From Malaciobacter marinus (GTDB taxonomy: Bacteria > Campylobacterota > Campylobacteria > Campylobacterales > Arcobacteraceae): a stretch of 64,000 bases of DNA. The position numbers and the translations under genes are program-made. Below are positions 1 through 64,000 of the stretch, in pieces. The stretch spans positions 2,542,001-2,606,000 of the forward strand of contig NZ_CP032101.1 in assembly GCF_003544855.1 (NCBI RefSeq). Direction: 5' to 3'. How positions within the stretch are numbered: position 1 is the first letter of the stretch; every line of letters begins with the position of its first letter. The notes under the pieces were generated by a model. The model did no database searches. It saw only the letters and a list, made by a program, of their open reading frames with translations, and was not told the DNA's origin.

Positions 1-564
1 GATTTTGCTGATGAAGTAAAAGCTTTACTTATTGTAGATGAGGCTCATTCAAGTGGAGTAATAGGAGAAAACTTACTAGGTATTTTTGATTACTATAAAA
101 TTCAGCCAAAAGAAAATCATATAAAAATGGGAACTCTTGGAAAAGCTTATGGAAGTTATGGTGCTTATATTTTAGGAAGCTTTCATATAATTGAGTACTT
201 GCAAAATAGAGCAAAAGCCATTATTTACACAACTGCTCCCTCACTATTTGATATTAGCTTAGCTTTGCAATCTTTAAAATATATTTTAAATAATAAAGTA
301 AATTTAAAATCTTCTATAAAAGCAAGACTTAATATTGTAAAAGATGTATTAAATATAAACTCAAAGAGTTTAATTATTCCAATTGATATTGGTGATAATA
401 AAAAAGTTTTAGAAATTCAAGAAGAACTTAAAAAACATGGTTTCTTAGTTGGTGCGATACGTCAACCTACAGTAAAAAGTGCAATTATTAGACTTATTGC
501 AAAAATTGATATTAATGAGAAAAATTTAAAGTTTGTATGTAACTTTTTAAAGGAGAATAGATGA
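1..564 (+). CDS. bioF: 8-amino-7-oxononanoate synthase, 3' part (5' end outside window)
   Basis: The open frame enters from the left edge, so the true start is not visible. The product belongs to the PLP-dependent alpha-oxoamine synthases; BioF condenses pimeloyl thioester with L-alanine in biotin synthesis. Visible motifs are DEAHSSGVIG near the left edge (PLP-ring Asp and His) and GTLGKAYGSYGAY, whose Lys (codon 142-144) would form the internal aldimine. The C-terminal small domain follows to the TGA, which overlaps the ATG of the next gene (ATGA). 2-amino-3-ketobutyrate CoA ligase is a close relative and cannot be wholly excluded without the N-terminus. No other biotin gene is in the window. 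Confidence 0.85.
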   Translation, partial: DFADEVKALLIVDEAHSSGVIGENLLGIFDYYKIQPKENHIKMGTLGKAYGSYGAYILGSFHIIEYLQNRAKAIIYTTAPSLFDISLALQSLKYILNNKVNLKSSIKARLNIVKDVLNINSKSLIIPIDIGDNKKVLEIQEELKKHGFLVGAIRQPTVKSAIIRLIAKIDINEKNLKFVCNFLKENR

Positions 565-800
565 AAAAAATAGTTTTACTTTGTTTTATCACACTTTTCA
601 CTTATGCTAAAGACAATATAATACAACCTAAAAAATGTGAGATTGTAAAACTTTCAAATTTTACAACTTTAGTTTCTTGTCATAAACTTGATTATATAGT
701 TCAAACTAAAGAAGCAAGAAGAGATGATGAAGATAATATAAAAAAGATAACTGTTTTAACAAAACAAGACAGCAAAATTATAATAAAAAAAAGAGACTAA
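561..800 (+). CDS. Small secreted protein of unknown function
   Basis: A 79-residue product I do not recognise. Residues 1-16 form a short hydrophobic signal peptide ending around TYA, followed by a charged mature part with two cysteines (C26 and C40, which could form a disulfide) and a Lys/Arg/Asp-rich C-terminal tail. The ATG overlaps the bioF stop by four bases and the stop lies one base before the carbonic anhydrase start, so it is probably translated within the same operon. The likely location is periplasmic; no function can be assigned. Confidence 0.65.
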   Translation: MKKIVLLCFITLFTYAKDNIIQPKKCEIVKLSNFTTLVSCHKLDYIVQTKEARRDDEDNIKKITVLTKQDSKIIIKKRD

Positions 801-801
801 A

Positions 802-1452
802 ATGCAAGAGTTAATAAAAGGGAATAAAAGATTTAGAGAAGATAAGTTCCCAGAATTAAAAGAAAATGTTGAAAAACTAGTAAAAGATGGTCAAAAACCT
901 GAAGTTTTATTTATTGGATGTTCAGATAGTAGAGTTACTCCTGATATAATGCTTGATGTTAATCCAGGTGATATGTTTATTTTAAGAAATGTCGGTAATT
1001 TTGTACCTCCTTTTAAGTGTGATGAAGATTATCATGGTAGTGCTGCTGCTATTGAATATGCTGTTTCAGTTTTAGAAGTTAAACACATAATAGTTTGTGG
1101 TCATTCTCATTGTGGTGCGTGTCAAAGTTTATACACTGAAATTCCTTTAGAAAAAGAGAAAGTTGTTCATGTTAAAAAATGGCTAGAGCTAGGTTCAAAA
1201 GCAAAAGAGAGAACATTAAGCTTGATTAAAGACCCAAATGACAAAGAAAAGCTTTATAGACTAACTGAAAAAATATCTGTAACTTATCAATTAAAGAACT
1301 TATTAACATATCCTGATGTAAAAAGAAGGGTTGATAATGGAAGTTTACAAATACATGGATGGTATTATAAATTAGAAGATGGTTCAATTGATTGTTATGA
1401 TCAAGAAACTCAAAAATTTAAAAATTTAGAAGAGTGTATAAATGGAAAATGA
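802..1452 (+). CDS. can: Beta-class carbonic anhydrase
   Basis: Interconverts CO2 and bicarbonate, supplying bicarbonate for carboxylation reactions. The 216-residue protein has the beta-class zinc site: C40-S-D42-S-R44 and H101-S-H-C104-G-A-C. Asp42 and Arg44 form the usual catalytic dyad. Length and C-terminal region (YQLKNLLTYP, then HGWYY) fit the bacterial beta family. The last 11 bases overlap the start of the next gene, and the start is one base after the preceding stop, so it lies inside a tight operon. Confidence 0.95.
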   Translation: MQELIKGNKRFREDKFPELKENVEKLVKDGQKPEVLFIGCSDSRVTPDIMLDVNPGDMFILRNVGNFVPPFKCDEDYHGSAAAIEYAVSVLEVKHIIVCGHSHCGACQSLYTEIPLEKEKVVHVKKWLELGSKAKERTLSLIKDPNDKEKLYRLTEKISVTYQLKNLLTYPDVKRRVDNGSLQIHGWYYKLEDGSIDCYDQETQKFKNLEECINGK

Positions 1453-1759
1453 AGTCAGAAGAATACCCAAAAAAAGTAAAATCATAATCTTAATTTTAGC
1501 TCTAATTGCTATTATATGCTTTTTATTGTTAACTTACTTAAAAGAATTAAAAGTAACAGGGATTTTAAACTCTCTTGGCTATAAACAAATTAGTAATGTA
1601 ACAGTAATAAATAAATTAAGTGTTGAGAACAAAGAGACAAGAAGAAAGGGTTCAGTTTATAAAATCCTTTTTTATAATGATAAAACAAATCAAGAGTGTA
1701 TTGGTTTTTTACATAAAGATAATTCAAATCAATATTACGAAGACTTTGATTGTAAATAG
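1442..1759 (+). CDS. Single-pass membrane protein of unknown function
   Basis: A 105-residue protein with a short basic cytoplasmic N-terminus, one transmembrane segment at about residues 13-31, and a soluble, presumably periplasmic, C-terminal domain with two cysteines (QECIGF and the FDCK end). The start overlaps the carbonic anhydrase stop, so the two are probably translationally coupled. The next gene, mqnE, begins 10 bases after its stop. I recognise no family. Confidence 0.6.
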   Translation: MENEVRRIPKKSKIIILILALIAIICFLLLTYLKELKVTGILNSLGYKQISNVTVINKLSVENKETRRKGSVYKILFYNDKTNQECIGFLHKDNSNQYYEDFDCK

Positions 1760-1768
1760 TAGGTATAA

Positions 1769-2830
1769 ATGAAAATATTAGAAAAATTAGAAAATAATGA
1801 AAGATTAGATTACGAAGATGCATTGAAACTTTACGATTTAGATTTTTTTGATCTTTCTTTTTATGCAAATAAAAGAAGAGAAGAAAAACATGGTAAAAAA
1901 ACATATTTTAATATAAATAGACATATAAATCCAACAAATATCTGTAAAGATGTTTGTCAATTCTGTGCATATAGTGCAAGTAGGAAAAATCCTAGTCCAT
2001 ATACTATGAGTCATGAAGAAATTTTGAATGTAGTTGATAATTCATCAAAAAATGGAATAAAAGAAGTTCATATAGTATCAGCTCATAATCCAGATACAGG
2101 GTTACAATGGTACTTAGATGTATTTAAAAAGATAAAAAATAATTTTCCAAATATTCATATAAAAGCATTAACAGCAGCTGAAATTCACTTTTTAGCAACA
2201 GAATATAACCTAAGTTATGAAGATATTATAAATAAAATGCTTGAACATGGTGTTGATTCAATGCCAGGTGGTGGAGCTGAAATATTTGATGAAAAGGTAA
2301 GAAAAAGAATTTGTGGTGGAAAAGTTACTTCACAACAATGGCTTGAAATTCATAGACTTTGGCATAAAAGTGGAAAGAAAAGTAATGCAACTATGTTATT
2401 TGGACATATTGAATCAAGAGAACATAGAGTAGATCATATATTAAGATTAAGAGAATTACAAGATGAAACAGGTGGATTCAATGCTTTTATTCCTCTTGTT
2501 TTTCAAACTAAAAATAACTATTTAAAAGTTAAAGAGCCAATTACAGGACAAGAGATATTAAAAACATATGCTATTGCTAGAATTTTGCTTGATAATATTC
2601 CAAATATCAAAGCTTATTGGGCAACTTCAACAGTAAAACTTGCTTTAATAGCTCAAGAGTTTGGTGCAAATGATTTAGATGGAACAATAGAAAAAGAATC
2701 AATACAAAGTGCAGCAGGTGCTCAAAGTGCTCATGGAGTACAAGTTCAACAATTTGTTGATTTGATTAAAAATTCTGGCTTTACTCCAGTTGAAAGAGAC
2801 TCAATTTATAACGAACTAAAAGTTTGGTAA
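1769..2830 (+). CDS. mqnE: Aminofutalosine synthase (radical SAM)
   Basis: Radical SAM enzyme of the futalosine route to menaquinone, joining 3-[(1-carboxyvinyl)oxy]benzoate with SAM to make 6-amino-6-deoxyfutalosine. The cluster-binding CX3CX2C is C59-K-D-V-C63-Q-F-C66. MPGGGAEIF, SNATMLFGH and the QDETGGFNAFIPL stretch are typical of the MqnE/MqnC group. SNATMLFGH and RVDHILRLR favour MqnE over the sister enzyme MqnC, which usually reads TTATMMFG. At 353 residues the length is normal. This is the only menaquinone gene in the window, and it ends at a strong hairpin. Confidence 0.9.
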   Translation: MKILEKLENNERLDYEDALKLYDLDFFDLSFYANKRREEKHGKKTYFNINRHINPTNICKDVCQFCAYSASRKNPSPYTMSHEEILNVVDNSSKNGIKEVHIVSAHNPDTGLQWYLDVFKKIKNNFPNIHIKALTAAEIHFLATEYNLSYEDIINKMLEHGVDSMPGGGAEIFDEKVRKRICGGKVTSQQWLEIHRLWHKSGKKSNATMLFGHIESREHRVDHILRLRELQDETGGFNAFIPLVFQTKNNYLKVKEPITGQEILKTYAIARILLDNIPNIKAYWATSTVKLALIAQEFGANDLDGTIEKESIQSAAGAQSAHGVQVQQFVDLIKNSGFTPVERDSIYNELKVW

Positions 2831-2831
2831 C

Positions 2832-2868
2832 TAGTTTGCTAGAATTTATTTCAAATTCTAGCAAACTA
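2832..2868. terminator. Bidirectional intrinsic terminator between mqnE and the 521-aa gene
   Basis: A perfect 16-bp inverted repeat (TAGTTTGCTAGAATTT with its complement) around a 5-nt loop, placed between two convergent stop codons. It can serve both directions. Confidence 0.85.
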
Positions 2869-2876
2869 ATTTAAAT

Positions 2877-4442
2877 TTACTTTGGTTGATGAAATTGTAA
2901 AATAAAGTCCATCTCAATTCCAGCTTCTGTTTTTACAAAATTAATTGGATATGAGATATGAATAGAGTACAACTCATTATTTAGCATATCAACAATATCA
3001 TAAAATGCCATTGGGCTAGTAACTGTCATATTTATTAAATAATTAAAAGTAACAACATCAGATTTAAAACTTGATTTAAAATTGATTCTAGCGTTTTTTG
3101 GAAATAGTGTTTTTAATTGTTCTGTTACTCTAATAATAGGTATAAACTCATCAGTTATATATGTTTCTTTATAAATTTTCATCGAAGTAGATATGGGTTT
3201 AGTCCCAATATTTTCTACAATTCCTTCATAAACTACATTCTTATTTTCAACAAATTCAACCGAAGACTTATTGTAAAGTTTTAAAAATTGTGGTTGCATA
3301 GCTTTTATATATGTATCATCACTTAAAAAATTTGCATGAAATGAAGAACCATTTTTTCTTATTTCTAAATCTTTTAAAACTACATCAAAAGGTATAATAT
3401 CAAATATATCTTGAACTCTTTTTTTTGCTATTAAATTTTTTTCAATATGATTTGGTAGTTTAAATTTCTTTTTAACTTCAACTGTTTGTTCTTGGATTTT
3501 TTTTCTATTTTCATTTAATAAGTCATTTATTGGAATAGTTAAATAAGCAATTAGACCTATAGCAATAATTGATAATATTGTAAGCCAAATTTTTGAACTA
3601 TTTTTACTAGGTTTTTTTCGTGGCACAATAAAACTTTTATGTTGGTGTTTATCTTTTACTAGTTCAAATAACTCTTCATTTATTGAAATTGGATGATAAA
3701 AAACATCAAGCATCAATTGATCTTTTATCTGTTTTATTTGCTCATCATCAAACTGTTTTACAGTGTATAATAATCTAATTTCTTCTATAAAAATATCATT
3801 TGTATTTGTATAAAATTCATTTATTATTGCATGTATATTATCTAAAACTTCAAAAAAATGAATTTCATCAAATAGTTTTTGACCAATAACATCGCTTTCA
3901 TAAAACTTGCTATTTTTCACATCTTCAAAAGATGTAAATTCAACAACTTTTGCGAAAACAATTTCACCTTTTGAGTTAAGTATTACAATATATGCTTTAT
4001 TATTAAAAAATAGTGATATTAAAGAGTTTGTATAAGGGTTTTTTTCAATAAAAAGATTTAGCACATGAAAAATTGAATAAACATAATCAATACCAGTAGA
4101 TTCAAAATAGTGTCTTGTTTCAAAAAGTTTATTTTTTAAAACAGCAACATCATATTCGTTATTTAAATTTGTGGTTGCATACTCTTTTAGTCTTTTAGAA
4201 ATATTTCTTTTAACTAGCTTTGTATCATCACTAAGTAAAAGTGCTGAAATATATGTTTTGTCTATTTCATTTTGTAGCGCATTTATTTTATGGCTAGCAT
4301 CTCTTGGTAAAATTTCATCTTTAGATAAAAATACTGATTGACTTGAATCTATTATTTCCGCTTTTTCTAACTTTTTAAAGTTAAGTTTTAAAGAGTTATT
4401 ATTTTTAATAGCATTTATATATAAAGAGTGTTTATTAAACAT
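2877..4442 (-). CDS. Bitopic membrane protein, possible PilM/PilN-like fusion
   Basis: A 521-residue protein. Residues about 1-270 are soluble and lack a signal peptide. A Lys-rich stretch precedes one transmembrane segment (about 285-305, IWLTILSIIAIGLIAYL). The rest, beyond the membrane, begins with a coiled-coil-like part (LLNENRKKIQEQTVEVKKK) and ends in an alpha/beta domain. This layout (cytoplasmic domain, one TM, short coiled coil, ferredoxin-like domain) recalls a PilM-type cytoplasmic domain fused to PilN/PilO, but I see no diagnostic motif, so this is inference only. It is the last gene of the miaB/DUF374 operon, 8 bases after the DUF374 stop. I recall an unknown gene in this place in other Campylobacterota. 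Confidence 0.6.
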   Translation of the reverse strand: MFNKHSLYINAIKNNNSLKLNFKKLEKAEIIDSSQSVFLSKDEILPRDASHKINALQNEIDKTYISALLLSDDTKLVKRNISKRLKEYATTNLNNEYDVAVLKNKLFETRHYFESTGIDYVYSIFHVLNLFIEKNPYTNSLISLFFNNKAYIVILNSKGEIVFAKVVEFTSFEDVKNSKFYESDVIGQKLFDEIHFFEVLDNIHAIINEFYTNTNDIFIEEIRLLYTVKQFDDEQIKQIKDQLMLDVFYHPISINEELFELVKDKHQHKSFIVPRKKPSKNSSKIWLTILSIIAIGLIAYLTIPINDLLNENRKKIQEQTVEVKKKFKLPNHIEKNLIAKKRVQDIFDIIPFDVVLKDLEIRKNGSSFHANFLSDDTYIKAMQPQFLKLYNKSSVEFVENKNVVYEGIVENIGTKPISTSMKIYKETYITDEFIPIIRVTEQLKTLFPKNARINFKSSFKSDVVTFNYLINMTVTSPMAFYDIVDMLNNELYSIHISYPINFVKTEAGIEMDFILQFHQPK

Positions 4443-4450
4443 TTCTATTC

Positions 4451-5077
4451 CTACACTACTGCATTAATAAGCATTTTTTCTTTTATTAATGCTTTTGCTT
4501 GTTCAGTATCTAAATCTGTCACATCTAAAGGCTCTTGAATAAAAAACTCAATAGTTCCAAAAGGTTTTGGAACTACAAATTTATCCCATGATTTCATTTG
4601 CCAATATTTACTTGGTTTACAATTAAAAATAACGATTTTGCAAGCACTTTTCTTTGCAATTGCAACTATTCCATCTGCAATGCTAAACCTTGGACCTCTT
4701 GGACCATCAGGAGTGATAGCAATGTCATTTTTAGCTTTTAACTCTTTAATTGTACTAATTAATGCTTTAGCTCCACCTTTTGAAGAAGACCCTCTAATTG
4801 AACCAATACCTAAATATTGCACAGTTCTTGTTATTGCTTCACCATCTTTGTGTTGGCTAATCATTGCTTTTACAAGTGATGAGGGTCTTAACTTTTGATA
4901 GTTAAAGGGTTGCATTAATAGCTCACCATGCCAAAAAGCGACAATTATAGGTTCATCTGCTTTGATATCAGCATGGTGAAAAACTTTTTTATTTGTAAGA
5001 TAAATAAACCTTACAAGTAATTGCATAATAAAAGGTATAACTTTTATTGAGATAAAAGTTTTGATTCTTTTTTTCAT
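4451..5077 (-). CDS. DUF374 lysophospholipid acyltransferase-family protein
   Basis: 208 residues with the hallmarks of the DUF374/LPLAT-like family: an N-terminal membrane-associated helix (about 8-27), FWHGE with His50, SQHKDGE (about 74-80), RGSSSKGG (about 95-102) and the TPDGPRGPR block (about 122-130). The family is thought to transfer acyl chains to lipid acceptors at the inner membrane; the substrate here is unknown. It sits between miaB (2-base gap) and the 521-residue membrane protein, an order I recall as conserved in Campylobacterota. Confidence 0.85.
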   Translation of the reverse strand: MKKRIKTFISIKVIPFIMQLLVRFIYLTNKKVFHHADIKADEPIIVAFWHGELLMQPFNYQKLRPSSLVKAMISQHKDGEAITRTVQYLGIGSIRGSSSKGGAKALISTIKELKAKNDIAITPDGPRGPRFSIADGIVAIAKKSACKIVIFNCKPSKYWQMKSWDKFVVPKPFGTIEFFIQEPLDVTDLDTEQAKALIKEKMLINAVV

Positions 5078-5079
5078 AT

Positions 5080-6396
5080 TTATTTTATTATCTCACCTTT
5101 TAATGCTGTTCTTGTAGCATTAAGTACTTTTACTTTAACAAATTTTCCTAAATACTCATCACTACCTTTTGCAAATACTTGCAAATAGTTATCTGTATAT
5201 CCAGAAATCTCACCATTTGGTTTTAATGCTTCAACTAGTATAGTTACAGTACTTCCAACAAATTTTGGCATTTGCTCTTCTAAATATCTTTTATGAAGAT
5301 CAATTAAAGTTGTTAATCTTTGACTACCTATCTTATCATCTATTTCTAAATGTTCAAAATTTAAAGCTTCTGTTTCTGGTCTAGGAGAGTATTTAAAGTT
5401 AAAGATTTGATCAAATTTAACTTGATTTACAACATCTAATGTATCTTCAAAATCCTCTTGTGTTTCACCAGGAAATGCTACAATGATATCTGTTGTAATT
5501 CTCAAACTAGGAACCAAGTCTCTTAATTTCTTAGCTCTATTTAAAAACCAATCTTTTGTATATCCTCTTTTCATAGCTTTTAAAATAGCAGTTGAACCAC
5601 TTTGTAATGGCATATGAATACATTTTGAAATTTTTGGATTTTTTGCAAACTCTTGAATAAATTCATCATCCATATGCAATGGATGTGGAGAAGTAAATCT
5701 AATTCTTTCTAATCCATCAACTTTTGAAACATCTTGTAGAAGTTTTGTAAAACTATATTTTTCTCTTTTATCAGAAAATCTTCTTCCATAAGAGTTTACA
5801 TTTTGTCCTAAAAGCATAACTTCAATAGCTCCATCATCAACTGCTTTTTTCACTTGTTCTACAATCATTTCAGGAGGAATAGATATCTCTTCACCTCTTG
5901 TATTAGGAACAATACAATAAGTACATTTTTTATCACAACCAATAGAGATATTCACACTAGCTCTATATTTATTTGTTTTTGCAGGAGCAAATTCATATGT
6001 TGATTCATCATTGTCAATTGAAATTTCAATTGCACCTTTTACATCAACAACATCTTTTATTTTTGAAATATTTCTAGCTCCAACGACAAAATCAACATAA
6101 GGAGCTCTTTTAATAATATCTTTTCCTAAATGACTTGCAGTACATCCACATACTCCAATTTTTGCACCATCTTTTTTCTTAGTATTAAATTGTCCAATTT
6201 CAGAAAAAAGTTTTTGTACTGGTTTTTCTCTTACTGAACATGTATTGATAATAATTAAATCTGCATCTTCTATATTCTCAGTTTTATCATAATCTTTGTA
6301 TTTTTTTAATTCTGCAGCTATATGTTGGCTGTCAGTATCATTCATCTGACAACCTAATGTTTGTATAAATAACTTTTTTGATTCTTCTTTACTCAT
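5080..6396 (-). CDS. miaB: tRNA-2-methylthio-N6-dimethylallyladenosine synthase
   Basis: Methylthiolates i6A37 of tRNAs reading UNN codons. Its 438 residues show the three methylthiotransferase parts: an N-terminal UPF0004 domain with auxiliary-cluster cysteines (C16, C53 and C83/C85), a radical SAM core with C154-DKK-C158-TY-C161, and a C-terminal TRAM domain (about 372-438). LGCQMNDTDSQ and NTCSVREKP are MiaB-type and separate it from RimO, which is encoded elsewhere in this window. It begins eight bases after the HP0268-like gene, within one minus-strand operon. Confidence 0.95.
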   Translation of the reverse strand: MSKEESKKLFIQTLGCQMNDTDSQHIAAELKKYKDYDKTENIEDADLIIINTCSVREKPVQKLFSEIGQFNTKKKDGAKIGVCGCTASHLGKDIIKRAPYVDFVVGARNISKIKDVVDVKGAIEISIDNDESTYEFAPAKTNKYRASVNISIGCDKKCTYCIVPNTRGEEISIPPEMIVEQVKKAVDDGAIEVMLLGQNVNSYGRRFSDKREKYSFTKLLQDVSKVDGLERIRFTSPHPLHMDDEFIQEFAKNPKISKCIHMPLQSGSTAILKAMKRGYTKDWFLNRAKKLRDLVPSLRITTDIIVAFPGETQEDFEDTLDVVNQVKFDQIFNFKYSPRPETEALNFEHLEIDDKIGSQRLTTLIDLHKRYLEEQMPKFVGSTVTILVEALKPNGEISGYTDNYLQVFAKGSDEYLGKFVKVKVLNATRTALKGEIIK

Positions 6397-6404
6397 TTAT
6401 TTGC

Positions 6405-6656
6405 CTACTTAATTAAAAGTGCATGTACCTCATACATATACTCATCATCGGCTAACCCATATTTTACTTCTCTAAAATAAACATTAAATCCTTCATCTTC
6501 TAAAGCATCAACCAAAGCCATCATATCTTTATGAGAGTTATCTCTATCAAAATAAAATATTTTTTCACCAGATTTTTGTAACTCATCTTTAATTTTGTCT
6601 AATTGCACTTTTTTTGGTTTTTCATTTAACTCATTTCTTGCAAATAATAATTCCAT
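6405..6656 (-). CDS. HP0268-family small protein (putative nuclease)
   Basis: 83 residues matching in length and pattern my recollection of Helicobacter pylori HP0268: an MELLFARN start, a central FYFDRDNSHKDM block and a C-terminal YEVHALLIK. HP0268 has been described as a small Smr/MutS2-like-fold protein with nicking endonuclease and purine-specific ribonuclease activity. The position directly before miaB is also the one I recall in Helicobacter and Campylobacter. It is the first gene of the minus-strand operon and diverges from nusA. Activity in this organism is inferred only. Confidence 0.75.
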   Translation of the reverse strand: MELLFARNELNEKPKKVQLDKIKDELQKSGEKIFYFDRDNSHKDMMALVDALEDEGFNVYFREVKYGLADDEYMYEVHALLIK

Positions 6657-6738
6657 ATAACTAAACCTTTTTTATCTTTTAAATTAGCTATATATTTTAG
6701 CTTAAAATGGCTTTAATTTCTATAAAAGAACTTTTAGA

Positions 6739-6744
6739 TATAAT
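6739..6744 (+). promoter_or_regulatory. Putative -10 box of the nusA-cysS operon
   Basis: TATAAT in the AT-rich divergent region, 65 bases before the nusA ATG and after a T-rich tract (CTTTTAGATATAAT). It predicts a leader of about 60 nt. No -35 box is obvious, as is usual in Campylobacterota. Confidence 0.6.
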
Positions 6745-6759
6745 ATGACTCTAACAACA

Positions 6760-6790
6760 ACATTGAAAATCAAAACATTCATTTCAATGT
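6760..6790 (+). promoter_or_regulatory. Leader hairpin upstream of nusA
   Basis: A 9-bp perfect inverted repeat, ACATTGAAA and TTTCAATGT, around a 13-nt loop, between the predicted -10 box and the AAAGGG ribosome-binding site of nusA. It has no U-tract, so it is not a terminator. It could stabilise the mRNA or affect translation; the role is unknown. Confidence 0.4.
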
Positions 6791-6809
6791 CAACAAACAA
6801 AGGGTTTTA

Positions 6810-7985
6810 ATGGATAAGATTATTGATATTTTGGACTCAATTGCCTATGAAAAAGGTCTAAAAGTTGAAGATGTAGAGCAGGCATTAAAAGAGGCACTAA
6901 TAAAAACTGCTCAAAAGATGGTTGACCCATCATTAAATTTTGATTCGCAAATAGATAAAGTAAATAAAAAACTTGAGCTTTTTCAAAAGTTAGAAGTTGT
7001 TGAAAATGAAGATGAAAGATTACTTGGTAATTCATTGGATCAATATGACAACTTAATTAACCCTGAAAATTTCATCAGTATTGATGAAGCAAAAAAAATC
7101 GATTCAGATTTAGAAGTTGGTGACTCTGTTGATTACGACTTAGAATTTGAAAATATGGGAAGAAATGCAGCAACAATTCTTCATAATAATTTTGAATATA
7201 AAATACAAAGATTTATAGAAGAAAATCTTGTAACAAAGTTTAAAAATAAAATTGGAAAAATTGTAAATGGTTCAGTAACAAGAGTTGATAGAGCTGAAAA
7301 TACATTTATTGAAATTGGTGAAGTTAAAGCAATTTTACCAAGAAAGAATAGAATAAAAGGTGAAATATTTAAAGTTGGTGATCACTTAAAAGCTGTTGTA
7401 AAAGCTGTAAAAATAGATAAATCATTAGGATTAATTATTGAAATTTCAAGAACTTCACCAAAGTTTTTAGAAGCATTAATAGCATTAGAAGTTCCAGAAG
7501 TTAAAGATAACAGAATTACAATTGAAGCAAGTGCTAGAATACCAGGAAGCAGAGCAAAAATCGCACTTTCAACAATAGAGCCAAATATAGATCCTATTGG
7601 TTCAGTTGTTGGGGTAAAAGGTGTTAGAATCTCTTCTATAAGTAAAGAATTAAATGGAGAAAGTATAGATTGTGTTGAATACTCTACTGTTCCAGAGATG
7701 TTTTTATCAAGAGCACTATCACCTGCTATTATATCAAGCGTAGTTATTGAAAAAAGCGCAATTCCAGGAAAAAATTCAAAAGCTGTTGTAACAATACCAA
7801 GTGATCAAAAATCAAAAGCTATTGGAAGAGTTGGACTAAATATTAGATTAGCTTCAATGCTTACAAAAACAGATATTGAATTAAAAGAAATTGAATCTAC
7901 AAATACACTTTCTGGTTTTGCCAATGATGGTGAACACAATAAAAAATCATCTAGTCCAGTTGATTTGGAGGCACTATTTAAATAA
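6810..7985 (+). CDS. nusA: Transcription termination/antitermination factor NusA
   Basis: RNA polymerase-binding elongation factor controlling pausing, termination and antitermination. The 391-residue protein has the N-terminal RNAP-binding domain (about 1-135), an S1 domain (about 147-205, starting IGKIVNGSVTRVD) and two KH domains (GVKGVRISSI near 265-275; KAIGRVGLNIRLAS near 336-350). It lacks the C-terminal acidic repeats of the E. coli protein, normal for this phylum. A ribosome-binding site (AAAGGG) lies 8 bases before the ATG. The stop overlaps the cysS start by one base (TAATG), so the two are co-transcribed. Confidence 0.95.
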   Translation: MDKIIDILDSIAYEKGLKVEDVEQALKEALIKTAQKMVDPSLNFDSQIDKVNKKLELFQKLEVVENEDERLLGNSLDQYDNLINPENFISIDEAKKIDSDLEVGDSVDYDLEFENMGRNAATILHNNFEYKIQRFIEENLVTKFKNKIGKIVNGSVTRVDRAENTFIEIGEVKAILPRKNRIKGEIFKVGDHLKAVVKAVKIDKSLGLIIEISRTSPKFLEALIALEVPEVKDNRITIEASARIPGSRAKIALSTIEPNIDPIGSVVGVKGVRISSISKELNGESIDCVEYSTVPEMFLSRALSPAIISSVVIEKSAIPGKNSKAVVTIPSDQKSKAIGRVGLNIRLASMLTKTDIELKEIESTNTLSGFANDGEHNKKSSSPVDLEALFK

Positions 7986-9391
7986 TGAAAAAATTACATC
8001 TATTTGACTCTGTAAAAAAAGAAAAAATCCTTTTTGAACCAATTTTAAATAATGATGTAAAAGTTTACGTGTGTGGGCCTACTGTGTATGATGATGCACA
8101 TTTAGGTCATGCACGTAGTGCTATTGCATTTGATTTGCTACATAGAGTCTTAAAAGCAAATAACTACAACGTAACAATGACAAAAAACTTTACAGATATT
8201 GATGACAAAATCATCAAAAAAATGAAAGAAACAAAACAAACCCTTGAAGAAATTACGCAATATTATATAAATTCATACAAAAGTGATATGAATAAACTAA
8301 ATATCTTAGAAAATACATTAGAACCAAAAGCCACACAAAATCTTGATATCATGATTGAAATGATTGAGGATCTGCAAAAAAAAGATATTGCATATATCAT
8401 TAGCGATGGTGTTTATTTTGATACATCAAAAGATAATGATTATGGCAACATCAGCCATAGAGCAAGTGATGAAAATTCACAAGCAAGAGTAGAAACAAAT
8501 AGTGAAAAAAGAAATTCTAAAGATTTTGCTTTATGGAAATTTCAAAAAGATGCAAATGAGATCTCATACCCTGCTTCTTTTGGAAGAGGAAGACCTGGTT
8601 GGCATATTGAATGTTCAGCTATGATTGATAAACATTTAGCATATAAAAATGAAAAGTTTGCTATTGATATTCATGGTGGAGGAGCTGATTTAATTTTCCC
8701 TCATCATGAAAATGAAGCTGCGCAAACTAGATGTTCTTCTAATCAACATCTTGCTAAATACTGGATGCATAATGGCTTTGTAAATATTGATGGTGAAAAA
8801 ATGAGTAAATCACTTGGAAACTCATTTTTCTTAAAAGATATACTTAAATCATATTTTGGTGAAGCGGTAAGGTATTATCTTTTAAGTGCCCATTATAGAG
8901 CTGATTTTAACTTTAATGAAGAAGATTTAATTGTAAGCAAAAAAAGACTTGATAAACTTTATAGAGTTAAAAAAAGAGTTTATGGCATAGGAAAATCTTC
9001 TGTAAATAAACAATTTAAAGAGAATTTACTTGATGCTTTGAATGATGATTTAAATACATCAAAAGCTATTTCAATTGTTGATGAAATGGTTTCAAATGCA
9101 AATGACACACTAGATAAAGAGCCTAAAAACAAAGCCTTTAAAAAAGAGCTTGTTGCAAACTTTGAATTTATAGAAGAAGTTTTAGGTGTTGCTTCAAATG
9201 ATGCTTTTAAATATTTTCAATTTGGTATTTCAAAAGAACAAATTAATAAAATTGAAGAATTAATATTAAAAAGAGTAGAAGCTAAAAAAAATAAAGACTT
9301 TGAACAAGCCGATAAAATTAGAGATGAATTAAGTAGCTTTAATATATCAATAATGGATACATCAAATGGTGTTGTTTGGGAAAAGGTATAG
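7985..9391 (+). CDS. cysS: Cysteinyl-tRNA synthetase
   Basis: Class I aminoacyl-tRNA synthetase charging tRNA-Cys. The 468 residues contain the HIGH-type motif H39-L-G-H42, the zinc-site residues C30, the Cys of GWHIECSAM and the HHENE block, and the KMSKS loop at 272-276. HGGGADLIFPHHENE is diagnostic. The C-terminal helical anticodon-binding region is complete. It overlaps nusA by one base and ends before a bidirectional terminator. Confidence 0.97.
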   Translation: MKKLHLFDSVKKEKILFEPILNNDVKVYVCGPTVYDDAHLGHARSAIAFDLLHRVLKANNYNVTMTKNFTDIDDKIIKKMKETKQTLEEITQYYINSYKSDMNKLNILENTLEPKATQNLDIMIEMIEDLQKKDIAYIISDGVYFDTSKDNDYGNISHRASDENSQARVETNSEKRNSKDFALWKFQKDANEISYPASFGRGRPGWHIECSAMIDKHLAYKNEKFAIDIHGGGADLIFPHHENEAAQTRCSSNQHLAKYWMHNGFVNIDGEKMSKSLGNSFFLKDILKSYFGEAVRYYLLSAHYRADFNFNEEDLIVSKKRLDKLYRVKKRVYGIGKSSVNKQFKENLLDALNDDLNTSKAISIVDEMVSNANDTLDKEPKNKAFKKELVANFEFIEEVLGVASNDAFKYFQFGISKEQINKIEELILKRVEAKKNKDFEQADKIRDELSSFNISIMDTSNGVVWEKV

Positions 9392-9403
9392 TTTTTAAAT
9401 CAT

Positions 9404-9438
9404 AAAAAAAGAAAGAAGTTTTACTTCTTTCTTTTAAA
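9404..9438. terminator. Bidirectional intrinsic terminator between cysS and rpsR
   Basis: Inverted repeat AAAAGAAAGAAGT / ACTTCTTTCTTTT (13 bp, 3-nt loop) between convergent stop codons. The A-rich left side and T-rich right side supply U-tracts in both directions. Confidence 0.8.
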
Positions 9439-9443
9439 ATTAC

Positions 9444-9707
9444 TTATTTGTAGCTAATGTGTGCTGGTTCAGTAACTTTTTTAGTATCAACAATATATGG
9501 AACTAATGCCATATGTCTAGCTCTTTTAATAGCTTTTTCTACCATTTCTTGAGCATTTTTAGAGTTACCTGTAAGTCTTCTAGGCATAATTTTACCTCTT
9601 TCACTCATTGATAACTTTAATAAGTTAGTGTTTTTATAATCAATGAAATCAATTTTCATTTCAGTATATTTACAATATTTTTTTCCGTATTTTCTTTTTT
9701 CTGCCAT
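9444..9707 (-). CDS. rpsR: 30S ribosomal protein S18
   Basis: Small-subunit platform protein. The 87-residue basic protein shows the family core ([20 protein letters not shown], then IMPRRLTG and [13 protein letters not shown]). It is the last gene of the classic rpsF-ssb-rpsR operon, 16 bases after the ssb stop, and ends at the bidirectional terminator shared with cysS. Confidence 0.97.
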
Positions 9708-9723
9708 TATTTATCCTTGTTTT

Positions 9724-10269
9724 CTAGAAAGGTATTTCATCTTCATCAATATCGATTTCAGGTATTTTATGCTCAGGAGCACTATTTTGTGCCGAGTTCA
9801 TACCACCATAATTATTCTTTTGTCCATAATCATTTTGAGTACTTGAAGGGTTGTATTGGTTTTGTTGAGGCTGTGGATTTGATGCATTTGCATTATAGTT
9901 ATTATAACCATTATCCATACCACCTTGTTGTTGTTGACTATCACTTTTTGAATCTAACATTTTCATAGTATCAACTCTTAATGAGTGTTTACTTCTGTTT
10001 GTTCCATCTTGAGCAGTCCACTGTTCTAATACAAGTCTTCCTTCTAATAGTACTTTTGAACCTTTTCTTAAATATTGATTAGCAACTTCTGCAGATCTTC
10101 CAAAGATATTAAAGTCTAAAAAACAAACTTCATCTTTTTGCTCACCACTTGATGTTTTATACTTATAACTAGTCGCAATTGCTGATTTTGCTATTGCTGC
10201 ACCACTTGGTAAATATCTAAGCTCAATATCTCTTGTAAGATTTCCTACCATTACTATTTTATTATACAT
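9724..10269 (-). CDS. ssb: Single-stranded DNA-binding protein
   Basis: Binds and protects single-stranded DNA and recruits replication and repair proteins. The 181 residues comprise an OB-fold (about 1-105, starting MYNKIVMVGNLTRDIELRY), a Gln/Asn/Gly-rich disordered linker (about 110-165) and the acidic partner-binding tip ending DEDEIPF. It lies between rpsF (20 bases upstream) and rpsR. The Q/N-rich linker gives long antisense open frames that are not genes. Confidence 0.97.
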   Translation of the reverse strand: MYNKIVMVGNLTRDIELRYLPSGAAIAKSAIATSYKYKTSSGEQKDEVCFLDFNIFGRSAEVANQYLRKGSKVLLEGRLVLEQWTAQDGTNRSKHSLRVDTMKMLDSKSDSQQQQGGMDNGYNNYNANASNPQPQQNQYNPSSTQNDYGQKNNYGGMNSAQNSAPEHKIPEIDIDEDEIPF

Positions 10270-10289
10270 TTGAAGGTCCTTATGTGTTA

Positions 10290-10643
10290 TTAGTTAGCTT
10301 TTTTAGCTGCCTCGTCACTCATTTTTGTCCAAGCTGTAATCTCTTTTTTGTTTTCATATTTAATAAATAAAAATCTTAAGATTTGCTCATTGATTCTGTA
10401 AGTTCTTTCTAACTCCAAAATAGCATTTGCAGGTGATTTAAAGTAAATTACGAAGTAATAACCTCTTTTGTTTTTTTCAATTTCATAAGCTAATTGTTTA
10501 GAACCCATATCATCACAAGATACGATTTCACCACCATTTTTTTCGATGTTAGCTTTAACTTTTTCGATTTCTGCCACAGTCTCTTCATCAGTAAGAGTTG
10601 GCTTAATAATAAACATTGTTTCATAATGCTTTAATTTTGACAT
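10290..10643 (-). CDS. rpsF: 30S ribosomal protein S6
   Basis: Ribosomal protein that pairs with S18 on the small subunit. The 117-residue product shows the S6 pattern: [16 protein letters not shown], then [18 protein letters not shown], then [15 protein letters not shown] good ribosome-binding site (AGGAGC) precedes the ATG. It leads the rpsF-ssb-rpsR operon, with holA upstream on the same strand. Confidence 0.97.
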
Positions 10644-10717
10644 TTAATTGCTCCTTATAGTTTGTGCCGGTATCTTTACATAAATATCAGCAAGGATTTT
10701 TTGTAAAGTTCGTGATT

Positions 10718-11698
10718 TTATCTAAACATAACTGTAAATTTTCTTAGACTTGCCTGTAAAAATAGATTTTCTTTATTAATTTTTGTAGATTTTAGTTTTA
10801 ACTCTAAATCAAGTAGAAATTCAAACATTTCTTGAAATACTTCTGGTTTTATTGAAATTGCTAATTTACTCTTTTTTTCCCAAATATTTTTAGGAGGAAC
10901 ATATCCTAAAATCTCTTTTGCATTTGGAGTACCAAATGCTCTTGTGTAAGCGCTTATCATAAATAATTGTTGAACAAATGATGTAATTTGATTTAATAAA
11001 TAAATTTCATTCATTCCCTCTTCTAATAAAAGTTGTAACTCTTCTGAGATGTCGTTTCCTAATATTAAATCATTTAAAAAATCTTCAAAAGATACATTTC
11101 CAATACCAAAACAATGAGAATTTATAAGGTTAGTATTGATTTTTTTATCTAGTATAACTAATTTTTTCAAGTCATTTATACACAAACTCAAATCATGCCT
11201 ATGCATAAAATATAAGTGATTTAAAGCAGACATTTCATAATCTAAACCTATTGCTCTAGCTTCTTTTTCTAAAAGCTTTAAAGCCTCATTTATATAAGGT
11301 GCAAACATTCTAACACTAACTGAATTTGTTTTTGCACTAAATGAACTACTCATTGTCTTAAACTCAATATCTCCTAGGCAAGAAAAAATAAGTGTAGAGT
11401 CAGGATTAATATTGCATGCATTTATTAATTCTGTAAGTTCTTTTTTTTGTATCTTTTTTTCTGTTTTGATAATTATTAAATTAGTAGATGAAAAAAGTGA
11501 TGACTGTAAAAGTTGCTCTTTTATAAATTTAAAGTCATACTCATCAAAGTATATTCTTTGAATATCACTTTCATGTGCAATACTTTGTGCAACTAAATTA
11601 CTATAATAATCAATTAAGAAAGTAGATTGCCCATAAAACATATACGCATCAAACTTTTTATTTTGCTTTAATAAGTTATCAAATTCATTTTTATACAT
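10718..11698 (-). CDS. holA: DNA polymerase III delta subunit
   Basis: Clamp-loader subunit that opens the beta sliding clamp. The 326-residue protein fits HolA in length and pattern: an N-terminal nucleotide-fold region (FYGQSTFLIDYYSN), a middle IIIKTEKKIQKKELTELI segment and a helical C-terminal collar domain. As in most HolA proteins there is no functional Walker A. I recall the order rnr-holA-rpsF-ssb-rpsR in Helicobacter, which supports the call. Confidence 0.85.
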   Translation of the reverse strand: MYKNEFDNLLKQNKKFDAYMFYGQSTFLIDYYSNLVAQSIAHESDIQRIYFDEYDFKFIKEQLLQSSLFSSTNLIIIKTEKKIQKKELTELINACNINPDSTLIFSCLGDIEFKTMSSSFSAKTNSVSVRMFAPYINEALKLLEKEARAIGLDYEMSALNHLYFMHRHDLSLCINDLKKLVILDKKINTNLINSHCFGIGNVSFEDFLNDLILGNDISEELQLLLEEGMNEIYLLNQITSFVQQLFMISAYTRAFGTPNAKEILGYVPPKNIWEKKSKLAISIKPEVFQEMFEFLLDLELKLKSTKINKENLFLQASLRKFTVMFR

Positions 11699-11769
11699 AA
11701 AGATATAATATCTAAGATTAAGTTATTTTTTAATAAAATCCTTAAGCTTAAAATCAAAAAGGCATAAAG

Positions 11770-12138
11770 TTGTATGAAGTAAAAGTTCCTATTTTAGGTT
11801 TTGATAAAATTAAATACATGAATATAGAAAAACTAGACAAAGATTTTTCTATTTTACAAATTGATGAAAAAGACAATACTAATATGCATATGATTTCATC
11901 AAACTCAATAAAAAGTTTTGATATTGAGTTTGATGAGAGTTTCTTAAAAAAAATGCAAATTGATGAAGATACAAAAATTTCTTTTTATTTTTCTATTGTT
12001 ATAAATAATCCAGTTGCAAATTCAGTTGTTAACTTAACTGCACCAGTAGTTATAAATGAAGATAAAAAACTTCTAGGACAATATATTATAAAAAAATCAA
12101 CTTCTTTTTTTACTACAATGTCAGAACTTAGTATTTAA
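11770..12138 (+). CDS. fliW: Flagellar assembly factor FliW
   Basis: FliW binds flagellin and antagonises the RNA-binding regulator CsrA, coupling flagellin level to its translation. The 122-residue product matches the family: a beta-rich start (VKVPILGFDKIKYMNIEKLD), then FYFSIVINNPVANSVVNLTAPVVIN, the typical N-L-x-A-P-[LV]-V-I-N block. The start is a TTG (11770) with AAGG at 11759-11762, 7 nt away; no ATG fits the homologous N-terminus. It stands alone on the plus strand between holA and rnr, and its 3' end overlaps that of rnr by 11 bp. No csrA is in the window. Confidence 0.85.
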   Translation: MYEVKVPILGFDKIKYMNIEKLDKDFSILQIDEKDNTNMHMISSNSIKSFDIEFDESFLKKMQIDEDTKISFYFSIVINNPVANSVVNLTAPVVINEDKKLLGQYIIKKSTSFFTTMSELSI

Positions 12139-13981
12139 TAGAAGCCACAATTTGTTTTGTAATTATATTTACAGATTTTATAATAACTTTTAACTTTGAG
12201 TATATTACTTGTCCTTTATAATTATCTAATATAAGTCTCATTCCAGGCATTTTATCATATGTTTTTGCTAAACCTCTTTCACTATCAGTAATATAGACTC
12301 TAAACTCATCTTTAATATGTTTTTTTGCAAATCTAGCATATTTTCTATCTTCAAAATCCCAAACAAGTTGATCAATTTTTCTTTCTTGAATAGAGATATA
12401 ATCACATATATCTTCTATATTATCAGGTGTTTGATTGCTTTTTAACATTCTGTGTAAAACTAAATCTGAATATCTTCTAATTGGACTTGTAAAATGAGAA
12501 TATGAGCTAAATCCTAAACCAAAATGTCCTAAATTCCTTGAAGAGTATTTTGCTTGTGTTTGAGCATGAATTATAAGTTCATCAATCTCTTTTGATAAAG
12601 TAGTATGCTTTGCTTTATTTTGTATATGATTAATTGTTTCATGAATTGTAGATTGTAACTTTACATTTACACCTAAACTATTTACTTCATCAACAAGTTT
12701 TGTAATAGCTTTAAAAGGTGGTTCTTCATGAATCCTATATATACCTACACTATTAACTTTCTTACTAGCTTCAATATTTGCAAAAAGCATACACTCTTCA
12801 ACTAATTGATGTGATGCAGTTGAGTTTTCTTCTTCAATAGATTCAAGTTCACTATTATGATTTAATTTCAATCTTAATTCGCTTGATCTAAATTCATAAC
12901 CTTTTTCTAGCCTTTTTGCTCTATATGCTTTAGTCACATCATATAATTTAACAACAGAGTCAAATATTTGCTTTTCTAATGTTGTATATTTATCAAGTTT
13001 GCCATCTAAAACCCTATCAATTCTTCCATATGAGAACTTTCTTTTTGATTCAATTATTGCTTCGTATAGTTTTGAGCTTTTTATTTCTAAATTTTTTGTA
13101 TCTAAATGTATTTCAAAGACATATGCATATCTTTTCTCATTTTCTCTTAAAGAACACATATCTTCACTTAGCTTTCTTGGAAGCATTGGTAAAACTTTTG
13201 AGGGAAGATAAATAGAGCTTGATTTCATATATGCTAGTTTATCAAGTTGTGAATTCTCTTTTACAAAATATGAAACATCAGCAATTGCTACATATATTAT
13301 TTGTTTTTTTTCATCATAATAGATTGCATCATCATGATCTTTTGCACTTGCTGGATCTATTGTACAAAAATTCAAATGTGTTAAATCCACTCTTTTATTA
13401 GTATCATTCATTTTTGCATCAATCTCAAGTTCAGACTCTAATCTTATTAATTCATGATATAAATACAAAGAGATAAACTCATCAACTTTAGGATCATCTA
13501 TATGTCCTATATTTTTTATAGTTTCAAAATCTTTACTATTTACTAGGAGTATTTGCCCATCTTGATATTTTTTGTTTACTTTAAAATCTAACTCTATGCT
13601 CTCTTTTACTGTAAATAAACTATTTTCTTGTACATAAACTAAAAGCTCTTTTACTTTTGAAGAGAAAACATGTACTATTTTTGCTTTAATTTTACTTCTT
13701 GGATTAAAAATTCTTTTTGCTACTACAAAATCACCTTCGTATGCTCCATTTAAAAGATCAAACTCTAGCTTTATATTTTTGTGTTCGTTACTTATATCTT
13801 CTAATAATGCATAATTTTTTTCAAATTTAACTTTTGCAATTTTAAATTTTGAATTTATTTCAAATTTATCTTCTTGTTTTGTTAAAATTGAATCTTTTAA
13901 TAGCTTATCAACTACTTTTTGTTCTTCTTTATTGAAAGTATTATTAGAATTTATTATCTTTTCAAATAGTTGTTTATACAA
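12128..13981 (-). CDS. rnr: Ribonuclease R / VacB-type 3'-5' exoribonuclease
   Basis: Processive 3'-5' RNase of the RNB family. In its 617 residues, N-terminal OB/cold-shock-like domains come before the catalytic RNB domain with the metal-binding motif IDPASAKDHDDAIYYD and the downstream VAIADVSYFVK and PRKLSEDMCSL blocks. The C-terminal S1-like part is short and the protein lacks the long Lys-rich tail of E. coli RNase R, as usual in Campylobacterota. Neighbours match the holA-rnr order I recall from this phylum. Confidence 0.93.
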   Translation of the reverse strand: MYKQLFEKIINSNNTFNKEEQKVVDKLLKDSILTKQEDKFEINSKFKIAKVKFEKNYALLEDISNEHKNIKLEFDLLNGAYEGDFVVAKRIFNPRSKIKAKIVHVFSSKVKELLVYVQENSLFTVKESIELDFKVNKKYQDGQILLVNSKDFETIKNIGHIDDPKVDEFISLYLYHELIRLESELEIDAKMNDTNKRVDLTHLNFCTIDPASAKDHDDAIYYDEKKQIIYVAIADVSYFVKENSQLDKLAYMKSSSIYLPSKVLPMLPRKLSEDMCSLRENEKRYAYVFEIHLDTKNLEIKSSKLYEAIIESKRKFSYGRIDRVLDGKLDKYTTLEKQIFDSVVKLYDVTKAYRAKRLEKGYEFRSSELRLKLNHNSELESIEEENSTASHQLVEECMLFANIEASKKVNSVGIYRIHEEPPFKAITKLVDEVNSLGVNVKLQSTIHETINHIQNKAKHTTLSKEIDELIIHAQTQAKYSSRNLGHFGLGFSSYSHFTSPIRRYSDLVLHRMLKSNQTPDNIEDICDYISIQERKIDQLVWDFEDRKYARFAKKHIKDEFRVYITDSERGLAKTYDKMPGMRLILDNYKGQVIYSKLKVIIKSVNIITKQIVASIKY

Positions 13982-14042
13982 TTTTTTTCCTTAAGTATGT
14001 TATGATAGTATCTTATCTAAAATCCTTTTAAGGCTTATTGTA

Positions 14043-14801
14043 ATGTTTAAACAATTTTTTATTTTAATATTTACTACTTTTATAATTAACTCAACACTAA
14101 TGGCAAAGCAAAAACCAACTTTAATTTTTTATTGTGGAATAACAATGGTTAAACCAATTAAACAAATGGCTAAAATTATTGAAGAAAAATACAATTGTAA
14201 TATCAAAATCTCACAAGGTGGGTCAAAAGATTTATATGATGCATTGAAATATTCAAAAAAAGGTGATTTATATCTTCCTGGAAGTGATTCATATAGAATC
14301 AAAAATAAAAAAGATTCACTTATAATTGATAGTGCTTTTATAGGATATAACCAAGCAGCTATTTTTGTAGAAAAAAACAATCCTTTAAAAATAAAAGATT
14401 TAGATGCATTTGTAAATTCTATGAACTCTTCTATTTTATGTAATCCCAATTCAGGTAGTATTGGAAAAATGACAAAAAAAATATTTCTTGCATACAAAGG
14501 TGAAGATTTTTTCAATGAAGCCTACGACAATGCAATTGAGATTGGAACTGATTCAAGGAATTTAAACAGATCTCTTATTGAAAAAAGAACAAATATAACT
14601 ATTAATTGGAAAGCAACTGCAATGTGGAATGAAAACTCAAAACATATAGATGTAATTGAAATTGATGAAAAATATGCTCCTAAAAAAAGACTTGAAATAA
14701 ATCTTTTAAGTTTTTCAAAAAATAAAAAGATTGCAAAAGCTTTTATGGAGTTTGCAAAAAGTAAACAAGGTCAACAAATAATGAAAGAATATGGATTTTA
14801 A
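14043..14801 (+). CDS. ModA-like periplasmic substrate-binding protein
   Basis: 252 residues with a signal peptide (about 1-21, cut near MAKQ) and a bacterial extracellular solute-binding fold of the ModA/SBP_bac_11 type: LIFYCGITMVKPIKQMAKIIEEKY, then ISQGGSKDLYDALK, then a GDLYLPGSDSY segment, ending in the typical AKAFMEFAKSKQGQQIMKEYGF-like tail. No ABC permease or ATPase is nearby. Instead a sensor histidine kinase starts 13 bases downstream, so it may be a ligand-presenting sensor partner and not a transporter component. The ligand is unknown; an oxyanion is one possibility. Confidence 0.75.
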   Translation: MFKQFFILIFTTFIINSTLMAKQKPTLIFYCGITMVKPIKQMAKIIEEKYNCNIKISQGGSKDLYDALKYSKKGDLYLPGSDSYRIKNKKDSLIIDSAFIGYNQAAIFVEKNNPLKIKDLDAFVNSMNSSILCNPNSGSIGKMTKKIFLAYKGEDFFNEAYDNAIEIGTDSRNLNRSLIEKRTNITINWKATAMWNENSKHIDVIEIDEKYAPKKRLEINLLSFSKNKKIAKAFMEFAKSKQGQQIMKEYGF

Positions 14802-14814
14802 ATTAGGATAAATT

Positions 14815-16893
14815 TTGATAAAACTATCACTTGCAAATAAACAAAATACCCTTTCAAAACTAATTTTATTAGTTAGTATATTTTTAATAGGAATTATAAG
14901 TTTAATAGTACTTCACTTTTTCTTTTTAAATTTATTAGAAAACTTAGATGATAAAACAAAAAATCAAGAAGCAAAAATACAAATTGGTGAATATATAGTA
15001 AATGATTTATATAAAATCCGTTCAGATTTTTATGAAATTGCAACAACCACAACAAATAAAAGAAGTAGAGAGTTAATTTTAAATAGATTAAAACAAAGAG
15101 TAAAAACAATAAAAAACGCCCTTGACATTTTAGAAAATGGTGGAGAATTAAAAAGAGTACTTAGACTTAATATTGTTGGTCACAATAATACAATAAAAAA
15201 AATAAATTATATAAAAGAGAATAAAAGTATTGTCTCTTTAGAATCAATTGATTTAAGACCAAAATTAGAACAACTTATTAATATGACAAATCAATTAAAA
15301 CTACTTTTAAATAAAGCAGAACTTTACAGATCTTCAAAAAATCATAAAGAGTTTGAGAAATTAACAAAAAAAATTACAAGATTTTATAAATTAACTCCTG
15401 CATTTTTTATTAGAATTACAGAAAATACAAGAAGATTGCAATATGAAGGTGAGATTACACTTCAAAAATTACAAAATCAAATTAAAAAAGAGAAAATGCA
15501 ATATCAAAAATTAGAGCTAATTCTTATTGCTTCAATTATATTTATTGTTTTAATACTTACTTATTTTATAGTAAAACAAATAAATAAAAATGCAAAAACT
15601 CTTTTTGATTTAAATACACAATTAGAAAAAAAAATGCAAGAATTAAAAATGCAAGAAGCTGCAACAAGAGGTATATTAGATGGACAACCTAATATAGTAG
15701 TTGTAAGTAATGGCGAAGAGATGCTTGATGCGAATAGTGCTTTAGTAGATTTTTTCAATGGCTATAATACATTTGATGATTTTAAAGATGAGCATGCATG
15801 CATTTGTGATTTTTTTCAAGATATAAATAGAAAAGACTTTATATTAGATATTGATTATGATGGCTTAATGTGGTATGAATATATTTTACAAAATCCAAAT
15901 AAACTTCATAAAGTAGCTATGAAAAATCTAAATGGCTTACACTATTTTTCAATAGTAGCAAAAAAGAAACTCTTAAATGATAAGAATTTTATAATCATAA
16001 TATCACTAAATGATATTTCAAAAGAGATAAAGGTGCAAGAGCAATTAGCAAAACTAAATGATAATTTAGAAAATATTGTTGATTCAAAAACAAAACAACT
16101 TCAAGACTTAAATGAAACCTTAGAAAAGAAAGTTCAAGAAGAGTTAGAAAAAAATAGAGCAAAAGATAAAAAAATGATTCAACAATCAAGATTTGCAGCC
16201 CTTGGAGAAATGATAGGAAATATTGCTCATCAATGGAGACAACCTTTATCAGCTATATCTTCAACAGCTTCATCAATGCAACTTCAAATGGAACTTGGCA
16301 TTAATCAAAAAGAAGATATTGAAAAATCCTATGAATCTATAATTACATATGTCGAGTTTTTGACTCAAACAATAGAAGACTTTAGAAACTTTTTTAAAGA
16401 AGATAAAGAAAAAAGTGAGTTTGATATACAAAAAATACTTAAAAATAGTCTTAGCATAACAGCAGCATCATATAAAGATAGAAATATTGATGTACTAACA
16501 AACTTCAAAGAAGATATAAATATCACTTTTGGATTCCCAAATGAGCTTTCACAAGTTTTTTTGAATATTTTAAGTAATGCAAAAGATGCTTTTACAAACA
16601 ACAAAATAAAAACCCCACAAGTTACCATAAATATTTTTGAAAAAGATGCATATAATATCATTGAAATAATTGATAATGCAGGAGGAATTGATATAAAAAA
16701 TATTGAAAAAATCTTTGACCCTTACTTTACAACAAAACATCAAACACAAGGTACTGGAATTGGTTTATATATGAGTAAAGAAATTATACAAAAACATATG
16801 AATGGTTTATTAAATGTTGAAAATAGGATAATAACAGTTAATAACACTACTTACAAAGGTGCTTGTTTTACTATCTTATTACCAAAACTTTAG
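14815..16893 (+). CDS. Membrane sensor histidine kinase, PAS-containing
   Basis: 692 residues: TM1 (about 18-40), a helical periplasmic domain (about 45-230), TM2 (about 232-254), a coiled coil, a PAS-like domain (about 290-400), a second coiled coil (about 405-460), a dimerisation box with H472 in IGNIAHQWRQPLSAISS, and an HATPase domain (IDNAGGI, then GTGIGLYMSK). The start is TTG at 14815 with AGGA six bases upstream. It is directly downstream of the ModA-like binding protein, its probable sensory partner. No response regulator is adjacent, so the output partner is unknown. Confidence 0.88.
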   Translation: MIKLSLANKQNTLSKLILLVSIFLIGIISLIVLHFFFLNLLENLDDKTKNQEAKIQIGEYIVNDLYKIRSDFYEIATTTTNKRSRELILNRLKQRVKTIKNALDILENGGELKRVLRLNIVGHNNTIKKINYIKENKSIVSLESIDLRPKLEQLINMTNQLKLLLNKAELYRSSKNHKEFEKLTKKITRFYKLTPAFFIRITENTRRLQYEGEITLQKLQNQIKKEKMQYQKLELILIASIIFIVLILTYFIVKQINKNAKTLFDLNTQLEKKMQELKMQEAATRGILDGQPNIVVVSNGEEMLDANSALVDFFNGYNTFDDFKDEHACICDFFQDINRKDFILDIDYDGLMWYEYILQNPNKLHKVAMKNLNGLHYFSIVAKKKLLNDKNFIIIISLNDISKEIKVQEQLAKLNDNLENIVDSKTKQLQDLNETLEKKVQEELEKNRAKDKKMIQQSRFAALGEMIGNIAHQWRQPLSAISSTASSMQLQMELGINQKEDIEKSYESIITYVEFLTQTIEDFRNFFKEDKEKSEFDIQKILKNSLSITAASYKDRNIDVLTNFKEDINITFGFPNELSQVFLNILSNAKDAFTNNKIKTPQVTINIFEKDAYNIIEIIDNAGGIDIKNIEKIFDPYFTTKHQTQGTGIGLYMSKEIIQKHMNGLLNVENRIITVNNTTYKGACFTILLPKL

Positions 16894-16904
16894 ATTCTTT
16901 TGAG

Positions 16905-16910
16905 TATAAT
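16905..16910 (+). promoter_or_regulatory. Putative -10 box of ilvC
   Basis: TATAAT preceded by TTTTGAG, just after the kinase stop codon, 31 bases before the ilvC ATG. A strong GAGGG ribosome-binding site (16931-16935) follows. Confidence 0.65.
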
Positions 16911-16923
16911 GCACGCAAACTAA

Positions 16924-17964
<1,041 letters not shown>

Positions 17965-17990
17965 TAAAAGTAAGGTTCCCCTTACTTTTA
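17965..17990 (+). terminator. Intrinsic terminator after ilvC
   Basis: Perfect 11-bp stem (TAAAAGTAAGG / CCTTACTTTTA) with a TTCC loop, directly after the ilvC stop. The next gene starts 15 bases later, so some read-through is likely. Confidence 0.75.
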
Positions 17991-18005
17991 TGTTAACTGA
18001 TATAT

Positions 18006-19076
18006 ATGACAAAAAGAAAACCAAGAAAAAATAACCCAAGAAAAAACACTTCACCTAAAAATAGAAAAAAGAAGACTCAAAAAAACAATAATAAACTAAA
18101 AACAATAAACCTAATTTTATTAATACTTATATTAGCACTAGTTACATCAGTATTAAGTTATTTCTTTTTATTAAAAAAAGATAACAAAGAACTCAAAAAT
18201 ACAATAAAAGTCGAAATTAAAAAAGATTTAGATTTAAATAATTATACAGATAAAAAAATTGAAAAATATTTTATGGATGAATCAAATAAAGTAAAATATG
18301 AAGAGTATACAAAAGAGTTTGACAAAGAGTATATACACAAAAAAGCAAAAAATTTAGAAAAAAAAGAAATTAAAAATGAAGTTTCAAAAACAATAAAAAA
18401 AGAACCAAAAAAAGATAAAAAATCTAAACTTGTTATTATAATTGATGATGTTACACTTCAAAGACAAGTTGATAGTATTTTAGATATTGGATATAAAGTT
18501 ACAATGTCTTTTTTACCTCCAACAAAACAACATCCACACTCATCAAAAGTTGCAAAAGGCTTACCTTTTTATATGATACATTTTCCTATGCAAGCTCAAT
18601 CTTTTAAGTTTGAAGAAGAAAATACCTTACATGTTGGTGACTCATATAAAAAAATTGAAGCAAGAGTTAAAGAACTAAAGCAAGCATATCCAGACGCTGT
18701 TTATACAAACAATCATACAGGAAGTAAATTTACTTCAGATGAAAAAAGTATGGATTACTTATTTAAAGCATTAAAAAAACATAACTTAGTTTTTGTAGAT
18801 AGTAGAACAACAGCTAAAACAGTAGCAAAAAAATATGCAAAGAAATATGATATGCCATATATTGCAAGAAATATATTTATTGATAATAAAAAAGATTTTA
18901 ATTACATTCAAAATCAATTAAAAAAAGCTATTAGAATCTCTAAAAAAAGTGGTTATTCAATTGCCATTGGACATCCTTATAGTATTACATTAAAAGTACT
19001 AAAAGAGTCTAAACCACTTTTAAAAGATTTAGAACTAATATATTTAAGTGAACTTCCATTTTTACCAAAACCTTGA
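18006..19076 (+). CDS. Divergent polysaccharide deacetylase-family protein (DUF610)
   Basis: 356 residues. The N-terminus is very Lys/Arg/Asn-rich and cytoplasmic (1-30), followed by one TM (about 33-53), a Lys-rich linker (about 55-135) and a periplasmic domain. That domain has the divergent polysaccharide deacetylase motifs IIIDDV, HFPMQAQ, NNHTGSKFT, FVDSRTTA and IGHPY. The family is related to carbohydrate esterases, but the substrate is not established; action on envelope glycans is inferred. It lies between ilvC and dprA, an order I recall from Campylobacter jejuni. Confidence 0.85.
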   Translation: MTKRKPRKNNPRKNTSPKNRKKKTQKNNNKLKTINLILLILILALVTSVLSYFFLLKKDNKELKNTIKVEIKKDLDLNNYTDKKIEKYFMDESNKVKYEEYTKEFDKEYIHKKAKNLEKKEIKNEVSKTIKKEPKKDKKSKLVIIIDDVTLQRQVDSILDIGYKVTMSFLPPTKQHPHSSKVAKGLPFYMIHFPMQAQSFKFEEENTLHVGDSYKKIEARVKELKQAYPDAVYTNNHTGSKFTSDEKSMDYLFKALKKHNLVFVDSRTTAKTVAKKYAKKYDMPYIARNIFIDNKKDFNYIQNQLKKAIRISKKSGYSIAIGHPYSITLKVLKESKPLLKDLELIYLSELPFLPKP

Positions 19077-19082
19077 TATAAT
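19077..19082 (+). promoter_or_regulatory. Extended -10 box of dprA
   Basis: TTGATATAAT: an extended -10 (TG-N-TATAAT) whose TG is part of the TGA stop of the preceding gene. It is 27 bases before the dprA ATG, which has a GAGG ribosome-binding site. Confidence 0.55.
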
Positions 19083-19109
19083 AATATAAATTATTATTAT
19101 CGAGGTTTT

Positions 19110-19880
19110 ATGACTGAAATTTTAGATTTTCATATAAAGAAATTAGACTCATTAAAGAAATATCCAAATGAACTCTTTTTTAGAGGAGATATAAATTTAT
19201 TAGATAAACCTAGTATCTCAATAGTTGGCACAAGAAGACCTATAAACTATACTAAACAGTTATGTTATGAATTATCATCAAAACTATCTCAAAGAGGAGT
19301 TTGCATTATAAGTGGTGGAGCAATGGGAGTTGATGCCATAGCTCACCAAGGAGCAGGCTTTGATAATACCATATGTGTATTGGCAAATGGACTTAATATA
19401 AAATATCCCAAAGTAAATAAAAATATTTTAAACTCCATTGAAAAACAAGGTTTACTTTTAAGTACTTATAAAGATGATTTTAAAGCTACTAGATACACCT
19501 TTGTACATAGAAATGAAGTAGTAGTAGCTTTAGGTGATATATTAATTATAATGCAAGCAGATGAGAACTCAGGAAGTATTAGAAGCTTAGAGTATGCTCT
19601 AAAAATGAATAAAAAAGTATATACAATCGCCCATAGGATTGAAGATAATAAAGGGCTTATCAAATATATTAAAAAAGGTTTCGTTGAAGTAATTTATGAT
19701 ATTGATGAGTTTGTAAATAGCTTTAAACATCAAAATTCTAAACAAGAAGATGAAGTAATAAATTATCTAAAAACGAAACCTACATATGAAGAAGCACTAA
19801 TAAAATACAATGATAAAATCTTTGAATATGAATTAAACTGCATTTTCAAAGTAGAAAATGGAGTTTGTGTACTTCTTTAA
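19110..19880 (+). CDS. dprA: DNA-processing protein DprA
   Basis: Loads RecA on incoming single-stranded DNA during natural transformation. The 256 residues contain the Rossmann-like DprA core: SIVGTRRPINYTK (about 33-45), IISGGAMGVDAIAHQGA, LANGLNIKYPKVN and the VVALGDILIIMQADENSGSI block. The C-terminal part (about 205-256) may be a reduced DprA-type winged helix. The gene ends flush with the convergent Cache-protein stop at 19881, with no room for a separate terminator. Confidence 0.9.
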   Translation: MTEILDFHIKKLDSLKKYPNELFFRGDINLLDKPSISIVGTRRPINYTKQLCYELSSKLSQRGVCIISGGAMGVDAIAHQGAGFDNTICVLANGLNIKYPKVNKNILNSIEKQGLLLSTYKDDFKATRYTFVHRNEVVVALGDILIIMQADENSGSIRSLEYALKMNKKVYTIAHRIEDNKGLIKYIKKGFVEVIYDIDEFVNSFKHQNSKQEDEVINYLKTKPTYEEALIKYNDKIFEYELNCIFKVENGVCVLL

Positions 19881-20705
19881 TCATATATATATTTTTAATA
19901 CATATGTACCAATTTGTTCCTTGCTAATATTGTATATTGGAGTATATAATAAATAATAATTTGATTTTTTTATATATCCTGTATGTTCAAATCTTTTATT
20001 ATCCAAGAAAGAAAAATTTTCTATTTTATTGTTTAATATGACATAATTATTTAAAATTTGTTCTTTTTTAAATTTAACTTTTGTAGGTATAGATAAATAA
20101 TCTTTATTCATAAGTACATAAAGTTTGATATCTTTTTCTTTAAAATGTTCAATAATTGAACTAAAATCTATAATTGCTTCAATTGATCCTAAATATTCTC
20201 CATTATCAACTACAGGACTAACTCCTCTAATTAACATGGAAAAACGACCAATTTCAATACAGGATTTTGCTTTTTTTTCATTTTTTACTATTTTCAAACA
20301 GTATCTAAAATCTTTTAATGAATCATTTTTACTATTTTTTAAATCCCATAATCTAAAAAAACTTTTTAAATCTTTTCTATGCAAATGAATTTTTATATCT
20401 TTAAACAATGAAGTACTAACTAAACTTCGTTTTGATTTTTGTAAATATTTAATACAGTCTTGTTTATTATTAGTTTTTAAACACCTTTTTATATCATCAT
20501 TTTTTGAAATTAAAACAGCAGAAGTTAATACTAACTCTTTATTTTTTTTTATCTCTTTTGCTAAATCATTAAGATATACATCCATTGTATCTTCATTACT
20601 GCTTTTTTGTTCATAAATCATATAATTATTAAATGCCCAAAATAGAAAAAACGAACTAATTGCAACGAATAGTATTAGAAAAACAAAATTCTTATTAATT
20701 GTCAT
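19881..20705 (-). CDS. Stand-alone Cache-like periplasmic sensor protein
   Basis: About 274 residues with an N-terminal TM (about 6-27) and a periplasmic region resembling a Cache domain, with RGVSPVVDNGEYLGSIEAIIDFSSII and a terminal YYLLYTPIYNISKEQIGTYVLKI strand. No HAMP, kinase, methyl-accepting or GGDEF output follows. I choose the ATG at 20705: GGAG lies 6 bases before it, whereas an in-frame ATG at 20717 has no such site. The start overlaps the kinase stop, so it is co-translated with the two-component system and probably acts as a third, accessory sensor for the adjacent psr-type operon (inference). Confidence 0.7.
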   Translation of the reverse strand: MTINKNFVFLILFVAISSFFLFWAFNNYMIYEQKSSNEDTMDVYLNDLAKEIKKNKELVLTSAVLISKNDDIKRCLKTNNKQDCIKYLQKSKRSLVSTSLFKDIKIHLHRKDLKSFFRLWDLKNSKNDSLKDFRYCLKIVKNEKKAKSCIEIGRFSMLIRGVSPVVDNGEYLGSIEAIIDFSSIIEHFKEKDIKLYVLMNKDYLSIPTKVKFKKEQILNNYVILNNKIENFSFLDNKRFEHTGYIKKSNYYLLYTPIYNISKEQIGTYVLKIYI

Positions 20706-21864
20706 CTTCAACTCCATCTAAAAACTTCTTTTTATAATTTCTAAATTCATATATAAAGGTACTACCCTCATCTACTTTTGTCTCAACATCTATTTTTATT
20801 CCATTTTTATTTGTAATATTTTTTATAATATTTAACCCAAGTCCAAATCCTCCTTGAACCTCATCTTGTCTATCAAATCTATTAAAAGCTGACTTAATAT
20901 TTTTGATACCATGTCCATAATCTCTAATACTAAGTTTTGATATATCATTTTTATTTTCTAATTTTATTTCGATTTTATTTTTTGGATTTGAGTACTTTAT
21001 TGCATTACTTAATGTATTATCAATTATTCGTTGAAACTCTAAAGAGTTCATAAATACATAACATTCATTGTCAATATTTACATCAAAATAGATAGCTTTT
21101 GAATTTGCAAGATCCTCAAAAAAGTCTATTCTTGAATGCAATAAATTTGATATATTAAGTTTTTCTTTTATATATTTTACTTTTTTATTTTTTATATGAT
21201 ATTCTATATCTTCATAGGTGATTTGTATTTGCTTTAATGCAGTTTTCATTCTTCTTGTATATTTATTTGCTTCACTTTTTTGAACAAGTAAATCTAAATT
21301 TATATTAATTACACCCAAGGGAGTTTTTAATTCATGCATAGTATCATTAAAAAAAGAGTTAGTATACTTTTGCATTAACTCATAAGGTCTTGCTGTACTT
21401 TTTATTATAACTTTATTTAGAATATATATATTTGCAAGTATTACCAAAAAAAGCAAACTTGCAATAAAAATCATTTTTGCATAATTTATTTGTACTTCAC
21501 TAATTATATATCTTGCATTATATTTATTTTTATATTCTATTTCTTGCTTGTAATACATGTAAGGATAGTCAATATATGTCTTAAAATCATAATAGACTAT
21601 TTCTTTAGATAAATTTGAAGAGATTAATTGCATATTTTCATCAAAAAGTGCAAACTTTATTTTTACACTTCTTGACAAATCCATATTTTCAGAATATATC
21701 TTTCTTTCTAAATCATTTGTAAATTTTTCAAGGGCTAACTCTTTTAAAATAAGCTCTTTTTCAAAAGAGAAAACAACTGCAAAATATGTAGGTATTGAAA
21801 AAAGTACCATCACTAAAAAAGTATAAAAATAGGCTACTTTTTTTTCATTAACTTGGTATTTCAA
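20695..21864 (-). CDS. Sensor histidine kinase of the psr-linked two-component system
   Basis: 389 residues: TM1 (about 10-31), a short periplasmic loop (about 32-127), TM2 (about 128-150), a HisKA domain with H177 in NDTMHELKTPLGVI, and HATPase motifs (LSNAIKYSNP, IRDYGHGI, GGFGLGLNII). The small periplasmic part has no obvious ligand-binding domain, which suits sensing through the Cache protein encoded next. The start overlaps the response-regulator stop by 17 bases, so translation is coupled. The cognate partner is the OmpR-type regulator upstream. Confidence 0.9.
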   Translation of the reverse strand: MKYQVNEKKVAYFYTFLVMVLFSIPTYFAVVFSFEKELILKELALEKFTNDLERKIYSENMDLSRSVKIKFALFDENMQLISSNLSKEIVYYDFKTYIDYPYMYYKQEIEYKNKYNARYIISEVQINYAKMIFIASLLFLVILANIYILNKVIIKSTARPYELMQKYTNSFFNDTMHELKTPLGVININLDLLVQKSEANKYTRRMKTALKQIQITYEDIEYHIKNKKVKYIKEKLNISNLLHSRIDFFEDLANSKAIYFDVNIDNECYVFMNSLEFQRIIDNTLSNAIKYSNPKNKIEIKLENKNDISKLSIRDYGHGIKNIKSAFNRFDRQDEVQGGFGLGLNIIKNITNKNGIKIDVETKVDEGSTFIYEFRNYKKKFLDGVEDDN

Positions 21865-22513
21865 TTTTATATCCCAATCCTCGTGAAGATACTATGAACT
21901 CTTTACTAGTTTTAACTCTAATTTTACTAATATACATTCTAATATCTGCATAATGTATCTCTTTTCCTTCCCAAACATTCTCTCTTAAATTTTCAATTTC
22001 ACAGTAACAGTTTGCATTTTTAATTAAAAACCTTACTAACTCTATCTCTTTTGATGTTAATTCTATTTCAATATCATCTTTTCTTAATATTCCTGAAATA
22101 AACTCAAAAGTATAACCATCTTTTAGTTTATATGTTGAGTTTTTATCTGTATTATATTTACTTCTAATTAATTGATTTACTCTTAACTCTAACTCTTTTA
22201 ATTCAAATGGTTTTTTTAAATAATCATCACAACCTAACTCATATCCAATAGTCATATTATCAATATCAACCAAAGAAGTCATTATAAGTATTGGTGTTTT
22301 ATTTCCCATTTCATTTATATATTTGATTAATTCGTGACCATTCAATTTTGGAACTTTAATATCCAAAATCAACAAGTAGTAACTATTTTCTACAATAGCA
22401 TCTAATGCTTCTTCCCCATCATAAAAGCTATCAACTTGAAACCCTAAATCCTCTAAGTATTCAGTAATACTTTCATTATAATTATAATCATCTTCTAAAA
22501 GTAATATTTTCAT
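21848..22513 (-). CDS. OmpR-family response regulator linked to the psr operon
   Basis: 221 residues: a receiver domain with D8/D9, phospho-acceptor D51 (LLILDIKVP), T79 and K101 (LKKPF), then a C-terminal winged-helix DNA-binding domain (about 130-221, with EIELTSKEIELVRFLIKN and VRTSKEF-like DNA-contact elements near KIRVKTSKEFIVSSRGLGYKI). It follows the psrC-like gene across a hairpin. No Shine-Dalgarno precedes the ATG, but a TATAAT ends 5 bases upstream, so this gene may also have a leaderless transcript of its own. Confidence 0.92.
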   Translation of the reverse strand: MKILLLEDDYNYNESITEYLEDLGFQVDSFYDGEEALDAIVENSYYLLILDIKVPKLNGHELIKYINEMGNKTPILIMTSLVDIDNMTIGYELGCDDYLKKPFELKELELRVNQLIRSKYNTDKNSTYKLKDGYTFEFISGILRKDDIEIELTSKEIELVRFLIKNANCYCEIENLRENVWEGKEIHYADIRMYISKIRVKTSKEFIVSSRGLGYKIEIPS

Positions 22514-22518
22514 ATGTT

Positions 22519-22524
22519 ATTATA
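22519..22524 (-). promoter_or_regulatory. TATAAT immediately upstream of the response regulator start
   Basis: On the minus strand TATAAT is followed by only five bases (AACAT) and then the ATG at 22513, and no ribosome-binding site is present. If used as a -10 box, transcription would start at or next to the A of ATG, giving a leaderless mRNA. Confidence 0.4.
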
Positions 22525-22527
22525 TAA

Positions 22528-22552
22528 CTAGAAAGGTTAAAAACCTCTCTAG
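22528..22552 (-). terminator. Hairpin between the psr-type operon and its regulators
   Basis: On minus-strand RNA, CUAGAGAGGUU pairs fully with AACCUUUCUAG (11 bp, one G-U wobble, 3-nt loop). The U-tract is poor (UUAUAUAA), so it may be a weak terminator or processing site that lowers regulator expression relative to the enzyme genes. Confidence 0.6.
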
Positions 22553-22555
22553 TAG

Positions 22556-23527
22556 TTATGCTCCTGTAAACAATTGTCCAGCATATACCACATAAAATCT
22601 AAGTAGTATAACACCTGCTAATACAATCATTGAGTTTATTAATATAAATCCAATTTTATAAGCATGGTTTCTTAATGCAGTAAATGCTATTAATAAAGGT
22701 GAAATCAATCCAAAACCAATAACTCCAAACCAGAAAATAGAAGCCCATTTTCCAACAGTTAATGCTTGAATTGCTGCAACTTCAGCATTTCCACCTGCAT
22801 AAAGCATACCAACAAATAGTATAATTAATAGAGGTATTTCTAATAAAATAACTCTTAAATCTAAAATCAACAAATATTTAATACTCTCTTTATTGATACT
22901 ACTTTTAAAGAAAAGCATACCAACCAAAATATTTCCTGCAATACCTGCACTTATACCAGAAGCTAAGAATAAAATAGGTAGTACAGGTGAATTCCACAAT
23001 GGATATGTCATATTAGCTGATAATAAGAACCCTGTATAAGCTCCTACTATTAAGGCCAATCCAAACAATACATACTCAATTCTTTTTGCATAAACTTCAA
23101 AACTTTTAATATATGAAATTATTGGTGAAAAAATAGATAAAAGTTTATTTTCTTTAATCGTATCTTCAAAAATCAATCCCATAAAAACAAATGCTAAAGG
23201 TGTATAGATAAATAAAGCTATTACACCAAGTGTCATAACTGATGTAAAGTTATAACTTATTAATAACCAATAAAAAGATAAAGGTTTCCCTAAATCAACA
23301 ATTAAAAGCAATAATCCAACACAAATAGTAAGAGGAGAGATTATCGCACCAGCTTTAACCATAGCATCCCAAATAGATGAACTATCTTTTTCATGTCTAT
23401 TCCATTTTACAAGAAGTGCAATGATTATAGAACCTGCACTAAGTCCTGCTAAAAATAGATATACTGCAATTGGCCAAGGCCAACTTATAACCTCATATTG
23501 AGCTGTGCTTCCCCACATATTATTCAT
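22556..23527 (-). CDS. NrfD/PsrC-type membrane anchor subunit
   Basis: 323 residues, mostly hydrophobic, with about eight or nine predicted TM helices (first near 19-40, WPIAVYLFLAGLSAGSIIIALL). This is the NrfD/PsrC family quinol-interacting subunit that passes electrons between the menaquinone pool and the iron-sulfur subunit. It overlaps the PsrB-like gene by 8 bases and completes an ABC set of catalytic, iron-sulfur and membrane subunits. Confidence 0.9.
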   Translation of the reverse strand: MNNMWGSTAQYEVISWPWPIAVYLFLAGLSAGSIIIALLVKWNRHEKDSSSIWDAMVKAGAIISPLTICVGLLLLIVDLGKPLSFYWLLISYNFTSVMTLGVIALFIYTPLAFVFMGLIFEDTIKENKLLSIFSPIISYIKSFEVYAKRIEYVLFGLALIVGAYTGFLLSANMTYPLWNSPVLPILFLASGISAGIAGNILVGMLFFKSSINKESIKYLLILDLRVILLEIPLLIILFVGMLYAGGNAEVAAIQALTVGKWASIFWFGVIGFGLISPLLIAFTALRNHAYKIGFILINSMIVLAGVILLRFYVVYAGQLFTGA

Positions 23528-24089
23528 AACTTACTCCTCTTTTATTAGGAACAAAGGCTACTTTAGGTTTAGTTCCTAAATGTGCTTTTGGATACAATAA
23601 ATTATTCTCATTTGCTTTTTTATAAACTTCAGAACTTGTATCACTTATATCTCCAAATACTAATGCATCTGTTGGACAAACTGTTACACATGCTGGATCT
23701 AAACCTTTTTTTACTCTATTTGAATAACAAAAAGTACATTTATCCACTGCTTTAGTAACAGGATTCATAAATCTTGCATTATAAGGACAAGCAACAATAC
23801 AGTATTTACAAGATACACATGTGCTTTCATCAATATGCACAACTCCATCATTTGTCTGAAATGATGCTTTTGTTGGACAAACCTCAACACATGGTGCATC
23901 TTCACACATAACACATGATTGTCTTCTCATATCCATTTTTAAATTTGGAAAAGTTCCTTTTGTTTCAACTCTTACTTGTAGTCTAAAAATATCATCTGGA
24001 ACATCGTTTTCACTTCTACATGCAACACTACAAGCTTGGCAACCTATACATAAATTTTCATCATGAATCATTCTATATTTTTTACTCAT
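23520..24089 (-). CDS. 4Fe-4S electron-transfer subunit (PsrB/PhsB type)
   Basis: 189 residues with four ferredoxin-like cysteine clusters, expected to bind four [4Fe-4S] centres: CIGCQACSVAC, CVMCEDAPCVEVCP, CVSCKYCIVACP, and CTFC with the later ACVTVCP. It links the molybdenum subunit to the NrfD-type membrane anchor. It has no Tat signal and would travel with the catalytic subunit. It starts 10 bases after the psrA-like stop. Confidence 0.93.
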   Translation of the reverse strand: MSKKYRMIHDENLCIGCQACSVACRSENDVPDDIFRLQVRVETKGTFPNLKMDMRRQSCVMCEDAPCVEVCPTKASFQTNDGVVHIDESTCVSCKYCIVACPYNARFMNPVTKAVDKCTFCYSNRVKKGLDPACVTVCPTDALVFGDISDTSSEVYKKANENNLLYPKAHLGTKPKVAFVPNKRGVSYE

Positions 24090-24099
24090 AACTTACCCC

Positions 24100-26400
24100 T
24101 TAAGCTTTAGTGATTTTTACGCCCACATTTGTAACCATTGTTGAACAAACAGGACCTTTAATTAATGGTAATAGTTTAGATTGATTTGTTCCAACACCAT
24201 TAGCTCTTTTTAAATCACTTGACTCTCTACCAAATCCCATATAAACAAAAAATGTATCTGGTCTAATTCCTTCAGTTATAAAAACTGTACCTTTCTCTTT
24301 TCCTATATCATTTTCTAAATAGATTTTATCTCCATTTTTCAAATTCTCTTTTTTAGCTGTTTGAGGATTTATCCAAACAGGGTTATCACTCATTAACATA
24401 TGTAAGTAAGGTACATTATGTGTATGACCATTTGTATGAATTGCACTTTTTCCTGATGTTAAAATATAAGGGTAACCTCTAGTTACATCCATATTATTAT
24501 CATCTCTTGGTACACCATAACCTTTAAACTCTTCTTCTACTTGTTGTGAGAAAATCTCAATTTTTCCACTTGGAGTTTTTAAGTTATCTAACATACTTCC
24601 CATTAATCCATCTTCATCTAAATATTTTTTAGCATTTGGATATTTATTTACAAAATCTTTTATATATTTCTCTTCTCTATAATATAAAGTTGGAATAGAG
24701 TATGATACATATCCTTTTGACATAAGCTCTTTTAGTAATTTATCATTACCTTTTGCTTGTTGTACTCTATATTGTAAAATATTATCCCATTTATAGTCTT
24801 TATCAATTCCCATTTTTTTAGCTAATGTTCTAAAAATCTCATGACCTGCTAAAGTATTGTTAATAGGATCAACAATTTTATTTCTTATCATATATGTTGG
24901 TTTAGATGAACTTTTATCCATAATTCCTTCATCTCTTTCAAGATAAGTTGCTTCTGGTAAAACTACATCTGCCATTAATGCAGTTTCTGACATATAAATA
25001 TCAGTTACAACAATAAAATCCAATTTATTCATAGCTTCTTTCATTGTTTTAGGATCAGCAACTGTGATTAATGGATTTGTTCTTATCATAAACCACCCTT
25101 TTACTTCGTAAGGGTCTTTATTTAAAATTGCTTTTGGTATATCCATTAATACACCTTGATTTCGAGCTATAAAAGCATTGTCACTACCTTTTTGTGAAGC
25201 TCTATCAACTCTTAATGTTTTAGGAGTTTGGAAATGTTTATCAGGGTTTGTTATAGTTGGCGCAATATCAATACCTGCAAGTTTATTACATGTTTTTGCT
25301 TTTTTCTTAAAAAATAATCCACCCTCTTTTTCTATATTACCCATCAATGCATTTGCTATTAAAATAGCTCTTGTTCTTTGATACTCACTTTGACCAGTTG
25401 TTGTTTTATGTCCCCAATCAATAATACAATTTGGAGCTGCTTTATATAATTCATTTGCAACTCTTTCTGCAACATCAGCTTTAATACCTGTAATTTTCTC
25501 TTGCCATTGAGGAGTTGTAGTTTTAGTACTTTCAATTAAATGTTCAATACCTACTGTATATCTTTGTACAAACTCTTTATCATATTTTCCATCTCTTAAC
25601 CAAACATGCATTAAAGATAATACAAAAGCTAAATCAGTTCCAGGTTTTACACTATGCCACTCATCTGCTTTTGCTGCAACTATTGAAAATCTAGGTTCTA
25701 AAACTACAAGTTTTGTTTTCTCACTTGCAGCAGCTTTTGCTAATTTTTTTGTAGAGCTTACATTAATACCCTCAAATAAATTATGCCCAAAATTTAGAAT
25801 ATATTTTGATTTAGAAAAGTCTCTTTTTAAACCTGTTCCATATGTATGTTTAAAAGCAACTTTATATGCTATTGGACAGTGACTATGATGTGAAAATAAG
25901 TTTGGACTTTCAAATGCTTTTGAAAATGTACTCAAATGAGAAAAATGTTCACCTGTTTTTGCAGAAAATAAAACTGCTTGAGGACCATACTCTTCTTTGA
26001 TATTCATCATTTTTTTAGCAATTAAATTTAATGCTTCTTCATAAGTTGCTTCTTTCCATTTTCCCTCACCTCTTTTTCCTACTCGAATTAGTGGTTTAAC
26101 TAATCTTTGTGGATCATAAAGTTGTGAGTGTCCTGCTGCACCCCTTGCACATACTGATGTACCCATTCCTTTTGAATATTGGTTTCCTTGGATGAATACA
26201 CTTTTACCATCAACTACTTTACCTTCAATTTGACATCTACTAGTACACATCTCGCAGTAACTTTTGACAAATTTAGTGCTTCCACTTATAGTTTGAGCAC
26301 CTAAACTCCCAAGAGTTCCTGTCATACAAGATATCCCAGCAATAGCAGTCGAGCATGAAGTAACTTTAAGAAAATCTCTTCTTGTATAATTACTACTCAT
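24100..26400 (-). CDS. Molybdopterin oxidoreductase, polysulfide/thiosulfate reductase catalytic subunit
   Basis: 766 residues of the DMSO-reductase superfamily. A Tat signal (TRRDFLKVTS, residues 6-15) directs the folded enzyme to the periplasm. The [4Fe-4S] ligands are C49, C52, C56 and C84. A candidate Mo-ligating cysteine, C175 in SHHSHCPIAY, fits the PsrA/PhsA group. With the next two genes it forms a membrane complex for anaerobic respiration with polysulfide, thiosulfate or tetrathionate; the substrate cannot be settled by motif alone. The ATG has a good AAAGGA site. The downstream two-component system and Cache protein probably control it. Confidence 0.88.
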   Translation of the reverse strand: MSSNYTRRDFLKVTSCSTAIAGISCMTGTLGSLGAQTISGSTKFVKSYCEMCTSRCQIEGKVVDGKSVFIQGNQYSKGMGTSVCARGAAGHSQLYDPQRLVKPLIRVGKRGEGKWKEATYEEALNLIAKKMMNIKEEYGPQAVLFSAKTGEHFSHLSTFSKAFESPNLFSHHSHCPIAYKVAFKHTYGTGLKRDFSKSKYILNFGHNLFEGINVSSTKKLAKAAASEKTKLVVLEPRFSIVAAKADEWHSVKPGTDLAFVLSLMHVWLRDGKYDKEFVQRYTVGIEHLIESTKTTTPQWQEKITGIKADVAERVANELYKAAPNCIIDWGHKTTTGQSEYQRTRAILIANALMGNIEKEGGLFFKKKAKTCNKLAGIDIAPTITNPDKHFQTPKTLRVDRASQKGSDNAFIARNQGVLMDIPKAILNKDPYEVKGWFMIRTNPLITVADPKTMKEAMNKLDFIVVTDIYMSETALMADVVLPEATYLERDEGIMDKSSSKPTYMIRNKIVDPINNTLAGHEIFRTLAKKMGIDKDYKWDNILQYRVQQAKGNDKLLKELMSKGYVSYSIPTLYYREEKYIKDFVNKYPNAKKYLDEDGLMGSMLDNLKTPSGKIEIFSQQVEEEFKGYGVPRDDNNMDVTRGYPYILTSGKSAIHTNGHTHNVPYLHMLMSDNPVWINPQTAKKENLKNGDKIYLENDIGKEKGTVFITEGIRPDTFFVYMGFGRESSDLKRANGVGTNQSKLLPLIKGPVCSTMVTNVGVKITKA

Positions 26401-26485
26401 TTGTTATCCTTTACATAATTTCTTATATACTGAAATAGTAATATTAAAGTATAAATTTTATGTAAATTTAATTTTTTAAGAGAAA

Positions 26486-26503
26486 AAGCCCTAAAAAGGG
26501 CTT
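26486..26503 (-). terminator. Intrinsic terminator after murC
   Basis: On the minus strand AAGCCC pairs with GGGCTT around a 6-nt loop and is followed by a T-rich run (GGGCTTTTTCTC). It lies about 20 bases past the murC stop and upstream of the psrA-like promoter region. Confidence 0.8.
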
Positions 26504-26524
26504 AAAAGAAGGAGTTTAAAATTA

Positions 26525-27823
26525 TTATTTAACTCTTAATTGGTAAGTTATGTCTCCAGCGCCAACGCCTAAAACAATTCCATCTGTATATGTGTAAACT
26601 ATTTTATCATCTTTAATAAGTTCTATTTTATTATCGCTTGTTTTAATTTTATCTGCAAATATTGGATTATAAGAAGAAAATTCTTTTTCAAAGTCAATCT
26701 CTTCAATCTCTTCACCAGCACTATAAACAGGTAAAATTACAAGTGCATCACAGCCATTGAAGCATTTTTTAAACTCTTCAAGATTATTAACTGTTCTACT
26801 ATATTTATGAGGTTGCCAAACTACAACAATCTTTTCCATATTTTTTAAATTTGAATATAAGCTAACAGATTTCATTGTTGCAGCTATTTCTGTTGGATGA
26901 TGTGCATAATCATCAATTACTACAAATTGTTCACTTTTTTGAACAATATCAAATCTTTTTTTAATTCCTTTGTAATTTTTAATATTATCTTTTATTTCAA
27001 CTAAAGGAATTTCATTTAAAGCTGCCAAAATTGCTAAAGAAGCATCAATTGCTATATGATACCCAAAGCCCCAAACTTCAAATTCACCTAAATCTTTTAA
27101 GTGAAACTTTGTATAGGGTTCTCCATTTTTAAGTGTATATGAAACTTCTGTTATATCAATACTTGGATGAAGTTTTATAGCTTCTATATCTAAACTTCCT
27201 AAGAATTCATCTTCTGCATTTATAACTCTTACTTTTGCAATTTTCAAAAATGATTCATAAGCTTGATAAAACCTTTTTAAATCATAGTTATAATACTCCA
27301 TATGTTCTGGTTCTGCATTTGTTACTATTGCACAATAAGGATTTGAAAGTAAAAAACTCCCATCACTCTCATCTGCTTCAAAAGCAACTAAGTTATCAAC
27401 ATATCTAAAGTTTGAATCAAACTCTTTTGAAATTGCGCCAATTAAGGTTGAGCTTTTTAATATTGAAGCTAAAATAGCAGTTGTTGTACTTTTCCCATGA
27501 GCTCCTGCAACACAATAGTTTTTCTTATCACCTAAAACTATTGGCAAAGCCTCTTTTCGTGGAATAGTCTTTATTCCATTTTCAACTGCTTGTAAAATTT
27601 CAACATTGTTTGGTTTTACAGCTGCTGAATGTATTACTATATCTTGGTTATTTATAATTGAAGCATTATGAGGAGTAATTACTTTAATTCCTTCACATTC
27701 AAGCTGTTTTGTAATAGGAGAACTTTTAATATCCGAACCACTTACATAATGACCATCATGTTTTAAAAACCTACCAAGGGCTGATAGCCCTATTCCACCA
27801 ATTCCAATAAAATGTATATTCAT
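26525..27823 (-). CDS. murC: UDP-N-acetylmuramate--L-alanine ligase
   Basis: Adds the first amino acid, L-alanine, to UDP-MurNAc in peptidoglycan synthesis. The 432 residues show the N-terminal Gly-rich motif HFIGIGGIGLSALGRFL, the ATP-binding GAHGKSTTTA (about 107-116), EADESDGSF, YAHHPTE and the DAGEEI-like VYSAGEEIEE stretch. It is the last gene of a four-gene minus-strand operon and ends before a terminator. Confidence 0.96.
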   Translation of the reverse strand: MNIHFIGIGGIGLSALGRFLKHDGHYVSGSDIKSSPITKQLECEGIKVITPHNASIINNQDIVIHSAAVKPNNVEILQAVENGIKTIPRKEALPIVLGDKKNYCVAGAHGKSTTTAILASILKSSTLIGAISKEFDSNFRYVDNLVAFEADESDGSFLLSNPYCAIVTNAEPEHMEYYNYDLKRFYQAYESFLKIAKVRVINAEDEFLGSLDIEAIKLHPSIDITEVSYTLKNGEPYTKFHLKDLGEFEVWGFGYHIAIDASLAILAALNEIPLVEIKDNIKNYKGIKKRFDIVQKSEQFVVIDDYAHHPTEIAATMKSVSLYSNLKNMEKIVVVWQPHKYSRTVNNLEEFKKCFNGCDALVILPVYSAGEEIEEIDFEKEFSSYNPIFADKIKTSDNKIELIKDDKIVYTYTDGIVLGVGAGDITYQLRVK

Positions 27824-27826
27824 ATA

Positions 27827-28405
27827 TTAATCCAATAAATATTTTAAGTTTTCATACTCTTTTTCTAAAACAGTACTATTTTCTTTTAAAAAATTTTTTA
27901 TATCAAATTTAAAGTTAACTATAAAATATCCATGTGAATCATCTTCTAATACACTATTTTCATCAACTTTTTTCTCATAAAATGTATCTAAATCCATAGC
28001 TTCTGAAAGTGCAATTACATGAATTTTCAAAGCATCTTCTAATAGTTCATCATCAATAATATTATAAAGTACAAAAAACAGTTGTTTTGCTCCATCGATA
28101 TTTTGAAAACTCCACTTTTCAATAGCATGCTCATAAAAAGATCTTATATAATAAAGTTCATTCTCTTTAAGTTTTAACTTTTTACCATCATTTACTATTT
28201 TTTCAACTTCAAAAAAAGATATCTTTAAAATCTCTTCATAAACTTCATTTATCTTTTTTTCATCTAAATCTAAGATAAGCATTGAGTCAAGAACTTCATA
28301 AAGTGCCGAAATATTTTGAGTATTTAAAGCATCAATTCTTGTTTCTTCTAAATACTTTATAAAATCCGGGTTTGTCCTAGCTTCATTTAACTCTTGCTTA
28401 TTCAT
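27827..28405 (-). CDS. Acidic cytoplasmic protein of unknown function
   Basis: 192 residues, mainly helical and acidic, with no signal peptide, TM segment or recognised motif. It is packed between the aminotransferase (8-base overlap with its stop) and murC (3-base gap), so it is co-expressed with envelope precursor genes. I recall an unknown gene in a similar neighbourhood in other Campylobacterota but cannot name it. Confidence 0.6.
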   Translation of the reverse strand: MNKQELNEARTNPDFIKYLEETRIDALNTQNISALYEVLDSMLILDLDEKKINEVYEEILKISFFEVEKIVNDGKKLKLKENELYYIRSFYEHAIEKWSFQNIDGAKQLFFVLYNIIDDELLEDALKIHVIALSEAMDLDTFYEKKVDENSVLEDDSHGYFIVNFKFDIKNFLKENSTVLEKEYENLKYLLD

Positions 28406-29528
28406 TAATAAAATCCTTCAATCTATTTAATACCTCTCTTGTTTTATTTACATTTTCAACCAAGGCTATTCTTACATAACCTTTTCCAATGCCTTCTCTT
28501 CCTAAAAAACTTCCAGGAAGAACTTTTATATGTTTTTTTTCATATAGTTTTTTTGTAAATTCTAATTCATCTTCAACTTCTAGCCAAATATAAAAAGTAG
28601 CTTTAGGTGGATTTATATCTAAAATCTCTTTTGCAAGTTGGAAATTTTTTTTATAAATTTCTCTAAAATTTTGGACATGTTTTTCATCATTCCATGCAAT
28701 AGCTGCTGCATTTTGTAAAGGAACAGGACTAGCACAACCTATATAAGTTCTATATTTCATATACTCTTTTAAAATTGTTGAATCACCTGCAATAAAACCA
28801 CTTCTAAGTCCTGGTGCACTACTTCTTTTTGAAATAGAATTCATAACTAATACATTTTTAAAATTTTCATTTCCAGCTTTAATACTAGCTTCTAGAAGTG
28901 ATACTGGCTTATCACTTTCATCAAAATATATTTCACTATAACATTCATCATTTATTAATATAAAATCAAACTCTATAGCTTTTTTTACCCAAGTTTCAAG
29001 TTCCTCAATACTTATATTAGAAGAGGTTGGATTATTTGGATAATTCAAAATTACTAAATCACATTTTTTTAAATTTTCATCACTCAAATTTGCTTTAAAA
29101 TCATTATGTTTTGTTAAGTCTATATGAATAACTTCAGCTTTACTAGCTACTGCTGCACCTTCATATATTTGGTAAAAGGGATTAGTAAATGCCATAACTG
29201 GATTTTGTTTATCAAATAATGCAAATTGTGGGAAGTTAAACAAAACTTCTCTTGTTCCAAAGGTTGGAATAATCTGCTCATTTTCTAAAGAAATATTAAA
29301 TCTTTTTGATACAAAATTTATCATTGCCTCTTTTAATTTTGGAAGTCCAGCACTTGCTGGATATTTCTTTAAAAGTTCAGAACTATTTTTCAATTCATCT
29401 TGAATAAATTGTGGAGTTTCAAACTGTGGTTCTCCTATTGTAAGTGATGACAATTCATATTTTGATGTTGGAATAACATCACATAATAGTTTATTTAATT
29501 TTTCAAAGGGATAAGCCTCAAATTTCAT
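28398..29528 (-). CDS. Class I/II aminotransferase, probable succinyldiaminopimelate transaminase
   Basis: A 376-residue PLP-dependent fold-type I aminotransferase. The motifs are an N-terminal SLTIGEPQF, the NYPNNPTSS block, NDECYSEIYF and the PLP-lysine region MNSISKRSSAPGLRSGF. The neighbourhood (murC downstream) and family resemblance suggest DapC, which makes N-succinyl-LL-diaminopimelate for peptidoglycan and lysine. An aspartate-type aminotransferase is the alternative, so no gene symbol is given. Confidence 0.85.
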   Translation of the reverse strand: MKFEAYPFEKLNKLLCDVIPTSKYELSSLTIGEPQFETPQFIQDELKNSSELLKKYPASAGLPKLKEAMINFVSKRFNISLENEQIIPTFGTREVLFNFPQFALFDKQNPVMAFTNPFYQIYEGAAVASKAEVIHIDLTKHNDFKANLSDENLKKCDLVILNYPNNPTSSNISIEELETWVKKAIEFDFILINDECYSEIYFDESDKPVSLLEASIKAGNENFKNVLVMNSISKRSSAPGLRSGFIAGDSTILKEYMKYRTYIGCASPVPLQNAAAIAWNDEKHVQNFREIYKKNFQLAKEILDINPPKATFYIWLEVEDELEFTKKLYEKKHIKVLPGSFLGREGIGKGYVRIALVENVNKTREVLNRLKDFINE

Positions 29529-29537
29529 TTATTTCCT

Positions 29538-30962
29538 TTAATCTTCTATAATAGGTATAAGTAATTGATTATATTTTGCCATATCAAAAGATATCAAATC
29601 TGAGTTTGTATAAATAAAACTCCAAGAAAATCTTTTTTGAAACATACTTTTTTTAAGTGGCAAAATTTGTAAAATATTTTGTTCTTTTCGAAGTTGTCTA
29701 ATTGGATTTTTATCACATGAAATAATCTCTATTTTTTGACTAAATATTTTTGAAAGATTTTCAAAGTGATCAAGTAATTTCGATTTATCATCGAATCCAT
29801 TAGGATCCATATCAAAAATTTTTGTTTTTGTTTTTATTTGACTTGATACGTCAAATACAATTGGTGAAATTTGTTCATATGATTTTGTATCATTTAAAAC
29901 AATAAGAGTATTTTTAGTTGCACCAACTGGTTCTTTCCCAAGTTTAAATAAAGGAACTTTTGTATTTGCTAGTTCTATAGCTATTTCTTTATTTTTAAAC
30001 ATTTCACTTGATAATATTATCATTCCTATATCAAGCTTTTTAAAATCCATTTTTCTGATTTTTCTAAAGCCTAAATTATGATAATCTATATTTATAATAA
30101 CTGATTCATCATCTCTAAATTGCTCTTTTATAAAATTCATTATACCAACTGTTGTTGGTCTAGTAATTCTAATAACAAGTTTTTTATTTTTTAAATACTT
30201 ATGTAGATATTTTGCTTCATGAACAGCTTTTTCAACTCTATGCTTTTTCATTAAGTATAAATCTAAATATAAATACAAATTATGTCCAAATGGCATAGGA
30301 AATTGTCCTCTTGTTTTACCAATAGCACTATAAACTTGCATTAAAACTTTTGGCTCACCAATTACTAAAATAGTATCATTTGGTTTTAAAATCAAAGAAG
30401 GTTTTAAATCTTCGAGTTTTTCATTTCTATATAAGGCAAAAATTCTCCAATTTTTTTGTTCAATTGAACCTATATATCTATAAGCATATGAACTACCAAA
30501 AGGAATTCTAATCTCCATTATTTCGCCATGTTTCAATCCAATATTTTGAGCAACTACAGGAATATTTGGTAGTCTTTCTACCATCCCATTTGCTAAAACT
30601 TCAATACCTTTATAGACATTTACATATGGATCATCAAGTTCTAAATTCCAATAATCTAAAATATTCAGTTGAAGATTATGCTTGTGTGATTTGATATTTT
30701 CAATAACACTTAACATCTCATCTTTTGAATTAAGTACCACAAGTACTTCTGTATGAATATTCTTATCTAAAACCATTGCAAGTTTTGATTTAGAAGTTGG
30801 ATCGAACTTGTAAAATGTAACATTTGACAATTTTTGATCAGGAACTATTGCATCATTTACATAAACAATATCATAATAGTTTTCACCCGTATTAGTTTCA
30901 ACTATTCTTTGCATTAAGTTTTTAGCGACAATTCCATCTAATATAATAAGTATCTTTTTCAT
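29538..30962 (-). CDS. COG3400-family protein with TrkA-C-like domain
   Basis: 474 residues with no TM helix. The N-terminus resembles a Rossmann-type nucleotide-binding unit (KKILIILDGIVAKNLMQRI). A RCK/TrkA-C-like domain spans about 150-220 (IRIPFGSSYAYRYIG, then LKPNDTILVIGEPKVL), and a second Rossmann-like half follows. This layout fits the COG3400 proteins seen in Campylobacterota, thought to regulate ion transport by analogy with TrkA. No potassium channel subunit is adjacent. It heads the operon leading to the aminotransferase and murC. Confidence 0.75.
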   Translation of the reverse strand: MKKILIILDGIVAKNLMQRIVETNTGENYYDIVYVNDAIVPDQKLSNVTFYKFDPTSKSKLAMVLDKNIHTEVLVVLNSKDEMLSVIENIKSHKHNLQLNILDYWNLELDDPYVNVYKGIEVLANGMVERLPNIPVVAQNIGLKHGEIMEIRIPFGSSYAYRYIGSIEQKNWRIFALYRNEKLEDLKPSLILKPNDTILVIGEPKVLMQVYSAIGKTRGQFPMPFGHNLYLYLDLYLMKKHRVEKAVHEAKYLHKYLKNKKLVIRITRPTTVGIMNFIKEQFRDDESVIINIDYHNLGFRKIRKMDFKKLDIGMIILSSEMFKNKEIAIELANTKVPLFKLGKEPVGATKNTLIVLNDTKSYEQISPIVFDVSSQIKTKTKIFDMDPNGFDDKSKLLDHFENLSKIFSQKIEIISCDKNPIRQLRKEQNILQILPLKKSMFQKRFSWSFIYTNSDLISFDMAKYNQLLIPIIED

Positions 30963-30967
30963 AGTAG

Positions 30968-32176
<1,209 letters not shown>

Positions 32177-32213
32177 ATTAAATTATTTTATAACATTAAA
32201 AACTCTTTTTTGT

Positions 32214-32219
32214 TATAAT
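32214..32219 (+). promoter_or_regulatory. Extended -10 box of gatC
   Basis: CTTTTTTGTTATAAT: a T-tract followed by TG-T-TATAAT, 44 bases before the gatC ATG, which has an AAAGGA site. The match to the Campylobacterota sigma70 pattern is very good. Confidence 0.65.
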
Positions 32220-32262
32220 ATTTAAATTTAATAATAAAGTTTACAAATTTAAAAGGAATAAA

Positions 32263-32553
32263 ATGACAGTTGATGATAAACTAATAGAAAAATTAGCAAA
32301 GCTTTCTAGCTTAGAAATTGATGAACAAAAAAAAGAGAGTTTAAAATCTGAGTTAGGAGATATTATCAATTTTGTTGAGAATTTAAATGAAATTGATGTA
32401 AGCAATATCGATGCTACATTTAACACAGTTGAGGGAGGAACTCCTTTAAGAGAAGACGTCTCAACACAAGATTTACAAAGAGCTAAACAAATTATTGAAA
32501 ATGCTCCAAAATCTGAAGATGGATACTTTATAGTACCAAAGATTATAGAGTAA
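32263..32553 (+). CDS. gatC: Aspartyl/glutamyl-tRNA amidotransferase subunit C
   Basis: Stabilising subunit of GatCAB, which converts mischarged Glu-tRNA-Gln and Asp-tRNA-Asn. The 96-residue product fits GatC: DDKLIEKLAKLSSLEIDE, FVENLNEIDVSNIDAT and the GGTPLREDV segment. gatA and gatB are not adjacent. The next gene starts 5 bases after its stop. Confidence 0.93.
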   Translation: MTVDDKLIEKLAKLSSLEIDEQKKESLKSELGDIINFVENLNEIDVSNIDATFNTVEGGTPLREDVSTQDLQRAKQIIENAPKSEDGYFIVPKIIE

Positions 32554-32557
32554 TATT

Positions 32558-32899
32558 ATGATAAAAGTTCACGGTATAAAAAATTGTGATACAGTAAGGA
32601 AAGCTCTTAAGTTTTTTAAAGAAAACTTAATAGATTATGATTTTTTTGACTTTAAAAAAGAAGAAGTATCATCAAATATGATTGATTATTGGGTTAAAAA
32701 CTCATCAATTGACAAACTATTTAATAATAGAGGTGCTACTTATAGAAATCTAAAATTAAAAGATTTAAACCTTGATGATGAGGGTAAAAAAAAGTGGTTA
32801 AAAAAAGAATCTATGCTTTTAAAAAGACCTGTAATTGAGTATAACAATAAAGTAATTGTAGGTTTTAATGAGCAAGAGTATAAAGATATTTTCTTATAA
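32558..32899 (+). CDS. ArsC/Spx-family thioredoxin-fold protein (YffB-like)
   Basis: 113 residues of the ArsC-like branch of the thioredoxin fold: IKVHGIKNCDTVRKAL with a single cysteine (C10), FDFKKEEVS, NNRGATYRNL, and the LKRPVIEYNNKVIVGFN end. A single active-site Cys followed by DTV, not CGTS, resembles E. coli YffB more than true arsenate reductase, so arsenate reduction should not be assumed. It is co-transcribed with gatC. Confidence 0.85.
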   Translation: MIKVHGIKNCDTVRKALKFFKENLIDYDFFDFKKEEVSSNMIDYWVKNSSIDKLFNNRGATYRNLKLKDLNLDDEGKKKWLKKESMLLKRPVIEYNNKVIVGFNEQEYKDIFL

Positions 32900-32927
32900 A
32901 TAAAAAAGAGGAAAACCTCTTTTTTAT
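32900..32927. terminator. Bidirectional terminator between the ArsC-like gene and aroG
   Basis: A 12-bp stem, ATAAAAAAGAGG / CCTCTTTTTTAT, with an AAAA loop. The right arm contains the aroG stop codon (minus strand). Poly-A and poly-T flanks serve both strands. Confidence 0.85.
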
Positions 32928-34288
32928 ATTACTAAATCTTTTCTAGCTTCTTTTAATGTATCTGCTATCATAAAAGATAACTCTAATGCTTGGTCTGCAT
33001 TTAATCTTGGATCACATTGAGTATGATATCTACTAGATAATCCCTCTTGAGTAATAGCAGAAGAACAAGAACCTGTACACTCAGTTACATTTTGTCCTGT
33101 CATCTCTAAGTGAATACCACCTGCATATGTTCCCTCAGCCCTATGAATTTGGAAGAACTGTTTTACTTCTGATAAGATTGATTCAAAATCTCTTGTTTTA
33201 AATCCATTATCAGCTTTAATAGTATTTCCATGCATTGGATCACTTGACCATAAAACATTTTTACCCTCAGCTTTAACTTTAGCTAAAAGTTTAGGAAAAT
33301 GATCTGCAATTTTTTCTGCACCCATTCTAACGATTAAGTTTAATCTACCAGCTTCATTTTCTGGATTTAACTTATCAATAAGCTTAATTAACTCATCTTC
33401 TTGCATTGAAGGTCCAACTTTACAACCTATTGGATTTTTAATTCCTCTAAAGTACTCAATATGTGCATCATCAAGTCCTCTTGTTCTATCACCAATCCAT
33501 AACATATGAGCACTACAATCGTACCAATCACCTGTTAGTGAATCTTTTCTTGTCAAGGCTTGTTCATAATTTAATAATAATGCCTCATGTGAAGTATATA
33601 GTGTTGTTTCACTTAGTTGATGTGTATTCTCAGATGTAATTCCACAAGACTTCATAAAATTTAATGTTTCAGAAATTTTATCTGCTAATTGTTCATACTT
33701 TTCTCCTAAAGTATTACCTTTAACAAAATCTAAATTCCATGAATGCACTTTATTTAAATCTGCCATACCACCTCTTGCAAATGCTCTTAAAAGATTTAGT
33801 GTTGATGCACTTTGATTATACGCTTTTAAAAGTTTTTTTGGACTTGGATTTCTAGCTTCTTCATTAAAGTCAATTCCATTTACAATATCACCTCTATATG
33901 AAGGAAGTGAAATACCATTTATCTCTTCAAAATCAGAACTTCTTGGTTTTGCAAACTGACCTGCTACTCTTCCAACTTTTACAACAGGACAACCACCTGA
34001 AAAAGTTAAAACAATTGCCATTTGCATCATTACTTTAAATAAATCTTTAATATTATTTGCATTAAAGGCATTAAATGACTCAGCACAGTCTCCACCTTGT
34101 AGTAAAAATGACTTACCATTTACAACATCTGCTAATTTACTTTTTAATCTTCTTGCTTCCCCTGCAAAAATAAGTGGAGGATATGAAGATAATTCAGCCT
34201 CAACCTTAGCTAATTTTTCTAAGTCATTATAGTTTGGTTGTTGCTTTATAGGAAAATCTCTCCAACTATTTGAACTCCAGTTATTCAT
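32924..34288 (-). CDS. aroG: Class II 3-deoxy-7-phosphoheptulonate synthase
   Basis: First committed step of the shikimate pathway, joining phosphoenolpyruvate and erythrose 4-phosphate. The 454-residue protein is of the plant-like class II type: [17 protein letters not shown] start, [34 protein letters not shown], and [16 protein letters not shown]. The paralogue naming (aroF/aroG/aroH) is arbitrary for class II. Its stop lies within a bidirectional terminator, and tal starts a separate unit upstream on the same strand. Confidence 0.95.
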
Positions 34289-34344
34289 TATAAACCCTTT
34301 ATCTTATTCTAGTGTAAGTAAAGTTTAGCAAAAACTTTCTTAAG

Positions 34345-34370
34345 AAAATAGCCTTTTTATAGGCTATTTT
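34345..34370 (-). terminator. Intrinsic terminator of tal
   Basis: AAAATAGCCT / AGGCTATTTT, a 10-bp stem with a 6-nt loop. The tal TAG stop lies within the stem, and on the minus strand the stem ends in TTTT. Confidence 0.8.
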
Positions 34371-35356
34371 GTCAACTTAGCTAATAAATCGCTAAATGAC
34401 ACTTTAAATGCTTCTAAGCCATCAGTTAAAAGTTTTGAATAAACATCATCCATGTTTATTCCAACTTTTTCAAGCTCAGCAAAATATTTATCACATTTTT
34501 CTTCACTTGGAATTTTTGAAGCTTCTTTACTTCCATCAACTATCCAATCCTCAATTGTTGCCAAAGGAGCAGTATTTACTGAATTTGGATAAAGTAAGTT
34601 ATCGACATAATAACTTGCTGTTAACTCATCACCTTTAACTCCTGTACTTGCAAAAAGTGTTCTAATATTTTCATTTTCAAACTTATTGATTTCATGATAA
34701 CATTTAGTTGCGTTCATTATTCCTAGTTTTGATTTTTTAAGCCCTTTTGCAACTAATTCTTCATCACAAAGTCTATCAAATCTAGAAACAAAAATTGAAA
34801 TAACTGCTTTTGTATCAATATTTGATTCATTAATACCTTCATTTAAAGCTTTAGCACACTCAATTGCTTGCTCCACTGAAAATATTAAAGTTGCATTTAC
34901 ATTTATACCTTGACTAGTTAACTCTTTCATAGCAACATATCCAGCTTTTGTTGCAGGAACTTTGATCATTAAATTATCACAATTTATCATTGAATTTAAT
35001 CTAATTCCCTCTTCAATTGTACCTTGTGTATCATCACATAATGTAGGATCAACTTCTAATGAAACAAAACCATCATTTGTATTATTTTCATATAAAGGCT
35101 TTAAAAGTTCAGCTGCTCTTTTTATATCTCTTACTGCTAAATCTTCATATATAGTTTTTGCATCATTTGCTTTTAACATGTCAAGTTGTTGTTTATAAGC
35201 AAGTGAACTTGTAATTGATGATTCAAATATTGCAGGATTTGAAGTTGCACCATAAATAGTCTTTTCTTCAATCATTTCTTGAAATCTATTTTCTAAAAAC
35301 TCTCTTTCAATAAAATCACACCAAAGTGAAAAATTAATATCTTCTTTTAAACTCAT
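34364..35356 (-). CDS. tal: Transaldolase
   Basis: Non-oxidative pentose phosphate enzyme that moves a dihydroxyacetone unit, supplying erythrose 4-phosphate for the neighbouring aroG product. In the 330 residues are TSNPAIFESSI near the N-terminus, the Schiff-base lysine in NLMIKVPATKAG, and FASTGVKG. The length and extended C-terminus fit the longer bacterial transaldolase class. A gap of 10 bases to serB suggests co-transcription. Confidence 0.95.
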   Translation of the reverse strand: MSLKEDINFSLWCDFIEREFLENRFQEMIEEKTIYGATSNPAIFESSITSSLAYKQQLDMLKANDAKTIYEDLAVRDIKRAAELLKPLYENNTNDGFVSLEVDPTLCDDTQGTIEEGIRLNSMINCDNLMIKVPATKAGYVAMKELTSQGINVNATLIFSVEQAIECAKALNEGINESNIDTKAVISIFVSRFDRLCDEELVAKGLKKSKLGIMNATKCYHEINKFENENIRTLFASTGVKGDELTASYYVDNLLYPNSVNTAPLATIEDWIVDGSKEASKIPSEEKCDKYFAELEKVGINMDDVYSKLLTDGLEAFKVSFSDLLAKLTK

Positions 35357-35366
35357 TGCTCTCTCC

Positions 35367-35987
35367 TTAAATACTTTTTAAGATTTGTGTTAAATCTTTT
35401 TTATCGACAATTATATTTGCTTCTTTTTTTAATACATCTTTTGCACAAAAAGCTACTTTTTTTGATGCATATTTAAACATACTAACATCATTTGCTCCAT
35501 CACCAACAACTAGTGTATTTTCAACTGATACACCAAGCATTGATTGAACTCTTTGAATCATATCACCTTTTGAAAATCCAAACATCATATCTCCACCTAC
35601 AAGTCCTGTTAAAACTCCATCTTTTTCGTGTAAAATATTTGAAAAATCTGCATTAAGACCAAGTTTTTCCTTTGCAGGAGATGTTCCTATTCTAAATCCA
35701 CCAGAAAAACATATTACTTTATAACCCATCTTTTTTAATTCACTTACTGTTTCATAAGCTCCTGGCATTAAAGGTAAATCTTTACAAATTTCAACTGCTT
35801 TATTATATTCAAGCCCTTTTAATAAAGATACTCTTTGAATTAATGACTCAAAAAAATCAAGTCTTCCAGCCATTGCTTCTTCTGTGATTTTTGCTACTTT
35901 TTCTTCAAGTCCTAAAGGCTTTGCTAAAAAGTCAATAGTCTCTCCATCCATAAGTGTTGAATCAAAATCAAATACCGCTAATTTCAT
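35367..35987 (-). CDS. serB: Phosphoserine phosphatase
   Basis: HAD-superfamily enzyme for the last step of serine synthesis. The 206-residue protein begins with the nucleophile motif FDFDSTLMDGETID (Asp7 and Asp9), has motif II in CFSGGF, a conserved lysine near FGFSKGD, and motif IV GDGANDVSMF. The short length means no N-terminal ACT domain. It leads the serB-tal unit. Confidence 0.95.
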   Translation of the reverse strand: MKLAVFDFDSTLMDGETIDFLAKPLGLEEKVAKITEEAMAGRLDFFESLIQRVSLLKGLEYNKAVEICKDLPLMPGAYETVSELKKMGYKVICFSGGFRIGTSPAKEKLGLNADFSNILHEKDGVLTGLVGGDMMFGFSKGDMIQRVQSMLGVSVENTLVVGDGANDVSMFKYASKKVAFCAKDVLKKEANIIVDKKDLTQILKSI

Positions 35988-36028
35988 ATTTTTCCCTAAT
36001 TGCTTTAATACTTTTATACTTTAAAGGG

Positions 36029-36034
36029 TATAAT
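36029..36034 (+). promoter_or_regulatory. Putative -10 box of the MTHFR-like gene and ruvX
   Basis: GGGTATAAT, 35 bases before the ATG at 36069, which has an AAAGGA ribosome-binding site. Confidence 0.55.
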
Positions 36035-36068
36035 AATATCTAAAATATACTAAAAGGATAGTTTTTTA

Positions 36069-36980
36069 ATGTTTGAAACACTTATTCAAAAGTTACAAGA
36101 AGACAAGTATTTAACCCTAGAAACAACACCTCAGCATGAACCAATTATGCACAATATTATAGAAAAAGTTAAAAAATTTGATCTTCAAAATAGAGTTGAT
36201 GGATTTTCTGCAACAGACAATCCACTTGCAAAATTAAAATACAATGCACTTTTTGCAAGTTTAAGATTACAACAAGAGTTTAAAAAACCTGTAATTGCAA
36301 CAATGAGTATGAGAGATAGAAATAAAATTGCACTTCAATCTGATTTATTAGGTGCAAATGAGTTTGATGTAAGAGCTATTTTAGCCTTAACAGGTGATCC
36401 TGCTAAAATGAGTGATCAACCACACTCAAAAGGAGTATTTGAATCAAACTCTTCAATGCTTTTAAAAATGATTAAATCTTTCAATTATGGCATGGATATT
36501 GCAGGAAGACCTTTTAAAATTGAACCAAAACAAATATATCCATTTGCAGTTACTAACTCATATGCAAGAAGCTTTACATCTTTAGAAAAAAAGATGCACA
36601 ACAAAATACAAAATGGAGCTATGGGAATAATCACTCAACCTGTATTTGATGTAAACAATGCAAAAAAACTTTTAGAAATTTTTGAAAATGCAAAAGAAGA
36701 TGTAGTTGGCAATAAGAAAAAAGCACAACTAATTTTTGGAATTTTCCCAATAACAAAACTAAGAACTGCACTATTTTTATCTGCGCAAGTTCCAGGAATT
36801 CATGTTCCACAAGATTGGGTTGATAAACTTGAACTTGCAAATCAAATATCTGAAGAAGAAGAGTATAAAGTAGGTATGCAATTAAGTAAAGATCTTTTTT
36901 ACGAGATTAAAAAACTTCATCCAAAAATTCATTTAATGACTGCAAACAAATTTGATTTAGCAGATGAGATTTTAGCTTGA
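36069..36980 (+). CDS. Methylenetetrahydrofolate reductase-like protein
   Basis: 303 residues with the MTHFR TIM-barrel pattern: TLETTPQHEP at strand 1 (candidate catalytic Glu near residue 18), DGFSATDNPLAKLKYNA, ATMSMRDRNKIALQSDLLGA, LALTGDPA, and GAMGIITQPVFD. The FE-[LFI]-FPP motif of standard MetF is replaced by LETTPQHEP, so this is a divergent member that may use another methyl- or methylene-folate partner. It overlaps ruvX by four bases. Confidence 0.75.
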   Translation: MFETLIQKLQEDKYLTLETTPQHEPIMHNIIEKVKKFDLQNRVDGFSATDNPLAKLKYNALFASLRLQQEFKKPVIATMSMRDRNKIALQSDLLGANEFDVRAILALTGDPAKMSDQPHSKGVFESNSSMLLKMIKSFNYGMDIAGRPFKIEPKQIYPFAVTNSYARSFTSLEKKMHNKIQNGAMGIITQPVFDVNNAKKLLEIFENAKEDVVGNKKKAQLIFGIFPITKLRTALFLSAQVPGIHVPQDWVDKLELANQISEEEEYKVGMQLSKDLFYEIKKLHPKIHLMTANKFDLADEILA

Positions 36981-37354
36981 AACTAGCAAGTATTGATATT
37001 GGGCTAAAAAGAATTGGTGTTGCAATTAATATTGCTTCTGATATTGTGACACCACAAAATGCCATTTTAAGAAAAAACAGAAATCAAGCAGCAAATGAAG
37101 TGAAAGCTTTTTTAAAAGAGTGGGAGATAGATAAGTTAATTGTAGGTTTTCCAAGCGCAAGTGAAGAAATGCAAAGAAGAATAAAGCACTTTGTAACTCT
37201 TCTTGATATTGATATTCCTATTGAGTATTGTGAAGAGAATATGAGCTCAATTGAAGCTGAGGATATGATGAAAGGTCAAATAAAATACAAAAGAGATGGA
37301 AGAGTAGACTCCCTTGCAGCAAAAATCATATTAGAAAGATATTTGAATAAATAA
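36977..37354 (+). CDS. ruvX: Holliday junction resolvase-like protein RuvX/YqgF
   Basis: RNase H-fold protein linked to pre-16S rRNA 5' maturation and possibly Holliday junction processing. The 125 residues show the family start (LASIDIGLKRIGVA), VGFPSASEEMQRRIKHF, and the C-terminal DSLAAKIILERYL with the catalytic Asp. The start is TTG at 36977, overlapping the upstream TGA (TTGA), which indicates translational coupling. Confidence 0.92.
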   Translation: MKLASIDIGLKRIGVAINIASDIVTPQNAILRKNRNQAANEVKAFLKEWEIDKLIVGFPSASEEMQRRIKHFVTLLDIDIPIEYCEENMSSIEAEDMMKGQIKYKRDGRVDSLAAKIILERYLNK

Positions 37355-37355
37355 C

Positions 37356-38492
37356 TTATTTATCTATATATTTTTTTCTAATTTCATCAAATTCATCAAA
37401 ATTTTCAAAAAAGATATCGACTAATAAAGGGTCAAAATGTTTGCCCCTTTGTTCTTTAAATAACTTAAATATCTCATCTAAAGACCAAGCATCTTTATAT
37501 ACTCGTTTACTTCCTAATGCATCAAATACATCTGCAACTGCGGTAATTCTTCCATAAATATGAATATCTTTACCTTTTAATTTTCTAGGATAACCTGTAC
37601 CATCCCATTTTTCATGATGTTCATAAGCAACGATTGCAGCGGTTTTGAGTATTTTTTTATCTGAATTTTTAAGCATATTAAATCCCAGCTTTGAGTGCGT
37701 TTTCATAATTGAAAACTCTTTAGGTGTTAATTTTCCAGGTTTATTTAAAATCTCATCTTTAATACCCACTTTTCCTATATCATGCATGGGACTAGCAAGT
37801 TTTAAAAGCTCTGCTTCTTCTTTACTTAAACCATATTTCAAAGCTAAAATCTCAGAATATAAAGCAACTCTTTTTACATGATTTCCTGTTTCGTTACTTC
37901 TTGTTTCTCCAATAGCTCCCATAGTATACACAATATCTTTTTGGGTATTTATAATCTCTTCTTCTGCTTTTACAACTTCTGTGATATCTGTAGCATAAGC
38001 TAAAATATAATTTATTTTAGAAACACCTTGAAGATTAATTAAAAAATACTTCCCAGTTTCAGTTTTATATTTTATATCAACTGATTTATTTTCTTTTATT
38101 ATTGTTATAGGTTCATCTTTGAAAAATTTTAATAAATCATCTAAACCAAGCTCTTTTTTTGCAGGATTGTTTCTAAAAACAATATTCCCAATTTTATCTA
38201 ACATCAAAATAGGATTTGGATTATATTTTGGAAGATATTTTAAATAAAGAGATTCTAAAACAATCTTTTTGTTTAAATTAAAAACTCTATAAAAAGTACA
38301 ATATCTAATAACTCCTGTATATGCAAAAATAACAGAAAATATAAGTATCCCATTCCAATTATTTATTAAAGATAAAATAAATAATACAACTCCTACGAGA
38401 ATTCTTAAATAACTCTCAGTTGTACTCATATTACAAATACGATTAGAATTATATGCTTTTAAACTATTTTTTAATGTTGTTAACAACTGCAA
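37356..38492 (-). CDS. PAS/HD-GYP domain membrane protein, probable c-di-GMP phosphodiesterase
   Basis: About 378 residues: a hydrophobic region at about 30-60 (one or two TM helices), a PAS-like domain (about 85-175) and a C-terminal HD-GYP domain with the HD pair in ASPMHDIGKVGI and the HHEKWDGTGYP signature. The family hydrolyses cyclic di-GMP. I favour the TTG at 38492, since AAGGA lies 7 bases before it; an in-frame ATG at 38510 has no site. Either start overlaps the acpS 3' end. Its 3' end nearly abuts convergent ruvX. Confidence 0.82.
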   Translation of the reverse strand: MQLLTTLKNSLKAYNSNRICNMSTTESYLRILVGVVLFILSLINNWNGILIFSVIFAYTGVIRYCTFYRVFNLNKKIVLESLYLKYLPKYNPNPILMLDKIGNIVFRNNPAKKELGLDDLLKFFKDEPITIIKENKSVDIKYKTETGKYFLINLQGVSKINYILAYATDITEVVKAEEEIINTQKDIVYTMGAIGETRSNETGNHVKRVALYSEILALKYGLSKEEAELLKLASPMHDIGKVGIKDEILNKPGKLTPKEFSIMKTHSKLGFNMLKNSDKKILKTAAIVAYEHHEKWDGTGYPRKLKGKDIHIYGRITAVADVFDALGSKRVYKDAWSLDEIFKLFKEQRGKHFDPLLVDIFFENFDEFDEIRKKYIDK

Positions 38493-38814
38493 TTGCAAAT
38501 CCTTCATCATGAGTTATAGAAAGGTAAGATTTTTTTATTTTAAATTTCTTTCTTATATGTTTTTTATATTTTAATTTTGGAGCACCTAATTTACTTTTTT
38601 TTATTTTTATATCATGAAAAGAACACTCTTTTCCAATACCAGTTCCCAAAGCTTTACTAGCAGCCTCTTTTGCAGCCCAAAATCCAGCAGCAGTTTCAAC
38701 TTTTTTAACTAATAAAATTTCTTTATCACTTAAAAACTTTTCATAAGCTTTTATTCCAAACCTATCATGCATTTTTTTTATTCTATTTATAGAAGCTACA
38801 TCAATTCCTATCAT
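38464..38814 (-). CDS. acpS: Holo-[acyl-carrier-protein] synthase
   Basis: Transfers 4'-phosphopantetheine from CoA to acyl carrier protein. The 116-residue protein has the family motifs MIGIDVASINRIKKM (metal-binding Asp5), GFWAAKEAASKALGTG and YLSITHDEGFAIAVV. It overlaps the HD-GYP gene at its 3' end and diverges from the ABC permease, with about 30 bases between them. Confidence 0.94.
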   Translation of the reverse strand: MIGIDVASINRIKKMHDRFGIKAYEKFLSDKEILLVKKVETAAGFWAAKEAASKALGTGIGKECSFHDIKIKKSKLGAPKLKYKKHIRKKFKIKKSYLSITHDEGFAIAVVNNIKK

Positions 38815-38832
38815 AATTAAACCTATCTTTTG

Positions 38833-38838
38833 TATAAT
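38833..38838 (+). promoter_or_regulatory. -10 box for a possibly leaderless ABC permease mRNA
   Basis: CTTTTGTATAAT, a strong -10 box. The only sensible ATG (38845) is six bases past it and no Shine-Dalgarno lies between. Transcription starting about 7 nt past the box would start exactly at the A of ATG. Confidence 0.5.
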
Positions 38839-38844
38839 ACTTTT

Positions 38845-39804
38845 ATGAATATTGTATTTAAAAAACTATTATACCTAATTGTTATGCTTATTATTATAAG
38901 CCTTATATCTTTTTTTGCTATAAATTTAGCTCCAAACTCATTTTTTGCAAGTGGAGAGCTAAATCCTAATATAACAAAAGAATCAATAGAGCAACTAAAA
39001 GCTGTTTATGGTCTAGATAAACCTTTATATTTACAATATTTTTCTTGGTTAAGTGCTATTTTGCAACTAGATTTTGGAATATCTTTTGCAAGTGGAACAA
39101 TGGTAAAAAATGAAATTATTACAAGATTACCAATTACACTTATTTTAAATATAAGTTCAATGGTTCTTATTTTTGTTTTATCACTTTATCTTGGAATAAA
39201 AGCAGCTTTTAGCAAATCAAAGCTCTTTGATAAGTTTACAACACAACTTTCACTATTGAGTTTTTCTATGCCATCTTTTTATTTAGCACTTATTTTAATC
39301 TTGGTATTTTCTGTAAACTTAGAACTTTTTCCAATAGCAGGATTACATTCAGTTGCAAATGATGGAAGCTTAAATTACTACTTAGATTTTCTTTGGCATT
39401 TAATCATGCCTATATTTGTAATAGTATTTGCAGGAATTGGAAGCTTAACACTTTATGTAAGATCTCTTGTAATTGAAATATTAAAATCTGATTATATTTT
39501 TTTTGCAAAAGCAAGAGGTTTAAGTAAAAAACAACTTTTAAGATACTATATTTTACCAAATCTGTATCCACCAGTAATAACACTTCTAGGACTTTCACTT
39601 CCAGCAATTATTGGAGGAAGTGTTATTTTAGAATCAATTTTTTCTATTGATGGAATGGGACTTTTATTTTACAAAAGTGCACTTGCACATGACTATCCTG
39701 TAATTATGGGAATACTTATTATTGGTGCATTTTTAACGCTATTAGGAAATATTTTAGCTGATTTAGTTCTTTTAAAACTAAATCCAAATTATAATAATGA
39801 ATAA
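38845..39804 (+). CDS. Orphan ABC transporter permease (DppB/OppB type)
   Basis: 319 residues with about six TM helices and the binding-protein-dependent permease (EAA) loop [27 protein letters not shown]. The N-terminal hydrophobic helix followed by [31 protein letters not shown] is typical of the DppB/OppB family for peptides or nickel. No second permease, ATPase or binding protein is adjacent, so partners must be elsewhere. I use ATG 38845; a TTG at 38830 overlaps the promoter box. It overlaps the upstream part of the panC reading frame. Confidence 0.85.
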
Positions 39805-39814
39805 GGAAAAAGAA

Positions 39815-40633
39815 TTGGAAATTTTAACAACTATTGAACAATTAAGAAATATACGAAAAAATATAACTGCAAGTGTAGGACTTGTACCAACAATGGGAGC
39901 ATTGCATGATGGGCATATCTCACTTATAAAAAAAGCAAGAGAAGAAAATGATATAGTAATAGTATCTATTTTTGTAAATCCAACTCAGTTTTTACCAGGA
40001 GAAGATTTAGATAAATATCCAAAAAAAGATGAAGCAGATAAAAAAATTTGTGAAATTTGCAAAGTTGATTATATTTTCATGCCTGAAATATCAACAATGT
40101 ATGAAGAAGATGAAGTCTTAATAAAAGCTCCAAGTAAAAGCTATGTTTTAGAAGGTAAAACTAGACCAGGTCACTTTGATGGTGTTTTACAAGTAGTATT
40201 AAAACTATTTAACCTTACAAAACCTACAAATGCATACTTTGGCAAAAAAGATGCCCAACAATTAACACTTATTCAACAAATGGTTAAAAATCTATTTTTG
40301 GATATTAATATTGTTCCATGTGAGATTGTAAGAGAAAAAGATGGTTTAGCGCTTAGTTCTAGAAATATATATTTAAATGAAAAACAAAGAAAAGATGCAC
40401 TTTTAATTTCAAAATCTTTATATCAAGCTGCATCACTAGTAGGAAAAAAAGAAAGAAAATCAAAAGTTTTAAAAGCTAAAATGTATGAAATAATGAAAGA
40501 TTTAGATGTGGAATATATAGCAATTGTAAATAGAGATTTTATTCAAAGTGAAGAAATTGAATTAAAAAATACAATAATATTAGTAGTTGCAAGATTTGGG
40601 AATACAAGATTACTTGATAATATTTGGATTTAA
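39815..40633 (+). CDS. panC: Pantothenate synthetase
   Basis: ATP-dependent joining of pantoate and beta-alanine. Motifs: [20 protein letters not shown] (HIGH-like), [27 protein letters not shown] and LALSSRN. The start is chosen at TTG 39815, because AAGGAA (39803-39808) lies 6 bases before it and the protein then begins at the family's usual place. An in-frame ATG at 39797 lies within the permease gene and has no ribosome-binding site. panB and panD are not in the window. Confidence 0.95.
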
Positions 40634-40642
40634 TACTTTTTA

Positions 40643-40663
40643 GGTGTACTTTTAAAGTACACC
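40643..40663. terminator. Palindromic terminator between panC and the CheY-like gene
   Basis: GGTGTACTTT and AAAGTACACC, a 10-bp perfect palindrome around one T, 10 bases after the panC stop and 63 bases past the convergent regulator's stop. It is suited to act in both directions, although the U-tracts are short. Confidence 0.6.
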
Positions 40664-40725
40664 ACTTTAAATTTTCCTATCAAAAATGACAATGAAATAG
40701 AAATTGTATTTATAGAAAAAACTTT

Positions 40726-41127
40726 CTAATAGCTATCTAGTTGCTCAGTTTTTTCAATTGTCTTTTCAATAGAAGCATCTAAAAGAGTTGTGGTAAAAGG
40801 TTTTACCATCCATGATGTTGCCCCAACTTGATAACCCTTTTCTTTCATTTCATCACTGCTCTCAGTTGTTAAAACTAAAATAGGTGTACTCATATAATTA
40901 TATTTATTTCTTAGGTTTTCAATAAACTCAAAGCCATTCATATTTGGCATATTAATATCTGTAATAATTAAATCAAACTCTTCATCTTCACAAAGAGCTA
41001 AAGCTTCTATTCCATCTTCTGCTGATTTTGTATCAAGATAACCTAATTCAATTAACGAACTAGATAACATATCTAATATAGTTGTACTATCATCTACATA
41101 TAAAATTTTTAAATTCGCTCTACTCAT
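40726..41127 (-). CDS. CheY-like single-domain response regulator
   Basis: A 133-residue stand-alone receiver: acidic pair D12/D13 (YVDDSTT), phospho-acceptor D57 (LIITDINMPNMNGFEF), T87/T88 and K109 (MVKPF). It has no DNA-binding or enzymatic output domain. It resembles chemotaxis-type receivers; without chemotaxis genes beside it, its kinase is unknown. A TCCTCC-like sequence (AGGAGGA on the minus strand) precedes the ATG, a strong ribosome-binding site. Confidence 0.88.
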   Translation of the reverse strand: MSRANLKILYVDDSTTILDMLSSSLIELGYLDTKSAEDGIEALALCEDEEFDLIITDINMPNMNGFEFIENLRNKYNYMSTPILVLTTESSDEMKEKGYQVGATSWMVKPFTTTLLDASIEKTIEKTEQLDSY

Positions 41128-41171
41128 TTTTTATCCTCCTGTTTTTATCATTTTCTTGGGTGAATATAAGC

Positions 41172-41189
41172 TATACTTTTAAAAGTATA
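41172..41189. terminator. Palindromic terminator overlapping the META gene stop
   Basis: TATACTTTT/AAAAGTATA, an 18-bp perfect palindrome that includes the TAA of the META-domain gene. It resembles the palindrome at 40643 in core sequence and in its flank CTTTAAATTT. Confidence 0.5.
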
Positions 41190-41613
41190 CTGCTTTAAAT
41201 TTCGCTATTTCTTTTTTGTTTTTATCAAAAAAACTCATAAACTCACCTTTTATTTCATATGTTTTTACATTTTGAAGTACTTTAGAAAAAGCATCTTCTG
41301 TCTTGATATTTGGACACATCATCTTAGTACTAGCTATTGCTTGAAAACTTATTGTATTTTTTTCTTTTTTATAGCTTCCAAAAAAATTATTGCAACCTAA
41401 AGATCCAACAACTTTTCCATTTTCTTGAAACTTTATATGTGGTTCTTTATTGAAAACCACTACTTTTTTATCATTTAAAATTAAAGCTTTAAAATATGTA
41501 TTTGTAAATGAAACATTTGCTTTTATAGATTCATTTTGAATAGTTATATTACTACAAGCTGTAAAAAAAACAGTTACAATGAAAAATAATGAAAAAACAA
41601 TTTTATTTTTCAA
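41179..41613 (-). CDS. META-domain (HslJ-like) lipoprotein
   Basis: About 144 residues. A lipoprotein signal peptide ends in FFTAC, with the lipobox Cys near residue 20, followed by a META domain: GKVVGSLGCNNFFGSYKKEKN and the TKMMCPN block. META/HslJ proteins are linked to heat- or antibiotic-stress resistance, with no known enzymatic role. I choose TTG 41613, six bases after AGGAG; a GTG at 41619 would sit directly on the ribosome-binding site. Confidence 0.82.
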   Translation of the reverse strand: MKNKIVFSLFFIVTVFFTACSNITIQNESIKANVSFTNTYFKALILNDKKVVVFNKEPHIKFQENGKVVGSLGCNNFFGSYKKEKNTISFQAIASTKMMCPNIKTEDAFSKVLQNVKTYEIKGEFMSFFDKNKKEIAKFKAVYF

Positions 41614-41644
41614 AATCACTCCTTTTAATTTATTTTGAAAGTGT

Positions 41645-41650
41645 ATTATA
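41645..41650 (-). promoter_or_regulatory. Putative -10 box of the META lipoprotein gene
   Basis: TATAAT on the minus strand, 31 bases upstream of the TTG start and before an AAAGGAG site. The rest of the 41620-41846 gap holds the rimO promoter region (TATGCTAGAAT near 41805-41815) and no gene. Confidence 0.45.
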
Positions 41651-41846
41651 TATTATTTACCTTAAGGAGTAGGATTTATCCTTTCATTATGAAATAATTT
41701 GATTTAAAAATTAAAGCTTTTAACTCTTAATATCTCTATTTTATCTAAATGTACTAAAAAACAGTATAAACAACTTGATGATTAATATTTACAAAAAATT
41801 AAGATTATGCTAGAATTCGCAAAAAATTAAACAAAGATAAAAAATA

Positions 41847-43190
41847 ATGAAATTTAGCGAAACAAAACCTACAAAAACTTTACACTTAGTAAGTTTAGGC
41901 TGTACTAAAAACCTTGTTGATTCAGAGGTTATGCTTGGAAAATTAAATCAATACAAATTAACAAATGACAATGATAAAGCTGATGTTATTATTGTAAATA
42001 CATGTGGATTTATTGATAGTGCAAAAGAAGAGAGTATAAACACAATTTTAAATCTTCATGAACAAAGAAAAAAAGATTCAGTTTTAGTAATGGCTGGTTG
42101 TTTAAGTGAAAGATATAAAGAGGATTTACAAAAAGAGTTACCAGAAATTGATGTTTTTACAGGTGTTGGAGATTATGATAGAATTGATGAGCTAGTACAA
42201 CAAAAACAATCAAACTTTAAAGATGAAGTGTTTTTAGTAAATGATACTAATGAAAGAGTAATTACAGGTTCAAACTATCACGCTTATGTAAAGCTAAGTG
42301 AGGGTTGCAACCAATCTTGTTCATTCTGTGCAATTCCTAGCTTTAAAGGGAAACTTCACTCAAGAACTTTAGAATCACTTGTAAAAGAAGTAAAATCTTT
42401 GGTAAACAAAGGCTATATTGATTTTTCTTTTGTATCTCAAGACTCTTCATCATTTCTAAGAGACTTAGGTTATAAAGATGGACTTATTTCACTAATTAAT
42501 GAAATTGAAAAAATCAAGGGTGTAAAAACAGCTAGAATATTATATTTATATCCATCAACTACATCATTAGAGTTAATTGACAAAATTGCAGATTCAAAAA
42601 TATTTGTAAACTACTTTGATATGCCTTTACAACATATCAGTGCTTCTATGCTAAAGATTATGAAAAGAGGAAAAGGTGTTGAGAAATTAAGAGAACTTAT
42701 GTCTCATATGAAATCAAAGCCAAACTCTTTTGTAAGAACAACTTTTATAGCAGGTCACCCAGGAGAAACACAAGAAGATTTTCAAGAGCTTTGTGATTAT
42801 GTTGAAGAGTTTAAGTTTGATAGAGCAAATGTATTTTCTTATTCAGATGAAGAGGGAACAACAGCTTGCAAAAGCAATGAAAAGATCGAACAAGATCTTA
42901 TTGATTCAAGAGCACAAGAGTTAGGAGAGATTATCACAAATACAACTTTTGACTCCCTTGAAAAGGAAATAGGAAAAGAGTTTGAAGTTTATGTAGATGG
43001 AGAAAGTGATGAGCACGAATATCTATTAAGTGCAAGAAAAACAATTTGGGCTCCTGATATTGATGGAGAAGTATTCATAAATGACAACGAGCTAGAAGAA
43101 CAAATAGAGTTTGGAAAAATTTATAAAGTTAAAGCAACACAACTTGCAGGTGATAAAATTCTAGCAACAGTAGTAGAAAAATGCAATTAA
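41847..43190 (+). CDS. rimO: Ribosomal protein S12 methylthiotransferase RimO
   Basis: Methylthiolates Asp of ribosomal protein S12. The 447-residue protein has the auxiliary cluster cysteines C19, C53 and C85, a radical SAM core with C154-NQS-C158-SF-C161, and a C-terminal TRAM domain. LGCTKNLVDSEVMLG and EGCNQSCSFCAIPSFKG are RimO-type; MiaB is encoded separately at 5080-6396. It overlaps tilS by 10 bases. Confidence 0.96.
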   Translation: MKFSETKPTKTLHLVSLGCTKNLVDSEVMLGKLNQYKLTNDNDKADVIIVNTCGFIDSAKEESINTILNLHEQRKKDSVLVMAGCLSERYKEDLQKELPEIDVFTGVGDYDRIDELVQQKQSNFKDEVFLVNDTNERVITGSNYHAYVKLSEGCNQSCSFCAIPSFKGKLHSRTLESLVKEVKSLVNKGYIDFSFVSQDSSSFLRDLGYKDGLISLINEIEKIKGVKTARILYLYPSTTSLELIDKIADSKIFVNYFDMPLQHISASMLKIMKRGKGVEKLRELMSHMKSKPNSFVRTTFIAGHPGETQEDFQELCDYVEEFKFDRANVFSYSDEEGTTACKSNEKIEQDLIDSRAQELGEIITNTTFDSLEKEIGKEFEVYVDGESDEHEYLLSARKTIWAPDIDGEVFINDNELEEQIEFGKIYKVKATQLAGDKILATVVEKCN

Positions 43191-44170
43191 ATTTATCTGA
43201 GTTAACATCAAAGAAAAATTTACTAGCATTTTCAGCTGGTGTTGACTCTACTGCTTTGTTTTTTCTTTTACTAAAAGATGAAATAAAGTTTGATATTGCA
43301 ATTGTGAACTATAACTTAAGAGAAGAATCAAAAGAAGAATTAGAGTATGCAAAGAGTTTAGCAAAAAAATATGATAAACAAATATTCATAAAAGAAGTTA
43401 CATTAACAGGAAGCAATATTGAAAAAAATGCAAGGGATATAAGATACAACTTCTTTGAAGAAATTATCACGGAAAACGACTATGATAATCTAATTACTGC
43501 ACATCAACTAAATGATAAATTAGAATGGTTCTTAATGCAACTTTCAAAAGGAGCTGGTTTAGTAGAGCTTCTTGGATTACAAGAGTATATAGATAAAGAA
43601 AACTACAAGATTATAAGACCACTTCTTCATACTTCAAAACAAAAACTTGAAGAGTTTTTAAAAGAAAATAGTATCAAATACTTTGTCGATAAATCAAACT
43701 TTGAAGATAAATATAGAAGAAACTACTTTAGACACGAATTTTCAAATAGATTTTTAAGTGAGTTTGAAAATGGTGTCTCAAAAAGCTTTGATTTTTTACA
43801 AAAAGATTTAAAATCTTTAAATATAAATTATACTCCTATATTTAAAGAGAAAAGTCTTACTATTTTTAAAAACTTACATGATGAAAATCTAAATATTAAA
43901 GTAATTGATAAGCACTTAAAAAAAGAGGGTTTTTTACTATCAAAGGCTCAAAGAGATGAGATATTAAAACAACAACAAACAGTAATATCAAATCAAGTTT
44001 CAGTATGTATTAGTGATGAGTTTATTTGGATTTGTCCATATGTTATAAAAACTATGAATAAGAAATTTAAAGAATTTTGTAGAATAAACAAAATACCAAA
44101 ATTAGCAAGAGCCTATATTTTTAATAGAAAAATAGATGAAAAAGAGATTGTTAAAACTATTTATTCTTAG
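43181..44170 (+). CDS. tilS: tRNA(Ile)-lysidine synthase
   Basis: Converts C34 of the CAU-anticodon tRNA-Ile to lysidine so that it reads AUA. The 329-residue N-type ATPase has the PP-loop LAFSAGVDSTALFFLL (SGGxDS-type, with Ala in place of the first Gly), TAHQLNDKLEWFLMQLSKGAG, and a shortened C-terminal region typical of Campylobacterota. It overlaps rimO by 10 bases and, convergently, the small flagellar-region gene by 14 bases. Confidence 0.93.
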   Translation: MQLNLSELTSKKNLLAFSAGVDSTALFFLLLKDEIKFDIAIVNYNLREESKEELEYAKSLAKKYDKQIFIKEVTLTGSNIEKNARDIRYNFFEEIITENDYDNLITAHQLNDKLEWFLMQLSKGAGLVELLGLQEYIDKENYKIIRPLLHTSKQKLEEFLKENSIKYFVDKSNFEDKYRRNYFRHEFSNRFLSEFENGVSKSFDFLQKDLKSLNINYTPIFKEKSLTIFKNLHDENLNIKVIDKHLKKEGFLLSKAQRDEILKQQQTVISNQVSVCISDEFIWICPYVIKTMNKKFKEFCRINKIPKLARAYIFNRKIDEKEIVKTIYS

Positions 44171-44429
44171 CGAACTCTTTTAACTTTTGAGTCTGTTTTA
44201 ATTCATCTTGTGTCTCTTTTCTATACTCTTTTAAAAAATCTATATTTTTAAAAAAAAGTTCTGAAAGTTTTTCTAAATCTTCCAGTGGCAAATCAAAGTC
44301 AGTAATTTTATAAGAAGTTAAATAATCCTTGTTCCATCTTACTAAAGCTTGAGCTTTATCATAAGAATCAAGTGAGTCAATATAAACTAACTCACTTAAG
44401 GCTTTTAAAGACCAGTCTCGTCTTTCCAT
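44157..44429 (-). CDS. Small helical protein downstream of fliS, possible FliT-like chaperone
   Basis: 90 residues, highly charged and predicted to be all helical, with a C-terminal coiled coil (KNIDFLKEYRKETQDELKQ). No family motif is recognised. It overlaps the 3' end of fliS by 25 bases, which suggests translational coupling. The fliD-fliS-fliT arrangement in many bacteria makes a FliT-type export chaperone a reasonable guess, but this rests on position and size alone. Confidence 0.55.
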   Translation of the reverse strand: MERRDWSLKALSELVYIDSLDSYDKAQALVRWNKDYLTSYKITDFDLPLEDLEKLSELFFKNIDFLKEYRKETQDELKQTQKLKEFAKNK

Positions 44430-44761
44430 GCGTCAATCAAACCTTGAGTTACTTTCATAACCTGGTTTACAGAATTAACATTATCATCAATCCCTGCTGA
44501 AAATAATGTTTCTATTTGATATAAATACAATCCATCTAAGTAGTATGCAACGTCACCACCATCAAAATCCAATACATTTCTTAACTCATCAAAAATTGCT
44601 ATTGATTTATTTATGTATGTAAATTTTTGTTCTATATCTTCATTTTCCATTGCACTTCTTACAAAAGATAAATATTTTAATAATCCCTCATAAAGTTTAA
44701 GTATTAATACATAAGGATCATCTGATATAGCACTTTGTTGTTGGTATGCTTCAATTCCCAT
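44405..44761 (-). CDS. fliS: Flagellar export chaperone FliS
   Basis: Keeps flagellin unpolymerised until export. The 118-residue protein has the FliS start (IEAYQQQSAISDDPYVLILKLYEGLLKYL) and the four-helix pattern with DELRNVLDFDGGDVAYYLDGLYLY. A GGAG site precedes the ATG. It is separated from fliD by a terminator and a likely AT-rich promoter region, so it may be a distinct unit with the next gene. Confidence 0.93.
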   Translation of the reverse strand: MGIEAYQQQSAISDDPYVLILKLYEGLLKYLSFVRSAMENEDIEQKFTYINKSIAIFDELRNVLDFDGGDVAYYLDGLYLYQIETLFSAGIDDNVNSVNQVMKVTQGLIDAWKDETGL

Positions 44762-44832
44762 TAAGTAACTCCAAAAGTCTAGTTCTTTGATATTTTAGTA
44801 TATTATATATTAACTTAAAAGAAGTTATGAAT

Positions 44833-44863
44833 AATTAATAGGTAAAATTTTTACCTATTAATT
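44833..44863 (-). terminator. Intrinsic terminator at the end of fliD
   Basis: A perfect 15-bp inverted repeat (AATTAATAGGTAAAA and its complement) whose arm contains the fliD TAA stop. It ends the long flagellar operon before fliS. Confidence 0.75.
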
Positions 44864-46219
44864 TTGAGATGTAGATTGAAGTATCATTTGCTTTAGTCCT
44901 GCAAAAGAAGCTTCCATTTGATTTATAATTGCACCATACTCAGCAAATTGTAATGCTAATTGATTATATTTGCTATCCAAGCTTTTAACTGCTTTATCTT
45001 TATCTTCTGTTAAAGTTTCTTTTCTATCTGTAAGATAAGTATCATATCTTCCAACTAATCCCGTTGATAGTGTTGAATCAGTTAAATACTCTTTTAATTG
45101 AGTTCCTAAGCCTTTAGCTTCTGCTTTACCAATAAATAACTCTCTTAATCCCTCAAAGTCATTATCAATTGCATCTTGAAATTTTGCTGTATCTACAGCT
45201 AGTCTTCCTTCTTTATCAACTTCAAAACCATAATTAAAAAGTGATTTATCATCACCAGTTCCATATGTCCCAAAAATCTTATCTTTAATTCCTGTTTGAA
45301 GAGCTCTTAAAGCAGATTTATCTGAAATTGGAGTATCTTGGTTTGCAAGTTCATCATCTATCATTGTTACAAACTCATTATACTTTGCAACAAAATCTGT
45401 TATTTGCGTATTAATTTGTGCTGTATCATCATTTACATTAATTGATGATTCTCCAAGTTTTAAAGCAGTAATTTTTAGCCCACCATCAACTGATAAGTTA
45501 TTTGTTGCTGTTTCATAATCAATTCCATCAACAGTTGCTTTCATATTTTTTGCTTCTAATATATGATTTGCTGCATTTTCAACTGTACCATCAGTTGTGT
45601 ATCCTAAAACTGCACTTGCATCACCTGTTATACTCAAAGAGTTCTCAAGTCCTGTATCACCACTTTTAATTACCAATCTATAAGAATCACTTCCTACTTG
45701 CTCAACAGAGGCAGTCATTCCCTCTTTTTTGCTAATTTCTGCAGCAAGTTCATCATAAGTTTTATCTGTTGTATCAAAAGTGCTTGTAACGCCCCCTACA
45801 GTAATCTCTAGATCACCTGCACTTATTGCTGCATCTTTTATAGCTTCTGTAACATTATTAGATTGAAAAACATCTTTTTGTGCTAATTGTGTAACATTAA
45901 CTGTTGTAACACCATTATTAAGTTTAGATGCATCAGGTGCATCAAAAATCACTGAATCACCAGATGTCGAAGCCATCTTTTGTTCAAAAGCATCTGTTCC
46001 TGTACTAACAAATAAGTCAAAAGGTTTTACAGCTTCAAGTAATTCATTTAATTTTGTTTGAATTTCTCCAAACTTCTCTTTTTCTAAATCCCAAGTTTCT
46101 AAACTTTTTTCAATTGGTTCTACTTGAGCTTTTCTTTCTGCTGATTTTAACTTATCAATTAACTCTTGATTTAACGAAGCACCTTGTCCACTTCCTAGTC
46201 CTAAAATTCCCTCAGCCAT
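44858..46219 (-). CDS. fliD: Flagellar filament capping protein FliD
   Basis: The filament cap (HAP2), which folds incoming flagellin at the tip. The 453 residues have the usual layout: an N-terminal D0/D1 region (SLNQELIDKLKSAERKAQVEP, then SLETWDLEKEKFGEIQTKLNELL), Thr/Asn/Asp-rich middle domains (NGVTTVNVTQLAQKDVF), and a C-terminal coiled coil ending QMEASFAGLKQMI. It starts 13 bases after the flgK stop. Confidence 0.93.
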   Translation of the reverse strand: MAEGILGLGSGQGASLNQELIDKLKSAERKAQVEPIEKSLETWDLEKEKFGEIQTKLNELLEAVKPFDLFVSTGTDAFEQKMASTSGDSVIFDAPDASKLNNGVTTVNVTQLAQKDVFQSNNVTEAIKDAAISAGDLEITVGGVTSTFDTTDKTYDELAAEISKKEGMTASVEQVGSDSYRLVIKSGDTGLENSLSITGDASAVLGYTTDGTVENAANHILEAKNMKATVDGIDYETATNNLSVDGGLKITALKLGESSINVNDDTAQINTQITDFVAKYNEFVTMIDDELANQDTPISDKSALRALQTGIKDKIFGTYGTGDDKSLFNYGFEVDKEGRLAVDTAKFQDAIDNDFEGLRELFIGKAEAKGLGTQLKEYLTDSTLSTGLVGRYDTYLTDRKETLTEDKDKAVKSLDSKYNQLALQFAEYGAIINQMEASFAGLKQMILQSTSQN

Positions 46220-46231
46220 AATAAACTCCTT

Positions 46232-48082
46232 CTATCTTAATCCTAAAATAGTTTGTAACATTTCATCAACTACTGTAACTATTTTAGCATTTGCTGTATA
46301 AGCAGATTTAAACTTTATTAAGTTCAACATCTCTTCATCTTTATCTACTTTTACTAAGTTGTCGTAACTACTCTCAACTGATTGTTTAACAGATTTTTGA
46401 GTTTTAAGTAAAAAATCACTTGTTTCTTTATCAGAAGACACATTAATTCTAACTTCTTGAAAATACTCAGAAATAGATGTAGCTTCTAATCCAGGAGTAT
46501 CTTGTCCTTTTCCTTCAAAAGAGATATTTGTTTTCCATTGTAAAGTAGCCAAATAATCTAACTTTGTTTGGTCAAGATTATTTACTTCTTTTGAATTAAA
46601 TTTCAATGTATTAACACTTGATCCAGAAAAAAGATTGATATCAACAATATCATCTTGATTGCCTGTATATCTATCAGTTGATATTCCACCTTCAATATAT
46701 GTAGTATCACCTGTTTTTACAAACTTACTAGTTATGTCACTTAAAGTTTGTGCTAATGCATCTAATTTATCTTTATAAATTGTAAATTTATTTGAAGGAG
46801 AACTTGTTGTTAAATTTTCACTTTGTGCTTTTAAAATTCCAGATCTTAACTCTATTGGTGCATCAAATGCAAAAATCTGTACACTATTTTCACCATCTTT
46901 ACTTTGATATTCATCTCTAAATACAGTATTTTTTGAAGTTACACTAGTAGGATCATTTATATCTGTTTGCTCAGTTACAGTTAATCTTCCCTCAAACTTA
47001 CCTTTTTCACCAGGATTTGCAGCTTCTATTAATAAAAAGTTATCTTGTGTATCCTTTGTAACTTTAGAACCATCTGGTTTTTCACTATATGTACCATTAT
47101 AAGCAACAACAGTTTTTGATAACTCTGGGTCATTGTTTATCTTGCTAACTAAACCTCTTACATAGTTAGTTTCATCAACAGTAAAATCAGGATTACCATC
47201 ACCATCTGTATCAATTGCTTCACCAAATTTAATTGATACTTCATTTTCATTATTTAGTTTATAAGTAATAGTATCATCATTATCAAATGTAACACCATCT
47301 AAAATTGAACTAGTTTTACCATCATCTTTTAGAAATCTATCAACTTGTGGAGAATAAGTATCTTCAACAGTAATATCTCTAATAATTGTATTATTACCAA
47401 TTGCTACAATATCACCAATTTTTAAAGTATAAGTTCCAGCAAACTCTTCTGAACTTATATCTACATATTTTGATAATTGTAATTCTAATTGATCTCTTCT
47501 ATCAAGTAAATCATTTGAAGCCATTTGGCTTTTACCTAATTGCTGATTGATTTTTCCAATCTCTTTTAGAATCCCATTTACTTTATCAATGTTTTCTTGC
47601 ATTGATGCTTTTGTAAGTTCTTCTGCTTTTTCTATATCTCCATAAATTGTTTGCATATTTTCAACTAGCAAACTACCATGTGTAATTAAGTCAGATTTAT
47701 ATATTTCTGATGTTGGACTTGTTCTTAGATTTTCAACTGCTTGCAAGTATCTATTTATATCTTTAGATAATCCACTATCTTCTGTCTCTTTAAATGCTGT
47801 TTCAATATTACCAAGCATTTCTGATTTTTGTATAAAATAGTTTTCTCTTGTTGTCTCTCGTATTAAGTTTTGAGACATATAAATAGATGTAATTCTATAA
47901 GCAGAACTTGCTTCTACTCCACGACCATAAAATCTTGAATCTGAATGTTCTAGCTCTCTTTGATCAATTACTCTTTTCTTATATCCAGGAGTATTTTCGT
48001 TAGCTATATTATTAGAAACGTTTTCAACAGCCACTTTAGAGGCATATAGGCCAGATTGGGCAACATTCAATGAATTTAGCAT
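46232..48082 (-). CDS. flgK: Flagellar hook-associated protein FlgK
   Basis: HAP1, the first hook-filament junction protein. The 616-residue product has the conserved N-terminus (SGLYASKVAVENVSNNIANENTPGYKKR) and the C-terminal rod-family helix (DEEMLNLIKFKSAYTANAKIVTVVDEMLQTIL). The central part is variable and acidic. It lies 58 bases after flgH on the same strand. Confidence 0.94.
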   Translation of the reverse strand: MLNSLNVAQSGLYASKVAVENVSNNIANENTPGYKKRVIDQRELEHSDSRFYGRGVEASSAYRITSIYMSQNLIRETTRENYFIQKSEMLGNIETAFKETEDSGLSKDINRYLQAVENLRTSPTSEIYKSDLITHGSLLVENMQTIYGDIEKAEELTKASMQENIDKVNGILKEIGKINQQLGKSQMASNDLLDRRDQLELQLSKYVDISSEEFAGTYTLKIGDIVAIGNNTIIRDITVEDTYSPQVDRFLKDDGKTSSILDGVTFDNDDTITYKLNNENEVSIKFGEAIDTDGDGNPDFTVDETNYVRGLVSKINNDPELSKTVVAYNGTYSEKPDGSKVTKDTQDNFLLIEAANPGEKGKFEGRLTVTEQTDINDPTSVTSKNTVFRDEYQSKDGENSVQIFAFDAPIELRSGILKAQSENLTTSSPSNKFTIYKDKLDALAQTLSDITSKFVKTGDTTYIEGGISTDRYTGNQDDIVDINLFSGSSVNTLKFNSKEVNNLDQTKLDYLATLQWKTNISFEGKGQDTPGLEATSISEYFQEVRINVSSDKETSDFLLKTQKSVKQSVESSYDNLVKVDKDEEMLNLIKFKSAYTANAKIVTVVDEMLQTILGLR

Positions 48083-48140
48083 AAATACTCCTTTTTACGA
48101 TAACTTTACCAATTATCACATTACATTTCTTAAAACTAGT

Positions 48141-48857
48141 TTAAAAAGGCCAAATCTTTCTTAATAACTTTGTTCCCCATGGTGTTTTCAACGCATCTTT
48201 TTCTGCCCCATCTTTTTTATATAAGATTTTTAAGTTTGCAACTTGCGAGGATAATACAGAGTTTTCAGGTGTAATATCATAAGGTCTAATTACTCCTGTG
48301 ATTATTAATTCTTGTCTTTGTCCATCAATTAATAGTTGCTTATTACCTTTTATAAAATAGTTACCATTTTGATATGTTTGTTCTATTATTACTGAAACTG
48401 TAGTTGAAAAAGACTCATCTAAAGTAGTTTTAACTTCACCCTCATTTGAACTATTACTTTGTGTATTAAAATTAACTCCTGCAACTTTATTAAATTTATT
48501 TGCATACTTATCAACAGTTCCTCCTAATGTGTTTCCACCCATTGGAGTCAAAAGTCCACCACCAAGATTTGTTTCATCTGTTCTTGTTAATTCTCTTTTA
48601 TTATTTGTATCAGAAGTTAATGATTCATCAATTCTAACTTGAATAATATCACCAATTTGTAAATCTTTTTTATCTGCAAATAAAGAAGGACCTTTTCTCG
48701 TATATAAAGAACCTTTTTTCTTCTCAATAACTTTCGTAGGTTTTGGAATTTGCATTTTTGGTTTTGTAAAGTCTAATTTTTCTTCAGTAGTAACACAAGC
48801 ACTAAATAAAACTAATACTAAACTTATAAGAATTACATTTTTATAATTATTCTTCAT
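48141..48857 (-). CDS. flgH: Flagellar L-ring protein FlgH
   Basis: Outer-membrane L-ring lipoprotein. About 238 residues: a lipoprotein signal with LFSAC lipobox, then family blocks GSLYTRKGPSLFADKKDLQIGDIIQVRIDE and the terminal VITGVIRPYDITPENSVLSSQVANLKILY. I place the start at ATG 48857; a TTG at 48872 would add five residues inside the upstream gene. It overlaps the upstream 142-residue gene by 11 bases. flgI (P-ring) lies divergently at 52163. Confidence 0.94.
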   Translation of the reverse strand: MKNNYKNVILISLVLVLFSACVTTEEKLDFTKPKMQIPKPTKVIEKKKGSLYTRKGPSLFADKKDLQIGDIIQVRIDESLTSDTNNKRELTRTDETNLGGGLLTPMGGNTLGGTVDKYANKFNKVAGVNFNTQSNSSNEGEVKTTLDESFSTTVSVIIEQTYQNGNYFIKGNKQLLIDGQRQELIITGVIRPYDITPENSVLSSQVANLKILYKKDGAEKDALKTPWGTKLLRKIWPF

Positions 48858-49275
48858 TAAACTTACTCTCAACTATATATTTTAAATCAATTGCTATTTT
48901 TATATCTTCAATAGTTCTTTTTACTAAAGCTAAAGTACCATATCTTACTACTAATGCATCAATATTTGTATTTGGATCACAAACAATTAATATTTTATTT
49001 GAAATAATTTTTACATTTCTTACATTTAGTTGGCCTATTAAATCAACTGCACTTTCTACTTCTCTATAAATGATTTTTTCTATTTTTGCTTTTCTTCTTT
49101 TTTCTTCAAGTTTTTTGTCATTTTGAATTTGTGCTAATTCTATTTGTTTTTCTTCTTTTGCGAATTTTTCACTTAAATGAAAATAGTAAGCAATAAACAT
49201 AATTATTACTGCAATAATAGAAATAATCTTTATAATCATTCTTTTTTTTGAAGCTCTTTTTACTGCAATAATCAT
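48847..49275 (-). CDS. Bitopic protein of unknown function in the flagellar operon
   Basis: 142 residues: a basic N-terminus (1-13), one TM (about 14-31), a charged coiled coil (about 35-66, EEKQIELAQIQNDKKLEEK) and an alpha/beta C-terminal domain with NVRNVKIISNKILIVCDPN. The function is not recognised. It lies between fliL (21 bases upstream) and flgH (11-base overlap), so it is very likely made with the flagellar envelope parts. It could be a basal-body or ring-assembly accessory protein. Confidence 0.65.
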   Translation of the reverse strand: MIIAVKRASKKRMIIKIISIIAVIIMFIAYYFHLSEKFAKEEKQIELAQIQNDKKLEEKRRKAKIEKIIYREVESAVDLIGQLNVRNVKIISNKILIVCDPNTNIDALVVRYGTLALVKRTIEDIKIAIDLKYIVESKFNEE

Positions 49276-49295
49276 CTTAATACCTTTAATTAAAT

Positions 49296-49814
49296 CTATT
49301 TAATTACAAAAGTTGTAAAATACAAATTTTTAATACTATCTTTTTGTATATCTTCATTTGAAGCTGTAACTTCATTTAAAACAGAGTTTATTTCATCAAT
49401 TAGCTCTTCTTTTAAAAGGGCTTTCCCACCAACAGTTAAAAGTTCTTCTGAACTTCTTGCACTTATTTGAGAAATAACAATATCTACTATTTCTGGTTTA
49501 TAATTTTCAACTATTGATTCGATTTTTTCTTCTGTACTTTTTAAAGTAAAAGATAGCTTCATAAGCTTTTCTCTACCTCTTGAATTTGTAATATTTAAAA
49601 CTAAATCATTTATTGCAGTTTTATAACTATCGGCTTTATCAGTGCTTTCTTCTGTTTGCTCTTGTCCATTTGCATTATTGTTTGGTAAAGCACCTTTTGA
49701 AAAAAGGAAATATGCCATTCCACCAACAGCTAATAATAAAACTACAATTAGTATTATTAATACAACCATTAAACCTTTTCCACTTTTTTCTGTTGATTCG
49801 TTCTCTTCTGCCAT
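49296..49814 (-). CDS. fliL: Flagellar basal body-associated protein FliL
   Basis: Inner-membrane protein around the stator that supports torque. 172 residues with a short cytoplasmic N-terminus, a Gly/Val-rich TM (about 14-36, GLMVVLIILIVVLLLAVGGM), an acidic linker, and a periplasmic stomatin-like domain with YKTAINDLVLNITNSRGREKLMKLSFTLK-type strands. It starts 2 bases after the motE-like stop. Confidence 0.9.
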   Translation of the reverse strand: MAEENESTEKSGKGLMVVLIILIVVLLLAVGGMAYFLFSKGALPNNNANGQEQTEESTDKADSYKTAINDLVLNITNSRGREKLMKLSFTLKSTEEKIESIVENYKPEIVDIVISQISARSSEELLTVGGKALLKEELIDEINSVLNEVTASNEDIQKDSIKNLYFTTFVIK

Positions 49815-49816
49815 AC

Positions 49817-50308
49817 TTATCCTTTAGTCTTATTATCATTAAATTGTTTTAACATTAAAGTTAATTGTGAAGCATTTTTAATACTTAAATAACGCATTAT
49901 TAGAGTAACTTTTTTCTCTTTAAGCTTCAAGATAATATCAAAAACTTCATTTATATTACCCTCATCAATCATTTTATTGAATATCTCTGCTGAAACTTTT
50001 GGTTTCATATTGTTATAAATTTTTGCAGTTTTTGTTTTTACTTCGCCTTTTATGTCTTGAAGTATTTCTAAATTTTGATCTCTTAATTTTTGTATATTAT
50101 TTTTCTCTTTTTCTATTTTTGAAAGTAAATCCTCTAACTCTTTTTTTCTTTGTTTGTATTCTGTTTCTTTTGTATTATAAAACTCATTTAACTCTTTTTT
50201 TAATTCCCTAATTTCAATTCTTTGTTTTATAAATTTTGAAGTTGTATCTTCTGCACTAAACAGTAAAGTTGAACTTAAAACAACGATTGAAAATAGTATT
50301 TTAAACAA
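49817..50308 (-). CDS. motE: MotE-like periplasmic flagellar chaperone
   Basis: 163 residues: a signal peptide (about 1-18, LLFSA), a long coiled coil (about 25-95), and a C-terminal MgtE-N-like helical domain (IYNNMKPKVSAEIFNKMIDEG, then LKEKKVTLIMRYLSIKNASQL). This layout fits MotE, the dimeric chaperone that stabilises the scaffold protein MotC in Campylobacterota motors. No motC is in the window. It lies between the fliJ-like gene and fliL with gaps of only a few bases. Confidence 0.78.
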   Translation of the reverse strand: MFKILFSIVVLSSTLLFSAEDTTSKFIKQRIEIRELKKELNEFYNTKETEYKQRKKELEDLLSKIEKEKNNIQKLRDQNLEILQDIKGEVKTKTAKIYNNMKPKVSAEIFNKMIDEGNINEVFDIILKLKEKKVTLIMRYLSIKNASQLTLMLKQFNDNKTKG

Positions 50309-50311
50309 TAT

Positions 50312-50722
50312 TTATCCTTTTAGCCTTATATATTTACTTTGCATATATTCAGATGAAGCTTCTTCTTCTGCTTTTAATGCTAATCTTATTTTTTCTTTTT
50401 TCTCTTCTTGTAATATATAATTAAATTGTTCACTCTCTTTTTGCAATTCAATTAATTCATCAACCACAAGTTGATGCTTTCTATCTAAATTTTTTCTTCT
50501 TATTTCTAAATTAAACATATGTTTTTTCATACTATTTTTATGCATTTGTAAAATTGCAAAATCTGAAATTGCACCATGAGGCTGAACTCCAGTCGTATTG
50601 ATTTTTGTTTGTGTAATTGTAAGTTCAGCTTCAATTGCTGCTATTTCTTGCATCAAACGACCTTTTTCTACTAATTTTCTATCAATTTGAGTTTTTTTTA
50701 AATCATATAATTTTTCTATCAT
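50312..50722 (-). CDS. FliJ-like coiled-coil flagellar export protein
   Basis: About 136 residues of almost unbroken helix: IEKLYDLKKTQIDRKLVEKGRLMQEIAAIEAEL, then RKNLDRKHQLVVDELIELQKE. Size, coiled-coil content and position next to fliQ fit FliJ, the central stalk of the export ATPase FliI. Sequence conservation in this family is poor, so the call depends on context. I place the start at ATG 50722, just after the fliQ stop; an ATG at 50734 lies inside fliQ. Confidence 0.68.
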   Translation of the reverse strand: MIEKLYDLKKTQIDRKLVEKGRLMQEIAAIEAELTITQTKINTTGVQPHGAISDFAILQMHKNSMKKHMFNLEIRRKNLDRKHQLVVDELIELQKESEQFNYILQEEKKEKIRLALKAEEEASSEYMQSKYIRLKG

Positions 50723-50723
50723 T

Positions 50724-50990
50724 TTATTTCCCAAAAATCAACATAATATCCCAAAGTTCTTTTGTATATGTAGTTATATGATCTCCCATCCAAGGTAATG
50801 ATATAAGTACAAATACAGAAACAAAAATCATCTTTGGAACAAAAGCTAAAGATGCATCTGAAACTTGGGTAACTGCTTGAAAGATAGAAATCAAAAGCCC
50901 AATTACCATACTTACAATAAGTGAGGGCATTCCAAGTATCAAAATAATCTTTACAGTATTTTCTGCAATACCAATTAAATCCATTCCCAT
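50724..50990 (-). CDS. fliQ: Flagellar biosynthesis protein FliQ
   Basis: Export-gate membrane subunit of the flagellar type III system. 88 residues, two TM helices, with LGMPSLIVSMVIGLLISIFQAVTQVSDASLAFVPK-type conservation, including the QAVTQ and LAFVPK motifs. It starts 2 bases after the stop of the acidic protein gene. Confidence 0.95.
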   Translation of the reverse strand: MGMDLIGIAENTVKIILILGMPSLIVSMVIGLLISIFQAVTQVSDASLAFVPKMIFVSVFVLISLPWMGDHITTYTKELWDIMLIFGK

Positions 50991-50992
50991 AA

Positions 50993-52072
50993 CTAATCTT
51001 TAATCTTTACAGTAATCTCCAAAGTTTTATTATTTAATAATTGTTGAATTAAAGCAACAATATCTTCACTGTTACTACTATCAAGCTTTATTGTATTATT
51101 ATCTTCTGTTTTATTTTGCGAACTTTTTACTTCTTCAATACTTGGCATTGAGTTTGTTGGCTCAATATTATCACTCAAGCCTTCAAGTGCTGATAAAACA
51201 TCATTTTCATTTAAATTGTCTAATTCTGAAAACTCATTTGCCATACTTTCTCCTTTTAAAGATATATTTTCTTTAATATTTTCAATTTCATCTTTACTAA
51301 TTATATCATCTTTTATATCACTTTGAATCTCTTCTTCTGGAAGATTCATAAGCTCATCAAGATCACTTAAATCCGCTTCAGTAGTTTCATGTTCATCTAA
51401 AGCATTTAAGAATTCATCTTCATCTAAACCTTGTGTATCTAAATTATTTTCTTCCAAATGAGTCTTCACATCTTCATAAGTTTGAGGTTTTTGTTCTTCA
51501 TTTATATAATCTTCAAAATAATCTTTAGATGAAGTGGCAATTATATCATCATCTAGTTTAGGACTTTTTTCAAAAAAATCTTGCATATCATCATCGTCAT
51601 TTGGATCAATATGAGTCAATAATGAGCTTAATTCATCATCAAGCTCAGGATAATCTTCATCACTAACTTCATAAGCCTCATCTACTATATCTCTAATTGA
51701 TTCTTCAACACCATCTTCAACCATACTATTTTGTTCATTATCAAGTTTATAAATAATATGTTTTGTTAATTCATCTAAAGAATCAACGGACATGTCACCT
51801 ATTCCATGATCAAGTAAATACTCTTGTTCTATTCCATCTTTAGGTCTTAAAAATTTAAATTTTGAATTTATTGATTTCTTTTTTATAATTTTTGAATCAT
51901 CAATTAAATATATATCTTCAGGATTTTCTTCTATTGCATCTTTAAGTTCATCAATGTCTTTTAGCTCAATAATAGAGCTGTTTTCATCAAGTCTGAATTT
52001 AACATTTGCATGAGAAAGAAGATTATCTATCTCTTCTTTAAAGTCGTCATTTCCGTAAATATATATATTCAA
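50993..52072 (-). CDS. Highly acidic protein heading the fliQ-flgK-fliD operon
   Basis: 359 residues I cannot assign. An N-terminal domain (about 1-115, MNIYIYGNDDFKEEIDNLLSH) looks folded and may be receiver-like. Residues about 118-325 are extremely Asp/Glu-rich and probably disordered, with repeated short motifs of the LDELMNLPEEEI, LDEDEFLNALDE and LNENDVLSALEG kind. A short C-terminal stretch (IVALIQQLLNNKTLEITVKIKD) follows. No signal or TM is present. It is first in the operon, so a regulatory or substrate-binding part in flagellar export is possible. Confidence 0.75.
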   Translation of the reverse strand: MNIYIYGNDDFKEEIDNLLSHANVKFRLDENSSIIELKDIDELKDAIEENPEDIYLIDDSKIIKKKSINSKFKFLRPKDGIEQEYLLDHGIGDMSVDSLDELTKHIIYKLDNEQNSMVEDGVEESIRDIVDEAYEVSDEDYPELDDELSSLLTHIDPNDDDDMQDFFEKSPKLDDDIIATSSKDYFEDYINEEQKPQTYEDVKTHLEENNLDTQGLDEDEFLNALDEHETTEADLSDLDELMNLPEEEIQSDIKDDIISKDEIENIKENISLKGESMANEFSELDNLNENDVLSALEGLSDNIEPTNSMPSIEEVKSSQNKTEDNNTIKLDSSNSEDIVALIQQLLNNKTLEITVKIKD

Positions 52073-52162
52073 AAAGTACCCTAAAATAATTTTTATGTAG
52101 ATTATACCTTTATTTTATAAAATTTTAGATAAAATTGAATGAAATTGTACAAGGGTGTTTCA

Positions 52163-53218
52163 TTGAGAAATATATTAGCTATTTTATTATTATTAACATC
52201 ATCAATTTTTGCACAAACAATTAAAGATATCTCAAATGTAGTTGGAATTAGAGATAACCAATTAATAGGTTATGGTTTAGTTGTTGGTCTTGCAGGAACA
52301 GGTGATAAAAGTCAATTTACAATGCAATCACTGCAAAATCTTCTTAGAAATTCATACATAAAAATCCCAACATCTTCAATAAAGTCAAAAAATATTGCAG
52401 CAGTTATGGTAACATCAAAACTTCCTGCTTTTGCAAGACAAGGGGATAAAATAAAAATTAAAGTTTCTGCAATTGGTGATGCAAAATCAATTGACCATGG
52501 ACAACTTTTATTAACACAATTAAAAGGTGTTGATGGAAATGTATATGCTTTAGGTCAAGGTACAGTTGTAGCTGATTTAAAAAACTTAACAACTGGTTTT
52601 ATATATAATGGTGCTACAATAGAAAATGAAGTTGATTTTAAACTAGGAAGTGAAGAAGAAATAACTTTAAGTTTATTTAAAAATAGCGCAAAACATGCTG
52701 ATGCAATTGAAAAAAAAGTTAATGATAGATTTGGTAAAAGACTTGCAAAAGCAATTGACACAAGAACTATTAAAATAAAAAAGCCACCAACAATGTCTAT
52801 TGTTAAGTTTTTATCAATTGTTCAAAATATTGAACTTGATGATTCATTTAAAAGAAAAATCATAATTGACATGAACAGAGAGATTATAATTGCGGGTGCT
52901 GATATCAAAATTGACCCCGTTACAATAAGTAGAGATAACTTTACTTTAAGAGTAAAAAAATCCAACTTAAATGAAGAAGATTGGAATGATAGAGCTATAA
53001 ATAGAGGTGTTGACATTGGTGATGATGTAAAAGTTGGAAATAACCCAGCAGAAGTAAATATAGATAATGCCTTAATTAACACAAAAAGTGCTCCAACAAT
53101 TTCTGATTTAATGAGAGCAATGAAAGTAATGAAATTACCTATTACAGATATAATTGAAACTATAAAATTAATTAAAGACTTAGGTTCAATAGATGCTGAA
53201 GTTGAAATAAGAGGATAA
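52163..53218 (+). CDS. flgI: Flagellar P-ring protein FlgI
   Basis: Periplasmic P-ring subunit. About 351 residues: a signal peptide (RNILAILLLLTSSIFAQ) then IKDISNVVGIRDNQLIGYGLVVGLAGTGDKS and the C-terminal TISDLMRAMKVMKLPITDIIETIKLIK. I choose the TTG at 52163 with AAGGGTG about 6 bases upstream; it starts directly at the signal peptide. An in-frame ATG at 52139 lacks a ribosome-binding site. It runs divergently from the acidic-protein operon and leads into fliM after 2 bases. Confidence 0.95.
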   Translation: MRNILAILLLLTSSIFAQTIKDISNVVGIRDNQLIGYGLVVGLAGTGDKSQFTMQSLQNLLRNSYIKIPTSSIKSKNIAAVMVTSKLPAFARQGDKIKIKVSAIGDAKSIDHGQLLLTQLKGVDGNVYALGQGTVVADLKNLTTGFIYNGATIENEVDFKLGSEEEITLSLFKNSAKHADAIEKKVNDRFGKRLAKAIDTRTIKIKKPPTMSIVKFLSIVQNIELDDSFKRKIIIDMNREIIIAGADIKIDPVTISRDNFTLRVKKSNLNEEDWNDRAINRGVDIGDDVKVGNNPAEVNIDNALINTKSAPTISDLMRAMKVMKLPITDIIETIKLIKDLGSIDAEVEIRG

Positions 53219-53220
53219 GA

Positions 53221-54318
53221 ATGGCTGAATTTTTAAGTCAAGATGAGATTGATGCCCTTTTAGATATTGCCGAACAAGGTGAAGATATCGACACAACTGT
53301 CGAAGAAAAACCTATATCTAAAGAAAAAAACTATTCAATTTATGATTTTAAAAAACCAAATAGAATTTCAAATGAGCAATTTAAAGCTTTTTCTACTTTA
53401 CATGATAAGATGCTAAGAGATTTAATTACTGATCTTTCAGCAATGCTTAGAAAAATTGTAGATATAAAACTTTATTCAATTGAGCAAATGACTTATGGAG
53501 AATTTATTCTTTCAATTCCTCAATTAACTTCACTTAATACATTATCAATTAAACCCCTTGAAGGAAGAATAGTAATTGAGTGTAACCCTGGAATTTCACA
53601 TAAAATAATTGCAGAACTTCTAGGAAGTGGAGCAGTTGCTGCAAGTGATAATTTAGATAGGGAATTAACAGAGATTGAAGTAGAAATTTTTGACCACTTT
53701 TATAAAATGTTTGTAAAACATATGTATAGAGCTTGGGATGAAGTAACTACTTTAAATTTCAAAATAGAATCAAGAGATACAAATGCCAATGCAATTCAAA
53801 TTATTTCTGATCATGAAATTGTCTTACTTGTTGTGCTTGAAATTACTATTGATGAAGAATCAGGTTTTTTGTCTATTTGTTACCCTATTTCTTATATTGA
53901 ACAACTTTTAAATAAAATTGTTGAAAGAATTTTCTCTGAGGGGAAAAATAGAAAAATCAGTAGAAGAAGAGATATAACAACACTTATTTCAGGTGCAAAA
54001 ATGCACATTCAAGCAATTATGGCAGAAACAGAGATGAATGTTGAAGATATATTAAACCTTAAAAAAGGTGATGTAATTGTATTTAATAAAAATGCAACTT
54101 CTTCATCTTCAAAACTTTATATTAATAACAAAGAAAAATTTGTTGGACTTTCTGGAATTTCAAATAATAGAAAAGCTGTTCAAATTGAGGCAAATATTGA
54201 TCATGAAAAACAAGAAACTCTAGATATATTAAGAATAATGAGAGAAGATAGAGAACAAAAAGCAAAAGAAACAAATGCAAATATCAAGCGTTTACTAGCA
54301 GAAAAAGGTATTTATTAA
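53221..54318 (+). CDS. fliM: Flagellar motor switch protein FliM
   Basis: C-ring switch component. The 365-residue protein opens with the CheY-P-binding motif LSQDEIDALL (residues 4-13), followed by the CheC-like middle domain (IYDFKKPNRISNEQFKAFSTLHDKMLRDL, then LGSGAVAASDNLDRELTEIE) and the C-terminal FliN-like SpoA domain (about 265-330). It is 2 bases after flgI and ends at a hairpin. Confidence 0.95.
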   Translation: MAEFLSQDEIDALLDIAEQGEDIDTTVEEKPISKEKNYSIYDFKKPNRISNEQFKAFSTLHDKMLRDLITDLSAMLRKIVDIKLYSIEQMTYGEFILSIPQLTSLNTLSIKPLEGRIVIECNPGISHKIIAELLGSGAVAASDNLDRELTEIEVEIFDHFYKMFVKHMYRAWDEVTTLNFKIESRDTNANAIQIISDHEIVLLVVLEITIDEESGFLSICYPISYIEQLLNKIVERIFSEGKNRKISRRRDITTLISGAKMHIQAIMAETEMNVEDILNLKKGDVIVFNKNATSSSSKLYINNKEKFVGLSGISNNRKAVQIEANIDHEKQETLDILRIMREDREQKAKETNANIKRLLAEKGIY

Positions 54319-54339
54319 AAGTAAGCAAAGGCTTACTTT
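54318..54339 (+). terminator. Intrinsic terminator after fliM
   Basis: AAAGTAAGC / GCTTACTTT (9-bp stem, 4-nt loop) starting at the last base of the fliM stop, followed by an AT-rich run. Confidence 0.75.
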
Positions 54340-54447
54340 ATAATACTTTTAAAATAATAGATTTAACTAAATTTTAAATTACTTTTTGATTTATAAATTA
54401 CTCATTTAAAATATCAATTTGAAAGGATTAGTTTTATTATTATCTGA

Positions 54448-54453
54448 TATAAT
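54448..54453 (+). promoter_or_regulatory. Extended -10 box for a possibly leaderless kinase mRNA
   Basis: CTGATATAAT (TG-A-TATAAT) is followed by six bases and the ATG at 54460, with no ribosome-binding site in between. Predicted transcription start coincides with the A of the start codon. Confidence 0.5.
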
Positions 54454-54459
54454 ATAAAT

Positions 54460-56637
54460 ATGAAATTCAATTTTAATTCTTTTTTGATATTTACTTTACT
54501 TTGTATTTGCTTTGTTGAATCCCATGCAAAAAATAATATATTAATTATAAGTTCATATACTAAAGGGAACACTCTAAGTGATAAGATCACTAATCCTATA
54601 TTAAAGAATTTAAATAAGAATAATATTCATTCAAATATAATTTATTTAAATTCTTTAAGAAAAAACAAAAAAAAGTATGAAGAACTAATAAAAAAGTTAT
54701 TTTTAATTGAGTTAGATACTATTAATTATGATATATTAGTTGCCATTGATGATGCTGCTTATGAATTCTTAAAAAGAAATTATAAAAAACCAAAAGAAAA
54801 TCAGAAAATAGTTTTTGTAGGGAATAAAATAAGTAATCCTGAAAATACATTTTTTGACAAAACATATGGAATTATAAAAGATGTGGATATATTAGGAAAT
54901 GTGTCTTTAATACAAAAATTTTTTCCTGATATAAAAAAAATACACATAATTAATAATAATTTAACATCTACACAAAATAGTAACTACAAAATTTTCAATA
55001 TAAATAATAAAGAAATTAAAGTTATCTTTCAATTGTATGATAATCTCAACTCTTTAAAATACAGATTTAATAAATTTAAAAAAGATGAAGCAGTTTTGTT
55101 TATTAAGTTACAAAAAGATGAAAATAATGAATTATTGCTTTTCAATCATATTAAAAAAATCTTAAATTCTTTTAAAATACCTATATTTATAACTGATACA
55201 ATATATAGTGGGCAAAGTCCAATTGGAGGTAAACTAATTGATATAGGAAGTATAGGAGAACAGATATCTTCACTTCTTATTAAAATATTAAATAATAAAA
55301 AAATAGAAGAAAAAATTACATTTAATAAAGATTATATATATATTTTTGATTATGAAAAAGTAAAAGAATTTAATGTAAACCCTTTAATATTGCATAAACC
55401 TTTTACTTATGTAAATTCTTATTTATCAATTTTTGAAAAAGACAATATTCTAATAAATTTTGTTTTTATAATATCTCCTTTTTTATTAATAGTGATTTTT
55501 TTACTTTTATATATTCTTTTTTTTAAAATTAAAAATAAAAAAATAATCGAACAAAGGCTTAAAGTAGACAAAGTTTTATTAGATGCAATAAAGACTCCTG
55601 TTGTATGGCAAAATGACAAAGGTGAAATAATAAATTCAAATTCTGAGTTCTCAGAATTTCTAGAACTTACTTTCTTAAAAAAAACAACGCTAAAAGAATT
55701 CTTAAAAAATAATAATTTTAACTTACTATTAGAAAAATTAAGAACATATAATAAATATAAGAATAATCCTGATGAAATAGCATTAATAAGTGATAATACT
55801 TATAAAATATATTTTATTAATGAAACTGAATATTATGAAGGTATATTTAACACAAAAGGTAAATTTACAGTTTTTGCTGATATAACAAAAGAGAGGCTAA
55901 CATTAGAAGAGAAAATAAAGAATCAAGAGTTTATGATACAACAATCAAAGTTAGCAGAGATAGGAGAGATATTTTCATCAATTGCGCACCAATGGAAGAC
56001 ACCACTTTTAGAGATAACAACAATAGCACAAGAACAAATATATTCAACAGATAAAAAGATAATAGATGAAGAGAATAATGCATTTGTAAATGATATCATG
56101 GTACAAGTTAGATATATGGGTGAAACAATAAGTGATTTTCAAAACTTTATAATGCCCTCAACAAGAAAAGTCACATTTAATATATCAGAAGCAGTTACAA
56201 AGATGTTAGAAATAATAAATCATAATATAAAATATAATTATATAAAGACAAATGTACAAGTACAAGAAGATGCAAATTTAAATATTTTAGGTTATAAAAA
56301 TGAACTTATGCAAATACTGTTAAATATAGTAAATAATGCAAAAGATTCAATAGTAAAAAGAAGAAAAGAGAAAAGAATAAAAGAAGGAATAATAAATATA
56401 GATATAAAAAATATCCAAAATGATGTATTAATTCAAATAGAAGATAATGGTGGAGGAATACCAAAAGAACATATTAATAATATATTTAAACCTTACTATA
56501 CAACAAAGGAGAGTGGACATGGTATAGGGTTATATATGGCAAAACTTATAATTGAAGATAAAATGGATGGCACAATTGAAGTTGAAAATACTAATAATGG
56601 AGCTATGTTTAGTATTAAGTTAAAAACAATTTATTAA
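54460..56637 (+). CDS. Sensor histidine kinase with fused periplasmic substrate-binding domain
   Basis: 725 residues: a signal peptide (about 1-23), a two-lobed periplasmic domain (about 25-320) resembling the ABC_sub_bind/TrpX family (NILIISSYTKGNTLSDKITNPIL, then VFVGNKISNPENTFFDKTYGI), a TM (about 330-356), a PAS-like domain (about 365-475), a dimerisation box with H510 in SSIAHQWKTPLLEIT, and an HATPase domain (NIVNNAKDSI, IEDNGGGIPKEH, SGHGIGLYMAK). It probably senses a small ligand directly. It lies upstream of the carrier/amidohydrolase module, which it may control, but no response regulator gene is adjacent. Confidence 0.88.
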   Translation: MKFNFNSFLIFTLLCICFVESHAKNNILIISSYTKGNTLSDKITNPILKNLNKNNIHSNIIYLNSLRKNKKKYEELIKKLFLIELDTINYDILVAIDDAAYEFLKRNYKKPKENQKIVFVGNKISNPENTFFDKTYGIIKDVDILGNVSLIQKFFPDIKKIHIINNNLTSTQNSNYKIFNINNKEIKVIFQLYDNLNSLKYRFNKFKKDEAVLFIKLQKDENNELLLFNHIKKILNSFKIPIFITDTIYSGQSPIGGKLIDIGSIGEQISSLLIKILNNKKIEEKITFNKDYIYIFDYEKVKEFNVNPLILHKPFTYVNSYLSIFEKDNILINFVFIISPFLLIVIFLLLYILFFKIKNKKIIEQRLKVDKVLLDAIKTPVVWQNDKGEIINSNSEFSEFLELTFLKKTTLKEFLKNNNFNLLLEKLRTYNKYKNNPDEIALISDNTYKIYFINETEYYEGIFNTKGKFTVFADITKERLTLEEKIKNQEFMIQQSKLAEIGEIFSSIAHQWKTPLLEITTIAQEQIYSTDKKIIDEENNAFVNDIMVQVRYMGETISDFQNFIMPSTRKVTFNISEAVTKMLEIINHNIKYNYIKTNVQVQEDANLNILGYKNELMQILLNIVNNAKDSIVKRRKEKRIKEGIINIDIKNIQNDVLIQIEDNGGGIPKEHINNIFKPYYTTKESGHGIGLYMAKLIIEDKMDGTIEVENTNNGAMFSIKLKTIY

Positions 56638-56693
56638 AAAAATAATTAATTCTAATATTATCTTTTATAAAGAGTTTTCTAATAATATTTAAA

Positions 56694-56699
56694 TATAAT
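56694..56699 (+). promoter_or_regulatory. Putative -10 box of the first DcuC-like gene
   Basis: AAATATAATATG: TATAAT 20 bases before the ATG at 56720. A five-codon ATG...TAA mini-frame (56700-56717) lies directly between box and start. Confidence 0.5.
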
Positions 56700-56719
56700 A
56701 TGAGAAAAGTAAAATAACA

Positions 56720-57988
56720 ATGGAAATATTTAAAATTTTATTAGCTTTAATGACTAGTGTCGCAGTTGTTTACTTTTTAGTAAAAAAGTATGATACTAAA
56801 CTAGTTTTACTAGTTGCTGGTGTTTTTATGGCATTAGTTGCGTTAGAGCCAATGACAGCATTTAATGCATTTGCAAATAGAATGGCTACAAATGGACTCA
56901 TTCAAGCAATATGTTCTGTTTTAGGTTTTGCCGCAGTTGTGAAAATTACAGGTTGTGATAAACATATGATTAATATGTTAGCAGGTATTTTAAAAAGAAC
57001 AGGTATTTTCTTAGTTCCTGTAGCTACACTTTTAACTTTTACAATTAATATTGCTGTTCCCTCTGCTTCTGGTTGTGCTGCAGCTATTGGAGCTATTTTT
57101 ATTCCTTTATTAATCCACTCTGGCGTAAGTCCAGTTATGGCTGCAGCAGCAGTTTTTAGTGGAACTTATGGAAGTATATTAAGTCCTGGATTATCTCATA
57201 ATATATTCGTAGCAAAATTAGCAAATATACCAGTGTTAGAAGTAATTAATGCACATAAAATGGCAACAATATCAAGTATTGTTGTAGCTGCAATTACATT
57301 AGGTATAGTAGCTATATATTTAAAAGAACATAAAGGGTATGTAAGTACAGATGAAGATTTTAAAGTAGATACAGAGTTTAAAGTAAATCCAATATTTGCA
57401 TTAGTAAATATAGTACCTCTTGTAATATTAATATTAGGATTTACAGGAGCTGTACCTGCATTAAAAATGGGTGTTGCTCAAGCTATGTTAATTGGTGCAT
57501 TTATAGCTGTGATAATTACAAGAACAAGCCCTTCAGAAGTTTCTAAAAAATTCTTTGATGGGATGGGTGGAGCATATGCAAATATTTTAGGTATTATCAT
57601 TACTGCTACTGTTTTTGTTTCTGGTCTTAAAGCTTTAGGATTAATAGATATATTCATTGATATTATTATCTCTAATCCAAGCTTAGCAGGAATTGGTGCA
57701 ACTCTTGGGCCTTTTTTTCTATCCATAATGACAGGTTCTGGAGATGCTGCTTCTTTTACTTTTAATGAAATTATTACTTTTCATGCAAACACTTTTGGTA
57801 TGAGTATTGAAAATATGGGTTCTTTAATTGTTCTAAGTGGTGCAATTGGTAGAACAATGTCACCATTAGCAGGAGCAGCTATTATATGTGCAGGCTTTGC
57901 AAAAGTTTCTACAATTGATGTTGTTAAAAGAACATCTTTTGGAATGGTCCTAGCTTTAATTACCGTTTATATTATATTAGCTATATAA
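56720..57988 (+). CDS. DcuC-family anaerobic C4-dicarboxylate-type carrier, copy 1
   Basis: 422 residues with about 11-12 hydrophobic helices. Family features include GCDKHMINMLAGILKRTGIFLVP, NIAVPSASGCAAAIGAIFIPLL and FSGTYGSILSPGLSHN. The DcuC family moves C4-dicarboxylates such as fumarate, malate, succinate and aspartate, but neighbours suggest an amide or amino-acid derivative as cargo (inference). A second copy at 59571 is highly similar, identical over a 302-bp block. Its substrate-loop residues differ slightly (SPGLSHNIF here, NPGLSHNPF in copy 2), so the two may differ in specificity. Confidence 0.85.
   Translation: MEIFKILLALMTSVAVVYFLVKKYDTKLVLLVAGVFMALVALEPMTAFNAFANRMATNGLIQAICSVLGFAAVVKITGCDKHMINMLAGILKRTGIFLVPVATLLTFTINIAVPSASGCAAAIGAIFIPLLIHSGVSPVMAAAAVFSGTYGSILSPGLSHNIFVAKLANIPVLEVINAHKMATISSIVVAAITLGIVAIYLKEHKGYVSTDEDFKVDTEFKVNPIFALVNIVPLVILILGFTGAVPALKMGVAQAMLIGAFIAVIITRTSPSEVSKKFFDGMGGAYANILGIIITATVFVSGLKALGLIDIFIDIIISNPSLAGIGATLGPFFLSIMTGSGDAASFTFNEIITFHANTFGMSIENMGSLIVLSGAIGRTMSPLAGAAIICAGFAKVSTIDVVKRTSFGMVLALITVYIILAI
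57338..57639 (+). repeat. 302-bp direct repeat inside DcuC-like gene, copy 1
   Basis: This segment is identical base for base to 60189-60490 (offset 2851). The identity breaks sharply at both ends: one base before (GGG versus GGA), and immediately after AAAGCTTTAGG. Shorter near-identical blocks occur elsewhere in the two genes. Confidence 0.95.
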
Positions 57989-58008
57989 AAAGTCACTTTT
58001 AGTTCACT
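57988..58008 (+). promoter_or_regulatory. Direct-repeat operator-like motif, copy A
   Basis: AGTCACTTTTAGTTCACT at 57991-58008, preceded by AAA. It consists of two TCAC units 11 bp apart, in the form AGTCAC-N6-TTCACT. With its flank it matches 59457-59477 at 20 of 21 positions. A -10-like TAAAAT (58018-58023) follows and leads to the amidohydrolase gene at 58058, so the motif would cover the -35 region. Confidence 0.65.
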
Positions 58009-58057
58009 CTGAGCGGTTAAAATTTTTTTAATACTATATTATATTAAGGAGTATCAA

Positions 58058-59371
58058 ATGAGCAATATTCATGAAGAGGTTAAAGTTCTTGAAAAAGAGC
58101 TTGTTGAAACAAGAAGATTTTTCCATTCTCACCCAGAAACAGGTTGGCTTACTTTTTTTACTACAGCTACTATTATAGATAAGTTAAAAAAATTAGGATA
58201 TGATTTAAAGATGGCAGATGAAATTGTATCTGTGCAACACCAACTTGGTCTTGGAAATAAAGAGCAAATTGAGCAAGCAAAAAAAAGAGCTAAGAGCTTA
58301 TTAAATGATGATTTACATCACTTAGTAGATGAAATGAAAGATGGTCTAACTGGTGTTGTTGCTTCAATTGATACAAATATAGAAGGTCCAACTACAGCTT
58401 TTAGATTTGACATTGATGGTGTTGATGTAACAGAAAGCAAAGATGATACACATATTCCATTTAAAGAAGGGTTCTCTTCAGATATTGAAGGAATTACTCA
58501 TGCTTGTGGACATGATGGACATACTACTATTGGTTTAGGCCTTGCAAAACTTATTAGTGAAAATAAAGATAAATTTAAAGGAAAATTTATTTTTATATTT
58601 CAACCAGGAGAAGAGGGTTGTAGAGGTGCAGTAGGAATGGAACCTACAGGAATTTTAAATGATGTTGATTATCTTATTGGAGCTCATATTGGTTTCCAAG
58701 CAAAAGAAAATAAAGGTATTATTTGTGGAATAAATAAATTTTTATCAACTTCAAAATTTGATGTTTATTTTACAGGGACATCTGCTCATGCAGCAGGAGC
58801 ACCTCAAGAAGGTTGCAATGCATTACTTGCTGCTAGTGAAGCTGCAATTCAAATGCATGCAATTACAAGACATGCTGATGGAGTAACAAGAATCAATGTT
58901 GGAGTCTTAAAAGCAGGAGAAGGAAGAAATGTAATTGCCCCTAATGCATTTATGGCATGCGAAACAAGAGGTGTAACTACTGAGTTAAATAATTTTATGA
59001 AACAAAAATGTATTGATATTTTAGAAGGTGTTTCAAAAATACATTCAGTTAAATACAAATTAGTTGAAACTGGTGGTACAGCTGGAGGTGATAGTAGTAA
59101 AGAAATTACAAAATTATTTAAAGAAGCTGCTTTAGAATCACCTTTTATTGAAGATGACTTAATTGTAGAAGAGTTTGATTTTGGAGCTTGTGAAGATTTT
59201 GCACACTTTATGAGAACTGTACAAAAAAATGGAGGAGAAAGTGGTTATGCAATGATTGGAACAAAATTAGCAGCTGGACACCACAATGAAGCTTTTGATT
59301 TTGATGAAAACTGCCTTGTATCTGGACTTGATATATTCTACAGATTAGCTTTTAAATTAAATAGAAAATAA
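58058..59371 (+). CDS. M20-family amidohydrolase (AbgA-like)
   Basis: A 437-residue zinc amidohydrolase of the M20D / aminobenzoyl-glutamate utilisation type: FHSHPETGW near the N-terminus, an inserted helical segment (about 60-105), metal ligands in THACGHDGHTTIG and FQPGEEGCRGA, GAHIG, and the C-terminal AGHHNEAFDFDE. It would cleave an N-acyl or N-aroyl amino acid such as p-aminobenzoyl-glutamate or indole-conjugated amino acids; the substrate is unproven. A strong AAGGAG site precedes the ATG. It alternates with DcuC-like carriers, suggesting uptake followed by hydrolysis. Confidence 0.88.
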   Translation: MSNIHEEVKVLEKELVETRRFFHSHPETGWLTFFTTATIIDKLKKLGYDLKMADEIVSVQHQLGLGNKEQIEQAKKRAKSLLNDDLHHLVDEMKDGLTGVVASIDTNIEGPTTAFRFDIDGVDVTESKDDTHIPFKEGFSSDIEGITHACGHDGHTTIGLGLAKLISENKDKFKGKFIFIFQPGEEGCRGAVGMEPTGILNDVDYLIGAHIGFQAKENKGIICGINKFLSTSKFDVYFTGTSAHAAGAPQEGCNALLAASEAAIQMHAITRHADGVTRINVGVLKAGEGRNVIAPNAFMACETRGVTTELNNFMKQKCIDILEGVSKIHSVKYKLVETGGTAGGDSSKEITKLFKEAALESPFIEDDLIVEEFDFGACEDFAHFMRTVQKNGGESGYAMIGTKLAAGHHNEAFDFDENCLVSGLDIFYRLAFKLNRK

Positions 59372-59376
59372 TAAAA

Positions 59377-59400
59377 AGGAGGCAAATTTATTTGCCTCTT
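59377..59400 (+). terminator. Intrinsic terminator after the AbgA-like gene
   Basis: GAGGCAAA / TTTGCCTC with a 4-nt loop, extended by A-T and G-T pairs, just past the stop codon. It separates this gene from the second carrier gene. Confidence 0.8.
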
Positions 59401-59456
59401 ATACTATTAATGTATCCTAACTAAAATTAACTAGTTAAACAATATCTTAAAACTTT

Positions 59457-59477
59457 AAAAGTCACGTTTAGTTCACT
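59457..59477 (+). promoter_or_regulatory. Direct-repeat operator-like motif, copy B
   Basis: AGTCACGTTTAGTTCACT at 59460-59477 with an AAA flank: the same AGTCAC-N6-TTCACT pattern as copy A. It ends 7 bases before a TATAAT (59485-59490), so it would overlie the -35 region of the second DcuC-like gene. Confidence 0.65.
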
Positions 59478-59484
59478 TTAAAAC

Positions 59485-59490
59485 TATAAT
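59485..59490 (+). promoter_or_regulatory. Putative -10 box of the second DcuC-like gene
   Basis: ACTATAAT, 80 bases before the ATG at 59571. The predicted leader of about 75 nt contains an AGGGAG without a start codon and an A6GTT-AACT6 inverted repeat (59512-59530). The true ribosome-binding site is AAGGA shortly before the ATG. Confidence 0.5.
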
Positions 59491-59570
59491 ATTTTATAAA
59501 AGGGAGTTAATAAAAAAGTTTAACTTTTTTTTAAGTCTACATTTGTAGAAAAAAAATCAAGGATACATTC

Positions 59571-60842
59571 ATGGAAACTTTAAAAATTCTAATCGCCATT
59601 GCGACAATTATTGCAGTAGTATATTTTTTAATAAAAAAATATGATACTAAATTAGTTTTATTAGTTGCTGGTGTTTTTATGGCATTAGTTGCATTAGAGC
59701 CAATGACAGCATTTGATGCATTTGCAAAAAGAATGACAACGGGTGGTCTCATTCAAGCAATATGTTCTGTTTTAGGTTTTGCAGCAGTTATGAAAATTAC
59801 AGGTTGTGATAAACATATGATTAATATGTTAGCAGGTGTTTTAAAAAGAACAGGTATTTTCTTAGTTCCTGTAGCTACACTTTTAACTTTTTCAATCAAT
59901 ATTGCCTTACCTTCTGCTGCTGGATGTGCTGCAGCTGTTGGTTCAATCTTCATTCCTTTACTAATTTATTCTGGTGTAAGACCAGTTATGGCTGCAGCAG
60001 CAGTTTTTAGTGGAACTTATGGAAGTATGCTAAATCCAGGTTTATCACATAACCCTTTTGTAGCAAAATTAGCAAATGTTCCAGTATTAGAAGTAATTAA
60101 TGCTCATAAAATGGCAACAATATCAAGTATTGTTGTAGCTGCAATTACTTTAGCAATAGTAGCTATATATTTAAAAGAACATAAAGGATATGTAAGTACA
60201 GATGAAGATTTTAAAGTAGATACAGAGTTTAAAGTAAATCCAATATTTGCATTAGTAAATATAGTACCTCTTGTAATATTAATATTAGGATTTACAGGAG
60301 CTGTACCTGCATTAAAAATGGGTGTTGCTCAAGCTATGTTAATTGGTGCATTTATAGCTGTGATAATTACAAGAACAAGCCCTTCAGAAGTTTCTAAAAA
60401 ATTCTTTGATGGGATGGGTGGAGCATATGCAAATATTTTAGGTATTATCATTACTGCTACTGTTTTTGTTTCTGGTCTTAAAGCTTTAGGTGCTGTTGAT
60501 GCATTTATTCAAATCTTAATCAATAATCCGAGTTTAGCAGGAATTGGGGCAACGGTTGGTCCATTTTTACTTGCAATTGTTGTAGGTTCAGGAGATGCTG
60601 CAGCATTTGCATTTAATGAAGTTGTAACACCTCATGCTGAAAGTTTAGGAATGAGTATAGAAAATATGGGTTCTCTTGCTGCATTAAGTGGAGCAATCGG
60701 TAGAACAATGTCACCATTAGCAGGAGCAGCTATTGTATGTGCAGGCTTTGCAAAAGTTTCTACTATTGATGTTGTTAAAAGAACATCTTTAGGAATGATC
60801 TTAGCTTTAATTACAGCATATGTTGTACTTGTTGTTATGTAA
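59571..60842 (+). CDS. DcuC-family anaerobic C4-dicarboxylate-type carrier, copy 2
   Basis: 423 residues, paralogue of the gene at 56720 with the same helices and family motifs (SINIALPSAAGCAAAVGSIFIPLL, SGTYGSMLNPGLSHNPF). The middle third is identical to copy 1 at both DNA and protein level. The ends diverge: after ALKALG, copy 1 continues LIDIFIDIIISN while this copy has AVDAFIQILINN. It is followed after 15 bases by the second amidohydrolase, so the two are very likely co-transcribed from the promoter at 59485. Confidence 0.85.
   Translation: METLKILIAIATIIAVVYFLIKKYDTKLVLLVAGVFMALVALEPMTAFDAFAKRMTTGGLIQAICSVLGFAAVMKITGCDKHMINMLAGVLKRTGIFLVPVATLLTFSINIALPSAAGCAAAVGSIFIPLLIYSGVRPVMAAAAVFSGTYGSMLNPGLSHNPFVAKLANVPVLEVINAHKMATISSIVVAAITLAIVAIYLKEHKGYVSTDEDFKVDTEFKVNPIFALVNIVPLVILILGFTGAVPALKMGVAQAMLIGAFIAVIITRTSPSEVSKKFFDGMGGAYANILGIIITATVFVSGLKALGAVDAFIQILINNPSLAGIGATVGPFLLAIVVGSGDAAAFAFNEVVTPHAESLGMSIENMGSLAALSGAIGRTMSPLAGAAIVCAGFAKVSTIDVVKRTSLGMILALITAYVVLVVM
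60189..60490 (+). repeat. 302-bp direct repeat inside DcuC-like gene, copy 2
   Basis: Identical to 57338-57639. Recombination between the two copies would remove or duplicate a 2851-bp unit holding the AbgA-like gene and yield one hybrid carrier gene. Confidence 0.95.
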
Positions 60843-60857
60843 TAAATAGGAAAAAGT

Positions 60858-62099
60858 ATGTTAATTAATGAACAAAGATTAAAGTCTGAACTTGCTGAAA
60901 TAAGTGAGTTTGGTAAATTAGATGGTGGAGGAATTACAAGGCTTGCATTTTCTATTGAAGAAAAAAATGCTAGAGAGTATTTAAAAAAACTAATGCTTGA
61001 AATTGATTTAAAGATAGAAGAAGATGCAATAGGAAATATCTATGCAACATTAACAGGTTCTGAAAATTTAGAACCTGTTATTTCTGGTTCACACTTAGAC
61101 AGTGTTCCTCTTGGTGGATGCTATGATGGAACACTGGGTGTTATGTGTGCACTTGAAGCAATTAGAACTATTAAAGAAAATGATTGTAAACATCTAAGAC
61201 CAATTCAGTTAATTGTTTTTTCATGTGAAGAATCAAGTAGATTTAATATGGCTACTTTAGGTAGTAAAGTTATAACTGGAAAATTAAATCTTGATGATTT
61301 AAAAAGATTAAAAGATAAAACAGGTATTTCAGTTTATGATGCAGCTAAAGATTTTGGTTGTAGTGTAGATGAACTTAATAAAGCTGTTTTAGAAGAAAAT
61401 ACAATGCATTCATATATTGAGTTACATATAGAACAAGGTCCAGTTCTTGAAAATCATCAAATTCCAGTAGGTATTGTTACAGGAATTGCTTCACCTATTA
61501 GATATGAATTAGTTATTAAAGGAAGAGCAGACCACTCAGGAGCAACTCCTATGAGTATGAGAAAAGATGCTCTTGTTACAGCAAGTAAAATTATTATTGG
61601 TGTTCAAGATATTGCACAAAATAAAGGTAGTGATACAGTAGTAGCTACTATTGGTTATGCAAATGCAGTTCCTGGGGTATTAAATGTAATTCCAGGAGAA
61701 GTTAAACTTGGCATTGATATTAGAGATATTGATAAAGACTCATTATTTGAAGTTGATAAATTAGTAAATGAATTAATAAAAGATGTTATTACAGAAGATG
61801 GATTAACTTATGAACTAACACAACTATGTAAGGATACTCCAACAAAACTTGATGATAAAATAGTACAACTATTAGAAAATGAAGCAAATAAATTATCTAT
61901 AAAATCTTTAAGAATGCCTAGTGGTGCTGGACATGATGCAATGCATATGCCTAAAGTATCAAAATATACTGGTATGATATTTGTTCCATGTAAAGAGGGA
62001 ATAAGTCATAATGTAAAAGAAGAGATAAATTTAGAAGATATTTATCAAGCTACAAATGTTCTTGCAAACTCTTTATTAAGTCTTGCAAATGAGAAATAA
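60858..62099 (+). CDS. M20-family hydrolase, N-carbamoyl-amino acid / allantoate amidohydrolase type
   Basis: 413-residue zinc hydrolase of the M20C / AllC-type group: GSHLDSVPLGGCYDGTLGVM (His and Asp ligands), SCEESSRFNMATLGSK, ELHIEQGPVLE, RADHSGATPM and SGAGHDAMHMPK. These motifs mark enzymes that hydrolyse N-carbamoyl-L-amino acids, ureidoglycine or allantoate. The natural substrate cannot be read from sequence. It is paired with the second DcuC-like carrier, mirroring the carrier-amidohydrolase order upstream, and ends at a terminator facing pyrC. Confidence 0.88.
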   Translation: MLINEQRLKSELAEISEFGKLDGGGITRLAFSIEEKNAREYLKKLMLEIDLKIEEDAIGNIYATLTGSENLEPVISGSHLDSVPLGGCYDGTLGVMCALEAIRTIKENDCKHLRPIQLIVFSCEESSRFNMATLGSKVITGKLNLDDLKRLKDKTGISVYDAAKDFGCSVDELNKAVLEENTMHSYIELHIEQGPVLENHQIPVGIVTGIASPIRYELVIKGRADHSGATPMSMRKDALVTASKIIIGVQDIAQNKGSDTVVATIGYANAVPGVLNVIPGEVKLGIDIRDIDKDSLFEVDKLVNELIKDVITEDGLTYELTQLCKDTPTKLDDKIVQLLENEANKLSIKSLRMPSGAGHDAMHMPKVSKYTGMIFVPCKEGISHNVKEEINLEDIYQATNVLANSLLSLANEK

Positions 62100-62109
62100 T
62101 AGTTAGTTA

Positions 62110-62144
62110 AATTAAAAGTAACAGATTAACTGTTACTTTTAATT
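62110..62144. terminator. Bidirectional terminator between the hydrolase gene and pyrC
   Basis: A perfect 15-bp inverted repeat (AATTAAAAGTAACAG and its complement) with a 5-nt loop. It reaches into the pyrC stop codon on the minus strand and is followed by T-rich sequence both ways. Confidence 0.85.
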
Positions 62145-63429
62145 ATTTTGTTATGCACTCTGGAAATTTATAAACTACATTCCCATTTTTTATAGTATAA
62201 ACAGCAGCACCTTTGAGCTTTTCATATAATAAAGGTGAATTTTTAGATTTTGATTTATTTAAATTATCATCATAAATATATTCTAAATTTGGATCAAGTA
62301 TAGCTATATCTGCTAACATACCTTTATCAATTTTCCCTTTGTTTTCTAGTTTTAGTAATTTAGCTGGTTTATAAGATGTTAATTCAACCATTTTATTTAA
62401 AGAAATTACATTATCTTCAACTAATTTAAGAGTTAATGGAACTAATGTTTGTAATCCTAAAATACCAAATGGTGCTTTTTCAAACTCTACAAATTTTTCA
62501 TCACTATGGTGTGGAGCATGGTCTGTTGCAATAACATCAACAAGTCCATTTTTTAATCCTTCTCTCATAGCTTCCATATCTCTTTGGCTTCTTAGAGGTG
62601 GAGACATTTTGTAGTTTGTATCATAAGTAAGTAATTTTTTATCAGTAAATGAGAAGTGGTGTGGAGCAACTTCACAAGTAACATTTATTCCCTCTTTTTT
62701 TGCAAGTGCAATCAACTTTAAAGACCACTCTGAACTTACATGTGCAATATGAATATGACCGCCAGTTAATTTTGCTAAAAGCATATCTCTTGCAACCATA
62801 ATTTCTTCTTTTTCACTTGGCATACCTTTTAACCCAAGTATTGTTGAAATTTCACCTTCATTCATAACTCCTCTGTGTGCTAAGCAACAATCCTCTGAGT
62901 GAGAAATTACAAATGAGTTAAAACTTGAAGCGTACTCTAAAGCACTTCTCATTACTGAACTATCTGTAACAGGTAATCCATCATCTGAGAATGCAACAGC
63001 ACCTGCTTCAATCATATCTCCCATTTCAACAATTGATTCTCCTTTAAATCCTTTAGAGATTGCTCCAATAGGGAGTAAATCAATTAAGCCTATATTTTTA
63101 GATTTTGCTATCATTGCTTCTGTAATAGAACGATTGTCATTTAATGGATTAGTATTTGCCATAGGTAAGCATGTAGTTACACCACCTGCAACAGCAGCTT
63201 TACTTCCTGATTCTAAATCATCTTTATATTCATATCCTGGATCTCTAAAATGAACATGCATATCAATTAATCCAGGAACGATTAGCATACCTTCTGCATT
63301 TATTGTTTCATCAACAGTTACATCTTCATGATTAATAATATCAATAATCTTATCATTTTCAATAAGTACATTTGCTTTTTGCGTATTGTCATTATTTACT
63401 ATTGTTCCATTTTTTATTAGTAAACGCAT
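62143..63429 (-). CDS. pyrC: Dihydroorotase, class I
   Basis: Closes N-carbamoyl-aspartate to dihydroorotate in pyrimidine synthesis. The 428 residues have the amidohydrolase metal motif DMHVHFRDPGYEYKDDLESG, AAVAGGVTTCLPMANTNP, HIAHVSSEWS and DVIATDHAPHH. Class I (long) form. It starts 8 bases after the pyrB stop, forming a pyrBC operon. Some class I homologues are inactive partners of PyrB, but the metal ligands here look intact. Confidence 0.93.
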   Translation of the reverse strand: MRLLIKNGTIVNNDNTQKANVLIENDKIIDIINHEDVTVDETINAEGMLIVPGLIDMHVHFRDPGYEYKDDLESGSKAAVAGGVTTCLPMANTNPLNDNRSITEAMIAKSKNIGLIDLLPIGAISKGFKGESIVEMGDMIEAGAVAFSDDGLPVTDSSVMRSALEYASSFNSFVISHSEDCCLAHRGVMNEGEISTILGLKGMPSEKEEIMVARDMLLAKLTGGHIHIAHVSSEWSLKLIALAKKEGINVTCEVAPHHFSFTDKKLLTYDTNYKMSPPLRSQRDMEAMREGLKNGLVDVIATDHAPHHSDEKFVEFEKAPFGILGLQTLVPLTLKLVEDNVISLNKMVELTSYKPAKLLKLENKGKIDKGMLADIAILDPNLEYIYDDNLNKSKSKNSPLLYEKLKGAAVYTIKNGNVVYKFPECITK

Positions 63430-63436
63430 ATTTAAA

Positions 63437-64000
63437 TTACCCTTTTCTATTTTGATTCAAAATATTTAATACTGCCATTCTTATAGCAACTCCATTTTCA
63501 ACTTGGTCTAAAATTACTGACCTTTGTGAGTCTGCCACATCTGAATTTATCTCTACTCCCCTATTTATAGGCCCAGGATGCATAATTATTGCATCTTTAT
63601 TTGATAATTTGATACGCTCTTTATTAAGTCCAAAAAACTTTGAATACTCTCTAATTGAAGGAACTAAAGACTCATTTTGTCTTTCTAATTGAATTCTCAT
63701 CATAATAATTACATCACTTCCTTCAACAGCCTCTTCCATAGTTTTACATACTTTACAATTAAATACTTCAGAGTATTTTGGAATCATAGTTGCTGGACCA
63801 AAAATCCTAACATTCATTCCTAACTTGTTCATTGCCCAGATGTTAGATCTAGCAACTCTACTATGTAAAATATCTCCTATAATTGAAACATTTAATCCTT
63901 CTAATGTTCCTTTATGTTCTTTAATAGTAAACAAATCAAGTAATGCTTGAGTTGGATGTTCATTTGCTCCATCGCCTGCATTTACTACTGAGGCATCTAT
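63437..64000 (-). CDS. pyrB: Aspartate carbamoyltransferase catalytic subunit, 3' part (5' end outside window)
   Basis: The open frame continues past the right edge, so only the C-terminal 187 residues are visible. Motifs: NAGDGANEHPTQALLDLFTI (carbamoyl phosphate and aspartate site region), SIIGDILHSRVARSN, MRIQLERQNESL and the terminal IMHPGPINRGVEI. These are specific to PyrB. It makes N-carbamoyl-aspartate, the substrate of the adjacent PyrC. Confidence 0.95.
   Translation of the reverse strand: MDASVVNAGDGANEHPTQALLDLFTIKEHKGTLEGLNVSIIGDILHSRVARSNIWAMNKLGMNVRIFGPATMIPKYSEVFNCKVCKTMEEAVEGSDVIIMMRIQLERQNESLVPSIREYSKFFGLNKERIKLSNKDAIIMHPGPINRGVEINSDVADSQRSVILDQVENGVAIRMAVLNILNQNRKG

Follow-up and report, generated by a model that had tools for sequence, protein, structure and literature searches.

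Which regulator reads the two near-identical 21-bp elements that precede an amidohydrolase gene and a carrier gene in the 64-kb stretch of Malaciobacter marinus DNA analyzed here (the window), and does the sensor histidine kinase encoded just upstream act through it? The initial annotation of this locus had compared the element with an operator of Campylobacter jejuni and suggested that it might point to an unseen partner of the kinase.

Repeated Element in the Window

The elements are located at 57988-58008 (AAAAGTCACTTTTAGTTCACT) and 59457-59477 (AAAAGTCACGTTTAGTTCACT), both are intergenic, and they differ by one mismatch; these positions, the mismatch count and the placement of each copy directly before a -10-like box agree with the initial annotation. 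The two TCAC units that it had described are seen in both copies, 11 bp apart, and the same spacing is kept in the family alignment. The full module consists of an 11-bp direct repeat, TCACTTTTAGT-TCAYTTTA, and a TAnnnT box that comes 10 bp after its second TCAY unit; this distance is the same for both copies. Module 1 (57990-58023, plus strand) contains TCAC at 57993-57996 and 58004-58007 and the -10 box TAAAAT at 58018-58023, with the amidohydrolase gene downstream; module 2 (59459-59492, plus strand) contains TCAC at 59462-59465 and 59473-59476 and the -10 box TAATAT at 59487-59492, with the genes for carrier 2 and a carbamoylase downstream. The 34-bp modules stop 34 bp (amidohydrolase) and 78 bp (carrier 2) 5' of the start codons.

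When up to three mismatches were allowed, modules 1 and 2 were the sole matches of the extended pattern in the whole window, the mean for shuffled sequences being 0.01. A matrix trained on sites from other genomes only, which were collected with a pattern begun with the window and genus sites, placed module 1 first (37.4 bits) and module 2 second (27.7 bits), while the next-best window site scored 11.2 bits and the maximum over 60 simulated windows was 15.3 bits. The identity of the downstream genes played no part in the search pattern behind the training sites. In the window's genome, TCACnTTTAGTTCACT occurs three times at up to one mismatch, and the third copy is found upstream of aspA (aspartase). 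The scan proposed by the initial annotation, WKTCAC-N6-TTCACW, would have misled, because this loose pattern is at chance level genome-wide (104 matches at up to one mismatch vs. 106 for the reversed control).

A separate sequence, TGTCACAGTAACTCCACA, recurs exactly in G000:C1, e.g., at 170422, 204624, 268846, 2080766, 2409848, and 2861349, probably as part of rRNA operon copies.

The aspA Operon and Its Response Regulator

Downstream of the third copy, on the same strand, are the genes for AspA, DcuA, a type II asparaginase, a histidine kinase (HK_asp), and an OmpR/PhoB-type response regulator with receiver and Trans_reg_C domains (RR_asp, G000:C1:2631587-2632255). The RR_asp gene is found inside the module-driven operon in several genera, and the recognition helix is nearly invariant within the RR_asp clade. 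The window's genome has 47 matches to OmpR-type regulators, including paralogs of RR_asp with 58% (C1:2688486) and 56% (C1:312159) identity and a similar recognition helix. RR_asp is the best candidate for the protein that binds the element. In two related genomes (L233 in G069, L234 in G036) the RR_asp gene has a second kinase-regulator pair as its tail-to-tail neighbor, and the regulator of this pair shows 57-59% identity to RR_asp.

Regulators of C. jejuni, taken from one named genome, were told apart by their neighbor genes: we took the DccR gene to be the one beside a hemerythrin-like gene and a kinase gene, the RacR gene to be the one beside dnaJ, and the CprR gene to be the one beside htrA. 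A counterpart of CosR, with 77% identity, is present in the window's genome, one sign of the kinship with Campylobacter that, along with gene content, marks this genome as Arcobacter-like. RR_asp was rejected both as a RacR ortholog (27% identity, other regulators of the window's genome matching RacR at 50%) and as a DccR ortholog (31.5% identity, vs. 51% for L077, the DccR counterpart in the window's genome, which has its own kinase adjacent). The direct repeat bound by DccR in C. jejuni is wTTCAC-N6-TTCACw, positioned over the -35 region. Its half-sites and spacing look like those of the present element, but the loose pattern is at chance in the window's genome. Similarly, DccR and RR_asp are both of the OmpR type, but the recognition helices are the same at some positions only. 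The link to DccR drawn by the initial annotation is thus not supported, either by ortholog assignment or by enrichment of a loose DccR-like consensus. DccR targets have been described as colonization-linked proteins of the periplasm and membrane (PMC9449129).

Conservation in Related Genomes

A search for AGTCACnTTTAGTTCACT with up to one mismatch in 100 relatives yielded 10 matches, vs. none for the reversed control. Two of them are the window sites; among the remaining eight, three precede aspA, one precedes the gene of an SDF carrier and one that of a dCache chemoreceptor, two lie inside genes, and one is near a fumarase gene in reversed orientation. The offset to the -10 box is constant in the site alignment. 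For the full module with up to three mismatches, 104 related genomes gave 83 matches vs. 19 for the reversed control, in a family search that was seeded with the window and genus sites and is hence partly circular. Twenty of these genomes encode an RR_asp ortholog (at least 62% identity) and account for 50 matches vs. 3 in the control, while the other 84 genomes have 33 vs. 16. The same TAnnnT offset is found in 36 collected sites, being itself a part of the collecting pattern; when the gap was lengthened by one base, as a rough check on the spacing, the 104 genomes gave no match.

The module precedes aspA in 19 species. Of the 20 genomes encoding an RR_asp ortholog, 19 have it before aspA, and in the twentieth (G115) the expected place before aspA is taken by a diverged copy that differs at five positions. 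Other genes behind intergenic sites encode FrdC, SDF carriers, dCache chemoreceptors, a Mem_trans-family membrane carrier, and TAXI/NMT1-like, DctP, and peptide binding proteins. No module match was found before a second type of aspA, often present in the same genomes, and eight second-type loci from genomes without the motif-bearing type yielded one match with six mismatches, not before aspA. We regard the 21-base element as a real and widely conserved switch site before genes of aspartate and fumarate use in Arcobacter-like bacteria.

Several matches deserve separate mention. Those inside genes (e.g., L064, L070, and L132-L138) were set aside as probably due to chance, and so was a LemA match in G063, a genome with no close relative of RR_asp. 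Strong copies of the module are found upstream of frdC in several related genomes, and the window's genome has a weak one (11.9 bits) just upstream of this gene (L200:17466-17499, minus strand). Upstream of aspA in G068 (L301) there is no module match; GTCATTCTAAAGTCATTCCATAGTTATATTAT, an 11-bp repeat with a similar distance to TAnnnT, is possibly a diverged site.

Orphan Sensor Kinase

The kinase gene (54460-56637, plus strand) encodes a periplasmic binding-protein-like sensor, a transmembrane (TM) region, a PAS-like domain, and DHp and HATPase domains. As had been annotated, the local gene content includes no adjacent response regulator, and in its own genome the kinase gene is not adjacent to that of RR_asp. 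Overall, the kinase is 58% identical to HK_asp, but the identity is distributed unevenly: 32% in the periplasmic sensor, 49% in the TM region, 44% in the PAS region, and 236 of 237 residues in the DHp and HATPase core. At the DNA level, a tract of 715 bp that spans the DHp and HATPase domains (55908-56622, plus strand) has three mismatches to the HK_asp gene, and its left edge is sharp. Judging by this pattern, the catalytic core of the window kinase is homogenized with the HK_asp core in the window's genome.

In the sister genome G003, this close group is represented by a single kinase. It is closest to the window kinase in the sensor (47%), TM (81%), and PAS (74%) regions, and this ortholog is encoded directly upstream of the RR_asp ortholog (89%). 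Its surroundings include a pyrC-like gene as well as carrier 2 (97% over the portion that the contig covers) and the carbamoylase (96%). The likeness of the G003 kinase and the G003 gene order therefore indicate that the window kinase belongs with RR_asp by descent. The orphan kinase most likely acts through RR_asp, whose gene belongs to the aspartase operon some 33 kb away, and it is likely to be a second sensor of this regulator; the suggestion that the motif might lead to the partner of the kinase is thus borne out at the level of sequence comparison, with RR_asp as the named candidate. We slightly favor the view that gene conversion limited to the catalytic core keeps two sensor-diverged kinases on one response regulator, wiring the second sensor and the carrier and hydrolase genes into an existing aspartate regulon. 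If true, two-component specificity would here be undergoing concerted evolution. Such an arrangement of two sensors on one regulator would be unusual.

The predicted structure of the sensor (mean pLDDT 86) has its best PDB matches in the TrpX-type binding proteins 3lkv, 6hnj, and 3lft, the last solved with L-tryptophan, and HK_asp has the Pfam ABC_sub_bind domain, to which TrpX-type substrate-binding proteins belong. The window domain shares their predicted fold but serves as the sensor of a histidine kinase and is only 14-16% identical to them. The sensor could plausibly respond to an amino acid-related ligand.

Carrier and Hydrolase Genes

The kinase gene is followed by genes of two DcuC-family carriers and two hydrolases, all on the plus strand. 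Carrier 1 (56720-57988, NCBIfam NF037994) has no operator site upstream at up to six mismatches. The target of module 1 is an M20-family amidohydrolase gene (58058-59371, Pfam PF01546, NCBIfam TIGR01891), and that of module 2 is the gene of carrier 2 (59571-60842, NF037994), which is probably co-transcribed with the gene of a hydantoinase/carbamoylase-family amidase (60858-62099, NCBIfam TIGR01879) starting 15 bp after it. Judging by the family assignments, the products of the window genes probably import compounds resembling aspartate and liberate aspartate, which aspartase could then use.

Carriers 1 and 2 are encoded by otherwise diverged tandem genes with a stretch of at least 240 bp of complete DNA identity, which suggests gene conversion there too. 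G045, a more distant genome, has a group of genes (L232:8682-13431) in which a PepE dipeptidase, but not this kinase, accompanies relatives of the carbamoylase, the amidohydrolase, and the carrier.

Proposed Mechanism and Alternatives

We propose, at a probability of about 75%, that the element serves as operator in an aspartate/C4-dicarboxylate regulon and is bound by RR_asp, which is fed by HK_asp and the window kinase and drives the amidohydrolase and carrier 2-carbamoylase units. Phosphorylated RR_asp would bind both 11-bp repeats head to tail, replacing the -35 box, and would most likely bring RNA polymerase to the -10 box that immediately follows; the two kinases, with different periplasmic domains and near-identical catalytic cores, would both feed RR_asp, and the output in the window would be the amidohydrolase unit and the carrier 2-carbamoylase unit. 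The sequences themselves show the motif, its constant position ahead of the -10 box, the genes that adjoin it across many genomes, its linkage to RR_asp, and the identical kinase cores. From these data we infer that RR_asp binds the motif, that phosphotransfer takes place, and that the effect is activating and not repressing, as well as what the ligands and substrates are. The data support the view of the initial annotation that transport and catabolic genes are preceded by an OmpR/PhoB-type site, head to tail and covering the -35 region.

A close parallel in architecture is the Pho box. PhoB recognizes tandem repeats with an 11-bp period located about 10 bp upstream of TAN3T/A (PMC1906773), and the module has both the 11-bp tandem repeats and the spacing to the -10 box reported for PhoB, while its presumed regulator is of the OmpR/PhoB type. 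The half-site (TCAYTTTTA) and the target genes are different, however, and RR_asp scores 86.8 bits vs. the PhoB equivalog cut-off of 296. Because the geometry of the module matches the PhoB report, activation is favored, with RR_asp acting in place of -35 recognition.

In C. jejuni, the OmpR-type RacR represses aspA (PMC6682613) and binds the aspA and dcuB promoters (PMC5293742), so that RacRS, like the system proposed here, is a two-component system of the OmpR type acting on aspA and C4-dicarboxylate carriers. For this reason RR_asp could also bind but repress, blocking the promoter, much as RacR represses aspA. We consider this unlikely, though not to be disregarded: the site does overlap the -35 to -10 region, but its spacing to the -10 box is fixed across sites and equal to that reported for the activator PhoB, and RR_asp, besides not being the RacR ortholog, has a different recognition helix.

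A less probable reading is that the operator is real and of the OmpR type but serves chiefly a different regulator of the subfamily, such as one of the 58 and 56% paralogs, or several paralogs jointly. The similar recognition helices of these paralogs are compatible with it, and in G019 and G076, which have no RR_asp ortholog, similar sites adjoin a paralog 59% identical to RR_asp. RR_asp remains our preferred candidate, however, as the window kinase has the HK_asp core, which is the part that carries specificity, the G003 ortholog of this kinase forms a pair with that of RR_asp, and the sites are concentrated in the RR_asp genomes.

The distance to the -10 box, fixed in all collected sites, could also be expected if the element belonged to a class of promoters recognized by an alternative (ECF-like) sigma factor; this is very improbable, given that the 11-bp tandem repeat is clear, the TAnnnT box is variable and sigma-70-like, the targets share a metabolic theme, and a two-component system is linked. 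Finally, we give almost no credit to chance or to the two copies being remnants of one duplicated segment, the possibility that the initial annotation had named against its own proposal: the carriers are indeed tandem paralogs with a stretch of identical DNA, but the copies are not a duplicated segment because the sequences flanking them are unrelated, carrier 1 has no site, and the motif is kept before unrelated genes in other genera.

Implications for Arcobacter-Like Bacteria

Few regulators of Arcobacter-like bacteria have assigned functions (reviewed in PMC6682613), and a literature search of partial coverage found no publication on this regulon. The analysis provides a concrete case of an orphan kinase tied to a distant partner by a near-identical core, a diverged sensor, and the gene order of a sister genome. 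For aspartate and fumarate metabolism in these bacteria, it also names a candidate regulator and defines an operator-promoter module of 34 bp together with a list of putative targets.
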